Positions 1 through 44,363 of a DNA stretch of 44,363 bases are shown here, piece by piece. Source of the DNA: Lachnospiraceae bacterium (GTDB lineage Bacteria; Bacillota; Clostridia; Lachnospirales; Lachnospiraceae); the NCBI GenBank assembly GCA_017525525.1, contig JAFXSQ010000061.1, positions 1 through 44,363 on the forward strand, given 5' to 3'. The notes under the pieces were generated by a model. It had not been told where the DNA came from. It worked only from the letters and a program-made list of their open reading frames with translations, and ran no database searches. The position numbers and the translations under genes were made by a program. Positions within the stretch are counted from its first letter, which is position 1, and the number at the start of each line of letters is the position of its first letter.

Positions 1-47
1 CCATCTGTCATCTGAACTTTGTGTACGTTTTTCTTTTCTCTTGCCAT
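1..47 (-). CDS. IS256-family (Mutator-type) transposase, N-terminal fragment cut by window edge
   Basis: Fifteen complete codons on the minus strand, starting ATG at 47 and running off the left edge. A GGAGG ribosome site lies about 6 bases upstream. The start MAREKKNVHKVQMTDG matches, from memory, the N-terminus of IS256/Mutator-type transposases common in Clostridia. The flanking DNA to 140 looks like an IS256-type terminal repeat, which supports the call. Only the extreme N-terminus is visible, so no catalytic residue can be checked. Confidence 0.6.
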   Translation of the reverse strand, partial: MAREKKNVHKVQMTD

Positions 48-140
48 AATAAAGGCCTCCTTAAAGTATTTATATTTTACCTTAGGAGACCTTAATAATA
101 CATAACTATTATATTTTTACAGACTTTTTTTCACAGACTC
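1..140 (-). mobile_element. End of an IS256-type insertion sequence
   Basis: The stretch between the transposase start and position 140 has no gene. Read on the minus strand from 140 it begins GAGTCTGTGAAAAAAAGTC, the style of terminal repeat seen in IS256-type elements (start near GAG, then a poly-A run). It abuts the left inverted repeat of the next transposon at 141. The other end of this element is outside the window, so the terminal repeat could not be paired. Confidence 0.55.
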
Positions 141-164
141 GCTCTGTCACATTTGATGGTTGAT
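141..164 (+). repeat. Left terminal inverted repeat of the IS1595-type transposon
   Basis: Begins GCTCTGTC, then four variable bases, then TTGATGGTTGAT. It pairs with 4079-4102 (reverse complement) at 21 of 24 positions. The right copy has one further outer G (4103 is C on the plus strand) that is missing here, where the IS256-type end begins at 140. Confidence 0.85.
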
Positions 165-327
165 AATCTATCTTAAAAAAAAGATAAGTAACCATTGGTT
201 TCTTATTTGTTATATCCTCACCCTCAACGGATTTGGTTTTCGTGAGGGTGGAGAAATTATAATTGGTCTGTCACATTGTTTATCATTTAGAAACACTTTT
301 ATAGTAGTTGTTTTACAACTAACGATA

Positions 328-1086
328 TTATCTTTTATTTACAATAAATGGTAGTTGTCTAAAATCATCTGATTTATTCAAAACATCATACAGTTGTTTA
401 TAGAATGTATTTATCTTATTAAACACGGACTGTAAAACATCATAACTAATGTTTATTCCATACATTTTTAATAATTCTTCATGTTCATTTGATATTACTT
501 CAAAAATAGGAAATGTAGTATAAAATTGTTCAGCCTTTCTACACAAATCACCTTCTGTATAAAAAATGCCCTCTTTTATATCTTTTTTCTGCTTGCTCAT
601 ATCAATATTATGATATTCTATTTCTGTATAGTCATTTAAGATATGTTTATACATCCTCTCTAATGATTTACTATTGGGGTAAGCAGTTCTGATATAATTG
701 TAATCAAATAAATATGTGGACTTAACTAACATTTGATTATCTTGAATATATTTATACTTAACTAAGAATTGTAAAACAATATATTCTATACATGGAATTG
801 GAATTATCATAACATTATTAGCATAGCCATCCATTCCTTGTACTTTGTCATATAATTGCCAATATCCATTTGTTACATCCACATTTTCAGGTGAGTAATC
901 ATAATATATGCAGTAATTATGTGATGTATCATACCATTTCTTTAACTCCTTAAACAATCTTCCATTACCATTTGCAAAGTGAATATTGTTTTTATTATAT
1001 GAATGTTGAGTTAAGAGTTTTGATGTAACCATATTAGTATTATCTTCAAAGATGAAGATTATATTTTGTATTGTATTATCACTCAA
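328..1086 (-). CDS. Cargo protein, possible TOPRIM-like fold (function unknown)
   Basis: About 252 residues, the last gene of the cassette. I choose TTG at 1086: a GGAGG sits 9 bases upstream and the start overlaps the stop of the ATPase gene by 8 bases. The only upstream ATG (1140) lies deep inside the ATPase gene and has no ribosome site. The N-terminus has a hydrophobic strand ending FED (IIFIFED), then GNGRLFKEL, then a second strand YCIYYDYSPEN. A Glu after the first strand and an Asp after a later one is the arrangement of TOPRIM nuclease/topoisomerase folds, and ATPase plus TOPRIM pairs occur in defence systems such as PARIS and Gabija. The assignment is inference; a structure prediction would be decisive. 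The rest is Tyr/Lys/Asn-rich with no motif I recognise. Confidence 0.7.
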   Translation of the reverse strand: MSDNTIQNIIFIFEDNTNMVTSKLLTQHSYNKNNIHFANGNGRLFKELKKWYDTSHNYCIYYDYSPENVDVTNGYWQLYDKVQGMDGYANNVMIIPIPCIEYIVLQFLVKYKYIQDNQMLVKSTYLFDYNYIRTAYPNSKSLERMYKHILNDYTEIEYHNIDMSKQKKDIKEGIFYTEGDLCRKAEQFYTTFPIFEVISNEHEELLKMYGINISYDVLQSVFNKINTFYKQLYDVLNKSDDFRQLPFIVNKR

Positions 1087-1471
1087 TGCGTTTAACCTCC
1101 ATCTTCTTATCAGTATAGTCAACTGAATACATACCAACATCCTTTATTCCTATCTTAGAATAATCTTTCAAACTAATTAAAATACAAGGACATTCTTTCA
1201 TAAATCTGGCTAACAATTCTTTTGAAATATATAAGTCAGCATTATCTAATAAAACTATACCTGCATCTTTACAGAAAGCAACCATATTATCCTCTGTGTT
1301 TTCAGTTTTGAAATCAAATAAGGCATTTTTTATTCCTTTTTCTTTACAGTAATGTTGAATAATCTCAAACAAAAAAGTTTTTCCTGAACCTGACATTCCA
1401 TATAAAAGATTAACATTATCTTTGAAATCTGCATTTACTTTAATTCCACTGTATTCATAATCAATCTTCAT
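1079..1471 (-). CDS. Small single-domain P-loop ATPase
   Basis: About 130 residues. Walker A is GMSGSGKT at residues 25-32. Walker B is IVLLDNAD at about 72-79, hydrophobic strand then Asp. The protein is much shorter than ordinary AAA or ABC ATPases and lacks room for an ABC signature or helical lid, so it probably works with a partner. Start chosen at ATG 1471, with GAGG 7 bases upstream; ATG 1477 and 1486 are alternatives. It overlaps the upstream gene by 11 bases and the downstream gene by 8, so the three proteins are probably made together. The Asp-Asn of Walker B replaces the usual Asp-Glu, so hydrolysis may be slow or need a partner. Confidence 0.8.
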   Translation of the reverse strand: MKIDYEYSGIKVNADFKDNVNLLYGMSGSGKTFLFEIIQHYCKEKGIKNALFDFKTENTEDNMVAFCKDAGIVLLDNADLYISKELLARFMKECPCILISLKDYSKIGIKDVGMYSVDYTDKKMEVKRIE

Positions 1472-1916
1472 CTTCATACCTCGCATAATTTAAGAACTCA
1501 TAAATATTAGTGAACTGCTTATCTTTATATACGATGTCACAACTTTCATCCTCATCTTCTGGAAACAAACTAATATGTTCCCATAATACTATTCCATCTT
1601 TTATCTTTGGAATAAAATCTAATACATTTATTCCACATTCAGCTAAATTAAAACATTTATCTGGATTTGAAATAATATTTAGTAATGTCTTAGTTCCTGA
1701 AGAAAGATAATTTTTGAATAAATTACCTAAATCTTTTGTTCTACTGGTAAATACTAATTCACTATAATAATCTGCCTTATCAACTTTTTTTAATATTTCC
1801 TTAGCAAGTGGTGTATCTGGAATAGTAGTTTTCTCATTAAAAAACAAATCATTACTATTTATATAATCTATTGTATCTGGTATTTCACTTTTATTTCTAA
1901 ATATAATTAAACTCAT
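1461..1916 (-). CDS. DUF4869-like protein
   Basis: 151 residues. The ATG at 1914-1916 overlaps the stop of the XRE gene (ATGA), and GGAGG lies 7 bases upstream. The central part follows the pattern I recall for DUF4869: LSSGTKTLLNI, then NPDKCFNLAECG, then a short Ile/Asp-rich stretch and LWEH. DUF4869 proteins are uncharacterised Clostridia proteins of about 150 residues. No signal peptide or membrane segment; the C-terminus is very acidic (ends YEDED). Its place between a repressor-like gene and an ATPase suggests a structural or sensing part of the cassette, which is inference. Confidence 0.7.
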   Translation of the reverse strand: MSLIIFRNKSEIPDTIDYINSNDLFFNEKTTIPDTPLAKEILKKVDKADYYSELVFTSRTKDLGNLFKNYLSSGTKTLLNIISNPDKCFNLAECGINVLDFIPKIKDGIVLWEHISLFPEDEDESCDIVYKDKQFTNIYEFLNYARYEDED

Positions 1917-2137
1917 TTTATGCCCTCCGATTTCTCATCTGTTTGTATTTCATTCATTTGCAAGACTGTATTTGCATAATCTAAATCTATTACCCGTTCC
2001 AATAGATATAGGACATACTCAGGTGTATTTCGCCAACCTTGTTCCCAACTCTGTACCTGTTTAGTGGTAAACTTATATTTTTTAGCAAACTGACTTTGTG
2101 ATAAGCCTGTTTTCATTCGTAGTTCTTTGATTGTCAT
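1913..2137 (-). CDS. XRE-family HTH regulator of the cargo cassette
   Basis: 74 residues from ATG 2137. It contains a helix-turn-helix: IKELRMKTGLSQSQFAKKY, then TTKQVQSWEQG, the classic Cro/CI form. An upstream in-frame ATG at 2173 falls between the -35 and -10 boxes of the promoter, so it cannot be on the message; this decides the start. GGAGG lies 11 bases before the ATG. It is the first gene of a four-gene overlapping unit. A palindrome inside its own promoter suggests autorepression. There is no peptidase or toxin domain fused to it. Confidence 0.85.
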   Translation of the reverse strand: MTIKELRMKTGLSQSQFAKKYKFTTKQVQSWEQGWRNTPEYVLYLLERVIDLDYANTVLQMNEIQTDEKSEGIK

Positions 2138-2161
2138 AAGTTCATAAACCTCCGCAGCCTC

Positions 2162-2190
2162 ACTATACCACAATGTAGTATATTTGTCAA
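2162..2190 (-). promoter_or_regulatory. Sigma-A promoter of the cargo cassette
   Basis: On the minus strand TTGACA (2185-2190) and TATAGT (2162-2167) are separated by exactly 17 bases, close to consensus. Transcription would start near 2155, just before the XRE ribosome site. Confidence 0.8.
2164..2182. promoter_or_regulatory. Probable operator: 19-bp palindrome in the promoter spacer
   Basis: TATACCACAATGTAGTATA is a near-perfect palindrome: arms of 9 bases with a single mismatch around a central A. It fills the spacer and overlaps the -10 box, an ideal place for an XRE dimer to block RNA polymerase. Binding by the product of 1913-2137 is inference from position. Confidence 0.6.
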
Positions 2191-2244
2191 GTAGAAATGT
2201 GGAGTTGATTTTTGAAATGTAATAAAGTGATTGATAATCTATAT

Positions 2245-2919
2245 TTATTCATTTGCCGTACCTAAGATTATTTGTTGTGTTCTGCTTGCTATATAATCAG
2301 AAGTCATATTCGCTAAAATCCACTCTGCTACATTATCATCTTCTGTTATTCCATAAATTGCATCAACTACTATACCGTCAATTTGTTCTGTATCATACTT
2401 CTCTACAGTAGCACAAATTATACTAATATCAGTACAAAATTTTAGCCATTCTTCTTTGTGTGAACGAAAATCTTCATAATCAACATCAGACTGCCATGAA
2501 TTTGTGAAAACTAATTCACTATATGTAGCAACTAAATCATCTGATAAAGCATATTCATTATCTCTTACATCAAGTAAATATCCTTCAAAGTATCCATACC
2601 CCTTACTTATTGCTTCTTCAAAATCATTAGTATCAACTGTAATAGGAACACTCGCTTCACTAATATCATTTTGCATTACTTTATCTGTATGTGCCTGTAA
2701 ATCATCTAATTCTGATTTCTTATCTATTATAGCTCTGTAAATTGTTATCCCTGTAATTCCACTTATTATTACTGTAAGCACTACAACAATGAAAATCTTT
2801 CCGCTTTTTGTTTTTCTTTTATTGTCAGTTGTAATCTGTTTCGTATTCTGCCATGCATTAGTAGTAGTTTCATTTGACTCTTCGTCAAACATCAACCAGT
2901 TATCATTTTCTTGTTTCAT
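2245..2919 (-). CDS. Single-pass membrane protein of the transposon, unknown function
   Basis: 224 residues. Start chosen at ATG 2919 because GGAGGTG lies just upstream; a longer frame to 2958 has no ribosome site. A hydrophilic N-terminal stretch of about 50 residues, rich in Asn and Thr, is followed by one membrane helix (IFIVVVLTVIISGITGITIY), then an acidic outer domain of about 150 residues. The N-terminus is likely cytoplasmic because Lys/Arg precede the helix. It has no recognisable domain. It sits between the transposase and the ATPase cassette, in its own transcription unit, and has the same AT-rich composition as the rest of the transposon. Confidence 0.7.
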   Translation of the reverse strand: MKQENDNWLMFDEESNETTTNAWQNTKQITTDNKRKTKSGKIFIVVVLTVIISGITGITIYRAIIDKKSELDDLQAHTDKVMQNDISEASVPITVDTNDFEEAISKGYGYFEGYLLDVRDNEYALSDDLVATYSELVFTNSWQSDVDYEDFRSHKEEWLKFCTDISIICATVEKYDTEQIDGIVVDAIYGITEDDNVAEWILANMTSDYIASRTQQIILGTANE

Positions 2920-2938
2920 GTAAAACACCTCCATAATC

Positions 2939-2959
2939 TTTGATACTAATAATATCAAA
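2939..2959. promoter_or_regulatory. Inverted repeat upstream of the membrane-protein gene
   Basis: Perfect 7-bp arms, TTTGATA (2939-2945) and TATCAAA (2953-2959), with a 7-base AT-rich centre. It lies between the transposase stop and the ribosome site at about 2930. It could be an operator or a small hairpin; no clear promoter could be fixed around it. Confidence 0.35.
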
Positions 2960-2971
2960 AACTATGATTGT

Positions 2972-4021
2972 CTACACGACAACTGGTAAAGGCGGTCTTT
3001 TAGGTATATCCTTGTACCGTATCTTGATACTTTTGCACATAACATAGGATAGAAAAATGCTCATCTTCTCCTTATATGTTTCATCTGCATAATTCACCAA
3101 ATTATTCCATACCAAATAGTTATTTAGGTACTTCGTTGATACACCTTTGAAACCATACATAAAAGACTTGAGAATACTATGGTAACTGTTAATGTGCTGA
3201 ATGTTGTAGATACCTCTTTTCGATTTTCCTGTTTCCAACTGAATGAGTTGTAAGTTATGTTCTCTTGAAAATTTGCGATATGCCTGCTCTTTATCTGTAC
3301 ATAGAGTGGAATTGCTTATGATTTGATTACCCAAAATAATATCTATGCAGTTGAAACTTACTTTACCAAGTTTACCAACCTTTGCTATTGATTTGCCTTT
3401 TCGATTTACGGCACACGGAACGCAAACTTGTTCATCAGAAAGACCTTTTTTCTTAATTGAATGTCCTCTGTGATGTGGTTCTCTCGGCATAACAAATGTT
3501 TTACTGTTCTTGTGATTCCCTTTATATGATACAGGAAAAAATGTTTCATCTGCTTCAACTATACCGCTTAATGATACATCATTCTGCATAAACTGTAATG
3601 CATCCAATACCTTATGCCGCCATGCAAACGCAGTATTCCTATGAATTTCACAAATTTGTGCTGTTTTTCGTACACTAAATCCATTCATCATACACTCAAT
3701 ATATTTTTTCCAAACTAACATATTTTTTCTTGTACCTGATGAAATAGAGTTAGTGTTTGCAGTAAATGATTTACCACAATCCCTACACAGAAATCTTTGT
3801 GCATTGTTTTTGGGTCTATGTCCATTTCTTACAATGTGTTTACTTTCACAGACAGGACATACCCACCCTTCTGCAAATCTTTCATTATTAACATAATCTA
3901 ACACACTTTTGGGATTAACTAACTGTTCATTTGATAAAATAGAAATGAGCCTATCAATGTAATCGGCTGACAAAGATTTGAGTAGGGTGAGTATTGTCTG
4001 AAACTTTTCAAGTTTCGTCAT
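2972..4021 (-). CDS. IS1595-family transposase (zinc ribbon, ISXO2-type DDE domain)
   Basis: 349 residues, intact. An N-terminal zinc ribbon has Cys 55, 58, 79 and 82 (CPVC and CRDC), followed by a helix-turn-helix region (SVRKTAQICEIHRNTAFAWRHK). The catalytic domain shows the first Asp in EADET (about D158), the second in LCTDKEQAY (about D243), and the motif HINSYHSILK near 276-285, where IS1595 enzymes carry Asn in place of the usual Glu. The later GVSTKYLNNYLVWNNL segment is typical of the family. A GGAGG precedes ATG 4021 by 9 bases. The gene ends close to the cargo and starts about 57 bp from the right inverted repeat. It looks functional. Confidence 0.92.
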   Translation of the reverse strand: MTKLEKFQTILTLLKSLSADYIDRLISILSNEQLVNPKSVLDYVNNERFAEGWVCPVCESKHIVRNGHRPKNNAQRFLCRDCGKSFTANTNSISSGTRKNMLVWKKYIECMMNGFSVRKTAQICEIHRNTAFAWRHKVLDALQFMQNDVSLSGIVEADETFFPVSYKGNHKNSKTFVMPREPHHRGHSIKKKGLSDEQVCVPCAVNRKGKSIAKVGKLGKVSFNCIDIILGNQIISNSTLCTDKEQAYRKFSREHNLQLIQLETGKSKRGIYNIQHINSYHSILKSFMYGFKGVSTKYLNNYLVWNNLVNYADETYKEKMSIFLSYVMCKSIKIRYKDIPKRPPLPVVV

Positions 4022-4078
4022 ACAACATCACCTCCGATTTATCGTTGTAATCTAGTGATATATCAGAGGTGGCTAAAA

Positions 4079-4102
4079 ATCAACCATCAATTAGGACAGA
4101 GC
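4079..4102 (-). repeat. Right terminal inverted repeat of the IS1595-type transposon
   Basis: Reverse complement begins GCTCTGTC, four bases, TTGATGGTTGAT, and pairs with 141-164. One more outer base (4103) extends it to GGCTCTGTC. DNA to the right changes to a higher GC content. Confidence 0.85.
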
Positions 4103-4180
4103 CAAACGGTTAATCCGGCACCGATCAATCAGACGGATCCGGGATAATAGAGGAACTATAGTGGAAAGGCGGGCAAAGGT

Positions 4181-4417
4181 ATGGATGAAAGTAATCAGAG
4201 ACGGAGCATAAAGAAGAACGACAATAAAGACCTTATATCCGAGAAGATACAATTAAAGGATCAGATGCTCGAACACGAGCGTGAAAGTCTGATTTAAGTA
4301 AGCCAAGAGAATATCATACTCGAGAAGGATAACGATGAAGAGCTTGGGAATCTGGGCAAGCATTCCGATGCCAAGAGGAAGCTTCTGCTGGAGAATATAC
4401 CTGTTGGGGATGAGTGA
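4181..4417 (+). pseudogene. Small charged protein gene with an in-frame stop
   Basis: A frame starting ATG 4181, with GGCGGG 7 to 8 bases upstream, reads 38 codons to a TAA at 4295-4297. The same frame then continues open for 39 more codons to TGA at 4415-4417. Both halves are highly charged and of one style (LISEKIQLKDQMLEHERESL, then SQENIILEKDNDEELGNL), so a single nonsense change in a roughly 78-codon gene is the simplest reading. No family recognised. It sits just right of the transposon, and its start may have been lost or moved by the insertion. Confidence 0.4.
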
Positions 4418-4452
4418 GATTTAGCCAGACGTTTTTAGTGAAAAAGATAGAT

Positions 4453-4490
4453 TTTTACAAGTAATAGTGTTATACTTTTCGCTTGTAAAA
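4453..4490 (+). promoter_or_regulatory. Inverted repeat and weak promoter before the DUF4234 gene
   Basis: TTTTACAAG (4453-4461) and CTTGTAAAA (4482-4490) are perfect 9-bp arms. Between them lies TATACT (4471-4476), a good -10 box; the -35 hexamer 17 bases upstream (TAGATT) is poor. The arms may be a regulator site framing the -10 box. Confidence 0.35.
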
Positions 4491-4520
4491 GATACTGAAT
4501 ATAAAAAAGGAGGATTTTTT

Positions 4521-5108
4521 ATGAAGTATTGTAAGAATTGCGCTTCGGTGCAGGATGAATCATTAACATACTGTCCGTATTGCGGAGGTATGTTGTCCGG
4601 TGAGATGCCGGGTAATCAGGGCGGCCCTATCGGGGGTTTTGATATGCCGTATGGCAACCAGGCGAATCAGGGGGCCGGTAATGCTCAGTTTGGGCAGCAG
4701 GGTGCGGTTTATGGAAATGCAGGCGGAGGTGGCTTCGGCAACGGCGCGCAGAACGGGAATACATACGGCATCCAAGGTCGTAATATAGCGGTCTGCATTA
4801 TATTATCGATAGTTACCTGTGGTATATACGGTATCTATTGGATGGTAAAGATGAACGATGAGATAAATCATCTCGCCGGAGAGCCGCTGGCAACCTCGGG
4901 CGGCATGGTGGTGTTACTGACTATTGTTACCTGTGGCATATACGGTTTTTACTGGATGTACAAGATGGGAGAGCGCGTCGACAGAATAAACGGCAATCCC
5001 AACGGAAACAGTAAGGTGCTTTATCTGGTATTGATGATATTTGCGCTTGCAATAGTAGATTATTGCTTTATGCAGGATGCGATAAATAAGCGTGTGGGAT
5101 ATAATTAA
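4521..5108 (+). CDS. Zinc-ribbon DUF4234 membrane protein
   Basis: 195 residues from ATG 4521, chosen for the AAGGAGG 7 bases upstream. The N-terminus is a zinc ribbon (CKNC at 4-7, CPYC at about 18-21). A Gly/Gln/Asn-rich linker follows, then a DUF4234 domain: three or four membrane helices with the repeated phrase IVTCGIYGxYW (two copies, about 100 and 135). DUF4234 proteins are common in Firmicutes and have no known role; the zinc ribbon is typical of the family. The gene overlaps the next by 17 bases, so the two are co-expressed. Confidence 0.85.
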   Translation: MKYCKNCASVQDESLTYCPYCGGMLSGEMPGNQGGPIGGFDMPYGNQANQGAGNAQFGQQGAVYGNAGGGGFGNGAQNGNTYGIQGRNIAVCIILSIVTCGIYGIYWMVKMNDEINHLAGEPLATSGGMVVLLTIVTCGIYGFYWMYKMGERVDRINGNPNGNSKVLYLVLMIFALAIVDYCFMQDAINKRVGYN

Positions 5109-5457
5109 AATATCAAAAAAAGAAATATATGCAGTTCTTGGACTGGTAGCTTTAGGATTGGCGTATCTGTTGTTTGTGCGATGCACGAATCTGGCAATAC
5201 CCTGCTTTTTTCGTGCGGTTACCGGATACAAATGTCCCGGCTGCGGCATAACGACGATGGCGGTGCATCTGTCAAAATTAGAGCTTAAGGAAGCTGCGCG
5301 GGCTAATTATTTCCTCTTTGTGAGTATACCCGTGTTAGCGCTTGAGCTATTCTGCAAAAGAATTAAAGTAGGGCATAAGCTTTTTTCCTGTATGGTTTGG
5401 GGACATGTAATCCTCTTTGTGGTATGGGGATTTATCCGAAACATAATCGGGATGTGA
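5092..5457 (+). CDS. DUF2752 membrane protein
   Basis: 121 residues with a GTG start at 5092 inside the end of the previous gene; no in-frame ATG lies before the conserved core. The DUF2752 signature is GYKCPGCGITTMAVHL at about 45-60, a Cys-x-x-Cys-Gly motif between the first and second of three membrane helices. DUF2752 genes are often found next to DUF4234 genes, as here. Role unknown; a membrane or redox function is only a guess. Followed by a terminator at 5517. Confidence 0.85.
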   Translation: MWDIIKISKKEIYAVLGLVALGLAYLLFVRCTNLAIPCFFRAVTGYKCPGCGITTMAVHLSKLELKEAARANYFLFVSIPVLALELFCKRIKVGHKLFSCMVWGHVILFVVWGFIRNIIGM

Positions 5458-5516
5458 GGGTACAGTGTTATAAAGCTTTTCCGATTCCCCAAACGGTTGT
5501 CAGGAGCTTATCTGAA

Positions 5517-5549
5517 AACCGGAGCATGTGAGTACGCTCTGGTTTTTTT
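5517..5549 (+). terminator. Rho-independent terminator after the DUF4234/DUF2752 pair
   Basis: Stem ACCGGAGC (5518-5525) with GCTCTGGT (5536-5543), one G-T pair, loop of 10, followed by TTTTTT. Confidence 0.75.
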
Positions 5550-5815
5550 GTTCAAAACAAAACACTCCGAAGCTTTGGCTTGCGAATCGTACAAAATAGA
5601 AGCTTATAGAATGACATCTAGCTTTCGGTTAATTTCGCATTACTTCATAATAGTACAAAAAATTCTTCATGAAACCTATGCAAAATAGTTACGGTATTTT
5701 TATCTAAATTTTCACGTATTTTTTTATGCGGCTCTGTTGTAGAATGTGCCACAGTAGGCGAATTATGCCTTAGTACGACTAAGACCTTAAGGTCAGATTT
5801 CAAAGGAGGAAGATT
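5550..5815. other. Non-coding stretch before the surface-protein gene
   Basis: No supportable gene. Near its end are a small hairpin CTTAG-TACGA-CTAAG (5769-5783) and a 12-bp perfect palindrome GACCTTAAGGTC (5783-5794), about 10 bases before the AAGGAGG of the next gene. These could act in the leader of the surface-protein message or bind a regulator. A TAGAAT at 5740-5745 is a possible -10 box without a good -35. Confidence 0.4.
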
Positions 5816-7603
5816 ATGAAAAAGCACATGAAGAAGGCTTTGGCCTGGCTCGGCGCGGCGATGATGTCCATTGGTCTCATCACTTCACCGGCGATCTCAT
5901 CAAAGGCTGCCGATCCTTATGACGGCGAATTTGAGGTATTTGTAGGCTTTGGCGGTGACGCTAAAGAGGAGAATGACTGGGGCATGCAGTTCAATGATCC
6001 CAACAATGCAGGCAACAACCCGGACATTAAGGCAACGACAGCTACCGCTAAGGTGGGCGACACAGTTACGGTATCACTTGAGTTTCCTGATGCAGTACCG
6101 AATGTATGGTGGATGGCACCTGTTCTCGTAGGTGAGGGCGTAGGCGCGCTTGACACAACAGTAAGCTTAAAGATTGATGATGCGGACGTTGAGATTGATG
6201 CTTCAAAGGGCGATGCCTGGTGGTATGAGCAGACCGGTGATTTCGATGACACAAAGGCTATAAGACTTTACGGCGGCTTCAATGAGTGGGCTGCACAGTA
6301 TATCGCAGAGCCTTCGGGCTTCAAAAAGGTAGAGTACACTATAACCATTAACAGCGCCGAGAAGGCAGAAGCTAAGGCTATGGGCGGCGCATTTGAAGGA
6401 GAGGCTGAACTCTTCATAGGCTTCGGCGGTGATGCTGCCGAGGAGAATGACTGGGGAATGCAGTTCAACGACCCCAACAATGCAGGCAACAACCCAGACA
6501 TCAAGGCGGTGACGGAGACTATCAAGGTTGGCGAGACCAAGACAGTTTCACTTGAATTCCCTGACGCAGTACCGAATGTATGGTGGATGGCGCCGGTTCT
6601 CGTAGCAGAGAATATCGGAGATATTGATGCAACGGTTTCACTAAAGATTGATGATACGGAAGTTGAAATCGATCCTTCACAGGGCGATATGTGGTGGTAT
6701 GAGCAGACCGGTGACCTCGATGACAAGCATGCCATCAGACTTTACGGCGGTTTCAACGAGTGGGCAGCACAGTACATTGCAGAGCCTTCAGGCTTCAAGA
6801 AGGTCGAGTACACAGTAACACTTAACAGCGCAAGCATAGTTGCACCGGAAGAGACACCTGAGCTTATAGCAACCTTAGGAACAGTTGAGAAGGACAACCC
6901 GGACTACAACGCATACATTCTTATCCAGTCCCCGAAGTACTCCTTCAGAAACGCATGGTATGACGCACAGTACGGACTTGGCTACACAGATGACACAGGA
7001 ATGGACTACTTCAACCAGATTACAGGCTGGGATGCTTCGAATAACGCAGTAGTTATTCCGGGTAAGATTCAGGATACAAAGATTGACGGTAACGGTACCT
7101 ACACCGTATCCGTAACAGGACTTCAGTTTGCAGATGACGACTTCAAGGATCAGGATCACTTCAACCTTATAGCGGTTGATACAGATATCCCGAACACCGG
7201 CGACATCACAATCTCCGATATGGAGCTTCAGATCAACGGCATGGGCGTAGATATCAAGCCGGTTATCAGCCCTGACTCAGAGGAGTACCTCACAATGCTC
7301 ATCCAGAATATTTGGAATGAGGATGTAAAGGAGATCGGTTACACACCTACTCCTGTAACAGATGTAAAGATCACCTTCAAGGTTAGCGGTTTCAACAAGG
7401 ACAGCGAGCAGACAGTAACCGAGGCAACAACCGAGGCAACTACTGCAGCAACAACCGAGGCAGCTGCAGCTGACACCAAGAAGGACGAGAAGAAGAAAGG
7501 CCTTAGCTCATTAGCTATCGCAGCTATCTGCGGCGGCGCAGGATTGGTTGTAATAATCATCGCCGTTTTAGTGGTTAGCGCTAAGAAGAAAAAGAAACAG
7601 TAA
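5816..7603 (+). CDS. Secreted, membrane-anchored surface protein with a duplicated domain
   Basis: 595 residues. Signal peptide at 1-32 (KKHMKK, hydrophobic run, cut near SKAA). Two near-identical domains of about 145 residues follow (about 35-180 and 192-341), each with GFGGDA, NDWGMQFNDPNNAGNNPDI, VPNVWWMAPVL and RLYGGFNEWAAQYIAEPSG. A third, different domain (about 350-530) carries many Trp/Tyr/Asp. Then a Thr/Ala/Glu spacer, one membrane helix (about 566-588) and a Lys tail, so it stays on the membrane facing out. Aromatic-rich duplicated domains beside a sugar importer suggest carbohydrate capture; that is inference. AAGGAGG lies before the ATG. Both terminators around it imply a single-gene unit. 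Confidence 0.85.
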   Translation: MKKHMKKALAWLGAAMMSIGLITSPAISSKAADPYDGEFEVFVGFGGDAKEENDWGMQFNDPNNAGNNPDIKATTATAKVGDTVTVSLEFPDAVPNVWWMAPVLVGEGVGALDTTVSLKIDDADVEIDASKGDAWWYEQTGDFDDTKAIRLYGGFNEWAAQYIAEPSGFKKVEYTITINSAEKAEAKAMGGAFEGEAELFIGFGGDAAEENDWGMQFNDPNNAGNNPDIKAVTETIKVGETKTVSLEFPDAVPNVWWMAPVLVAENIGDIDATVSLKIDDTEVEIDPSQGDMWWYEQTGDLDDKHAIRLYGGFNEWAAQYIAEPSGFKKVEYTVTLNSASIVAPEETPELIATLGTVEKDNPDYNAYILIQSPKYSFRNAWYDAQYGLGYTDDTGMDYFNQITGWDASNNAVVIPGKIQDTKIDGNGTYTVSVTGLQFADDDFKDQDHFNLIAVDTDIPNTGDITISDMELQINGMGVDIKPVISPDSEEYLTMLIQNIWNEDVKEIGYTPTPVTDVKITFKVSGFNKDSEQTVTEATTEATTAATTEAAAADTKKDEKKKGLSSLAIAAICGGAGLVVIIIAVLVVSAKKKKKQ

Positions 7604-7791
7604 ATAAATACCCGTGCCTTCACGAAACCAAAGTATACTCGAGGCGCGAGCGGAAAAAATCGAGGTGCATTACAAAGCACCTCGATTTTTTAGTGGCGGA
7701 ATAAGTGAGACCTTAGCGAACGCATGTGAGCTTAGTTCGAACTTATGCAAAGCTCCGAACCATAACCTTTGCGGCACGGGCACTTATTCCG
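7603..7791. repeat. Composite nested inverted repeat between surface protein and importer
   Basis: An outer stem pairs CCCGTGCC (7611-7618) with GGCACGGG (7773-7780), extended by imperfect AATAA/TTATT arms. Inside is a 15-bp hairpin (7654-7691), and a second stem CGGAATAAGTG (7697-7707) with CACTTATTCCG (7781-7791) competes with the outer one. The right part has TTCGAACTTATGCAAAGCT, also present on the opposite strand near 13124-13141. No gene is evident in 7604-7910. Confidence 0.6.
7654..7691. terminator. Bidirectional terminator after the surface-protein gene
   Basis: Perfect 15-bp stem, AAAAAATCGAGGTGC (7654-7668) with GCACCTCGATTTTTT (7677-7691), loop ATTACAAA. The A-run before and T-run after let it work in both directions. 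A second hairpin with nearly the same loop and loop-proximal stem lies at 20530-20569. Confidence 0.9.
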
Positions 7792-7910
7792 ATTTTTATA
7801 GTATTTATATCCATATTTTGGTGTATTTTTTGTGAGGTATTTTGGATATACTATGTACAGTTGAGGAGAAGGGATTCTCCGCGGTTATCAAGGAGAAGAG
7901 GAGGAAGGTT

Positions 7911-9557
7911 ATGGGAAGTAATAGTGACGATCATTCCATAATAACGATCGATGACGGCGATGATGACGCAGTGTATTCGGAGCCGGATCACGGAGTGAAT
8001 GACAAGCTGCAGATTATACCGTCAAGAGTACACCAGGCGGAAGAGTATGCAGAAGAACAGGCTGACAAGTCGTATAAGCTCAGCCACGAAAAGCTTACGG
8101 AAATCGTGCAAAAAGGCGCGCCTGAAAGCACGAAGAAGGTCAAGACAAAGGAACCGGCCGGTGTCGCATTTGCACTACAGAGAATAGCGGCGCTCTTAAT
8201 GTTCTTTTTCATCTTTGTTCCGAGTATGAACCCGGCAAGGATATCGATACTTATCAACAAGAACCTGTCGCTCTTTACATCGGCAGTTTCATACCCGAGC
8301 CTGACAAGCGATGTCGGAAGAGGTTTCAGAGCGGGCTGGATCGAAGAATCCTGTTTTGTGGTTCTCTATATAGGTGCGATCCTTGCTGTCATCGGTATCA
8401 TAGGAATTGTAGTGGGCGCCTGCATGTCGCTCGGCAACAACAAACTTAAGAAGAAATCATTTATCCCGTCACTTGCGGGAGCTGCAGTTCACATCATCGG
8501 ACTTGTGGTTATCTTCATAGCTTACGGACAGTTCGCGGATGCGAAGAAGCAGGATAAGGTTGAAGCGGCATTTGCAAGTAGCTTCTGGATCTTCGCGGCT
8601 CTGGTGGCGATAGTACTTGTAACTACGATAATCGCTATCATGATCGTGCCGAAGCCGGAAGAGGGTGAGAAGTGTGAGATGGAGACAAAGTTCAAGCTCT
8701 TCCTCATGTTCCTTCCTTTCGCGATACTCACCTTCGTGTTCTGCTACCTGCCTCTTTGGGGATGGCGCTTCGCCTTCTTCGATTACAAGGTCGGCGACAC
8801 ACTTACCATGGATAAGTGGGTAGGCTTCAAATGGTTCGTCCACCTCTTTGAAAACGAAGCGACGAGAAGAGACCTGTTAAATGTTATGAGAAATACCCTC
8901 GCGATGAGCGGTCTCGGTATCATAACAAGCTGGCTGCCTCTCGCGTTTGCGGTTTTACTTACAGAGATTTCCAACACAAAGTTCAGGCGCATAGTTCAGA
9001 CATTTACAACCATTCCGAACTTCATAAGCTGGATTCTTGTGTACACAATAGCAATAGCAATCTTCTCGCCTGAGGGCTTTATTAACTCCATGACGGGCGG
9101 AAGCACCAACTACCTTATGGGTGACAACTTCACCTGGCTCAAGATGCTCGCCTGGGGCACCTGGAAGGGCATAGGCTGGAGCGCGATAATCTACATAGCC
9201 GGCATCTCCGGTATCGACCGGCAGCTCTACGACGCGGCACACGTGGACGGAGCAAACCGTTTCCAGCGAATATGGAATGTAACCTTACCGGGACTTATGC
9301 CGACCTACATGGTTATGCTTCTCTTATCCATAGCAGGCATGTTGTCTAACGGATTAGACCAGTACCTCGTATTCTCGAATGCATCTAACCTCGAGCACAT
9401 GCAGGTCCTCGACCTCTATGTGTACAAGTTAGGTATCCAGGGCGGTAGTTATCCGCTATCGGTAGTAATAGGTATGGCGAAATCAATCATAAGCGTGGTG
9501 CTGCTCTTCATGGCGAACAGCGTTTCGAAGATAGTCCGCAAAGAAAGCATTATTTAA
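7911..9557 (+). CDS. Oligosaccharide ABC transporter permease, LplB-type, with extra N-terminal membrane domain
   Basis: 548 residues from ATG 7911, picked because AGGAGG lies 6 bases upstream; the longer frame from 7842 has none. The C-terminal 290 residues are a standard MalF-type permease with the EAA loop YDAAHVDGANRFQRIWNVTLP, which docks to the ATPase. Before it are about 60 acidic cytoplasmic residues and about four further helices (near 85-105, 145-170, 183-205 and 225-247) that usual LplB proteins of about 300 residues lack. With the next two genes it makes a CUT1-type importer for oligosaccharides. No ATPase gene is present; a shared MsmK-type ATPase elsewhere is expected from the family. 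Confidence 0.88.
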   Translation: MGSNSDDHSIITIDDGDDDAVYSEPDHGVNDKLQIIPSRVHQAEEYAEEQADKSYKLSHEKLTEIVQKGAPESTKKVKTKEPAGVAFALQRIAALLMFFFIFVPSMNPARISILINKNLSLFTSAVSYPSLTSDVGRGFRAGWIEESCFVVLYIGAILAVIGIIGIVVGACMSLGNNKLKKKSFIPSLAGAAVHIIGLVVIFIAYGQFADAKKQDKVEAAFASSFWIFAALVAIVLVTTIIAIMIVPKPEEGEKCEMETKFKLFLMFLPFAILTFVFCYLPLWGWRFAFFDYKVGDTLTMDKWVGFKWFVHLFENEATRRDLLNVMRNTLAMSGLGIITSWLPLAFAVLLTEISNTKFRRIVQTFTTIPNFISWILVYTIAIAIFSPEGFINSMTGGSTNYLMGDNFTWLKMLAWGTWKGIGWSAIIYIAGISGIDRQLYDAAHVDGANRFQRIWNVTLPGLMPTYMVMLLLSIAGMLSNGLDQYLVFSNASNLEHMQVLDLYVYKLGIQGGSYPLSVVIGMAKSIISVVLLFMANSVSKIVRKESII

Positions 9558-9569
9558 GGAGGGTGAGAG

Positions 9570-10562
9570 ATGGCTAAATATCATAACAAGATGGTGCGTA
9601 ACAAGCGCATCCAGGCAGTCTCATCCTCGGGAGAGGTTATAGAGATAACAGAGAAGACGATAAGCAAGCGCCACAAATACAGCGCCGGCGACAAGGTCTT
9701 CTTCATCATAGACTACCTGTTCTTCATAGTATTTACGATAAGCTGTATATTCCCGTTCTACTATCTGTTCATCAACACAATCTCGGATGCGAGCCTGGTG
9801 AGCAAGGGTATGATCAATTTCATACCGAAGGGGATAAACTTCAACAACTATCTTGCATTAAGAAATGTAACGGATCTTTCCAACTCGATCATCGTGTCGG
9901 TTGCAAGAACGGTTTTGGGAACCGCGCTGATGGTTATGGCGTCCGCCTTTGTCGGATACCTTATGACCAAAGAAGAGATGTGGAAGAGAAAGTTCTTCTA
10001 CAGGTTCCTGGTTATAACAATGTACTTTAACGCAGGTCTTATCCCCTGGTACTTGAACATGGTTATGCTCGGACTTACCAACAACTTCGCAGCATACATC
10101 ATACCGGGTATAGTGGCACCGTATAACATCATACTTGTCAAGACCTACATAGAGTCCATACCGTCCGAGCTTGAGGAGAGCGCATTTATAGACGGAGCTT
10201 CGCACTTCACGGTGTTCAGGAAGATAATCTGGCCGCTGTCCATGCCGATTCTGGCAACGGTTGCCATCTTCGGTGCGGTAGGTAACTGGAACTCCTTCCA
10301 GGATTCACTTATCCTTATGTCGGATGCAAACCATCTGTACACATTGCAGCACAGATTGTACATCTACCTGAACCAGACCAACAACCTGTCTAACGTAATG
10401 AACAGTACGGCAGGCGGCGGAACCGCCCTCGACTATGCTCAGAACGGACAGATAATCAAGTACACGATCTCAATGGTTTCCATCATACCTATCCTGCTTG
10501 TGTACCCGTTCATGCAGAGGTACTTCGAGGAAGGAATTATGTTAGGTGCAGTAAAGGGTTAA
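9570..10562 (+). CDS. Oligosaccharide ABC transporter permease, YtcP/LplC-type
   Basis: 330 residues, six predicted helices after a basic N-terminal tail of about 45 residues. The EAA loop reads ELEESAFIDGASHFTVFRKI, followed by WPLSMPILATVAIF. It is the second half of the membrane channel with the product of 7911-9557. The gap is 12 bases, with GGAGGG before the ATG, so the two are translated from one message. The C-terminus PFMQRYFEEGIMLGAVKG is the usual end of YtcP-type proteins. Confidence 0.93.
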   Translation: MAKYHNKMVRNKRIQAVSSSGEVIEITEKTISKRHKYSAGDKVFFIIDYLFFIVFTISCIFPFYYLFINTISDASLVSKGMINFIPKGINFNNYLALRNVTDLSNSIIVSVARTVLGTALMVMASAFVGYLMTKEEMWKRKFFYRFLVITMYFNAGLIPWYLNMVMLGLTNNFAAYIIPGIVAPYNIILVKTYIESIPSELEESAFIDGASHFTVFRKIIWPLSMPILATVAIFGAVGNWNSFQDSLILMSDANHLYTLQHRLYIYLNQTNNLSNVMNSTAGGGTALDYAQNGQIIKYTISMVSIIPILLVYPFMQRYFEEGIMLGAVKG

Positions 10563-10597
10563 TGACTATATATGTATTATAGGAGGGAATTACAAAG

Positions 10598-12289
10598 ATG
10601 AAAAAAGGCTTTTTGAAAAGGGCAGTAAAGAAGCTTGTCGCATGTACCGCAGTGAGTGCGCTGCTTGTCGGAACACTTACCGGATGCGGAGGCAAGAAGA
10701 AGGAGGTTATAACCTTAACCGTATTCTCCGAGCGTGCAAACTACTCGGGAGAGCAGATGGGCTGGACCGCTAAGTACCTTCTTGATAATTATAATGTAAA
10801 GCTTAATATCGTACCGAATACAGACGGCGCATTTAACACACGTACCGAGGCCGGAGACTTAGGTGATATAGTGGTATTCGGAAGTGAGACAGACTTTATA
10901 AAGTCGGCTCAGAACGGACTTCTCTTCGACTGGGAGGAGGACAATGTTCTCGCAGACTACGGCGAGTATGTAAAGGATCATTGCTCACTTGCCTTAGAGA
11001 AGGTTCGCGGCATGACCGATGCAAAAAAGATCTACGGAATACCTTACGAGGTTGCTCCGAATAGCGATGACTTCCAGACAGCTCTTTACTCATGGGATAT
11101 CCGTTGGGATCTGTACGAGCAACTCGGACATCCGGAGGTTAAGGACCTTAACGATTACCTTCAGCTCTTCAAGGATATGAAGGCGCTCTGTCCGACAGAC
11201 GAGGCAGGAAAGCCTACCTATGCATTTTCACTGTGGCCCGACTGGGACGGTGATATGGTAATGTATGTTCAGAACATGGCAAGAATTTACTACGGACTTG
11301 ACGAGTTCCAGAACGGACTCTACGATCCTTCGACAGGTACCTTCCACGGTGCTCTCGAGGAGAACGGACCTTACCTCGAGATGCTTAAGTTCTTCCATGA
11401 CCTTTATGTAAATGATCTCTTGGATCCCGCTTCTATGACAGCAACCTACGACTCAATGGTTGAGAAGATGACCAAGGGTGGTGTGTTCGCATCGGTATTC
11501 AAGTATGCCGGTGAGGATATCTTCAACACAGACGATCACTTATCACAGAATCAGATAATGAAGCCGCTTCGTCCCGAGGAGTCAAGGATCGCGGTTTACG
11601 GCCTGAAGCCTCTCGGCAGCAATAACTACTGGGCTATCGGTGCCAAGACCGAGTATCCGGAGCTTTGCATGGAGCTCATCAACTTCTTCTACACACCTGA
11701 AGGAACCATGTTCAGCTTATACGGACCTAAGGGCGTAACCTGGGATTATGACGAGGACGGCGATACCTACTTCACAGAGCTCGGTAAGAAGACCAGCAAC
11801 GACAAGTCCACTCCTATGGAGGGCGACTACGCAGGTTCTACATATCACGACGGTGAGTGTCAGATCAACATGACCTCATGGAGTATAAACTGCGAGAACC
11901 CCGATTCAAACGGTGAGACTTACAACTGTCAGGATTGGAAGTCCGAGCAGGGTGATCCGAAGAACGATGCTGAGGCAGACTGGAGAAGCTTCACAGGCTG
12001 CACAAGCTTTGATGAGTACATTAGAACAGGCAAGTATGTGGTAGTACCCGGAACCGCTTACGTGGAGAAGGAGAGACCGGCAGAGCTTGAGACAACCTGG
12101 ACTAATGTCAAGAACTGTATAGTAACCAATTCATGGAAGGCAATCTATGCAAAGGATGATGCCGAGTTCGATTCGATTGTTTCAGACATGATCAAGCAGG
12201 CAAACGACTACGGCTACGACAAGTGCCTTGAGTGGGCAAATGAGCGCGCTAAGGAGCGCAAGGCTGCAGAGGATGCAGTAAGCAAGTAA
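10598..12289 (+). CDS. Extracellular solute-binding lipoprotein of the oligosaccharide importer
   Basis: 563 residues. A lipoprotein signal peptide ends at the lipobox LTGC (Cys about 30), so it is lipid-anchored outside the membrane. The length and the run of aromatic residues fit the large LplA/YtcQ-type binding proteins that serve CUT1 importers. It delivers the sugar to the two permeases just upstream; GGAGGG precedes the ATG, 36 bases after the permease stop. The substrate cannot be read from the sequence. Given the DUF624 protein, the YesN-type regulator and GH43 gene nearby, a plant-cell-wall oligosaccharide is plausible. A strong terminator follows. Confidence 0.92.
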   Translation: MKKGFLKRAVKKLVACTAVSALLVGTLTGCGGKKKEVITLTVFSERANYSGEQMGWTAKYLLDNYNVKLNIVPNTDGAFNTRTEAGDLGDIVVFGSETDFIKSAQNGLLFDWEEDNVLADYGEYVKDHCSLALEKVRGMTDAKKIYGIPYEVAPNSDDFQTALYSWDIRWDLYEQLGHPEVKDLNDYLQLFKDMKALCPTDEAGKPTYAFSLWPDWDGDMVMYVQNMARIYYGLDEFQNGLYDPSTGTFHGALEENGPYLEMLKFFHDLYVNDLLDPASMTATYDSMVEKMTKGGVFASVFKYAGEDIFNTDDHLSQNQIMKPLRPEESRIAVYGLKPLGSNNYWAIGAKTEYPELCMELINFFYTPEGTMFSLYGPKGVTWDYDEDGDTYFTELGKKTSNDKSTPMEGDYAGSTYHDGECQINMTSWSINCENPDSNGETYNCQDWKSEQGDPKNDAEADWRSFTGCTSFDEYIRTGKYVVVPGTAYVEKERPAELETTWTNVKNCIVTNSWKAIYAKDDAEFDSIVSDMIKQANDYGYDKCLEWANERAKERKAAEDAVSK

Positions 12290-12302
12290 TAAAGTAAACA
12301 AC

Positions 12303-12345
12303 ACGGCAGGCAAGTTCCCTAAACCCTTCTTTTCTTGCCTGCCGT
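12303..12345 (+). terminator. Terminator of the importer operon
   Basis: Perfect 12-bp stem ACGGCAGGCAAG (12303-12314) with CTTGCCTGCCGT (12334-12345), 19-base pyrimidine-rich loop, then a T-rich tail. Confidence 0.85.
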
Positions 12346-12373
12346 TTCTATTTTATGGTATTATAAGGATTAT

Positions 12374-12441
12374 AAAGATTCTTCGGGCTAAAGCCCTCAG
12401 AAGGACATCGGAGTGTCATGTCTTACGCGAAGCGAAGAATC
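12374..12441. repeat. Dispersed palindromic repeat, copy 1 (AAGATTCTTCGGG type)
   Basis: Starts AAAGATTCTTCGGGC and ends GCGAAGCGAAGAATC, the two arms of a dispersed hairpin repeat found in many bacteria. Other copies or halves here: 13085-13103, 13235-13282, 19145-19208, 39238-39268 and 39297-39327. It reaches to within about 20 bases of the DUF624 start and fakes an in-frame upstream ATG. Confidence 0.75.
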
Positions 12442-12459
12442 ATAAAGGAGATAAGACAG

Positions 12460-13083
12460 ATGAGATTTTTCGGCATAGACAGTCCCTTATACAAGTTCAT
12501 GACAACCCTGCTCAATGTGTTCCTGCTTTCCTTCTGCGTGGTTATCGGCAGCCTTCCAATCGTAACGGTCGGCGCCTCTGTCGTGGCGGGCTTCAGTGTG
12601 GGACTGCGCATGGTGGCAAATGAGGAGGGATACATCGTCAGGCAGTTCTTTAAGGCTTACAAGGATAACTTAAAGCAGGGGATTCCACTCGGCCTCATCG
12701 CGCTTCTGTGCGCCTATGTTATCTACCTCGACACGGAGATTGTGAGCAAGGTGGAGAACGTATCTATCTTCGCAATCATGTTCATGATGGTTTCCGCAGC
12801 GGTTTTCACCTTTACACTGCTCTATTCATTTGCTCTGACCGCGCGCTATGAGAACACATTGATGCGTATCCTAAAAAACTCATTCCGTATATCGATGAAG
12901 TTCTTTGTGCGTACACTGGCGCTGGTATTTCTGCTTGTTCTCGAGGTGCTGGCTTTCCTGTGGAACTATACCACGATATTCATAGGAATCATCCTTGGCC
13001 CCGCCCTGATGATACTTACGGTCTGCTTATTTGCGAGACCGATCTTTATGAAGCTGGAAGGCGATGCCGCAAGCGGGGAGTAA
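12460..13083 (+). CDS. DUF624 (YesL-like) membrane protein
   Basis: 207 residues from ATG 12460, with GGAG 9 bases upstream. The frame extends to an ATG at 12418, but those 14 codons are read from a dispersed palindromic repeat and have no ribosome site, so I exclude them. Begins MRFFGIDSPLYKFMTTLLNV, typical of DUF624, with about five membrane helices; LPIVTVGAS near 45 is a family hallmark. DUF624 proteins sit in sugar importer operons of Firmicutes (YesL beside YesMN, for example) with unknown role. Here it follows the importer operon after its terminator. Confidence 0.88.
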   Translation: MRFFGIDSPLYKFMTTLLNVFLLSFCVVIGSLPIVTVGASVVAGFSVGLRMVANEEGYIVRQFFKAYKDNLKQGIPLGLIALLCAYVIYLDTEIVSKVENVSIFAIMFMMVSAAVFTFTLLYSFALTARYENTLMRILKNSFRISMKFFVRTLALVFLLVLEVLAFLWNYTTIFIGIILGPALMILTVCLFARPIFMKLEGDAASGE

Positions 13084-13084
13084 T

Positions 13085-13282
13085 AAGATTCTTCGGGCTT
13101 AGGTATTGACACGACTCATTCTTAGCTTTGCATAAGTTCGACTGACGAAATCAAAGATTTCGAGTCTCACTTACGTCGTGTCCGGTCGTCGGAACGCATG
13201 CAAGAAATAACTCCGTTATTTGCATTTCTCCTATCCCTCAGAATGACACAGAGTGTCACTCTGAGCAAAGCGAAGAGTCTTA
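13085..13282. repeat. Palindromic repeat split by a nested hairpin element
   Basis: The left arm AAGATTCTTCGGGC (13085-13098) and right part CCCTCAGAATGACA to AGAGTCTTA (13235-13282) are one copy of the dispersed repeat, whose loop is normally four bases. Here about 135 bases fill the loop. They hold GACACGAC (13108-13115) pairing with GTCGTGTC (13175-13182), an inner hairpin CGAAATC-AAA-GATTTCG (13146-13162), and a further hairpin AAATAAC-TCC-GTTATTT (13205-13221). This and the next element account for the gene-free stretch 13084-13492. Confidence 0.65.
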
Positions 13283-13326
13283 AAAACTGTAGGGTTAAGA
13301 ATGACTATTTGTCTTGCATAGAAACA

Positions 13327-13407
13327 GAACAACCCCCTCAATAATGCTTTTTTCGAAAATGAGTAACGGGAAAATTTTCGAAAAAACGTATTATGAGGGG
13401 GTTGTTC
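13327..13407. terminator. Large two-stage hairpin, likely transcription barrier
   Basis: Outer 14-bp perfect stem GAACAACCCCCTCA (13327-13340) with TGAGGGGGTTGTTC (13394-13407), inner stem TTTTTTCGAAAA/TTTTCGAAAAAA, and an apical TGAGTAACGGG. An almost identical inner part sits in a different outer stem at 24035-24202. It isolates the TIR operon from upstream transcription. Confidence 0.6.
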
Positions 13408-13426
13408 GTCGTCAGTAAAAAAACAA

Positions 13427-13455
13427 ATGACATTTCCACTCCAATCTGTTATAAT
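13427..13455 (+). promoter_or_regulatory. Promoter of the TIR operon
   Basis: ATGACA (13427-13432), 17-base spacer, TATAAT (13450-13455). The start would lie near 13462, giving a short leader to AAGGAGG at about 13477. It rules out the longer frame that begins at 13427. Confidence 0.75.
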
Positions 13456-13492
13456 CTTTGGTAATATTTTTTCGCAAAGGAGGAAACATCAT

Positions 13493-13894
13493 ATGGCTTG
13501 TTTTTTAGTGTCGGCGGCGGAAGCTGCAGTGGTAACCGTTGTTGAAAAACACGTTGAAAAGAAAGAAAAAGCGCGTGAGGCAGCAGGTGAGCAGGTAAGT
13601 ACCTCTGCGATTCCTTTAAGTACAAAACTGAAGTGGCTTTGCACCATGCTCTGGGGCGGAGCGTTCCTTCTTATGTTCGAGCATATATGGCACGGAGAGG
13701 TCGTACCGTGGTTCCCGTTCCTGACTGCTATGGAAAACAGCGAAGATATGATGGAGATGTTTAAGGAGATGGCTACCGTCGGTGTATGCATGATGCTTCT
13801 TGTCACGGTTGTGTGGGCTGTTATGTGTGTGGTTGCCGAGCATATCGCAAAGGCGCCGGCCAAGGCGGAAGCTAAGGCTTCAAAGGAAGATTAA
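13493..13894 (+). CDS. Small membrane protein of the TIR operon (unknown)
   Basis: 133 residues from ATG 13493, with AAGGAGG upstream. It begins MACFLVSAAEAAVVTVVEKH, then a Lys/Glu-rich stretch, then two membrane helices (about 49-63 and 92-115) joined by a loop EHIWHGEVVPWFPFL followed by acidic residues, and an Ala/Lys tail. I recall similar two-helix proteins with the HGEVVPWFPFL phrase in Clostridia, without assigned function. It is the first gene of three, 13 bases before the next. The conserved aromatic loop between helices looks outward-facing and could be a sensing or assembly face; this is inference. Confidence 0.75.
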   Translation: MACFLVSAAEAAVVTVVEKHVEKKEKAREAAGEQVSTSAIPLSTKLKWLCTMLWGGAFLLMFEHIWHGEVVPWFPFLTAMENSEDMMEMFKEMATVGVCMMLLVTVVWAVMCVVAEHIAKAPAKAEAKASKED

Positions 13895-13907
13895 GGAGGG
13901 CGGACAG

Positions 13908-14216
13908 ATGACATTGCTTATTACGGCATTTGCAGCGATTATTTCAACCGTCCTTTGGTATACACGCAAGGATGACCGCATGCAGCTCGGATTCTTAAGC
14001 CTGATGTTCTGGGGCGCATCTTTGATGTGGCTTGTGGATGCGGTGTTTGAGTTTGTCGAGCTCAAAAGCGAGTACTTTACTCCGGCTGCGGAGGACATGC
14101 TCAACGACAGCTTCTTAGGGCTTTCGGTTGTGGCTCTGGGCCTGATTGTGTGGGTAGTGAGACTTCTTATCGCCGATCCCGAGGGTAAGCTTAAGAAGGC
14201 GCTTAGTAAAAGATAA
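13908..14216 (+). CDS. Second small membrane protein of the TIR operon (unknown)
   Basis: 102 residues from ATG 13908, GGAGGG 7 to 8 bases upstream. Three hydrophobic segments (about 2-18, 27-46, 70-88) around an acidic loop (FVELKSEYFTPAAEDMLNDS). The second and third are typical helices, and the C-terminal tail is basic (KLKKALSKR). The loop between helices is acidic like that of the previous protein (13493-13894), so the two probably form a membrane complex. It ends 20 bases before the TIR gene. No family recognised. Frame to 13800 is rejected because it would overlap most of the upstream gene. Confidence 0.75.
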   Translation: MTLLITAFAAIISTVLWYTRKDDRMQLGFLSLMFWGASLMWLVDAVFEFVELKSEYFTPAAEDMLNDSFLGLSVVALGLIVWVVRLLIADPEGKLKKALSKR

Positions 14217-14236
14217 TACGGTTTAGGGTGGCGCTT

Positions 14237-17200
14237 ATGACAGAACATTATAATGCATTTATTTCATATAAGCACGCTGATATTGACATCAAGGTCGCTG
14301 AGGCAATCGAACGCGGCCTTGAGCATTTTTATGTTCCGTGGAGTATAAGGAAGAAGACCGGGATAAAGCGCATCAATCATATCTTCAGGGATAAGGATGA
14401 GCTTCCGATCACGAGTAACTTAACGGAACAGATTTCTTACGCACTTGAGAATTCTGACTTTCTGATAGTCATTTGTTCTACTAATACGAAGACCTCGGCC
14501 TGGGTGCCGCGTGAAATAGAATACTTCTTAAGGACACACTCGCGTCAGCAGATCCTGACGGTTTTGGTCGACGGTGAACCCTTCGATGTCATACCGGATA
14601 TCCTGCTTCATGAGGACAGGACCGTGCTTGATGACCATGGAGTATCGCATACATACAGGATCCCACTCGAACCGCTTTCGTGCGACTTTCGCTCACGCAA
14701 GCGGCGTGAGAGAAAGGACGAGCTTACGCGTCTCGCAAGCGCACTTCTTTCGTGCTCCTATTCGGAGCTTATCAACAGACAGAGGCAGTATAAGGTGAGG
14801 CGTGCAGCGGCGGCCATGACATTTGTCGGGCTCATTGCATTTGCTTTCTGCGCTTATATGTTCAACAGCAGGAAGAAGATAGAGGCTGCATATACCGAGT
14901 CGCTGAGGAACCGTTCGCGCTATCTTGCGAGCGAATCGAGGACACTGTTCAGAAATGAACAGCGTATAACGGCTATGCAGGTTGCTTTGGCTGCACTGCC
15001 GAAGGATGAGAATGACGACAAGCCGGTGACTCCCGAGGCTGTGCGGGCCCTGACCGATGCCACGCTTGCGTATGTGACGAAACATGGCAGCAATATAAGC
15101 GATGCATGGAACTATACCATGAACAACATCGTCAGTAAGATCATAGTATCCGAAAACGGCAAGATCCTGGCTGCAAACGATATATCCGACAATCTTATGG
15201 TGTGGGATACCGTCACTCATGAGCTAAAGCTGAAGAAACACTTTGCTCCGGGTGAACAAAGAGGCTTTGATCTGATATCGGACTATAACCTTATCGTGGT
15301 AAATGAAAAAAATGTATCGGTGGTGGATGTAAGGGACGGCTCTGTCAAATGGAGCTACACCATAGAGGAGGATGATTCTTTTTCGTACGACAGCATAGTA
15401 CATGCCGGCGAGGACGGGATATATCTTCTTCTCTCTTCCTCGATGATCGTTTTGGATGCTGCTGACGGGCATAGGATATCCATGTATAAATTCCCGAATT
15501 CGGACGACAGCTTATTTGGTTTTTCCGTGAGCAAATGTGAGCTTTCGCCGGATCGAAAAAAGCTTGCTTACTGCACATTGGAGGATTTTTCGAAATATAA
15601 GCTTTTTATATGGAATCTGGAAACAAATAAAGTGATCGAATATGAAGACGGAGTAGTCGACGTACGCTGCATGAGATGGGTTGATGATGAAAAAATCCTT
15701 GCGTCGATATATATGGGTGACGTGTTTGAGAGTAGCGTGAAGATGGGAAGCCGTACTCTGCTAAGGCCGGACTGTGCAGATATTATATGCATGAAGGCAT
15801 CCGATATGAGCGAGGTCTGGAGGAGCGCTTTCGTATCCGATAATGTGATGATAAACAGAGATTTTGTCCTGCTTCCCAAGCAGAACGCAGTGGCGTACTA
15901 CAGCGGAAATGTATGTGAGATATATAACATATCAAACGGTGAAACTGTTTTTCGGCATGACGCAAATGACTCGATAGTCGATGTAAGTGATATCGACGGT
16001 GACGGTACGCCGCTTTATATCACCAGAGGAGGAGCGCTTGCTGTTCCGGCTGCGGAACAGGGAAACGACGCTGTACTGCTAACCGATACATTTACGGATG
16101 AGCTGACTAATGCGGTAGTCAATAACGGAGTCTATGTCAGCAAAACCGGCGGACGCCAGATCATCTATTACGGAACATCCATGTATGATGGGGACTGGCA
16201 TCCGGTTGAAGAGAATTTAGATACTCCGGACATCAGCTGCTATATGGATGAAAATGTATTGGCGACTGTTTATAACGCTATCGACGAAACCGAAGAAACC
16301 CTGTTGATGGTGGATCTTAACAATGATGCTTCCGTGATCTCGGAATCGCTTAAGGATATCGGAGACGGTGGTGTGAATAATGTGTCCTTCCTCGGGTCGG
16401 AAAACGGAAAGCTGTTTTTTATGAATGTGGTAAATTCGGCAAGCGCTGTTTATTCGGTCGAGATCGGGAACGGAAGGATAGAAAAGCTTATCGATCTCTC
16501 GCAGGAAGAAACTCTGTCGGTTAACCCCCTTCTTGTGTCAAACAGCATTGTAACCATGTATCGCTCGGCTGAGCAGTTCAAATATGTATTAAAGGTCTAT
16601 GATCTGAGTACCGGCAAAGCAAGAGAGACATTTTTGCCCGATGATCTTGTGTCTTATGGCCGAATCGAGGGTTACAGAGGATCCGGGCTTATAGCGATAG
16701 AAGGCAAGCCGCTGCTTATATATGATGTGAATGCGGATCGGATGGTCGAGTGCGAAATGCCGGAGGATTGGGAACGCCCTGAATTTGCAATGAAAAAAAG
16801 CGCCGGAGATCTGTTTGCCGTGGCGGACAAGAATAAGATCATAGTCTTAGACAGGGACGGAAGGCGGGTCAATGAAATCAATTGCTCGGAATTGTCTGTC
16901 ACCGGCCTCGGATTTTATAAAGATATGCTTCTTGTGAGCAGTGATTCGGGCTATCTGTACCGTTACGATGTGCGTACCGGAGAACTTCTCGGAAGCTCGG
17001 AGATTACGATCCACACCTCTTTTGTCAACACATCTGAGTTTTATCAGGATGAAACAAAAGGGATTGTCGTGATAATGAACGGCAGCTCTGCGAGTGTTAT
17101 AGACACGGCGAGCTGGGTTGAGATGGCATATATTGAGAACTGTTACGGATACCATGCGGGAAGCGACAGGTTTTTCACCGAAGCCGAGAACGGCGAACAG

Positions 17201-17326
17201 ACAGTCAGCATCGGTTACTTTAAACGCTATACAACAGAGGATCTTATAGAGAAGGCGAAGAATATACTTCAGAATCAGCGACTTACGAGAGAACAGAAGA
17301 ATGAGTACGGAATAACAGATGAGTAG
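14237..17326 (+). CDS. TIR domain - membrane helix - beta-propeller protein
   Basis: 1029 residues from ATG 14237 (AGGGTGG 7 bases upstream; GTG 14228 is the alternative). N-terminal TIR domain (about 1-150): EHYNAFISYKHAD, HIFRDKDELPITSNL, LIVICS, and SAWVPREIEYFL, where Glu about 93 is at the place of the NADase catalytic Glu of bacterial TIRs. A membrane helix at about 190-209 is followed by a coiled segment with ASESRTLFRNEQRITAMQVALAALP, then about 750 residues of WD40/PQQ-like blades (VSENGKILAANDISDNLMVWD and others). The TIR end should be cytoplasmic and the propeller outside. Such fusions occur in Firmicutes; TIR enzymes deplete NAD in defence or signal. The two small membrane proteins upstream are probable partners. 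No adjacent nuclease or cyclase is present. Confidence 0.88.
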   Translation: MTEHYNAFISYKHADIDIKVAEAIERGLEHFYVPWSIRKKTGIKRINHIFRDKDELPITSNLTEQISYALENSDFLIVICSTNTKTSAWVPREIEYFLRTHSRQQILTVLVDGEPFDVIPDILLHEDRTVLDDHGVSHTYRIPLEPLSCDFRSRKRRERKDELTRLASALLSCSYSELINRQRQYKVRRAAAAMTFVGLIAFAFCAYMFNSRKKIEAAYTESLRNRSRYLASESRTLFRNEQRITAMQVALAALPKDENDDKPVTPEAVRALTDATLAYVTKHGSNISDAWNYTMNNIVSKIIVSENGKILAANDISDNLMVWDTVTHELKLKKHFAPGEQRGFDLISDYNLIVVNEKNVSVVDVRDGSVKWSYTIEEDDSFSYDSIVHAGEDGIYLLLSSSMIVLDAADGHRISMYKFPNSDDSLFGFSVSKCELSPDRKKLAYCTLEDFSKYKLFIWNLETNKVIEYEDGVVDVRCMRWVDDEKILASIYMGDVFESSVKMGSRTLLRPDCADIICMKASDMSEVWRSAFVSDNVMINRDFVLLPKQNAVAYYSGNVCEIYNISNGETVFRHDANDSIVDVSDIDGDGTPLYITRGGALAVPAAEQGNDAVLLTDTFTDELTNAVVNNGVYVSKTGGRQIIYYGTSMYDGDWHPVEENLDTPDISCYMDENVLATVYNAIDETEETLLMVDLNNDASVISESLKDIGDGGVNNVSFLGSENGKLFFMNVVNSASAVYSVEIGNGRIEKLIDLSQEETLSVNPLLVSNSIVTMYRSAEQFKYVLKVYDLSTGKARETFLPDDLVSYGRIEGYRGSGLIAIEGKPLLIYDVNADRMVECEMPEDWERPEFAMKKSAGDLFAVADKNKIIVLDRDGRRVNEINCSELSVTGLGFYKDMLLVSSDSGYLYRYDVRTGELLGSSEITIHTSFVNTSEFYQDETKGIVVIMNGSSASVIDTASWVEMAYIENCYGYHAGSDRFFTEAENGEQTVSIGYFKRYTTEDLIEKAKNILQNQRLTREQKNEYGITDE

Positions 17327-17360
17327 TGCAGCCGTCTCCAAATAAATCGGCTATATAACT

Positions 17361-17451
17361 TGCCTAAATCGCCACCTACGTCGTTGCTCTCACTCGCCGT
17401 AGCTACGGCTACGACTCGTTCGAGACGCCTAGTAGGATGACGATTTATGCA
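17361..17451. repeat. Palindromic intergenic repeat downstream of the TIR operon
   Basis: Outer arms TGCCTAAATCG (17361-17371) and CGATTTATGCA (17441-17451) match at 10 of 11 positions. The centre is a perfect 14-bp palindrome GCCGTAGCTACGGC (17396-17409), flanked by further weak complementarity. It probably forms a cruciform or a terminator-like hairpin, but lacks a T-run. I recall similar sequences in other Lachnospiraceae spaces. Confidence 0.6.
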
Positions 17452-17547
17452 GCGTTAATAGTCGAAGTATTTGAAAACGGATGCACTAGTGTGGAATATA
17501 AGTATTTGAACAAATGATAATCATGATGAAAACAAAGGCGGGGTTAT

Positions 17548-19110
17548 ATGTACAGAGTACTTATTGCAGATGATGAAATGATCATAAGGATGGGGCTTAA
17601 AGCCATAGTCGACTGGAACGCCTTGGGCTTTGAGATAGCGGGTGAAGCATCGAACGGAGCAGAGGCGTTAAGCTTCATGCATGAGCAGTCGCCCGATCTG
17701 GTGATGATAGATATCCGTATGCCGAAGCTGCTCGGACTTGAGGCCATAAAGGACGCCCGTGAAAAGGGGTTTGCGGGAAAGATAATCGTGCTTTCGGGCT
17801 ACTCAGATTTTACTTATGCGCAAACTGCCATAAACTACGGAGTCACGGCATATCTGACTAAGCCGGTTGATGTAGACGATCTGACTAACGCGTTAAACAA
17901 GGCGAGAAATGAGCTGGATGAAGAGAACCGTCAGAGAGAGTCGACGGACATCTACATGCAGCGTGCAAGAGAGGGAGTACTCGGGGAGTTCCTGACAGGG
18001 AAGCTTTCCGCGGAGGAACTTGACTTTGAAGAGTTTAACCTGACGCAGGACTGTTTTCAGGTGTTGCTGTTTGAAAAGTACAGCCACGAGGAGAGCGAGC
18101 TTGCTTACAATCTTGCCGAGCTTCTTAAGGTGGCGAACCGCGATGGACAGGACTTCGAGGAACTGCATGTCGGCATTCATAACGCCGTGCTCTTGAAGGG
18201 TTCTCATGCGGTTGAAAAGCTGGAGGAGTTATATAACCGTCTTACGGGAGAACAACCCCCGGAGAAGGGCTCGCCTCTTGATTCAATATTTATATCCTGC
18301 GGGTCGGTGGTGGATTCCCCTGAGGAGATACCGATGTCTTATGACGAGGCCTTAGACCAACTGAACCACCGTTTCTTTTGCGACCAACACCAGCATATAA
18401 TCATGCCGGCGGATATTCCTTCGGAGAGGGATGCCGAGGCGGCGCATCATTTTTCGAGAGACAGCTTCATCGCCGCCTATACCGACGCCCTTGTCAACAA
18501 TCTTCAGACCTTTAACAGGAACAAGATAGCGGAGACCTTAAAGAAGCTCCAGACCGAGCTTTACGATGCTCCGCTTGATGTGGAGCAGGAGAAGAACCTG
18601 CTTTTAGACCTGTATCTGAATATAAAGGAAAAGCTGGTGGTGCTTTTTAATTCGCAGCCGATTCCTTTTACGGATAATTCCGAGGTGGCCGGGCACATAC
18701 ACAAGAGCTTCTACCTCTATGAGATAATCCTTTTTATCTCGGAGCAGTTCGAGAAGATCATGAACGCGATAGGCTACTCGTCGCGCGACAGCATAATAGA
18801 TGATGTTGTGCACTACATACAGCACAATTACGCTTCGAATATAACACTTGAGAACATAGCGCCGCTCTTTGGCTACAACAGCTCATACCTCGGGAAGATA
18901 TTCAACAAGAAGATGGGGATGAACTTCAATACCTACTTAGACAGCGTCAGGATAGAGCACTCGAAGGAGATACTGCTTTCGGGCAAGCTTCAGGTGTATA
19001 AAATAGCCGAGATGGTGGGCTACCGCAACGTGGACTACTTCCATATCAAGTTCAAGAAATACACGGGACTCAGTCCCGCTGAGTTCAGAAAACAGAACAA
19101 CGGCATATAG
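17548..19110 (+). CDS. YesN-type response regulator (REC plus AraC-type HTH)
   Basis: 520 residues. The receiver domain occupies 1-120: acidic pair DD at 8-9, phosphoryl-acceptor Asp 55 in VMIDIRMP, Ser in LSGYSDF and Lys in YLTKP. A middle region of about 280 residues follows, then an AraC/XylS helix-turn-helix pair at the C-terminus (ITLENIAPLFGYNSSYLGKIF and YKIAEMVGYRNVDYFHIKFKK). YesN-type regulators control sugar importer operons on a signal from a YesM-type kinase. No kinase gene is in the window. It likely controls the importer at 7911-12289, although the TIR operon lies between. GGCGGGG precedes the ATG. Confidence 0.92.
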   Translation: MYRVLIADDEMIIRMGLKAIVDWNALGFEIAGEASNGAEALSFMHEQSPDLVMIDIRMPKLLGLEAIKDAREKGFAGKIIVLSGYSDFTYAQTAINYGVTAYLTKPVDVDDLTNALNKARNELDEENRQRESTDIYMQRAREGVLGEFLTGKLSAEELDFEEFNLTQDCFQVLLFEKYSHEESELAYNLAELLKVANRDGQDFEELHVGIHNAVLLKGSHAVEKLEELYNRLTGEQPPEKGSPLDSIFISCGSVVDSPEEIPMSYDEALDQLNHRFFCDQHQHIIMPADIPSERDAEAAHHFSRDSFIAAYTDALVNNLQTFNRNKIAETLKKLQTELYDAPLDVEQEKNLLLDLYLNIKEKLVVLFNSQPIPFTDNSEVAGHIHKSFYLYEIILFISEQFEKIMNAIGYSSRDSIIDDVVHYIQHNYASNITLENIAPLFGYNSSYLGKIFNKKMGMNFNTYLDSVRIEHSKEILLSGKLQVYKIAEMVGYRNVDYFHIKFKKYTGLSPAEFRKQNNGI

Positions 19111-19144
19111 AGTACTTGAGGATAGTGATAATCGTATTGCGAAG

Positions 19145-19208
19145 AAGATTCTTCGGGCGTGCGCCCTCAGAATGACAGTGTGTCATCCTGAGCGAAGCGA
19201 AGGATCTT
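19145..19208. repeat. Dispersed palindromic repeat, intact copy
   Basis: Runs from AAGATTCTTCGGGC through a four-base loop to GCCCTCAGAATGACA, then TGTCATCCTGAGCGAAGC to GGATCTT. This is the form from which the split copy at 13085-13282 can be read. It probably acts as a processing or termination hairpin after the regulator gene. Confidence 0.75.
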
Positions 19209-19262
19209 TAGTATTATAGATAATTATCATTCAAGTCAATATACATAACAGGAGGACATAAA

Positions 19263-20432
19263 ATGTACGAGAAAGTAACGGACACTATACTTAATGTTGG
19301 AGTGGACGATCCCGAGATCACTCTGTTTGAAAATCAGTATGATTTGCAGGACGGAATGGCTTACAACTCTTATCTGATTCTGGATGATAAGGTTTGTCTA
19401 ATGGATTCGACAGATGCTGATGTCACAGATGCATGGCTTGAGAATATCGATGCGGCGCTTGACGGAAGGTCAATAGATTGCATGGTGGTTCAGCACATGG
19501 AACCCGACCACTCGGGCTCGCTTCTTGCGATAACAGGCAAGTTCCCGCAGATGCAGCTCTACATGAGCCAGGGCGCAAAGGGCATGGTAGCTCAGTTCTT
19601 CGACGAGGACTTAAGTGACAGGATAAATGTGATAAAGGAAGGCGATACCTTAGAGCTCGGAAGCCATAAGCTTTCATTTATAGCAGCTCCGATGGTTCAC
19701 TGGCCGGAGGTTATGATGACCTACGAGTCGAGCGAGAAGGTGCTCTTCTCGGCAGACGGCTTCGGCAAGTTCGGAGTGAAGGGCGCAGAGGCAGACGACT
19801 GGGCCTGCGAGGCAAGAAGGTATTACTTCAACATAGTCGGAAAGTACGGCGCGCAGGTACAGGCTGTGCTTAAGAAGGCTGCAGCCCTTGAGATAGAACA
19901 CATCTGCTCGCTTCACGGTCCCGTTCTTCCTGAAAATGAACCGCTTGCATTTTACCTTGCCAAGTACGATACCTGGTCAAAGTACGAGCCGGAGGACAGC
20001 GGCGTCGCTTTAGTCTACGCTTCAATCCACGATCAGGGCACGAAGCAGGCAGCCTTAAAGCTCAAAGAGCTCTTAGAGGCCAAGGGCGTGAAGGTCGGAG
20101 TTACCAACCTGACCGAGGATGACCTCCACGAGGGAGTGGAGGATGCGTTCCGTTATGACAGGATGATACTCTGCGCTTCCTCCTATGACGCGGACCTCTT
20201 CCCGCCTATGACAAAGTTTCTTAACGTATTGAAGATAAAAGCGTACCAGAAGCGCAAGGTTGCCCTCGTCGAGAACGGCTCATGGGCTCCTTCAGCCGCA
20301 CGCGTGATGAAGACCTACGTCGAAGGGTTCAAGGACGTAACCCTCATCGAACCCGTGGTAACGATCAAATCCTCTTTGAAAGAGGCAGACATCGCGAAGC
20401 TTGAGGAACTGGTAGCAGAAATTTGCAAATAA
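19263..20432 (+). CDS. fprA: FprA-family A-type flavoprotein (di-iron flavodoxin-like oxidase)
   Basis: 389 residues. N-terminal metallo-beta-lactamase domain (1-250) with the di-iron ligands H78-x-E80-x-D82-H83 in VVQHMEPDHSGS, MVHWPEV near 143 and HICSLHGPVL near 214. C-terminal flavodoxin domain (about 255-389) begins ALVYASIHDQGTKQAA, the FMN phosphate loop in altered form. A-type flavoproteins reduce oxygen or nitric oxide to protect anaerobes, taking electrons from rubredoxin or NADH oxidoreductase; no such partner gene adjoins here. GGAGG lies 6 to 7 bases upstream. Flanked by a repeat and a terminator, so it is a single-gene unit. Confidence 0.94.
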   Translation: MYEKVTDTILNVGVDDPEITLFENQYDLQDGMAYNSYLILDDKVCLMDSTDADVTDAWLENIDAALDGRSIDCMVVQHMEPDHSGSLLAITGKFPQMQLYMSQGAKGMVAQFFDEDLSDRINVIKEGDTLELGSHKLSFIAAPMVHWPEVMMTYESSEKVLFSADGFGKFGVKGAEADDWACEARRYYFNIVGKYGAQVQAVLKKAAALEIEHICSLHGPVLPENEPLAFYLAKYDTWSKYEPEDSGVALVYASIHDQGTKQAALKLKELLEAKGVKVGVTNLTEDDLHEGVEDAFRYDRMILCASSYDADLFPPMTKFLNVLKIKAYQKRKVALVENGSWAPSAARVMKTYVEGFKDVTLIEPVVTIKSSLKEADIAKLEELVAEICK

Positions 20433-20433
20433 A

Positions 20434-20460
20434 AAAGACAGAGATATGCAATCTGTCTTT
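20434..20460 (+). terminator. Terminator of the flavoprotein gene
   Basis: AAAGACAGA (20434-20442) with TCTGTCTTT (20452-20460), loop of 9, starting one base after the stop codon. Confidence 0.75.
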
Positions 20461-20477
20461 CGATAAAGTAAAGTGCC

Positions 20478-20618
20478 GTGCATAAGAAAAAAACAGCGGC
20501 CAATAAACTATATTCCCGGCGCGGCGGGAAATTAAAACAGGGTGCATTTCAAAGCACCCTGTTTTAATTATCCCAGACAGCCGGGCCTGTAAACCTCGTT
20601 GCCGCTGTTTTTATGCAC
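20478..20618. repeat. Composite nested inverted repeat
   Basis: Outer arms 20478-20500 and 20601-20618 pair as GTGCAT/ATGCAC, A-run/T-run and CAGCGGC/GCCGCTG. Nested inside is a perfect 16-bp hairpin (20530-20569) with loop ATTTCAAA. Its loop and the GGTGC/GCACC beside it match the terminator at 7654-7691 while the rest of the stem differs. Serves as a two-way barrier between the converging genes at 19263 and 20695. Confidence 0.65.
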
Positions 20619-20619
20619 A

Positions 20620-20686
20620 CGCCCGCGTAATGTAATTAATCACTTCGTGATACGCGGGCGGCGCAGCGAGTAGGTTGCACCTACTC
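20620..20686. repeat. GC-rich hairpin module (CGCCCGCG type), copy 1
   Basis: CGCCCGCGTA (20620-20629) pairs with TACGCGGGCG (20651-20660). It is followed by GCGCAGC and a second hairpin GAGTAGG-TTGCA-CCTACTC (20668-20686). The same module, with the loop and the second hairpin replaced, occurs at 24099-24178. Confidence 0.6.
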
Positions 20687-20694
20687 GATTGTAA

Positions 20695-21696
20695 TTATTT
20701 CTTCAACATGCCGAGTTCCCTCAGGCAATGTCTCATGAGATCCTTCCTTCCGCGCTTCGACGCCACCTGCACGCCGTCAAACCCGGGTCTTCTGTTCGCT
20801 TCTATGATTACCGGCCCGTCCGGCGCTATGGTCACATCCCAGCCGATAACAAGAATCTTGTCACCCATGAGCGCGGCCTTCTTAACCATCTCCACAACCT
20901 CGTTGTAGTAAGGTATCTGAAATCCGTCAAACTTAACTCCGGTCATGGGGTGGAACTCGAACTCCTTTAAGTCCTTGTCGAGCGCATTTCCAACAAGCTT
21001 TCCGGTCTTCGTGTCGATAGGTGTAACGGTTCCGCCCGCGTGGAAGTTGTCGACAACATTTTCACCGTTGCCTACGCGAAGGTATGCGTCAAGCACCTCG
21101 GCCTTGCCCTTGTTGTTGAAGGTCATGATTCTTATGGTGTTGCAGGAGGTGGGGCAGAGACGGTTCATCTCCGGGTGCTGCGTGATAACCTCTTCGAGGA
21201 AGAGGTGGTTGGCGATGCAGTCATCGTAGAACTTCTGTCTGTCTTCAATGTCGGCGCACTTTACCTTGCTTACATCCTTTCCACCGCCCCAGTCCTCAAC
21301 GGGCTTCAAGATGAAGTCCTCGTGGCTGTCAATGAACTCGTTGACCTTGTCTATGCTTTCTCGCTCGGGAACCACGAATTTCCTCTTGGTAAACTCTATG
21401 AACTCGGTCTGAAAATCGGGCTTTACCGTGTAGCGCTTCTTGTACTTTGAGGGGCTGACCTTCTCGTAGAAGTCGTTCTGGAGCCTTACGCCTGCGTAGC
21501 TGCGCCGCTCCTTCTTGGTCTTCTTCCAGAACTCGTAGTTTAAGTAATCGGAAAGCGCCATGCCGTACTTGACAACACAGTAGATGGTGTCGCGCCACAG
21601 CTTGTGATAGCTTATTCCCTCACGCTCCGAAAGCGCGTGAAGCTTCTCCTTGTAGCCCTTGATGTTCGCGGTAAATACGTATGTGTAGAATGCCAT
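20695..21696 (-). CDS. ATP-grasp protein, sugar-transfer-associated type
   Basis: 333 residues. ATP-grasp features: the nucleotide-binding Lys in DFILKPVEDWGGG (about 131), FLEEVITQHPEM, and the metal-binding end VIGWDVTIAPDGPVIIEANRRPGFDG (split here by position: Asp about 287, Glu about 298, Asn about 300). NTIRIMTF and GGTVTPID are the family's conserved inner phrases. Sugar-transfer-associated ATP-grasp proteins occur in polysaccharide and modification loci and are presumed to ligate a carboxylate to an amine; the substrate is unknown. ACGGAGGA lies before ATG 21696. It converges with the FprA gene and diverges from the GH43 gene, so it is a lone minus-strand gene. Confidence 0.85.
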   Translation of the reverse strand: MAFYTYVFTANIKGYKEKLHALSEREGISYHKLWRDTIYCVVKYGMALSDYLNYEFWKKTKKERRSYAGVRLQNDFYEKVSPSKYKKRYTVKPDFQTEFIEFTKRKFVVPERESIDKVNEFIDSHEDFILKPVEDWGGGKDVSKVKCADIEDRQKFYDDCIANHLFLEEVITQHPEMNRLCPTSCNTIRIMTFNNKGKAEVLDAYLRVGNGENVVDNFHAGGTVTPIDTKTGKLVGNALDKDLKEFEFHPMTGVKFDGFQIPYYNEVVEMVKKAALMGDKILVIGWDVTIAPDGPVIIEANRRPGFDGVQVASKRGRKDLMRHCLRELGMLKK

Positions 21697-21815
21697 TTTG
21701 CTTAAATCCTCCGTATGCTGGGTTTTCGAAAACTATACCATATTTTTATTGATAAATAAAGGGGGATAATGTTATAGTTGTCAATAGTTTACTAAATGAT
21801 CGGAGGTTATGTTTT

Positions 21816-23429
21816 ATGAAGAAAAGACAGGTTTTCAATCCTTTTTTACCCTTGCACGAGTACATCCCGGACGGCGAGCCGCATGTGTTCGGTGACAGGG
21901 TGTATCTCTTCGGATCCCATGACAGGGAGGGCGGCTATACATTTTGCATGGATGATTACACGGTGTGGTCGGCACCTGTCGACGACCTTTCGGACTGGCG
22001 CTGCGAGGGCGTGACCTACCGCGCCGATCAGGATCCGATGTACGAGACCTATAAGTATATGTACGCACCGGATGTGGTTCGCGGAAATGACGGGCGGTAC
22101 TACCTCTACTACTGTATGGCGGGAGATTACGGGATAGGCGGCTACAGAAATCCGATAAGCGTGGCTGTCTGCGACACGCCGGCGGGAAAATATGAGTATC
22201 TGGGACATGTGAAGAATAAGGACGGAAGTCTGATGATGAGATATGTGTGCTTTGACCCGGCCGTGATGAACGACGACGGCGTGATAAGGCTTTATTACGG
22301 CACACAGTACGGCTTTGAGGAGGAAGAAGGCTTTCTTGAGAGCGGAAATGTGGAGACGGAGATGGACATGTTCGGCAGGACAAGGGAGGAGATACTCTCG
22401 TACCCGGACAGCATCAACGGGCCAATTGGATGTACGCTTGAGGATGACATGCTGACCGTAAAGGACGAGCCGCATCACATCATCCCTTACCGCGTGAAGG
22501 GAACTGATTTTGAGGCGCATCCCTTCTTCGAGGGCTCGAGCATGCGAAAGGTCGGGGATAGGTATTATTTCATATACTCCTCATGGCAGAACCATGAGCT
22601 TTGCTATGCGGTGAGCGATAAGCCCGATGCGGACTTTCGGTTCGGTGGTACCGTGGTCTCCAACGGAGATGTGGGCTATGAGGGAAGGGCGCACGCCGAC
22701 AGCCTGAACATGACCGGAACCACCCACGGAAGCATAATCGAGATAGCGGGAGAGTGGTATGTGTTCTACCACAGGCTCACGCACAAATCGGACTACAGCA
22801 GGCAGGCCTGTGCGGAGAAGATAAATATCCTTCCCGACGGAAGCATACCCCAGGTTACCATCACGAGCTACGGCTTAAACGGCGGACCGCTTGGAGGTCA
22901 GGGAGTGTATCCGGCGGTTATCGCCTGCAACATCTCGAACGGGCGCATGCCCCACGGCTGCAACTGCATCTACAACGCCGAGTTCCCGAATGTGACGAAC
23001 TTAGGCGACGACCGCTTCATCGGCGAGATAGAGGACGGAACTCTGATAGGGTATAAGTTTTTTGACTTTAAAAAACCGACGGCTCTTTCGGTAACAGCGA
23101 GATTCGAAGATGAGGTGAACAAGGTTCGGTACGAAGGCCCAATCAGAGTGGACGAGCGCGGAGTTATGCCTGAGGCGAATGGAGAAGAAAAGCGCTTTTA
23201 TAAAAATGCGGACCCTGCGGACTCACCGGCGTATCTTGAGGTAAGAAACAGCATCGACGGAGAGGAGATTGTGCGCATAATAATTGATGATACTCCGGCA
23301 GCTTCATACGCATGGGAAGCGTTTACCGCTGATAAGCCCCTGCCTGTGGGCGAACAGGCTCTGTATCTGGTATATCACGGCGGAGCTTCCGGGAAGAAGC
23401 TTCAGCTTAAGGATATCGTGTTTATATAG
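21816..23429 (+). CDS. Glycoside hydrolase family 43 (beta-xylosidase/arabinofuranosidase-like)
   Basis: 537 residues, no signal peptide, so it acts inside the cell on imported oligosaccharides. The five-bladed propeller (about 1-330) shows the three acidic residues of GH43: D19 in EYIPDGEPHVF (base), D147 in CFDPAVMND (pKa-setting) and E239 in FFEGSSMRK (acid). THGSIIEIAGEWYVFYHR near 310 fits the last blade. The rest (about 380-537) is a beta-rich C-terminal domain of carbohydrate-binding type. It probably completes the sugar pathway served by the importer at 7911-12289, though it is not adjacent. CGGAGG precedes the ATG; a hairpin terminator follows. Confidence 0.92.
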   Translation: MKKRQVFNPFLPLHEYIPDGEPHVFGDRVYLFGSHDREGGYTFCMDDYTVWSAPVDDLSDWRCEGVTYRADQDPMYETYKYMYAPDVVRGNDGRYYLYYCMAGDYGIGGYRNPISVAVCDTPAGKYEYLGHVKNKDGSLMMRYVCFDPAVMNDDGVIRLYYGTQYGFEEEEGFLESGNVETEMDMFGRTREEILSYPDSINGPIGCTLEDDMLTVKDEPHHIIPYRVKGTDFEAHPFFEGSSMRKVGDRYYFIYSSWQNHELCYAVSDKPDADFRFGGTVVSNGDVGYEGRAHADSLNMTGTTHGSIIEIAGEWYVFYHRLTHKSDYSRQACAEKINILPDGSIPQVTITSYGLNGGPLGGQGVYPAVIACNISNGRMPHGCNCIYNAEFPNVTNLGDDRFIGEIEDGTLIGYKFFDFKKPTALSVTARFEDEVNKVRYEGPIRVDERGVMPEANGEEKRFYKNADPADSPAYLEVRNSIDGEEIVRIIIDDTPAASYAWEAFTADKPLPVGEQALYLVYHGGASGKKLQLKDIVFI

Positions 23430-23446
23430 CTAAATAAAACGGTTAC

Positions 23447-23495
23447 CCGGGGGTAAGTTCTTATGTGCAAGCACAGCGAACATACCCCCGGTTTT
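23447..23495 (+). terminator. Terminator of the GH43 gene
   Basis: CCGGGGGTA (23447-23455) with TACCCCCGG (23483-23491), perfect 9-bp stem, 27-base loop, followed by TTTT. The loop contains TTATGTGCAAGCAC, a variant of the TTATGCAAAGC motif seen in other hairpin elements here. Confidence 0.75.
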
Positions 23496-23520
23496 GTGAT
23501 ATCTGTGAAGTAACAAAAAA

Positions 23521-23532
23521 GAACAAATGTTC
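23521..23532. promoter_or_regulatory. LexA-type SOS box 1
   Basis: GAACAAATGTTC fits the Gram-positive SOS consensus GAAC-N4-GTTC exactly. It lies 10 bases before the -35 box of the promoter at 23542-23569. Confidence 0.7.
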
Positions 23533-23541
23533 AAAAAACTC

Positions 23542-23569
23542 TTGACAACCCGAACAAGTGTGCTATAAT
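23542..23569 (+). promoter_or_regulatory. Promoter of the small membrane-protein gene, under SOS boxes
   Basis: TTGACA (23542-23547), 16-base spacer, TATAAT (23564-23569), both full consensus. A degenerate LexA box GAACAAGTGTGC (23552-23563) fills the spacer and another, GAACACATGAAC, is at 23571-23582. A bound repressor would hide the polymerase site. Confidence 0.85.
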
Positions 23570-23585
23570 CGAACACATGAACGAC

Positions 23586-23597
23586 GAACGGATGTTC
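23586..23597. promoter_or_regulatory. LexA-type SOS box 2
   Basis: GAACGGATGTTC fits GAAC-N4-GTTC exactly. It is 16 bases after the -10 box, around the expected transcript start region and before the ribosome site at about 23631. Two perfect and two degenerate boxes within 77 bases make chance unlikely. Confidence 0.75.
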
Positions 23598-23641
23598 ATC
23601 AATATACTGATTACAGTTCGATATATAAGGGGGAGCGCATT

Positions 23642-23983
23642 ATGAGAGAGAACGCATTAAAGGGAGAAGAGTTAAGAAAGTCTTTTGCAGAGAAGCTTAT
23701 CGTGGATATACTCGGCATAGCGGTTATCGTTATGGCTGTCATCCTTGCCGTAAGCATAATCGGAGCACTGGTAACCGACAAGAAGGAGAAGGCTGCCGTT
23801 AAGCAGAACTACTACAACAGCCTCGATCAGTCCATGGAGGATTACGGACGCCTTCACACTGATGGCGGCTCCTACGCCTCGGTAGTTTACTCCGAAGCCT
23901 ACAAGGAGTACGCCAGCCTCGACGAGGCGTACGAGAGCCTGTGCAGTGATAACGATATACAACTGCTTGCAGCTGAACAGTAA
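23642..23983 (+). CDS. Small single-pass membrane protein, probable SOS-induced cell-division inhibitor (YneA-like role)
   Basis: 113 residues from ATG 23642, with AGGGGGAG upstream. A basic/acidic N-terminal stretch of about 22 residues (ENALKGEELRKSFAEKL) is followed by one membrane helix (about 24-48) and an outer part of about 65 residues rich in Tyr, Ser and Glu (SYASVVYSEAYKEYASLDEAYESL). The size, single N-terminal helix and SOS control are those of YneA/DivS/SidA-like division inhibitors, which pause septation after DNA damage. It lacks the LysM domain of Bacillus YneA, and I see no sequence match, so the role is inference from regulation. No lexA gene adjoins. It is a one-gene unit ended by the hairpin at 24035-24202. 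Confidence 0.8.
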   Translation: MRENALKGEELRKSFAEKLIVDILGIAVIVMAVILAVSIIGALVTDKKEKAAVKQNYYNSLDQSMEDYGRLHTDGGSYASVVYSEAYKEYASLDEAYESLCSDNDIQLLAAEQ

Positions 23984-24034
23984 ATAAGAAAAGGCTAATA
24001 AAGGATAAAAGAAACAATAAAGCTTACAATAAAC

Positions 24035-24202
24035 AGAACAGCCCCCATATGTGTTTTTTCAAAAATGAGTAACGGGGAAATTTTTGTTTTTATGCGCACG
24101 CCCGCGTATTGTGTGTTTCCGGCTAAAGCCGGACGCGGGCGGCGCAGCAAAAAAGGGAAGATAAATCTTCCCTTTTTTGATTATAATATATGGGGGCTGT
24201 TC
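24035..24202. repeat. Composite nested hairpin between the SOS gene and purC
   Basis: Outer perfect 15-bp stem GAACAGCCCCCATAT (24035-24049) with ATATGGGGGCTGTTC (24188-24202). Just inside, TTTTTTC, an A-run and TGAGTAACGGG repeat the core seen at 13348-13380. Then a GC-rich hairpin CGCCCGCGT/ACGCGGGCG (24099-24107, 24133-24141) with inner CCGGCT/AGCCGG, which repeats the module at 20620-20686, and a terminator. It separates two converging genes. Confidence 0.65.
24149..24178. terminator. Bidirectional terminator inside the composite hairpin
   Basis: AAAAAAGGGAAGAT (24149-24162) and ATCTTCCCTTTTTT (24165-24178) pair perfectly over 14 bp with a 2-base gap (strained loop, so a few central pairs likely open). 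A-run and T-run serve both the SOS gene and purC. Confidence 0.85.
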
Positions 24203-24216
24203 GTCCTTATATCCAA

Positions 24217-25089
24217 TTACTGTATCTTCTCACCGGTGAGCTTCTCGTATCCCTCGAGGTAGATTGCGATGGTCTTGTCGACAACCTCCTGCGGAAGCTT
24301 CCAGTTGTGTCCCTCATGGCTCTTGAGCCAGTCTCTTGCGAACTGCTTGTCAAATGACGGCTGCGCATGTCCGGGCTCGTATCCCTCTGCAGGCCAGAAA
24401 CGTGATGAATCCGGTGTGAGCATCTCATCTCCGAGTACTATGTCGCCGTTTTCGTTAAGTCCGAACTCAAACTTCGTATCTGCGATGATAATCCCCTTTG
24501 TGAGTGCGTAATCGGCGCATTTCTTGTAAAGCGCGATGGTGTAGTCGCGAAGCTTCGCTGCGTACTCCTCACCCTTGCCGGGGAAGAACTTCTCAAGGTG
24601 CGCCACGCTCTGCTCGTAGGAGATATTCTCGTCGTGGTCGCCTATTTCAGCCTTTGTGGAAGGGGTGTAGATCGGTTCGGGGAGCTTGTCAGACTCCTTT
24701 AAGCCCTCGGGAAGCTTGATGCCGCATACGGTGCCGTTCTCCTGATAACTTGCCCAGCCGCTTCCGGTGATATAGCCTCTTACGATGCACTCGATGGGGA
24801 GCATCTCAAGCTTTCTGCACATCATGGAATTGCCGGTGAATTTCTCCTGACGGAAGAATTCGGGCATGTCATTAACATCCGTAGATATCATGTGGTTGGG
24901 GAGTATATCCTCAGTCATGTTGAACCAGAATTTGGACATCTGTGTGAGCACGGTGCCCTTCTTTGTAACCTCGTTATCGAGGATTACATCAAAGCAGCTT
25001 ATCCTGTCGGTTGCAACCATGATAAGACTGTCGCCGTTGTCGTAAATCTCTCTTACTTTTCCCTCTTTGATAGGCTTTAATTCTGTCAT
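24217..25089 (-). CDS. purC: SAICAR synthase (phosphoribosylaminoimidazole-succinocarboxamide synthase)
   Basis: 290 residues. Joins aspartate to CAIR using ATP in purine synthesis, in the cytoplasm. Visible signatures: KEGKVREIY near the N-terminus (ATP loop), ATDRISCFDVIL, IECIVRGYITGSGWASY, the substrate motif EIGDHDENIS, IIIADTKFEFGL and DEMLTPDSSRFW. The length is that of the longer purC type (about 290-300, as in Clostridia and yeast) rather than the 237-residue Escherichia type. GGAGAG lies before ATG 25089. It stands alone, not in a pur operon. A consensus promoter lies about 110 bases upstream; no riboswitch pattern was seen in the leader. Confidence 0.97.
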   Translation of the reverse strand: MTELKPIKEGKVREIYDNGDSLIMVATDRISCFDVILDNEVTKKGTVLTQMSKFWFNMTEDILPNHMISTDVNDMPEFFRQEKFTGNSMMCRKLEMLPIECIVRGYITGSGWASYQENGTVCGIKLPEGLKESDKLPEPIYTPSTKAEIGDHDENISYEQSVAHLEKFFPGKGEEYAAKLRDYTIALYKKCADYALTKGIIIADTKFEFGLNENGDIVLGDEMLTPDSSRFWPAEGYEPGHAQPSFDKQFARDWLKSHEGHNWKLPQEVVDKTIAIYLEGYEKLTGEKIQ

Positions 25090-25176
25090 TTTTGCTCTCC
25101 TTTATTCATACAAATGCTTTAAAATAAAAGACTTCTCAAAGCTAATTTCAAAGCATGTTTCTGCGTGACGAAGCGT

Positions 25177-25205
25177 ATTATATAAGACGCATATAACTAT
25201 GTCAA
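25177..25205 (-). promoter_or_regulatory. Promoter of purC
   Basis: Minus strand TTGACA (25200-25205), 17-base spacer, TATAAT (25177-25182): perfect consensus. Leader of about 80 bases. Confidence 0.9.
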
Positions 25206-25208
25206 CTC

Positions 25209-25242
25209 AAATTCAAGGTAAATGTAAGTAATTCTTGAATTT
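25209..25242. promoter_or_regulatory. Inverted repeat between the purC and mltG promoters
   Basis: AAATTCAAG (25209-25217) and CTTGAATTT (25234-25242) are perfect 9-bp arms. The right arm overlaps the mltG -35 box and the left one starts 4 bases from the purC -35 box, so one regulator could act on both divergent promoters. Confidence 0.35.
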
Positions 25243-25263
25243 ACTATAAAAAAATGATACAAT
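25235..25263 (+). promoter_or_regulatory. Promoter of mltG
   Basis: TTGAAT (25235-25240), 17-base spacer, TACAAT (25258-25263). The start would be near 25270. Confidence 0.7.
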
Positions 25264-25294
25264 TAGGAGAATTTTTATTTGAGGATGGGGTACT

Positions 25295-26416
25295 GTGGCT
25301 AAATTTGTCAAAATCATAATCTTAATAATTGCATGTTCGGCTCTTTTTCTGACGACTTATGACTATCTCAAGGGTTATTACGATGACTTTATGGAGGAAT
25401 ATTCGGGCAACTATTCCTACAAGGGCGAGGATGTAACGGTAGTTATCCCGAAGGGAGCTTCGGTAAAGGAGATTGCTTCCATACTTAAAAAAGAGGGACT
25501 CATAGATTACCCTCTTGCTTTCACACGCCGGTATTCAAATTCAGAGTATTCCGACAGGAGATTTCAGCCGGGCACTTACACTCTTAACACCGGCATGAGC
25601 ACGCTGCAGATGATAGCGGTTCTTACGCCAGAGATTGAGGAGAATATAGAACCTATAGATAAGCTTGTCGTACCGGAGGGCTTCTCCGTGGAACTGATTG
25701 CCGCGAGATGTGAGAAGCAGGGAATATGCACGAAGAAGGAGTTTATTAATGCGGTTAATTCGGTGACCGCTTCGGACTTCCCGTTCCTGGCGGATGTTCC
25801 GGTGGGAGCTGATGTTAAGTATAAGCTTCAGGGATATCTGTTCCCGGCGACTTATGACATATACGAGTCTACCACGGCCGAATCCCTGGTTGAATGGATG
25901 CTGGAAACCTTTGAATATTACTATGATGATGACAGGCGCGCGCAGGCGGAGCTTATGGGCTATAACTCGTTTGAGGTTGTAACAAGGGCTTCGATGATTG
26001 AGCGCGAGGTTAAGATAGAATCAGAGAGGCAGATGGTAGCGGGCGTTATCAATAACCGACTTGCCGAGGATATGCCTCTTCAGATAGATCCGACGGTGCT
26101 TTATCCTTTGACGGATGGCCTTTATGATAAAGAGACCATGTACTACGACGATCTTGAGCTTGACTCTCCGTACAATACATATAAGTATCCGGGACTTCCG
26201 GAGGGGCCTATATGTAATCCGGGCATCGCAAGCATTGATGCGGTGCTTAACCCGGCCGAGCACAATTATCTCTACTATCATGTGGATAACGAGGAGACAG
26301 GCGAGCACATTTTCACTGAGACTTATGAGGAACACCTCAATTCGCAGATTATCGATAATCCTGACAAGGTGGACGACGAAGAAGGCGAAAGCGAAGACGA
26401 GGAAGAAGAATACTGA
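25295..26416 (+). CDS. mltG: Endolytic murein transglycosylase
   Basis: 373 residues with a GTG start at 25295 (GAGGATGGGG upstream). Membrane helix at 4-21, then a LysM-like domain (about 46-112, VTVVIPKGASVKEIASILKK) and the YceG catalytic domain. The catalytic Glu is E236 in ASMIERE; INNRL, PLQIDPTVLYPL and PYNTYKYPGLPEGPICNPG are family hallmarks. It cuts nascent glycan strands outside the membrane, setting their length. A strongly acidic tail (DDEEGESEDEEEEY) is added at the end. It precedes the DUF6382/FHA genes by 54 bases and may be co-transcribed with them. Confidence 0.95.
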   Translation: MAKFVKIIILIIACSALFLTTYDYLKGYYDDFMEEYSGNYSYKGEDVTVVIPKGASVKEIASILKKEGLIDYPLAFTRRYSNSEYSDRRFQPGTYTLNTGMSTLQMIAVLTPEIEENIEPIDKLVVPEGFSVELIAARCEKQGICTKKEFINAVNSVTASDFPFLADVPVGADVKYKLQGYLFPATYDIYESTTAESLVEWMLETFEYYYDDDRRAQAELMGYNSFEVVTRASMIEREVKIESERQMVAGVINNRLAEDMPLQIDPTVLYPLTDGLYDKETMYYDDLELDSPYNTYKYPGLPEGPICNPGIASIDAVLNPAEHNYLYYHVDNEETGEHIFTETYEEHLNSQIIDNPDKVDDEEGESEDEEEEY

Positions 26417-26470
26417 TTAAAGGATACAGACATATAACAATGCGCACAATTCAACGGGAGGAAATAAACC

Positions 26471-28216
26471 ATGAGATCATTTTACTTTACATCAAGAATC
26501 ATCGGGCAGGAGCGGTATCTGACCTATACAATGGGGGCTGAGACCGAGCTTGATGAAGATGTTTTGGACTATTGCGAGGAGAATCTGCCGGGAGAGCTGC
26601 TCCCGATAATCTACGAGGAGGATGACGACTACGACTACCTGACTTATGACGTCAGCTCACGCGTGTCACTTGAGGATTTTATGCAGCATGAGATGACACA
26701 GGCAGGTGTTCTTACTCTGTTAAAGAATATCGCTCAGGGACTGATCTCTGTTAAGGAGCAGGCGATACATCTTTCATATATTCTTCTCAATAAGAGTTTT
26801 GTGTTCGTGGACGAAAATGATCTGTCCATCAGTTTTATATGTCTTCCCGTGGAGAGCAAGGCGGCTCTTTCCGTTGAATTCAAGAGTTTTGTGAGGCAGA
26901 TACTTGCCTATATACGTTATGATGTCGAAGAGGACTTAAATTATGTCGGTAAGCTTTTAACTTACATAAACGGTGACAACTTTAACCTCCGCGGTCTGAT
27001 AGGTCTGACCGAAGCGTTGATGGAGGAGGCCGGAATAGACTTCGAGGAAGAGGAGACAACCTCGGACGACGGAATTGAGATAGTAAACTTAGGACCCGCT
27101 GAGGAACCGTCGGGCGACGGCGTGACCGACTTTATGTCCGGAGGAAATGCGGAGGATGTTCCGCTTCCGGAGATTGGCGACGATGAGGAAGAGGGCGCCG
27201 AGGCTGAGTCGGAGGCTGAAGAGGAAGAAAGCGCTGATGCGTTATTTGCCGGAATGACCGGTGTGTTAAAGCAGAAAGCCGAGGAGGCTGAGGCAGCAAG
27301 GAGGGCGGCTGAGGCGCAGGAGGCTTCCGCGGAGGGCAAACAGGTAGAAGCTGAAGCATCGGAGACCGAAGAGAGTGAGGCTGAGGCAGAGGCTGCGCCG
27401 GGCGACAGCGAGGTCTTAAGAGAGAAGACCAAGAATGCGATGGTTGACAAGATCAAGCAGAAGATGGTCGGCTCGTCAGTGAAATTTGAAGAAGCTAAGA
27501 AGGACGAAGACGAGGCTTCCGAGGCTAAAGAAGCTGCTCCGGCAAAGGAAGAAACTAACAAGAGCGGCTTAAAGGGAATAACCGGAATAGGTGGCGGCGC
27601 GCCGAAGATAGTTCATCCGCTTCCGATTGAAGGATTGACTACGGGGCCGACCATATCCATGAAGAAGACCATAAAGGTTAATCGCGCGGCCATGATACAG
27701 AGCCATGCGGCAGAGGCGACAACGGACGGTGAAGCGGCAGCGGAGGAGGAGCAGGCAACAGCAGCTGCAGCGCCTGCAACAGCGCCCGCAGCAGCAGAGA
27801 CACCTGCAGCGCCTGCAGCGGAGCCGGCAACGCCCGCAGCAGCAGAGACACCTGCAGCGCCCGCGCCCGAGGAGCCTGAGGTAAAGAAGACCAAGGCTAA
27901 GACGGTTACACCTCCTAAGGCGCTTCCGTACCTTATCAGAGTAAGTACAAAGGAGATTATCATGCTCAACAAGCCACAGTTCAAGCTCGGCAAGGCGTCA
28001 AGAGGCGTGGATTTCTCCATATCCGGTAACGGCGCCGTGAGCAGACAGCACGCTGTTATTATCCAGAAGGACGGCGAGGTCTTCATTAAAGATAATAAGT
28101 CTACCAATCATACATTTGTGAACGGCAAACAGATAGAAGAAGGCGTTGAGGTTCCGCTTACACATGATGCGGACATCATGCTCGGTGATGAGGAGTTCAA
28201 GTTCAAAATAAGATAA
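26471..28216 (+). CDS. DUF6382-FHA protein 1
   Basis: 581 residues, no signal peptide. The N-terminal DUF6382-like domain (about 1-190; MRSFYFTSRIIGQERYLTY start, SVKEQAIHLSYILLNKSFVFV) resembles pseudokinase-like domains of Tad-pilus and type VII loci in Lachnospiraceae. A linker of about 300 residues is rich in Glu/Ala then Ala/Pro. The C-terminal FHA domain (about 495-581) has GKASRG, SRQHAVI and NHTFVNG, the residues that bind phospho-threonine. It probably docks on threonines phosphorylated by the kinase at 30835. GGGAGG lies before the ATG. First of six co-directed genes with short gaps. Confidence 0.85.
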   Translation: MRSFYFTSRIIGQERYLTYTMGAETELDEDVLDYCEENLPGELLPIIYEEDDDYDYLTYDVSSRVSLEDFMQHEMTQAGVLTLLKNIAQGLISVKEQAIHLSYILLNKSFVFVDENDLSISFICLPVESKAALSVEFKSFVRQILAYIRYDVEEDLNYVGKLLTYINGDNFNLRGLIGLTEALMEEAGIDFEEEETTSDDGIEIVNLGPAEEPSGDGVTDFMSGGNAEDVPLPEIGDDEEEGAEAESEAEEEESADALFAGMTGVLKQKAEEAEAARRAAEAQEASAEGKQVEAEASETEESEAEAEAAPGDSEVLREKTKNAMVDKIKQKMVGSSVKFEEAKKDEDEASEAKEAAPAKEETNKSGLKGITGIGGGAPKIVHPLPIEGLTTGPTISMKKTIKVNRAAMIQSHAAEATTDGEAAAEEEQATAAAAPATAPAAAETPAAPAAEPATPAAAETPAAPAPEEPEVKKTKAKTVTPPKALPYLIRVSTKEIIMLNKPQFKLGKASRGVDFSISGNGAVSRQHAVIIQKDGEVFIKDNKSTNHTFVNGKQIEEGVEVPLTHDADIMLGDEEFKFKIR

Positions 28217-28231
28217 ACGGGGGTATTACAA

Positions 28232-30028
28232 GTGAGAAAGTACGATTTTTCGCTTAACAGGCAAAACGGGTATTGTGATATAACCTACAGGCTTTTGGCA
28301 GCTGATGTATATGACGACAAGCCGAAGGAGAAGGTCGGCGATATGTCAAGCATCATCCCATATAGCTATTCCGACAGGGATGGGGTTAGGAGTTTGATTT
28401 ATACCGCTTCGAGCGATATTACACTGGCAGAGTATTTCAAGAGAAGGCTTTCACCGTCGGAGATTCTGTCGATAGTCAGCAGTCTTGCGGAGGCTTTCGG
28501 AATAGGAACAAAGGGAATACCGGTAAGCTATCTGGTGAGAGATATAAACTATATATTTGTAAATCCGCAGACCATGAAGGCCGGGTTCGTCCTTCTTCCT
28601 TTAAAGCAGGAGTCCATAGCGTTAGATGAGATACCTAATTTCTTCAGGGAAGTGGTATCCAGATTCAGATTTGACGAGAAAGCGGGCAGGCACATAGCCG
28701 ATATGCTCATGATCATCAATTCAGATGATTACACCACGGACAGACTAAAAAAATATGTAGATACAGAGCTGCTTCAGTACGGCATGCAGATGCCTGACGG
28801 CGACTCGAGACCGGCGGATGTAAGGGTTAACAGACTGGGGGTTATGAACAATGTGCTCCAGCAGCAGCCGTACATGCAGCCACCATATATGCCGCAGCAA
28901 CCGTTTGAACAACAGCCGCCATATATGCCGCAGCAACCGTTTGAACAGCAGCCGCCATATATGCCGCAACAGCCGTTTGCGCCGCAGCCGATGCCGGAGC
29001 CGCCGTCTGCACCGCAGCCGATGCCAGTGCCGCCGTTTGCGTCGCAGCCGATGCCAGTGCCGCCGTTTGCGTCGCAGCCGATGCCGGAGCCGCCGTTTGC
29101 GTCGCAGCCGATGCCGGAGCCGCCGTTTGTGCCACAGCCGATGCCTGAGCCTGTGCCGCCGTTTGCGTCGCAGCCGATGCCGGAGCCGCCGTCTGCGCCG
29201 CAGCCGATGCCAGAGCCGCCGTTTGCGTCGCAGCCGATGCCAGAGCCGCCGTTTGCGTCGCAACCGATGCCGGAGCCGCCGTCTGCACCGCAGCCGATGC
29301 CGGAGCCGCCGTTTGCGCCACAGCCGATGCCTGAGCCTGTGCCGCCGTTTGCGTCGCAGCCGATGCCGGAGCCGCCGTCTGCACCGCAGCCGATGCCGGA
29401 GCCGCCGTTTGCGCCACAGCCGATGCCGGAGCCGCCGTTTGCACCGCAGCCGATGCCGGAGCCGCCGTTTGCACCGCAGCCGATGCCGGAGCCGCCGTTT
29501 GCACCGCAGCCGAAGTTTGAGACGGAATTTGCGCCGCAACAGCATTTTGTTCCGGAGAAGCCTGAGGAGCAGCCGGCAGTAGAAGAAACTGCGCCGGCAG
29601 CAGAGGAGCAGGAAAAATCATCTGATGCTTCACAGACAACGCTTTTGAGTTTGGATGAGGGCGCGGTGCCGCAGCCTACCATAGAACCTTCGACATTTGT
29701 GGCAATGGCCGGCGCGCCTATGACCGAGGCGCCGAATCCGCACTTCCAGAGAGTAAGGACCGGCGAGAACATTTTCTTCACGAAGCCGGAATTCGCAATA
29801 GGAAAGTCGGATAGCGCGGATTACATGATTACGAACAATACGGCCATAAGCAGGATTCACTGCATGATTGTGAAGAAGAATGGCGTGAATTATATCAGGG
29901 ATAACGGTTCCACCAATCATACCTATGTAGATGGAGTTGAGCTCAAACCCGGGGATGAAGTTCTGTTGAAGCACGGATCGATAATCTACATGGCAGATGA
30001 GGAGTTTGTATATTTGTTGAGGGGTTAA
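28232..30028 (+). CDS. DUF6382-FHA protein 2 with proline-rich repeat
   Basis: 598 residues; GTG start at 28232 with GGGGG 8 bases upstream. It is a paralogue of the previous protein: DUF6382-like domain (1-190; RKYDFSLNRQNGYCDITYRL), linker, C-terminal FHA (about 515-598; AIGKSDSADY, SRIHCMI, NHTYVDG). The linker is a Gln/Pro/Met array of about 20 units of PMPEPPFASQ-like decapeptides (DNA unit of 30 bp, about 28980-29510). Such an array is stiff and extended, and prone to slippage, so its length may vary. No ATPase or catalytic site is present; an adaptor of the kinase system is inferred. Confidence 0.85.
   Translation: MRKYDFSLNRQNGYCDITYRLLAADVYDDKPKEKVGDMSSIIPYSYSDRDGVRSLIYTASSDITLAEYFKRRLSPSEILSIVSSLAEAFGIGTKGIPVSYLVRDINYIFVNPQTMKAGFVLLPLKQESIALDEIPNFFREVVSRFRFDEKAGRHIADMLMIINSDDYTTDRLKKYVDTELLQYGMQMPDGDSRPADVRVNRLGVMNNVLQQQPYMQPPYMPQQPFEQQPPYMPQQPFEQQPPYMPQQPFAPQPMPEPPSAPQPMPVPPFASQPMPVPPFASQPMPEPPFASQPMPEPPFVPQPMPEPVPPFASQPMPEPPSAPQPMPEPPFASQPMPEPPFASQPMPEPPSAPQPMPEPPFAPQPMPEPVPPFASQPMPEPPSAPQPMPEPPFAPQPMPEPPFAPQPMPEPPFAPQPMPEPPFAPQPKFETEFAPQQHFVPEKPEEQPAVEETAPAAEEQEKSSDASQTTLLSLDEGAVPQPTIEPSTFVAMAGAPMTEAPNPHFQRVRTGENIFFTKPEFAIGKSDSADYMITNNTAISRIHCMIVKKNGVNYIRDNGSTNHTYVDGVELKPGDEVLLKHGSIIYMADEEFVYLLRG
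28980..29510 (+). repeat. In-gene 30-bp tandem repeat (proline-rich linker)
   Basis: About 16 to 18 units of 30 bp encoding PMPEPPFASQ, PMPEPPSAPQ and close forms, plus a few 36-bp units with an added Pro-Val. The very high base identity between units indicates recent expansion. Three shorter PPYMPQQPFEQQ units (28876-28980) precede it. Confidence 0.9.
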
Positions 30029-30054
30029 GAAACATATTGACGAGGGGTTAAGAG

Positions 30055-30831
30055 ATGAGATTTGTAGCAGGATACCATACGGATGTCGGCACGACAAAGG
30101 AGACCAATCAGGATTCGCTTTCGATAAAGATAGTCGATACTCCTGACGGCATGGTCTGCTTTGCGGTTGTCTGCGACGGAATGGGAGGGCTTGCGAAGGG
30201 AGAATTGGCCAGCAAGGAAGTTATCTTCGCCATGTCCGAGTGGTTCGACGGTACATTTCTCTATGAAGTCGAGAGAGGAAGCTTTGATGAGGATTCTCTT
30301 ATAAATGAGTGGAATGACATCATTCAGGAGCAGAATATCCGCCTTTCGCGATACGGAAAGAGAAACGGTTTCCAGCTTGGCACCACCATTACGGCGATGC
30401 TGATATACAAGAACCAGTATTACATAGTGCATGTCGGTGACAGCAGGGCCTACAGGCTTACGGATGCATGCGTTCAGCTTACCAAGGACCAGACCTTGGT
30501 TCAGCGCGAGGTTGATGCGGGAAGACTTGACCCGAGAAGGGTGGAGAGCGATCCGAGAAGGAGCATACTCCTTCAGTGTGTGGGCGCTTCTCCGGTGGTT
30601 GAGCCGGATTTTATGAAGGGTAAGGTTACTCCGGATTCGGTTTACATGCTTTGCTCGGATGGCTTCAGGCACCATATCAGCGACATGGAGATAATAAACA
30701 GCCTCGGTCCCGCAACGGTTTACGGTGAGACCGAGATAAGCGAAAATATAAGAAAACTGACCGAGCTTGACATGCAGAGGAGAGAGACCGACAACATTAC
30801 GGCGCTCGCGGTCAGGGTTTTTGAGGTATAG
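30055..30831 (+). CDS. PP2C-family Ser/Thr protein phosphatase
   Basis: 258 residues. PP2C motifs: TKETNQDSL (the metal-binding Asp), FAVVCDGMGG, GTTITAMLI, YIVHVGDSRAYRL, YMLCSDGFRHHISD and RETDNITALAV. It is soluble, manganese dependent and removes phosphates from Ser/Thr, opposing the kinase encoded 3 bases downstream. GAGGGG precedes ATG 30055. Kinase-phosphatase pairs of this kind are PrkC-PrpC like in Firmicutes, but here the operon adds FHA proteins and surface proteins rather than the usual rsgA/rpe genes. Confidence 0.95.
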   Translation: MRFVAGYHTDVGTTKETNQDSLSIKIVDTPDGMVCFAVVCDGMGGLAKGELASKEVIFAMSEWFDGTFLYEVERGSFDEDSLINEWNDIIQEQNIRLSRYGKRNGFQLGTTITAMLIYKNQYYIVHVGDSRAYRLTDACVQLTKDQTLVQREVDAGRLDPRRVESDPRRSILLQCVGASPVVEPDFMKGKVTPDSVYMLCSDGFRHHISDMEIINSLGPATVYGETEISENIRKLTELDMQRRETDNITALAVRVFEV

Positions 30832-30834
30832 TTT

Positions 30835-32946
30835 ATGACAGCGGAAGGTACCATATTAGACGGAAAATACGAAATATGGAAAGAAGTCGGACGCGGAGGC
30901 ATGTCCATCGTTTATCTTGCCCGTGATAAGAGGCTAAATAAACAGTGGGCGGTAAAGGAGATCAAGAACGACGGAAGCAAGTCCACCGAAACTCTGCTTA
31001 AAGGACTTGAGCGTGAGGCCAACATCTTAAAGAATGTTGACCATCCGGTTCTGCCGAGGATAGTCGATATCATAGACCAAAACGGCGTAATCTATGTCGT
31101 TATGGACTTTATCGAGGGCGTGACCATAAGCGACAGACTTAAGGAAGAGGGTGCGCAGCCGCAGGAGCTTGTAATCGAGTGGGGCTTGCAGCTTGCATCT
31201 GCGCTTGATTATCTTCACAACATGAAGCCGCCGGTTATCTACCGTGATATGAAGCCTTCGAATGTCATGATCAAGCCGGAGGGAGGAGTCAAGCTTATAG
31301 ACTTCGGAACGGCAAAGGAATATGTGATTGAGAATAACGCCGATACAACCGCGCTCGGAACCAGAGGCTACGCTGCGCCCGAACAGTTCGGCGATTCAAA
31401 GGGACACGGCATCTACAATACGGATGCAAGGACCGATATATATAACCTGGGCGCAACGCTTTATCACGTGGTTACGGGCATGAATCCCTGTGAGCCGCCT
31501 TATGAGATAAAGCCTATAAGGGAGTGGAACCCGAAGCTTTCTTCAGGTCTTGAGAAGATACTCTTAAAATGCACGCAGCCCAATCCGGACGACAGGTACC
31601 AGAGCTGCAAGGAGCTCATGTACGCTTTGGAGCACTATAGGGAGCTTGATGACGAGTACAGAAAGAAGGACAAGAAATCTCTTGCCCTCTTCACGGGAGC
31701 TGTTGTATTGAGCCTTATCTGCGGCGGCGTGGCATTGTACGGGCGTAAAGGTATCTTAAGGGAGAGACTTAACAACTACAATAATTATGTTGAGACCGGA
31801 GATTCGGCCCGTTATGTGGACAACGACTTGAAGGCCGCGGCTGATTATTATAAGAAGGCCTTTGAACTTGAACCGGATGAGACGGAAGCTTATTTGAAAT
31901 ATATTCAGACTTATATAGATTCCGAGAATGAGTTAAGCGAGGGCGCAAGCAAGCAGCTCGACATCAATCAGGGACTTGGCATAATTGCCAACAGAATCAA
32001 GTCGGGAAGCGGCGGAGTTGACAAGAACAACGCGGTTCTTTACAAGCTTGCGCTTACCTACTTTGATGAACTCGGAGATTATAAAACCGCTATAAAATAC
32101 CTTAGTATGGTGGACAAGACCGATGAGGAGTACGGTAAGCTTGCTGATTATTACAATTCCGTAGCGACCATTCTTTCCACAACAAATGTGGATGCGGGCG
32201 GTCTTATCGACAGCGTTAACAGCTTTGCCGACTATAACTCAAAGAATTACACCAACCAGAATGCCGAGAAGTTCTTCAACTACAAGATAATCGGCAGGAT
32301 ATATGCGACTTATATTACCGAAGACGGTGTGGCCGAGAAGGCGGAACAGGTTATGGCCAAGGCCGTCGAGGATTTAGACGAGTATACCGGCAACGAGATA
32401 AATCCGAATGAGTATTACTACGCATTCTATGACAATCTGGTTACCATATACGGCGAGCTCGGAAGACAGAGCGCGGATGAGATAAGCAAGCAGTCTAATT
32501 ATGCGCTTGCCATAGGCTATGCGCAGGAATTCATCAATATCCTGGATATTGTTGCGTACGGAAATGAGGAAGTGGGCATAGGTCTCGATTATGACAACGC
32601 TCTCAATACGGCTTATTACAATAAGATGGCGTTTATCGCGAACTGTTACAAGCAGGTCGGTGAATTTGACAATGTGTACGCGACTTATACCGAGGCCGAG
32701 AAGAAGCTCGGCAAGAACAATGTCATGTCCAATAAGATTTTCGCCGATCATCTTGACACTGTATTCACACAGTGTGAGCTTAAGGAGCAGGATCCCACGA
32801 AATGGGCCAAGAACATAAAGAGCGACACCGAGTATCTGATCTCGGTATATGATGACGGGCTTGATGTGAAGGATATCGAATCAAACAAGACTTGGAAGAA
32901 ACGCAAGGAAACGGTTGAGCTTGTGAAGGAATCCATGGGTAAATAA
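30835..32946 (+). CDS. Transmembrane Ser/Thr protein kinase with TPR-like outer region
   Basis: 703 residues. Kinase domain at 13-265: glycine loop VGRGGMSIVYLAR, Lys 41 in AVKEIK, catalytic YRDMKPSN (Asp 138, Tyr in place of His) and metal site DFG (Asp 156), then GTRGYAAPEQF. A membrane helix (about 283-302) leads to some 400 residues outside, with repeated helical, TPR-like segments (AADYYKKAFELEPDETEAY, then several Tyr-rich ones). PASTA repeats of PrkC are absent, so it does not sense peptidoglycan that way. ATG 30835 starts 3 bases after the phosphatase stop, so the two are co-expressed. Confidence 0.93.
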   Translation: MTAEGTILDGKYEIWKEVGRGGMSIVYLARDKRLNKQWAVKEIKNDGSKSTETLLKGLEREANILKNVDHPVLPRIVDIIDQNGVIYVVMDFIEGVTISDRLKEEGAQPQELVIEWGLQLASALDYLHNMKPPVIYRDMKPSNVMIKPEGGVKLIDFGTAKEYVIENNADTTALGTRGYAAPEQFGDSKGHGIYNTDARTDIYNLGATLYHVVTGMNPCEPPYEIKPIREWNPKLSSGLEKILLKCTQPNPDDRYQSCKELMYALEHYRELDDEYRKKDKKSLALFTGAVVLSLICGGVALYGRKGILRERLNNYNNYVETGDSARYVDNDLKAAADYYKKAFELEPDETEAYLKYIQTYIDSENELSEGASKQLDINQGLGIIANRIKSGSGGVDKNNAVLYKLALTYFDELGDYKTAIKYLSMVDKTDEEYGKLADYYNSVATILSTTNVDAGGLIDSVNSFADYNSKNYTNQNAEKFFNYKIIGRIYATYITEDGVAEKAEQVMAKAVEDLDEYTGNEINPNEYYYAFYDNLVTIYGELGRQSADEISKQSNYALAIGYAQEFINILDIVAYGNEEVGIGLDYDNALNTAYYNKMAFIANCYKQVGEFDNVYATYTEAEKKLGKNNVMSNKIFADHLDTVFTQCELKEQDPTKWAKNIKSDTEYLISVYDDGLDVKDIESNKTWKKRKETVELVKESMGK

Positions 32947-32968
32947 GACGATTGGAGAGTGATCTTAA

Positions 32969-33781
32969 TTGACAAGTGTATATGATGTATGCTTCTACGG
33001 CGGCTTAACCCTCTCCGGAGTATTCCTGATCACGGCGGTAGTGCTCTTCTTCGTGCTTAAGATACCGAAGGTTATAGGAGATCTGACCGGAAGCACGGCG
33101 CGAAGAAAGATAAGGGAGATGAAGGCTCACGCAGAGAGCATCACTCTTGATAAGAGCGTTACCAGAAAAGAACAGGCAAAGTATTATAATGTAGGAACGG
33201 GCAAGATTACGGTCAAGGAGTCTAAGGCTCCCGCACAGTCGAAGTCCAGGAAGAAAAAGATTGTCGGTCAGGTTACGGAATCGGGAACTCTTATTCCGAC
33301 TGTCCCGGAGGAAAATATTCCGGCTTCCGCTCAGAAGGCATTCTCGAAAGTACAGTTGTCAGGGCAAAATGCGGGACAGGATGACGTTCAGCCATCGGCG
33401 CAGGCTAATAATTCCGGCAATGGACAACCCCTTGAGGATATAACCGAGGTGCTCGGCGCAGGAAGATTCGCGGATACGGAGGCCAAGACAGAGGTTCTCT
33501 CCTTCGGTGGTGATGATTTGGACAACTTTGGCGACGGAGATGCCGCAACAGAGGTTCTCTCATCAAGCTACGATGATGATATCGATGATTACAGAATGGG
33601 CGACGACAGCGCAACCGATGTATTGAGGTCTGATGTTGCGGCGCCGAATTACGCGGATGCGGATTATGGTGCTGAGGAAACAAGCGCGACAAAGAAGAGG
33701 ACATTTGACAAGCCGGTCAGCCGGCCGGGCTTTACGGTGCTTATGGATGTAATGCTTATCCATACGCAGGATACCATATAA
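32969..33781 (+). CDS. Membrane protein with four T-[E/D]-V-L motifs, probable kinase target
   Basis: 270 residues; TTG start at 32969 (GGAGAG 11 bases upstream; no ATG fits). One membrane helix at about 10-31 is followed by a basic stretch, a Lys/Ser/Ala region and an acidic tail. The tail holds four like motifs: ITEVL (T159), KTEVL (T174), ATEVL (T194) and ATDVL (T216), each in an acidic setting. FHA domains read pT and the +3 residue, often Asp, Ile or Leu, so these are credible docking sites for the two FHA proteins once the kinase has acted. No domain recognised. The tail should be cytoplasmic, as needed for that. Confidence 0.75.
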   Translation: MTSVYDVCFYGGLTLSGVFLITAVVLFFVLKIPKVIGDLTGSTARRKIREMKAHAESITLDKSVTRKEQAKYYNVGTGKITVKESKAPAQSKSRKKKIVGQVTESGTLIPTVPEENIPASAQKAFSKVQLSGQNAGQDDVQPSAQANNSGNGQPLEDITEVLGAGRFADTEAKTEVLSFGGDDLDNFGDGDAATEVLSSSYDDDIDDYRMGDDSATDVLRSDVAAPNYADADYGAEETSATKKRTFDKPVSRPGFTVLMDVMLIHTQDTI

Positions 33782-33798
33782 AAGGAGGGGCAAAAAGT

Positions 33799-36700
33799 AT
33801 GGGTAGATTATTATCGAAGACAAGTTCATCAAAGAAAATAATTGCGCTGCTGCTTGCGCTTCTCCTGGTTGTTACACCCCTCGTGTCATACCTTGGAAGA
33901 GGAAGCAAGGCAGAGGGCAGCGCCGTTCAGGGAATTGAGCTTTCCTCCGAGACGGCGGCGGTTACACTGAAGAAAGAGGCGGAAGTGACCGAGGAACCTT
34001 CCGAAGAGGAGGAAACAAAGTATGTATATTCGCTTGAAGCTTCGGCTGTTAGCGAGAAGAAGATAGTTATCCCGGATTTTACATCCGAGGGACAGCTCTT
34101 TACCTGCGCGCTCCCGGCTGAATTAAGCGTGGGATTTGGCGAGACCGGACTTGACGAGAGCTCTGTTACCTCAAAGGAGATAAGGGTAGTGATTGCGCCG
34201 GATGCGGAGGCAAATCCCTTAGAACTCGATGAGGCAGCTACTGACTTTACTCTCGCGGGCGGCGAGGTTGTGTACCTCCTTGCCTGTGTGGATCTCGTTG
34301 AGGCCGATGAAGAGCTTAAAACCGTTGTAGGCAAGTACACCGTGTCAAAGGAGGATATTGCTCTTTCGGGAATTCTTTCGTGGACCGACGGTGTGGGAAC
34401 CGGAGTTGCCGATGAGATAAACGGCACGGATATAAGATGGTTTACAAACAACACTCTTACACTTACCGGAGTTTCCCTTCCTGAGGCAGCGGATGCAATC
34501 TACGCCGCCAAGATATTATACGGACAGGGACTTAATCCGGCAAATGCCAAGGCTACGTCGGAGTCGGCTACATTTTCGGAGCTCAAGGTGTTCAGAAACA
34601 CTTACGGTTACGCAGATGTTGCGGTCGGTGACAAGGTAAAGGGAGCACCGTTGATTACGGCTGTTCAGGCGCGCATCGATATGACGGCGCCAACCATAAC
34701 TCTGAGTCTTGCGGACGGAGAGAAGGGTACATTTGCGGATAATATACTTTATGACTCGCCGAACGTGTCTGACAGGTTCATGATATCGGTTACGGATGAC
34801 AGCGGATTAAAGGGCAGCGTGACCTTTGACGGCACGTCTCTCTCGAGCGCAAGCATGTCAGAGGACGGCACGACTTATGTCTATACAAAGGATGTCAGAG
34901 TAGGAACCTCGGAGAAGACCATAACGATAAGCGCATCCGATAAGGCGGGAAACAGGGGCCAGGATGTGACCATAAGGGTTATCCCGGTTGACAAGGAGCT
35001 TAAGTTTACTGTGGTTCCTTCGTACAGCGACCTGAATGTAAATGAGGACGGCCAGACAAACAAGAGGCCGGGCGTTACATTTGCCGCGTCATCGGGCAGC
35101 AGTCTTGCTTCGTATGTTATTAAGAACGGGGAGGATGTGATTGTCGACGGCGCATTTACCAACGTAACGCAGCTTGCAAACGGCAATTACGTATCGGAGA
35201 TAGCAAGCCTGAAGGTGCCGGCTTCAAATGTTAATACATTTAACTTCACGGGACTTACCATAACGGTTACGGATGCTTCGGGCGCAGTGATTAGCTCGTC
35301 GCTTCCGGATGAGTTTGTGTTCGATGCGACAAAGCCGGTGATAGACGGTCCGAAGCTTCAGAAGAAGGGCAAGGACGGAAAGTGGACGGATGTCGGAGCA
35401 AGCGAGGCAGAGGGCACAAGCGTTAAGATTAACCCCGATCTTGGCTTTGATTACAGATATGCGGCAACCGTTACCGATGAGGGAAATAATTTAAAGACTA
35501 TAGAGGCGTTCTTCGGCGATGAGGCCGTGGAGCTTGAAAGCGACGGCAAGGGCGGCTACTCATACGCGGTTGATCCCGATACATTGACAAAGGATGCGAA
35601 GGTATTTTCCATGAGGGCGACCGACAAGGCCGGCAATTCTACCGGAAAGAACCCGAAGGAAGCGCAGCTTAAGGTCAAGATTGCGGATACTGCTTTGAAG
35701 CTTTCGCTTGCGGCCGTTTACAGCGATGCGGACTGCACCAAGAAGATAAGCTTGAAGACGGCAAGCGATTTTACTTACAAGAATAAATCAATCTACGTGA
35801 AGATAGAGGCTTCTTCGGGAAGAGAGATCAATTCCGTGAAGGTAACTGCGGATTCGGGCAACGCAACTGCCACGAAGTTTGATAAGAAGCTTGTTGTATT
35901 AAGTGATGAGGTCGAGAAGAGATACACCTATTCACAGGTGTTCGAGATACCGCCGAAGGTTAAGAACAACGGTTTTGAGAACCTTACGGTGACTGTTAAG
36001 GACTCAAAGGAGGAGGTAAGCGATACCTTAGGCAACCTGTTCTACGATGCGACAAAGCCGAGGCTTGAGGTTAAGGCGACTACGGGCTGGACAAACGATC
36101 CGGTGGTTGAATACACTATTACCTCCGGAAGCGCCGCGCAGGAGTCCGAGCTTGCAAGCGGACGATACGAGACCTACGGTGGCGTCGAGGACAATGAGGA
36201 GGACTTAACACCGGTAAAGGGTATCATCAATGGTAGGTTTACCGGCGCGCAGGTTCCGCAGTCCATATCAAGAGACGGTACAACCTATACATTTACGGCT
36301 ATAGACAAGGCCGGAAATGAACTCGACAGCAACAATACGGTTACGGTTTACTACGATGCGACAGCTCCGGTTATCGATGCGGTAAGTATAAACGGTGAGC
36401 CCATAACTGTAGCGAGAAAGCCTCTTAACACAGAGGTAAATGTAAATGTCAGCATGTACGATAACCTGACCCTGGGAAGGATAGAGGCAAGGATTACGGG
36501 ACCTGACGGTAAGGAATATGTGACCTGTGACGAGAACCTCAATACTTTGGAGCGTGAGCTTGAGAAGAGCTTTACGGTTAAGACTGCAGACGGCGACACG
36601 AGCCTTAAGGACGGAAACTATAAGATGAAGCTTACGGTTTATGACCTTGCCGGCAACGCATCGAATGTGATAACCGGAAAGTTCGCTGTTGACAAGACCG

Positions 36701-38553
36701 CGCCGGTTGTGACGGGCAAGATTACCGGAGGTACAACAGGCGGCTTCTCGCCGATGACCAACTACGACGGCAGCGCAAGAGATTATTATTACTCGAGCGC
36801 AGTCAGCATGCAGTTTACACATTTCGATAAGAATATGTCTTTGGTTACCGTTACGGATAACGGAGTTGTAAAGGACGTAGCCTGGACGCAGGCAGGAAAG
36901 AGCTTAAGCACCGGTACATGTGATATCTCCGGAGAGGGATATCATTCGGTTGTAATAAGCGCTGTGGATGCAGCGGGCAACAGGGCAGAGGATATGACGG
37001 TTGAGTTCGTGATAGACACGATCGCGCCTACTGTTTCTGTACTGATGAACTCGCTCAATCCTTATCAGGAGAGCGCAGGCAAGCTGATGATGACACAGAA
37101 TACGAGCGTCCTTGCGCAAAGTGTTGATACTAATGTTAACAAGCTTGTATACAGGATAAGCACGCAGTATCCGGGTTCGGGAGCAAGTGTTTCGGACTAT
37201 GCGGATGCAGCGGCAGAGAACCTGTTTGGCTTTACGGATGAGGCAGACTATATACTCAGCGTGTATGCAGTCGATATGGCGGGCAACAAGGGCGCCGAGA
37301 GAACGGTAACCTTCCGTATAGATAAGGCGGCGCCGGTACTCTCGATAGGCGGAGCGGGCGCAAGCGGCGCTATAGCCGAGCCGGGCACGGTAAGCTTTAC
37401 CATAGAAGAAAGCTTTTTCATGGATGCTGAGGGAACGATAAGCATATACAGGACAGCCGGAGACGGTATGGGCGAGAGCCTGTACAAGACCATTTCGGTT
37501 AAGCCGACCTCTAGGACGAGCACGATTTCGGAGACCTTGTCCGAGACAGGAAAGTACCGCATGGAGTTCACCGCAAAGGATGCAGCCGGACACGATGCTT
37601 CAACCAATGCCGCGCTCATCATAGATACGGATGCTCCGGTTATTACGATAGAGAATATCAGCAATTACGATAAGACCAAAGAAGATGTTGCGCTGAATAT
37701 ATCAGTGAGCGATTCATTTAACTCATCAAAGAGCGTGACTATATCCGGTACAAGGACCGACATCAACGGCGAGAAGACTGCCATTGCATTTGATGATGTA
37801 AATGCGGCGTCGGCGCCGACGGTTATTGAGAAGCTCTTTGCAGAGGACGGTATCTACGACATAACTGTTGTATCAACTGACGCGGCGGGCAATAAGTCCG
37901 AGCAGTCGATACATTTTACCTTAGATAAGACAAAGCCGGTAATCAAGGGGCTAGAGAAGTTCGACGGGCAGACGTTCAAGGAGTTCATCTTCGACATGGA
38001 TTTAGATGAGCTTGTGACCGATCTTACCGTGTGCGACACGCATATGTACCTGAACGGTAGTGAGTACGACGGGTCGGCGAAGGTTGAGGATGGCTCATAC
38101 AAGCTGGTAATCGATTCGACGGACGAGCTCGGACACGAGAATGCGGCACAGATAAGCTTCGAGCTTGACACCAAGGGTCCTGTATTCATAGTGACCGGTG
38201 TTGAGAAGGATGAGGTAAGGAATTCCGAATACAACATAAATGTATCGGTTCAGCTTGATGAGGATACCTTGGATGAGGTTGCGCTTAACGGCCAGCCGAT
38301 TGAGATATCAAACGGCAGCGTGTCCATGAAGGTTGCTCAGAAGGGTTCTTATACCATGACCTTGAAGGCGCACGATGAGGCGGGCAATACTTCGGAGGAT
38401 ACCTACGAATTCTTCCTCGGCAGCGAGGCTGAGAAGGAGGAGGCTGAAACCGCAAAGGCCGAATTCCCATGGTGGATAGTGATTGTGGCAGCGGCTGTGG
38501 TTGTATGCGGCGGTATCATCTTAGTTGTGGTAAAGAAGCGTAAAGAGGATTAA
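33799..38553 (+). CDS. Large surface protein with many Ig-like domains, membrane-anchored
   Basis: 1584 residues. Signal peptide at 1-34 (KIIALLLALLLVVTPLVSYL). The body is about a dozen bacterial Ig-like (cadherin/Big-type) domains of about 100 residues, each ending in a strand like DKAGN, DAAGN or DMAGN (for example about 388, 610, 842, 955, 1066, 1163, 1260, 1377 and 1502), and often preceded by FDxTKP or IDTxAP. One membrane helix (about 1556-1578) and a Lys tail anchor it. It could be a cell-wall adhesin or the sensor surface of the kinase operon. AAGGAGGG precedes the ATG, and the gap to the previous gene is 17 bases. It is the last gene of the operon. Confidence 0.88.
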   Translation: MGRLLSKTSSSKKIIALLLALLLVVTPLVSYLGRGSKAEGSAVQGIELSSETAAVTLKKEAEVTEEPSEEEETKYVYSLEASAVSEKKIVIPDFTSEGQLFTCALPAELSVGFGETGLDESSVTSKEIRVVIAPDAEANPLELDEAATDFTLAGGEVVYLLACVDLVEADEELKTVVGKYTVSKEDIALSGILSWTDGVGTGVADEINGTDIRWFTNNTLTLTGVSLPEAADAIYAAKILYGQGLNPANAKATSESATFSELKVFRNTYGYADVAVGDKVKGAPLITAVQARIDMTAPTITLSLADGEKGTFADNILYDSPNVSDRFMISVTDDSGLKGSVTFDGTSLSSASMSEDGTTYVYTKDVRVGTSEKTITISASDKAGNRGQDVTIRVIPVDKELKFTVVPSYSDLNVNEDGQTNKRPGVTFAASSGSSLASYVIKNGEDVIVDGAFTNVTQLANGNYVSEIASLKVPASNVNTFNFTGLTITVTDASGAVISSSLPDEFVFDATKPVIDGPKLQKKGKDGKWTDVGASEAEGTSVKINPDLGFDYRYAATVTDEGNNLKTIEAFFGDEAVELESDGKGGYSYAVDPDTLTKDAKVFSMRATDKAGNSTGKNPKEAQLKVKIADTALKLSLAAVYSDADCTKKISLKTASDFTYKNKSIYVKIEASSGREINSVKVTADSGNATATKFDKKLVVLSDEVEKRYTYSQVFEIPPKVKNNGFENLTVTVKDSKEEVSDTLGNLFYDATKPRLEVKATTGWTNDPVVEYTITSGSAAQESELASGRYETYGGVEDNEEDLTPVKGIINGRFTGAQVPQSISRDGTTYTFTAIDKAGNELDSNNTVTVYYDATAPVIDAVSINGEPITVARKPLNTEVNVNVSMYDNLTLGRIEARITGPDGKEYVTCDENLNTLERELEKSFTVKTADGDTSLKDGNYKMKLTVYDLAGNASNVITGKFAVDKTAPVVTGKITGGTTGGFSPMTNYDGSARDYYYSSAVSMQFTHFDKNMSLVTVTDNGVVKDVAWTQAGKSLSTGTCDISGEGYHSVVISAVDAAGNRAEDMTVEFVIDTIAPTVSVLMNSLNPYQESAGKLMMTQNTSVLAQSVDTNVNKLVYRISTQYPGSGASVSDYADAAAENLFGFTDEADYILSVYAVDMAGNKGAERTVTFRIDKAAPVLSIGGAGASGAIAEPGTVSFTIEESFFMDAEGTISIYRTAGDGMGESLYKTISVKPTSRTSTISETLSETGKYRMEFTAKDAAGHDASTNAALIIDTDAPVITIENISNYDKTKEDVALNISVSDSFNSSKSVTISGTRTDINGEKTAIAFDDVNAASAPTVIEKLFAEDGIYDITVVSTDAAGNKSEQSIHFTLDKTKPVIKGLEKFDGQTFKEFIFDMDLDELVTDLTVCDTHMYLNGSEYDGSAKVEDGSYKLVIDSTDELGHENAAQISFELDTKGPVFIVTGVEKDEVRNSEYNINVSVQLDEDTLDEVALNGQPIEISNGSVSMKVAQKGSYTMTLKAHDEAGNTSEDTYEFFLGSEAEKEEAETAKAEFPWWIVIVAAAVVVCGGIILVVVKKRKED

Positions 38554-38578
38554 TAATTTTGGATAAAGGCGGGGTCGC

Positions 38579-39232
38579 ATGATCAAAGCAGTAGTGTTCG
38601 ATATGGACGGAGTTATAACCGATAGCGAGAAGCTGTACAGAAGGTTTCAGGTTGAGACCGGACTTGAGTATGGCATAGAAGAGGCGAAGATGCACACTAT
38701 CTGCGAGCACATTGCCGGCGGAAATAAGTATACCAACCAGGGCGTATTTCGAAGCTTCGTGGGTGATACTCCCGATTATTGGGAATTCCGCGACAAGGTG
38801 ATGGCCAAGCTTGATCATGAGATTGAAACCAACGGGGTTGAGCTTAAAAAGGGTGTGAAGGAAACCCTGCTTGAGCTTAAAAACCGCGGAATCAAGACTG
38901 CGCTTGCAACTTCTACAAAGATGGAGCGCGCGGAGAAGAATTTGAAGATTAATGATATCTACGAGCTGTTTGACCAGAAGGTCTACGGCGACATGATAGA
39001 ACCGGGAGAGGGTAAACCCAAGCCGTTCATATACCTTAAGGCATGTGAGCTGCTTGGGGAAGCTCCGGCTTCCTCGATGGCTGTCGAGGACTCGGTAAAC
39101 GGACTGATATCAGCTAAGACAGCGGGTCTTTATTCGGTGATGGTAGTGGACTTGATTCCCCCGGGCCCGGCTACGGAGCCTTACGCGGATGAGGTTTTTT
39201 ACGAGATAAAGGATATACTTAAGGTAATATAG
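38579..39232 (+). CDS. HAD-superfamily phosphatase, beta-phosphoglucomutase-like
   Basis: 217 residues. HAD motif I is VVFDMDGVITDSE (Asp 8 nucleophile, Asp 10 acid/base), motif II TSTKMERAEK near 117, motif III Lys in GKPKPFIYLKA, motif IV VEDSVNGLISAKTAG. The alpha-helical cap lies between motifs I and II. Members of this subclass hydrolyse or isomerise sugar phosphates; the substrate is not readable. GGCGGGG lies before the ATG, 25 bases after the Ig-like protein gene, so read-through from that operon is possible. Confidence 0.9.
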   Translation: MIKAVVFDMDGVITDSEKLYRRFQVETGLEYGIEEAKMHTICEHIAGGNKYTNQGVFRSFVGDTPDYWEFRDKVMAKLDHEIETNGVELKKGVKETLLELKNRGIKTALATSTKMERAEKNLKINDIYELFDQKVYGDMIEPGEGKPKPFIYLKACELLGEAPASSMAVEDSVNGLISAKTAGLYSVMVVDLIPPGPATEPYADEVFYEIKDILKVI

Positions 39233-39237
39233 GGATT

Positions 39238-39327
39238 GGTCATGACTTACGCGAAGCGAAGAATCTTAGCTGAGAGAAAATAAAATCAGAGTTGCGGGTC
39301 ATGACTTACGCAAAGCGAAGAATCTTA
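39238..39327. repeat. Two tandem half-copies of the dispersed repeat
   Basis: Copies at 39238-39268 and 39297-39327 each read GGTCATGACTTACGC, one variable base, AAGCGAAGAATCTTA. They are right arms of the repeat at 12374 and 19145 without the left arm, 59 bp apart, in the space between the HAD and PII-like genes. Confidence 0.7.
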
Positions 39328-39347
39328 TTATATATTAGGAGACAAAA

Positions 39348-39695
39348 ATGCATTATTATTTGCTGGTGGTAATTTTAAAGAAACAGGACTTGATCAACGA
39401 CATCTGTCATGAGCTTGCTGAGGCGGGAATACGCGGAGGCACGATAATAGATGGCAAGGGCATGGCAAGTGTCCTCGAGAAGATGGAGGATCTTCCCATC
39501 TTTGGCATGCTCAGGTCTATTCTTGCCGATGATGACGATGACGATATAGTGAGGACGCTGTGGATGGTTATGAATGAGAATGAGCTTGAAACGGCAAGGG
39601 AGGCCATACATGATGTGGCAGGCTTAAATGAGCCGAACAGCGGTATTATGTTCGCTGTTCCCGTGAGCTTCGTGGAAGGATTGGGGGCAAAGTAA
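39348..39695 (+). CDS. PII-like regulatory protein
   Basis: 115 residues with the ferredoxin-like fold pattern of PII proteins (MHYYLLVVILKKQDLINDICHEL; AGIRGGTIIDGKG as the T-loop start; LWMVMNENELETAREAI and GIMFAVPVSFVEGL at the end). It has an acidic DDDDDD stretch at about 62-67 in place of the usual T-loop sequence and no uridylylation Tyr, so it is not a classical GlnB. GGAGA precedes ATG 39348. Its stop is joined directly to the antiporter start at 39696, so the two are made together. PII-like proteins next to transporters often gate them by binding nucleotides. Confidence 0.8.
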   Translation: MHYYLLVVILKKQDLINDICHELAEAGIRGGTIIDGKGMASVLEKMEDLPIFGMLRSILADDDDDDIVRTLWMVMNENELETAREAIHDVAGLNEPNSGIMFAVPVSFVEGLGAK

Positions 39696-40868
39696 ATGGA
39701 GTTCAACACCCTGACCTTCGTGGCAGTTATTCTGCTTGCGGCTTTGATAGCGGGCAAGATAGTAAAACAGGTGAAGCTGCCGAATGTCACAGGATATCTT
39801 ATTATCGGACTTATCATAGGACCGCATTGCCTGGGGCTTATAACCCAGGAGGTTATAGACGGGATGGATGTGGTCACCCAGTTTGCCTTGGGCTGCATAG
39901 CATTTTCCATAGGACAGCAGTTCAAGATAAGCTTTTTGAAAAAGGTAGGTAAAGCACCCATCGTAATAGGTGTAACCGAAGGCTTGGGCGCAGTGCTCGT
40001 AGTAGATACGGTGCTTCTTTTGCTGGGGTTTGACCTGCAGTTTTCCCTCGCAATGGGAGCTATAGCTTCGGCGACTGCCGCTGCCTCGACACTTATGATC
40101 GTCAAGCAGTACAAGGCGCAAGGACCGCTTACAAATACTCTGCTTCCCGTGGTTGCTTTAGATGACGCGGTTGCCCTTATGATGTTTGGTATAAGCATAG
40201 CTATAGCCAACATGCTCAGCTCGTCTTCAAACGAGTCGATAGGGAAGCTTCTGCTTGATCCGGTGATCGAGATATTCGGAGCGCTTGCTTTCGGCGCACT
40301 GCTCGGCACCGTAATGACCATTATGGTCAAGTACTACACAGGCCGCGGAAACAGGCTTGCGATAACCATTATGATGATAGCGGCAACTGTCGGAATATCC
40401 GATATAGTAGGATTTTCATCACTTCTTGCCTGTATGTCGCTCTCGATGACTTTTGTCAACAACTCTCCCTTCAGGGAGAAGATATATGAACCTTTAGACA
40501 GGATGACACCGCCGATATATATGATGTTTTTCATCCTTTCTGGTGCATCCTTGGACGTGACTATAATCGGATCGGTCGGACTTGTCGGTGCTGTATATGT
40601 GTTGGGCCGTGTGATAGGAAAGCAGCTGGGAGCATATGTAGGAGCGAAGATTTCCAAGGCGCCCGATGTAGTTCAGAAGTACCTTGGGCTTACGCTCATA
40701 CCGCAGGAGGGTGTGTCCATCGGACTTGCCACCGTAGCGGCTGCAAGCTTTCCGTCCTTCGGGCCGCGCATCAGGACCATAGTGCTCTGCGGAGTTGTGA
40801 TTTACGAGCTCATCGGACCGATAATTACGAAGACTGCTTTGAAGAAAGCAGGGGAAATAACGGAGTAA
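39696..40868 (+). CDS. Cation:proton antiporter, CPA2 (Kef/NhaP-like) type
   Basis: 390 residues and about 12 membrane helices. Features of the Na+/H+ exchanger family: VTGYLIIGLIIGPHCLGL near the start, a helix with ALDDAVALMMFGI (the Asp-Asp ion site), and GFSSLLACMSLS. It exchanges cations for protons in the membrane and lacks the C-terminal TrkA-N domain of Kef channels. That control is probably given by the PII-like protein whose gene ends exactly where this one begins (TAAATG). Confidence 0.93.
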   Translation: MEFNTLTFVAVILLAALIAGKIVKQVKLPNVTGYLIIGLIIGPHCLGLITQEVIDGMDVVTQFALGCIAFSIGQQFKISFLKKVGKAPIVIGVTEGLGAVLVVDTVLLLLGFDLQFSLAMGAIASATAAASTLMIVKQYKAQGPLTNTLLPVVALDDAVALMMFGISIAIANMLSSSSNESIGKLLLDPVIEIFGALAFGALLGTVMTIMVKYYTGRGNRLAITIMMIAATVGISDIVGFSSLLACMSLSMTFVNNSPFREKIYEPLDRMTPPIYMMFFILSGASLDVTIIGSVGLVGAVYVLGRVIGKQLGAYVGAKISKAPDVVQKYLGLTLIPQEGVSIGLATVAAASFPSFGPRIRTIVLCGVVIYELIGPIITKTALKKAGEITE

Positions 40869-40996
40869 GACAGTACAAGCAGTGATTAGGCAGGAGACGG
40901 GCCGGAAGTTTTATGGCAAGGTAAGACAAGAATCGGATCTGAAGTCTTACGTGTTTAAGCTACGTCGAGTGTCATATAAATATTTATAGGAGACAT
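40869..40996. other. Space before comEC
   Basis: 128 bases without a gene or clear hairpin. TAGGAG just before the ATG is the comEC ribosome site; no promoter with both boxes was identified. Confidence 0.4.
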
Positions 40997-43900
40997 ATGA
41001 AAAGACCGCTTTTTTGTGGGATCCTTTCGTATGCGCTCGGGTTATCAGCATGTGTAACAACAGGATTTGGTATTTTGCTTGCAGGGATTTCGGGTTTCCT
41101 GCTCTTGTTTGCGTATCACATTTTGCGCCGCGATAAGTATAAATTGATGCATGCGGCGCTTCTTTTATTCTTTTTTTGCATGGGATATATCTATCCCGGA
41201 ATCATAGGGCTTAGAACAGCCGATATTGAGTCTGCGGTTCCCGAAGACGGTACAAAGGCAGAGGTCGCGGGAATCGTACATGAGGTAAAAGAAACTGAAT
41301 ATGGCGTTAATCTTATCGTGAAGGTGAAGGTCACGAGGCTTGCGGAAGCAGGGGAAGATGCGGATGACAGTGCCGGAGTTGGTGATGTTGGCAGTGCAGA
41401 TAGTAGTGCCGGAGCTAATGGTGTTGCAGGTGAAGGCGCGGAAGATGTTGCCGGTGTTGATGGTGCAGCCGGTGTTGATGGTGCAGCCGGTGTTGATGGT
41501 GCAGCCGGTGAAGGCGCGGATGGTGCAGCCGGTGAAGGCGCGGATGGTGTTGCCGGTGAAAGCGCGGATGGTGTTGCCGGTGAAGGCGCGGAAGATGCTG
41601 CCGGTAAAGGCGCGGATGGTGCAGCCGGTGAAGGCGCGGATGATGTTGCAGGTAAAGGCGCGGATGATGTTGCAGGTAAAGGCGCGGAAGACGGGCGAAT
41701 CATCAAGGACTGTTACAAGATATTAGTGAGTGTTGCTCCTGAGGTGGTCGAGGAGTACGGGTTGAAGCCCGGCAGTGTTTTGTGTGCCAAAGGAAGGCTT
41801 GAGCAATTTGAGGGGCAGAGGGTCCCGGGCGGTTACGACAAGAGGAAGTATTATCTTGCAAGGGGTGTGCTGTATCAGTTGAAAGGCGCGGAGGTAACAG
41901 CGCCGGAAGCGCCTGCCGGAGGTACGGGGAAGACAGGGAGTATAAGTCGGGAAAACAAAAGCCAAGTAGCCCTAGGAAGGGATAAGGAAGTAACAATTAC
42001 GCCCGGACTGATAAGCAGGGGATATTACGGCATGGTAAACGCCCTTGAAGAGTTGAGAGGTATGTTAGGTGACAGATTGTCTGATATTGCTTCGCCGGTT
42101 ACGGCAGGTATCCTCAAGGGGATTCTGCTGGGCGACCGAAGCGACATACCGGAGGATATAACCAAGTTGTATAGGACAGGAGGGATATCGCATATTCTTG
42201 CGATTTCATCGCTTCACATCACCATGATATCCGGTGCTTTAGGCGTATTGCTTAAGGTTGCGGGGGTGCCCTTTCTGCCTGCGGGGATACTGACTCTGGT
42301 CATAACATTTGCTTACGCTTTGATGACCGGGTTTGGGTTTGCGACCAAGAGAGCATTTATCATGCTTGTCATATCGGTGGTGGGGAAGCTGCTCGGAAGG
42401 CGGTATGACATGCTGACGGGTCTCTCACTGGCGTTGTTTATCATGCTTGTTATAAACCCGTACTGCATATATGACAGCAGCCTGCTTATGTCTGCGGCGG
42501 CTATGTTCGGCGTGGCGCTGGGAAGAGAATTGACTAACAGATTAGACAGGATGGTGAAGGCACACAGGGTTCCGATAAAGGCACGTGTAAGAAACAGGAT
42601 AATGTATGCCTTTGTGAAATCTGTTGTTTTCTCTGTGGGGCTGAACATAGTTCTTACTCCTGTGATTGCTTATGTTTACATGGAGTTTCCGCTTTATTCT
42701 ATTTTGATTAATCTGCTTGTTATTCCGTTGATGACCTTGGTTGTCGGCGTTGGTTTTCTTGCGCTTCTCGTATCGCTTGTGTCTCCTGTGGTTGCGGGTG
42801 TTTTAATAAAGCCGGCAGGGCTTATCCTGATGCTCTATGATGCGCTGACGGGACTTTTCTCGTGCTTGCCGTTTTCCGTAATTACAGTCGGAGGAGTGAC
42901 GGTGGTGGAGTTGGCGGTGTACTACCTTACTGTTCTGGCGGTGGTTACGGTTACAGGAAGAAGGGGGCTTGCTTTCCTTGCGAAACTGAAGCTTGTCAGA
43001 AGGAGAGTGGAGAGTGACACAGCAAGGGCTGAGGGTTCCTGGACGGAGCCGGGCGGTAATGTGTCGAGAGCAGAGGGGTATGCGGTTGTGACCGGAGGTA
43101 AAGCGTTGAGTGCCGAGGGGGACGAAACCGGTGGAGGTTGCGGCTTGTCCGGAGGCGTGGTTTGCAGAGTGGCGGCGATTATTTCTGTTTTCATAGTTCT
43201 TCTGGGTTGGCTGATCATTTTCGTGCCGAGAGCTGTTCATAAGGAGAGGATAGTTGTGCTTGATGTGGGGCAGGGGGACGGCATTTTCATATCCACGGGC
43301 GACGGCGTGAACCTGATGATAGACGGAGGCTCGAGCACGCAGGAAAAAATAGGCGGCAGGTTTATTGAGCCGTGCCTGAAGTATTTCCGGGCAAAGCATA
43401 TAAGCTTGTGGTTTGTGACCCACGCGGACATGGATCATGTAAGCGGCTTGCTTGATATAATCGAAGATTATGATGAGCTTGGAATAGTGGTGGACGCAGT
43501 AGTGATCTCGTCAACTGCGGTTGAGGACGAAACGATGACTGAGCTTATTGACGGGTGTCGTGCCTGCGGTATCGAGATTGTGCGAATGGGCTGCTTTGAT
43601 TATGTTTCAACCGGCAAAGCCCGTATCACTTGTCTTCACCCGGATAAGAGCTTTATTTCTGAAGACAAGAATGAAAGAAGCCTCGCGCTGCTATACGAAA
43701 GCTCAGGGATAAAAGCATTATTTACCGGCGATATGGGCACAGAGGCGATAGAGCATATGCTTGATCTGTGCGACGCAGGAAAAGAAGAATCCGCGGAGGG
43801 CTTATGCGAGACCGAGGGAAAAGAAGATTCTGTAAACGACACATGTGATACTAAGGCTGTGAGTATTAAAAACCTTGATCTTCTTAAGATACCTCATCAT

Positions 43901-44089
43901 GGTTCGGAGAATTCTCTCTCCGAAGAGCTTTACTCACTTGTCAAACCCGGAGGTACGGCAGTTATTTCTTGTGGCAGGAATAATCGTTACGGCCATCCTC
44001 ACGCCAAGGTATTGGAAGTTCTTAAAGAAAAGGGGGTGAGATGCCGGCGCACAGATGAACAAGGCACGTTTATCGCACCGGATGACTAA
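40997..44089 (+). CDS. comEC: ComEC/Rec2 DNA uptake channel with low-complexity insert
   Basis: 1030 residues. N-terminal membrane helices and OB-like domain (1-300), then the Competence membrane domain (about 345-690; ISHILAISSLHITMISGALG is the family core), and a C-terminal metallo-beta-lactamase domain (about 755-1030) with VLDVGQGDGIFI and THADMDHVSGL as metal ligands. It moves single-stranded DNA into the cell in competence. Odd: residues about 115-232 form a Gly/Ala/Asp/Glu array (units GEGADGAA and GVDGAA) inserted in the OB-like domain; a second Gly/Ala/Glu spacer is near 680-715. The reading frame stays open. No other com gene is in the window. Confidence 0.93.
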   Translation: MKRPLFCGILSYALGLSACVTTGFGILLAGISGFLLLFAYHILRRDKYKLMHAALLLFFFCMGYIYPGIIGLRTADIESAVPEDGTKAEVAGIVHEVKETEYGVNLIVKVKVTRLAEAGEDADDSAGVGDVGSADSSAGANGVAGEGAEDVAGVDGAAGVDGAAGVDGAAGEGADGAAGEGADGVAGESADGVAGEGAEDAAGKGADGAAGEGADDVAGKGADDVAGKGAEDGRIIKDCYKILVSVAPEVVEEYGLKPGSVLCAKGRLEQFEGQRVPGGYDKRKYYLARGVLYQLKGAEVTAPEAPAGGTGKTGSISRENKSQVALGRDKEVTITPGLISRGYYGMVNALEELRGMLGDRLSDIASPVTAGILKGILLGDRSDIPEDITKLYRTGGISHILAISSLHITMISGALGVLLKVAGVPFLPAGILTLVITFAYALMTGFGFATKRAFIMLVISVVGKLLGRRYDMLTGLSLALFIMLVINPYCIYDSSLLMSAAAMFGVALGRELTNRLDRMVKAHRVPIKARVRNRIMYAFVKSVVFSVGLNIVLTPVIAYVYMEFPLYSILINLLVIPLMTLVVGVGFLALLVSLVSPVVAGVLIKPAGLILMLYDALTGLFSCLPFSVITVGGVTVVELAVYYLTVLAVVTVTGRRGLAFLAKLKLVRRRVESDTARAEGSWTEPGGNVSRAEGYAVVTGGKALSAEGDETGGGCGLSGGVVCRVAAIISVFIVLLGWLIIFVPRAVHKERIVVLDVGQGDGIFISTGDGVNLMIDGGSSTQEKIGGRFIEPCLKYFRAKHISLWFVTHADMDHVSGLLDIIEDYDELGIVVDAVVISSTAVEDETMTELIDGCRACGIEIVRMGCFDYVSTGKARITCLHPDKSFISEDKNERSLALLYESSGIKALFTGDMGTEAIEHMLDLCDAGKEESAEGLCETEGKEDSVNDTCDTKAVSIKNLDLLKIPHHGSENSLSEELYSLVKPGGTAVISCGRNNRYGHPHAKVLEVLKEKGVRCRRTDEQGTFIAPDD
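41411..41692 (+). repeat. In-gene tandem repeat within comEC
   Basis: Units of 24 bp (GEGADGAA-like) and 18 bp (GVDGAA) repeated about 12 times with near-identical bases. All units are multiples of 3, so slippage keeps the frame. Confidence 0.9.
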
Positions 44090-44133
44090 ACAACCCCGGG
44101 CGTGTCTACAAAAAAGCATAAAACCGGGAAAAA

Positions 44134-44363
44134 GGTAGCCAAAACCTCGAAAAAAAAGCCCGGAAAATCGGGAAATGGCTACCAAAACGGAAAAAAATCG
44201 GGAAAAAGGTAGCCAAAACCTTGAAAAAAAGCCCGGAAAATCGGGAAATGGCTACCAAAACGGAAAAAAATCGGGAAAAGGTAGCCAAAACCTCGAAAAA
44301 AAGCCCGGAAAATCGGGAAATGGCTACCAAAACGGAAAAAAATCGGGAAAAGGTAGCCAAAAC
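44134..44363. repeat. Tandem repeat of 72-74 bp with internal palindromes, cut by window edge
   Basis: GGTAGCC recurs at 44134, 44208, 44280 and 44352, each followed by AAAAC, an A-run, the small hairpin CCCGGAAAATCGGG and GGCTACC, then another A-run. Each unit can fold (GGTAGCC with GGCTACC, inner CCCG/CGGG). Three full units and part of a fourth are visible. No known gene is supported; an open frame on the minus strand is only the repeat translated. Confidence 0.85.

Follow-up and report, generated by a model that had tools for sequence, protein, structure and literature searches.

A set of three small genes recurs in dozens of loci, among gut bacteria and mobile DNA. On balance, it probably encodes a split relative of OLD and PARIS in which an ABC-type ATPase, divided over two small proteins, is coupled to a TOPRIM-like nuclease. 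The three proteins are designated D (DUF4869), A (P-loop ATPase half) and T (TOPRIM-like protein). In the window, i.e. the whole stretch of 44,363 nucleotides that was analysed, D-A-T is cargo of an IS1595 transposon. Relatives are encoded on chromosomes and plasmids, and in some of them A and T are joined in one chain.

Gene layout and regulation in the window

The core unit consists of three genes, D, A and T (Table 1). Their order is found again in dozens of loci, which is beyond chance. In the window, an XRE regulator gene precedes them. The overlaps between the four minus-strand genes XRE, D, A and T are 4, 11 and 8 bases long, in agreement with a first-pass annotation of this DNA. This annotation regarded them as a four-gene cassette. 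The four overlapping genes are real, but the recurrent unit has three: XRE is placed outside it because tblastn found relatives in only two of 102 loci (L023-L094 and L125-L154), in one of them next to the set. In L072, the XRE relative is located 2.7 kb upstream of D. In L135 (2538-2672), it directly follows a fused A-T gene; the regulator may occasionally join the set.

The longer XRE reading frame, 1913-2173, matches Pfam HTH_3 (E 4.9e-6). Its alternative TTG start (2173) is situated upstream of the -10 box. The one strong promoter that had been postulated ahead of the genes was recovered at 2190-2162. It is the sole 11-of-12 site within positions 1-4500, where promoter-like sites overall are not above chance (27 found vs. 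29.0 expected). An inverted repeat at 2181-2165 overlaps the promoter spacer and the -10 box and is plausible as a putative operator.

Table 1. Features of the transposon and its D-A-T cargo in the window
Feature	Position	Strand	Remarks
IS1595-type transposon carrying the cassette	140..4103		transposase and terminal inverted repeats
Left terminal inverted repeat	140..164	+	21/25 to right end
T gene	328..1086	-	252 aa, TOPRIM-like, candidate nuclease effector; TTG start behind GGAGG
A gene	1079..1471	-	130 aa, P-loop ATPase half; Walker A GMSGSGKT, Walker B LLDNAD, without ABC signature
D gene	1461..1916	-	DUF4869, ABC-like half; signature LSSGTKT, CGxN; without Walker A
XRE (HTH_3) gene	1913..2137	-	ATG start; apparently a local addition, likely autoregulator
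Sigma-70-type promoter TTGACA-17-TATAGT, extended TG	2162..2190	-	11/12 consensus bases
Operator-like inverted repeat ATACTAC-ATT-GTGGTAT	2165..2181	-	imperfect, read by eye, not scored against chance
237-aa ORF	2245..2958	-	element cargo between transposase and cassette; one hydrophobic stretch by eye
IS1595-family transposase	2972..4021	-	NF033547, E 1.3e-52, above cut-off
Right terminal inverted repeat GGCTCTGTCCTAATTGATGGTTGAT	4079..4103	-	first nine bases shared with multi-copy G481 relative

The transposon carrier

None of 500 shuffles paired as well as the two terminal repeats, and the next best site reached 14. The G+C content is 30.0% in the element, 27.1% in the cassette and 48.7% in the window right of the element. 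An 8-bp target duplication was not seen at the window element (flanks CACAGACT vs. AAACGGTT). The 237-aa ORF has no convincing family match. A related element of 1725 bp is present in three copies in G481 (L205:1-1725). Its transposase is 58% identical, its end shares the first nine bases, and it carries a different cargo, a gene matching lnu(C). Its 8-bp duplication is apparent from the flanking AACATTTA of contigs C19 and C32, which are taken for the two sides of one insertion.

The window element resembles MTnSag1/tISCpe8 in its IS1595 transposase, 25-bp inverted repeats and the presence of cargo, and MTnSag1 carries lnu(C), the gene matched in the G481 relative (excerpts of PMC5704250). 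Compared with MTnSag1 by description only, the window element is larger (3.96 kb vs. 1.7-2.0 kb for MTnSag1/tISCpe8), its cargo comprises D-A-T, XRE and the 237-aa ORF, and the target duplication was not seen. Two further features were noticed at its left side: GGTCTGTCACATTGTTTATCATTT at 265-288, just past the T end, is a second terminal-repeat-like stretch, and a hairpin, CACCCTCA...TGAGGGTG, is found at 219-250 between T and the left transposon end.

Recurrence in split and fused form

Scanning a collection of 84,980 species genomes with a DUF4869 profile of five rows yielded 72 D loci, most of them labelled as Lachnospiraceae or as other Clostridia. Since the locus scan used the peptide pattern S[ST]G[TC]KTL[LI]N, conservation of this motif in the 72 loci is partly by construction. 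The 66 loci with a full D form 51 groups at <93% similarity. With locus-built profiles, 71 loci could be assessed for A, one of the 72 being cut off by its contig end, and 66 of these have a full A. For T, 69 loci could be assessed, three being cut off in this way; T is full in 43 of them, partial in another 19 and undetected in 7. L029 (also L012, same operon) was counted as T-less, yet it contains a T piece that the profile missed. T is encoded ahead of D in L037 and L085. One DUF4869 match, in L021, was dropped: the 3711-aa frame is a repeat protein and scores below the cut-off.

In the window genome, another contig encodes DUF4869 followed by a 321-aa protein in which A is joined to T. When 299 same-family genomes were searched with a fused protein, 44 gave a match with E no higher than 1e-3, and in 33 of these E was 1e-20 or better. 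Among 30 fused loci fetched from at least 30, DUF4869 is adjacent in all 30, upstream in 29 and downstream in 1; a few of these loci have a broken fused gene. Split and fused forms are related in all three parts, as profile comparisons show (D E 1.4e-16, A E 3.5e-16, T E 2.1e-7). The neighbourhood search that the first-pass annotation had proposed for DUF4869 with small ATPases reveals co-occurrence elsewhere, in the split as well as in the fused form.

The window genome has three systems in all: that of the window, that of the fused-form contig and a third, divergent, split D-A-T operon on C62 (L167:1605-3197), whose D scores below the Pfam DUF4869 cut-off. In addition, C74 contains a remnant of a fused operon. 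The C62 T has a zinc-ribbon-like CxxC..CxxC at its C-terminus and an N-terminal ICEGPEN that by eye is TOPRIM-motif-like. At L022, DUF4869 was seen with no ATPase; an HTH-like gene and an AbiEii-like nucleotidyltransferase follow (by eye).

D and A as probable halves of one ABC ATPase

D exceeds the gathering cut-off of Pfam PF16163 (E 2.6e-11, 43.9 bits vs. 28.9), so that its assignment to DUF4869 holds. The Pfam name reads 'domain of unknown function', and the word DUF4869 was not found in the literature searched. To this extent, D is the uncharacterised partner it had been called, but it is no bystander: it resembles the missing ATPase half, with the signature and without Walker A. The predicted model of D is confident (pLDDT 95.9). 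The best 50 of 257 Foldseek rows are all ABC ATPase entries, each weak. Fold rows of D also include AriA of PARIS, again with weak scores. The signature, L71-S-S-G-T-K-T77, is situated at the start of the predicted helix 73-83. The D profile scored 31.0 against the ABCF signature, the best shuffle 22.6; D beat all shuffles against response regulators, a negative control, too. PDB sequence searches with D gave no meaningful match.

A shows the reverse pattern. S..GK[ST] is present in 66/66 split A proteins and the strict P-loop in 64, compared with a Walker A in 0/66 split and 0/35 fused-form D proteins. An ABC signature was found in 0/66 split A; among 28 fused proteins, three match a loose signature pattern, through an ISSGGK within the T part. 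By pattern, Walker B ends in DN in 63/66 split A, and a catalytic Glu follows in 1/66 (Asn in the window A), whereas DE stands there in 22/28 fused A. The best PADLOC match of A is AriA of PARIS (E 2.7e-7), which bears out the earlier remark that a small ATPase beside a TOPRIM protein recalls ATPase-nuclease defence pairs. Two stretches of A align separately to AriA-like proteins, one at Walker A (E 5e-8) and a second from Walker B onward (E 7e-4, no shuffle control); both alignments skip the signature-bearing region. A tblastn search with A alone against the genome contigs gave no match.

In an ABC dimer, signature and D-loop act in trans (excerpts of PMC7049728), which makes a division between D and A workable. 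Because D has the signature without Walker A, A the reverse, and the signature acts in trans, D and A most likely form one ABC ATPase split across two proteins and controlling T. No description of such an arrangement was found in the literature searched.

T, a putative TOPRIM-like nuclease

Structure prediction supports the suggestion that the 252-residue protein might be a TOPRIM protein. The model (pLDDT 73 overall, blocks of 74-95 across residues 11-110) has a TOPRIM-like fold with a four-strand Rossmannoid β-α-β-α core, E14 following the β1 strand 9-13, and OLD TOPRIM is its top Foldseek row, a weak one (E 0.42). E14, D15, D63, E101 and E143 are invariant in 34/34 aligned rows. T has a Glu on β1, an Asp on β3 and [C/S]xE after β4, the latter in 39/39 split T; [CST]FE occurs in 28/28 fused T. 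For comparison, the OLD metal-B motif after β4 is S/T-x-E (excerpts of PMC7049728), and the motif residue is Cys, not Ser/Thr, in 33/34 aligned split T. A complete DxD after β3 was not found: D63 is present in 34/34, an Asp two residues on in 0/34, and fused T has DGAA at the β3 Asp position in 27/28.

The split T profile is not significant against known TOPRIM domains; that of fused T was equalled by 0/100 shuffles against ten TOPRIMs and by 8/100 against six. DUF4435 was detected neither in the window T at E up to 1 nor in the T-containing proteins of eight relatives at E up to 10. Viral predicted structures provided no clear match to T, with a few TOPRIM primases among the weak rows, and PDB sequence searches no meaningful one. 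From its motifs, T is likely a putative nuclease resembling that of OLD/PARIS defence proteins, with an incomplete DxD. T proteins of L026, L027, L033 and L048 have a C-terminal Cys-rich stretch that is absent from the window T.

Comparison with known systems

PARIS, OLD class 4, comprises the ABC ATPase AriA and the TOPRIM nuclease AriB, encoded by adjacent and sometimes fused genes as in D-A-T (excerpts of PMC10568477). The likeness extends to AriA as best PADLOC match of A and as one of the fold rows of D. In contrast, AriA is one ABC protein, whereas the Walker and signature parts of D-A-T are separate proteins, and T does not match the AriB/DUF4435-type TOPRIM. With OLD nucleases (Old, GajA, retron-Eco8 OLD), the fused form shares the order ATPase-TOPRIM, and T the β1 Glu, the β3 Asp and an SxE-type motif after β4. 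OLD proteins differ in having the ABC domain in one chain, whereas the A-T fusion has no signature half and is accompanied by DUF4869, and the DxD of T is incomplete. The fused A-T is also smaller: it has ~325 aa, whereas the five longest OLD-like proteins compared have 521-690 aa. Among OLD proteins, those of class 1 have a degenerate signature, and a class 2 protein has none (excerpts of PMC7049728).

Plasmids, phage records and neighbourhood

The fused form, next to a gene annotated as DUF4869, is encoded on plasmids of Ruminococcus albus, Agathobacter rectalis and Collinsella aerofaciens; a search of plasmid records with DUF4869 itself found none. Searches of viral contigs with DUF4869 (A1) and the fused protein (L001) found none, and the fused-protein profile matched one, with D alongside. 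In phage records, DUF4869 was found in one and the fused protein in five contigs, all unverified and faecal. D is alongside in all three of the five fused loci examined (by motif), one of which was also found through D. A phage-labelled faecal contig, L209 (MT835722.1), encodes DUF4869 and the fused protein, and by eye a Cas3-like ORF lies ~2.5 kb away; the contig is probably a bacterial fragment.

At 33 loci, PADLOC models were matched at E 1e-15 or better by the 132 nearest genes (at least 191 models, among them type I and IIG restriction, Cas1/Cas3 and AbiEi) and by 131 distant genes of the same loci (at least 73, among them Csm3, Qat, Wadjet and type I methylase). Since many models overlap, so that genes are not countable, no enrichment is claimed. 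One far gene that was also near was omitted; L053:14392-15462 stayed in both sets.

Proposed mechanism and alternatives

We propose that A binds ATP via its Walker motifs and that D docks on A, with its LSSGxKT signature and ECGxN loop facing the nucleotide in trans. Because A supplies the Walker motifs and D is without a P-loop, a single ATP site would exist only when A and D are paired. Their complex would hold or gate T, which in the fused form shares a chain with A. An infection signal might alter the ATP state and free or activate T, and active T would cut DNA or tRNA so that phage growth or the cell is stopped. In the window, XRE would repress its own promoter and keep the dose low, and the IS1595 transposon would move the set. 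A defence role is plausible: patchy spread, mobile carriers and frequent T loss fit it without proving it. That the two-protein ATPase (A with Walker A/B, D with signature and D-loop-like motif) forms a composite ATP site gating the nuclease in a widespread, undescribed phage defence is a tentative proposal, with the chances nearly balanced.

The main functional rival is an addiction-type role, which is compatible with the ATPase-nuclease reading. T would be a toxin and A plus D a neutraliser or sensor pair, kept by addiction or for element stability and not for phage defence. T is broken or missing in 26/69 assessable loci compared with a full A in 66/71, as expected if T is harmful, and transposon cargo, plasmid carriage and the XRE-type regulator in the window point the same way. 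However, last-gene decay alone could account for the T loss, at least one 'missing' T (L029) has the overlooked piece, and a fusion of A and T would be unusual for a toxin and its own antitoxin, which leaves this role unlikely. An even weaker candidate is that the cassette, which sits between the inverted repeats, serves the IS1595 element itself as a helper or for its stability, as had once been considered. Because tblastn found relatives of the transposase and of the 237-aa ORF in 0/102 loci (many of them only 3-4 kb long), and the related G481 element has different cargo, we regard a helper function as highly improbable.

Alternatively, D might be only distantly ABC-like and serve as an adaptor or recognition subunit. 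A would then be a minimal P-loop switch that is sufficient by itself, and convergence would explain the LSSG match. The weak individual fold scores of D, the negative control that also passes the shuffle test and the Walker B of split A, mostly without catalytic Glu, would agree with this. Yet the best 50 of 257 Foldseek rows for D are all ABC entries, its ABCF signature alignment is far above shuffles, Walker A is strictly complementary (0/66 in D vs. 66/66 in A), and D accompanies all 30 of the fused loci fetched from at least 30. An adaptor role is, therefore, rather unlikely, less so than a pure addiction module.

If the divided ABC ATPase coupled to T is correct, DUF4869 would gain a role and the OLD/PARIS ATPase-nucleases a three-protein branch. 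Furthermore, D would be a natural case of a trans-acting ABC signature provided as a separate protein, so that ATP gating could be dissected by adding or omitting one subunit.
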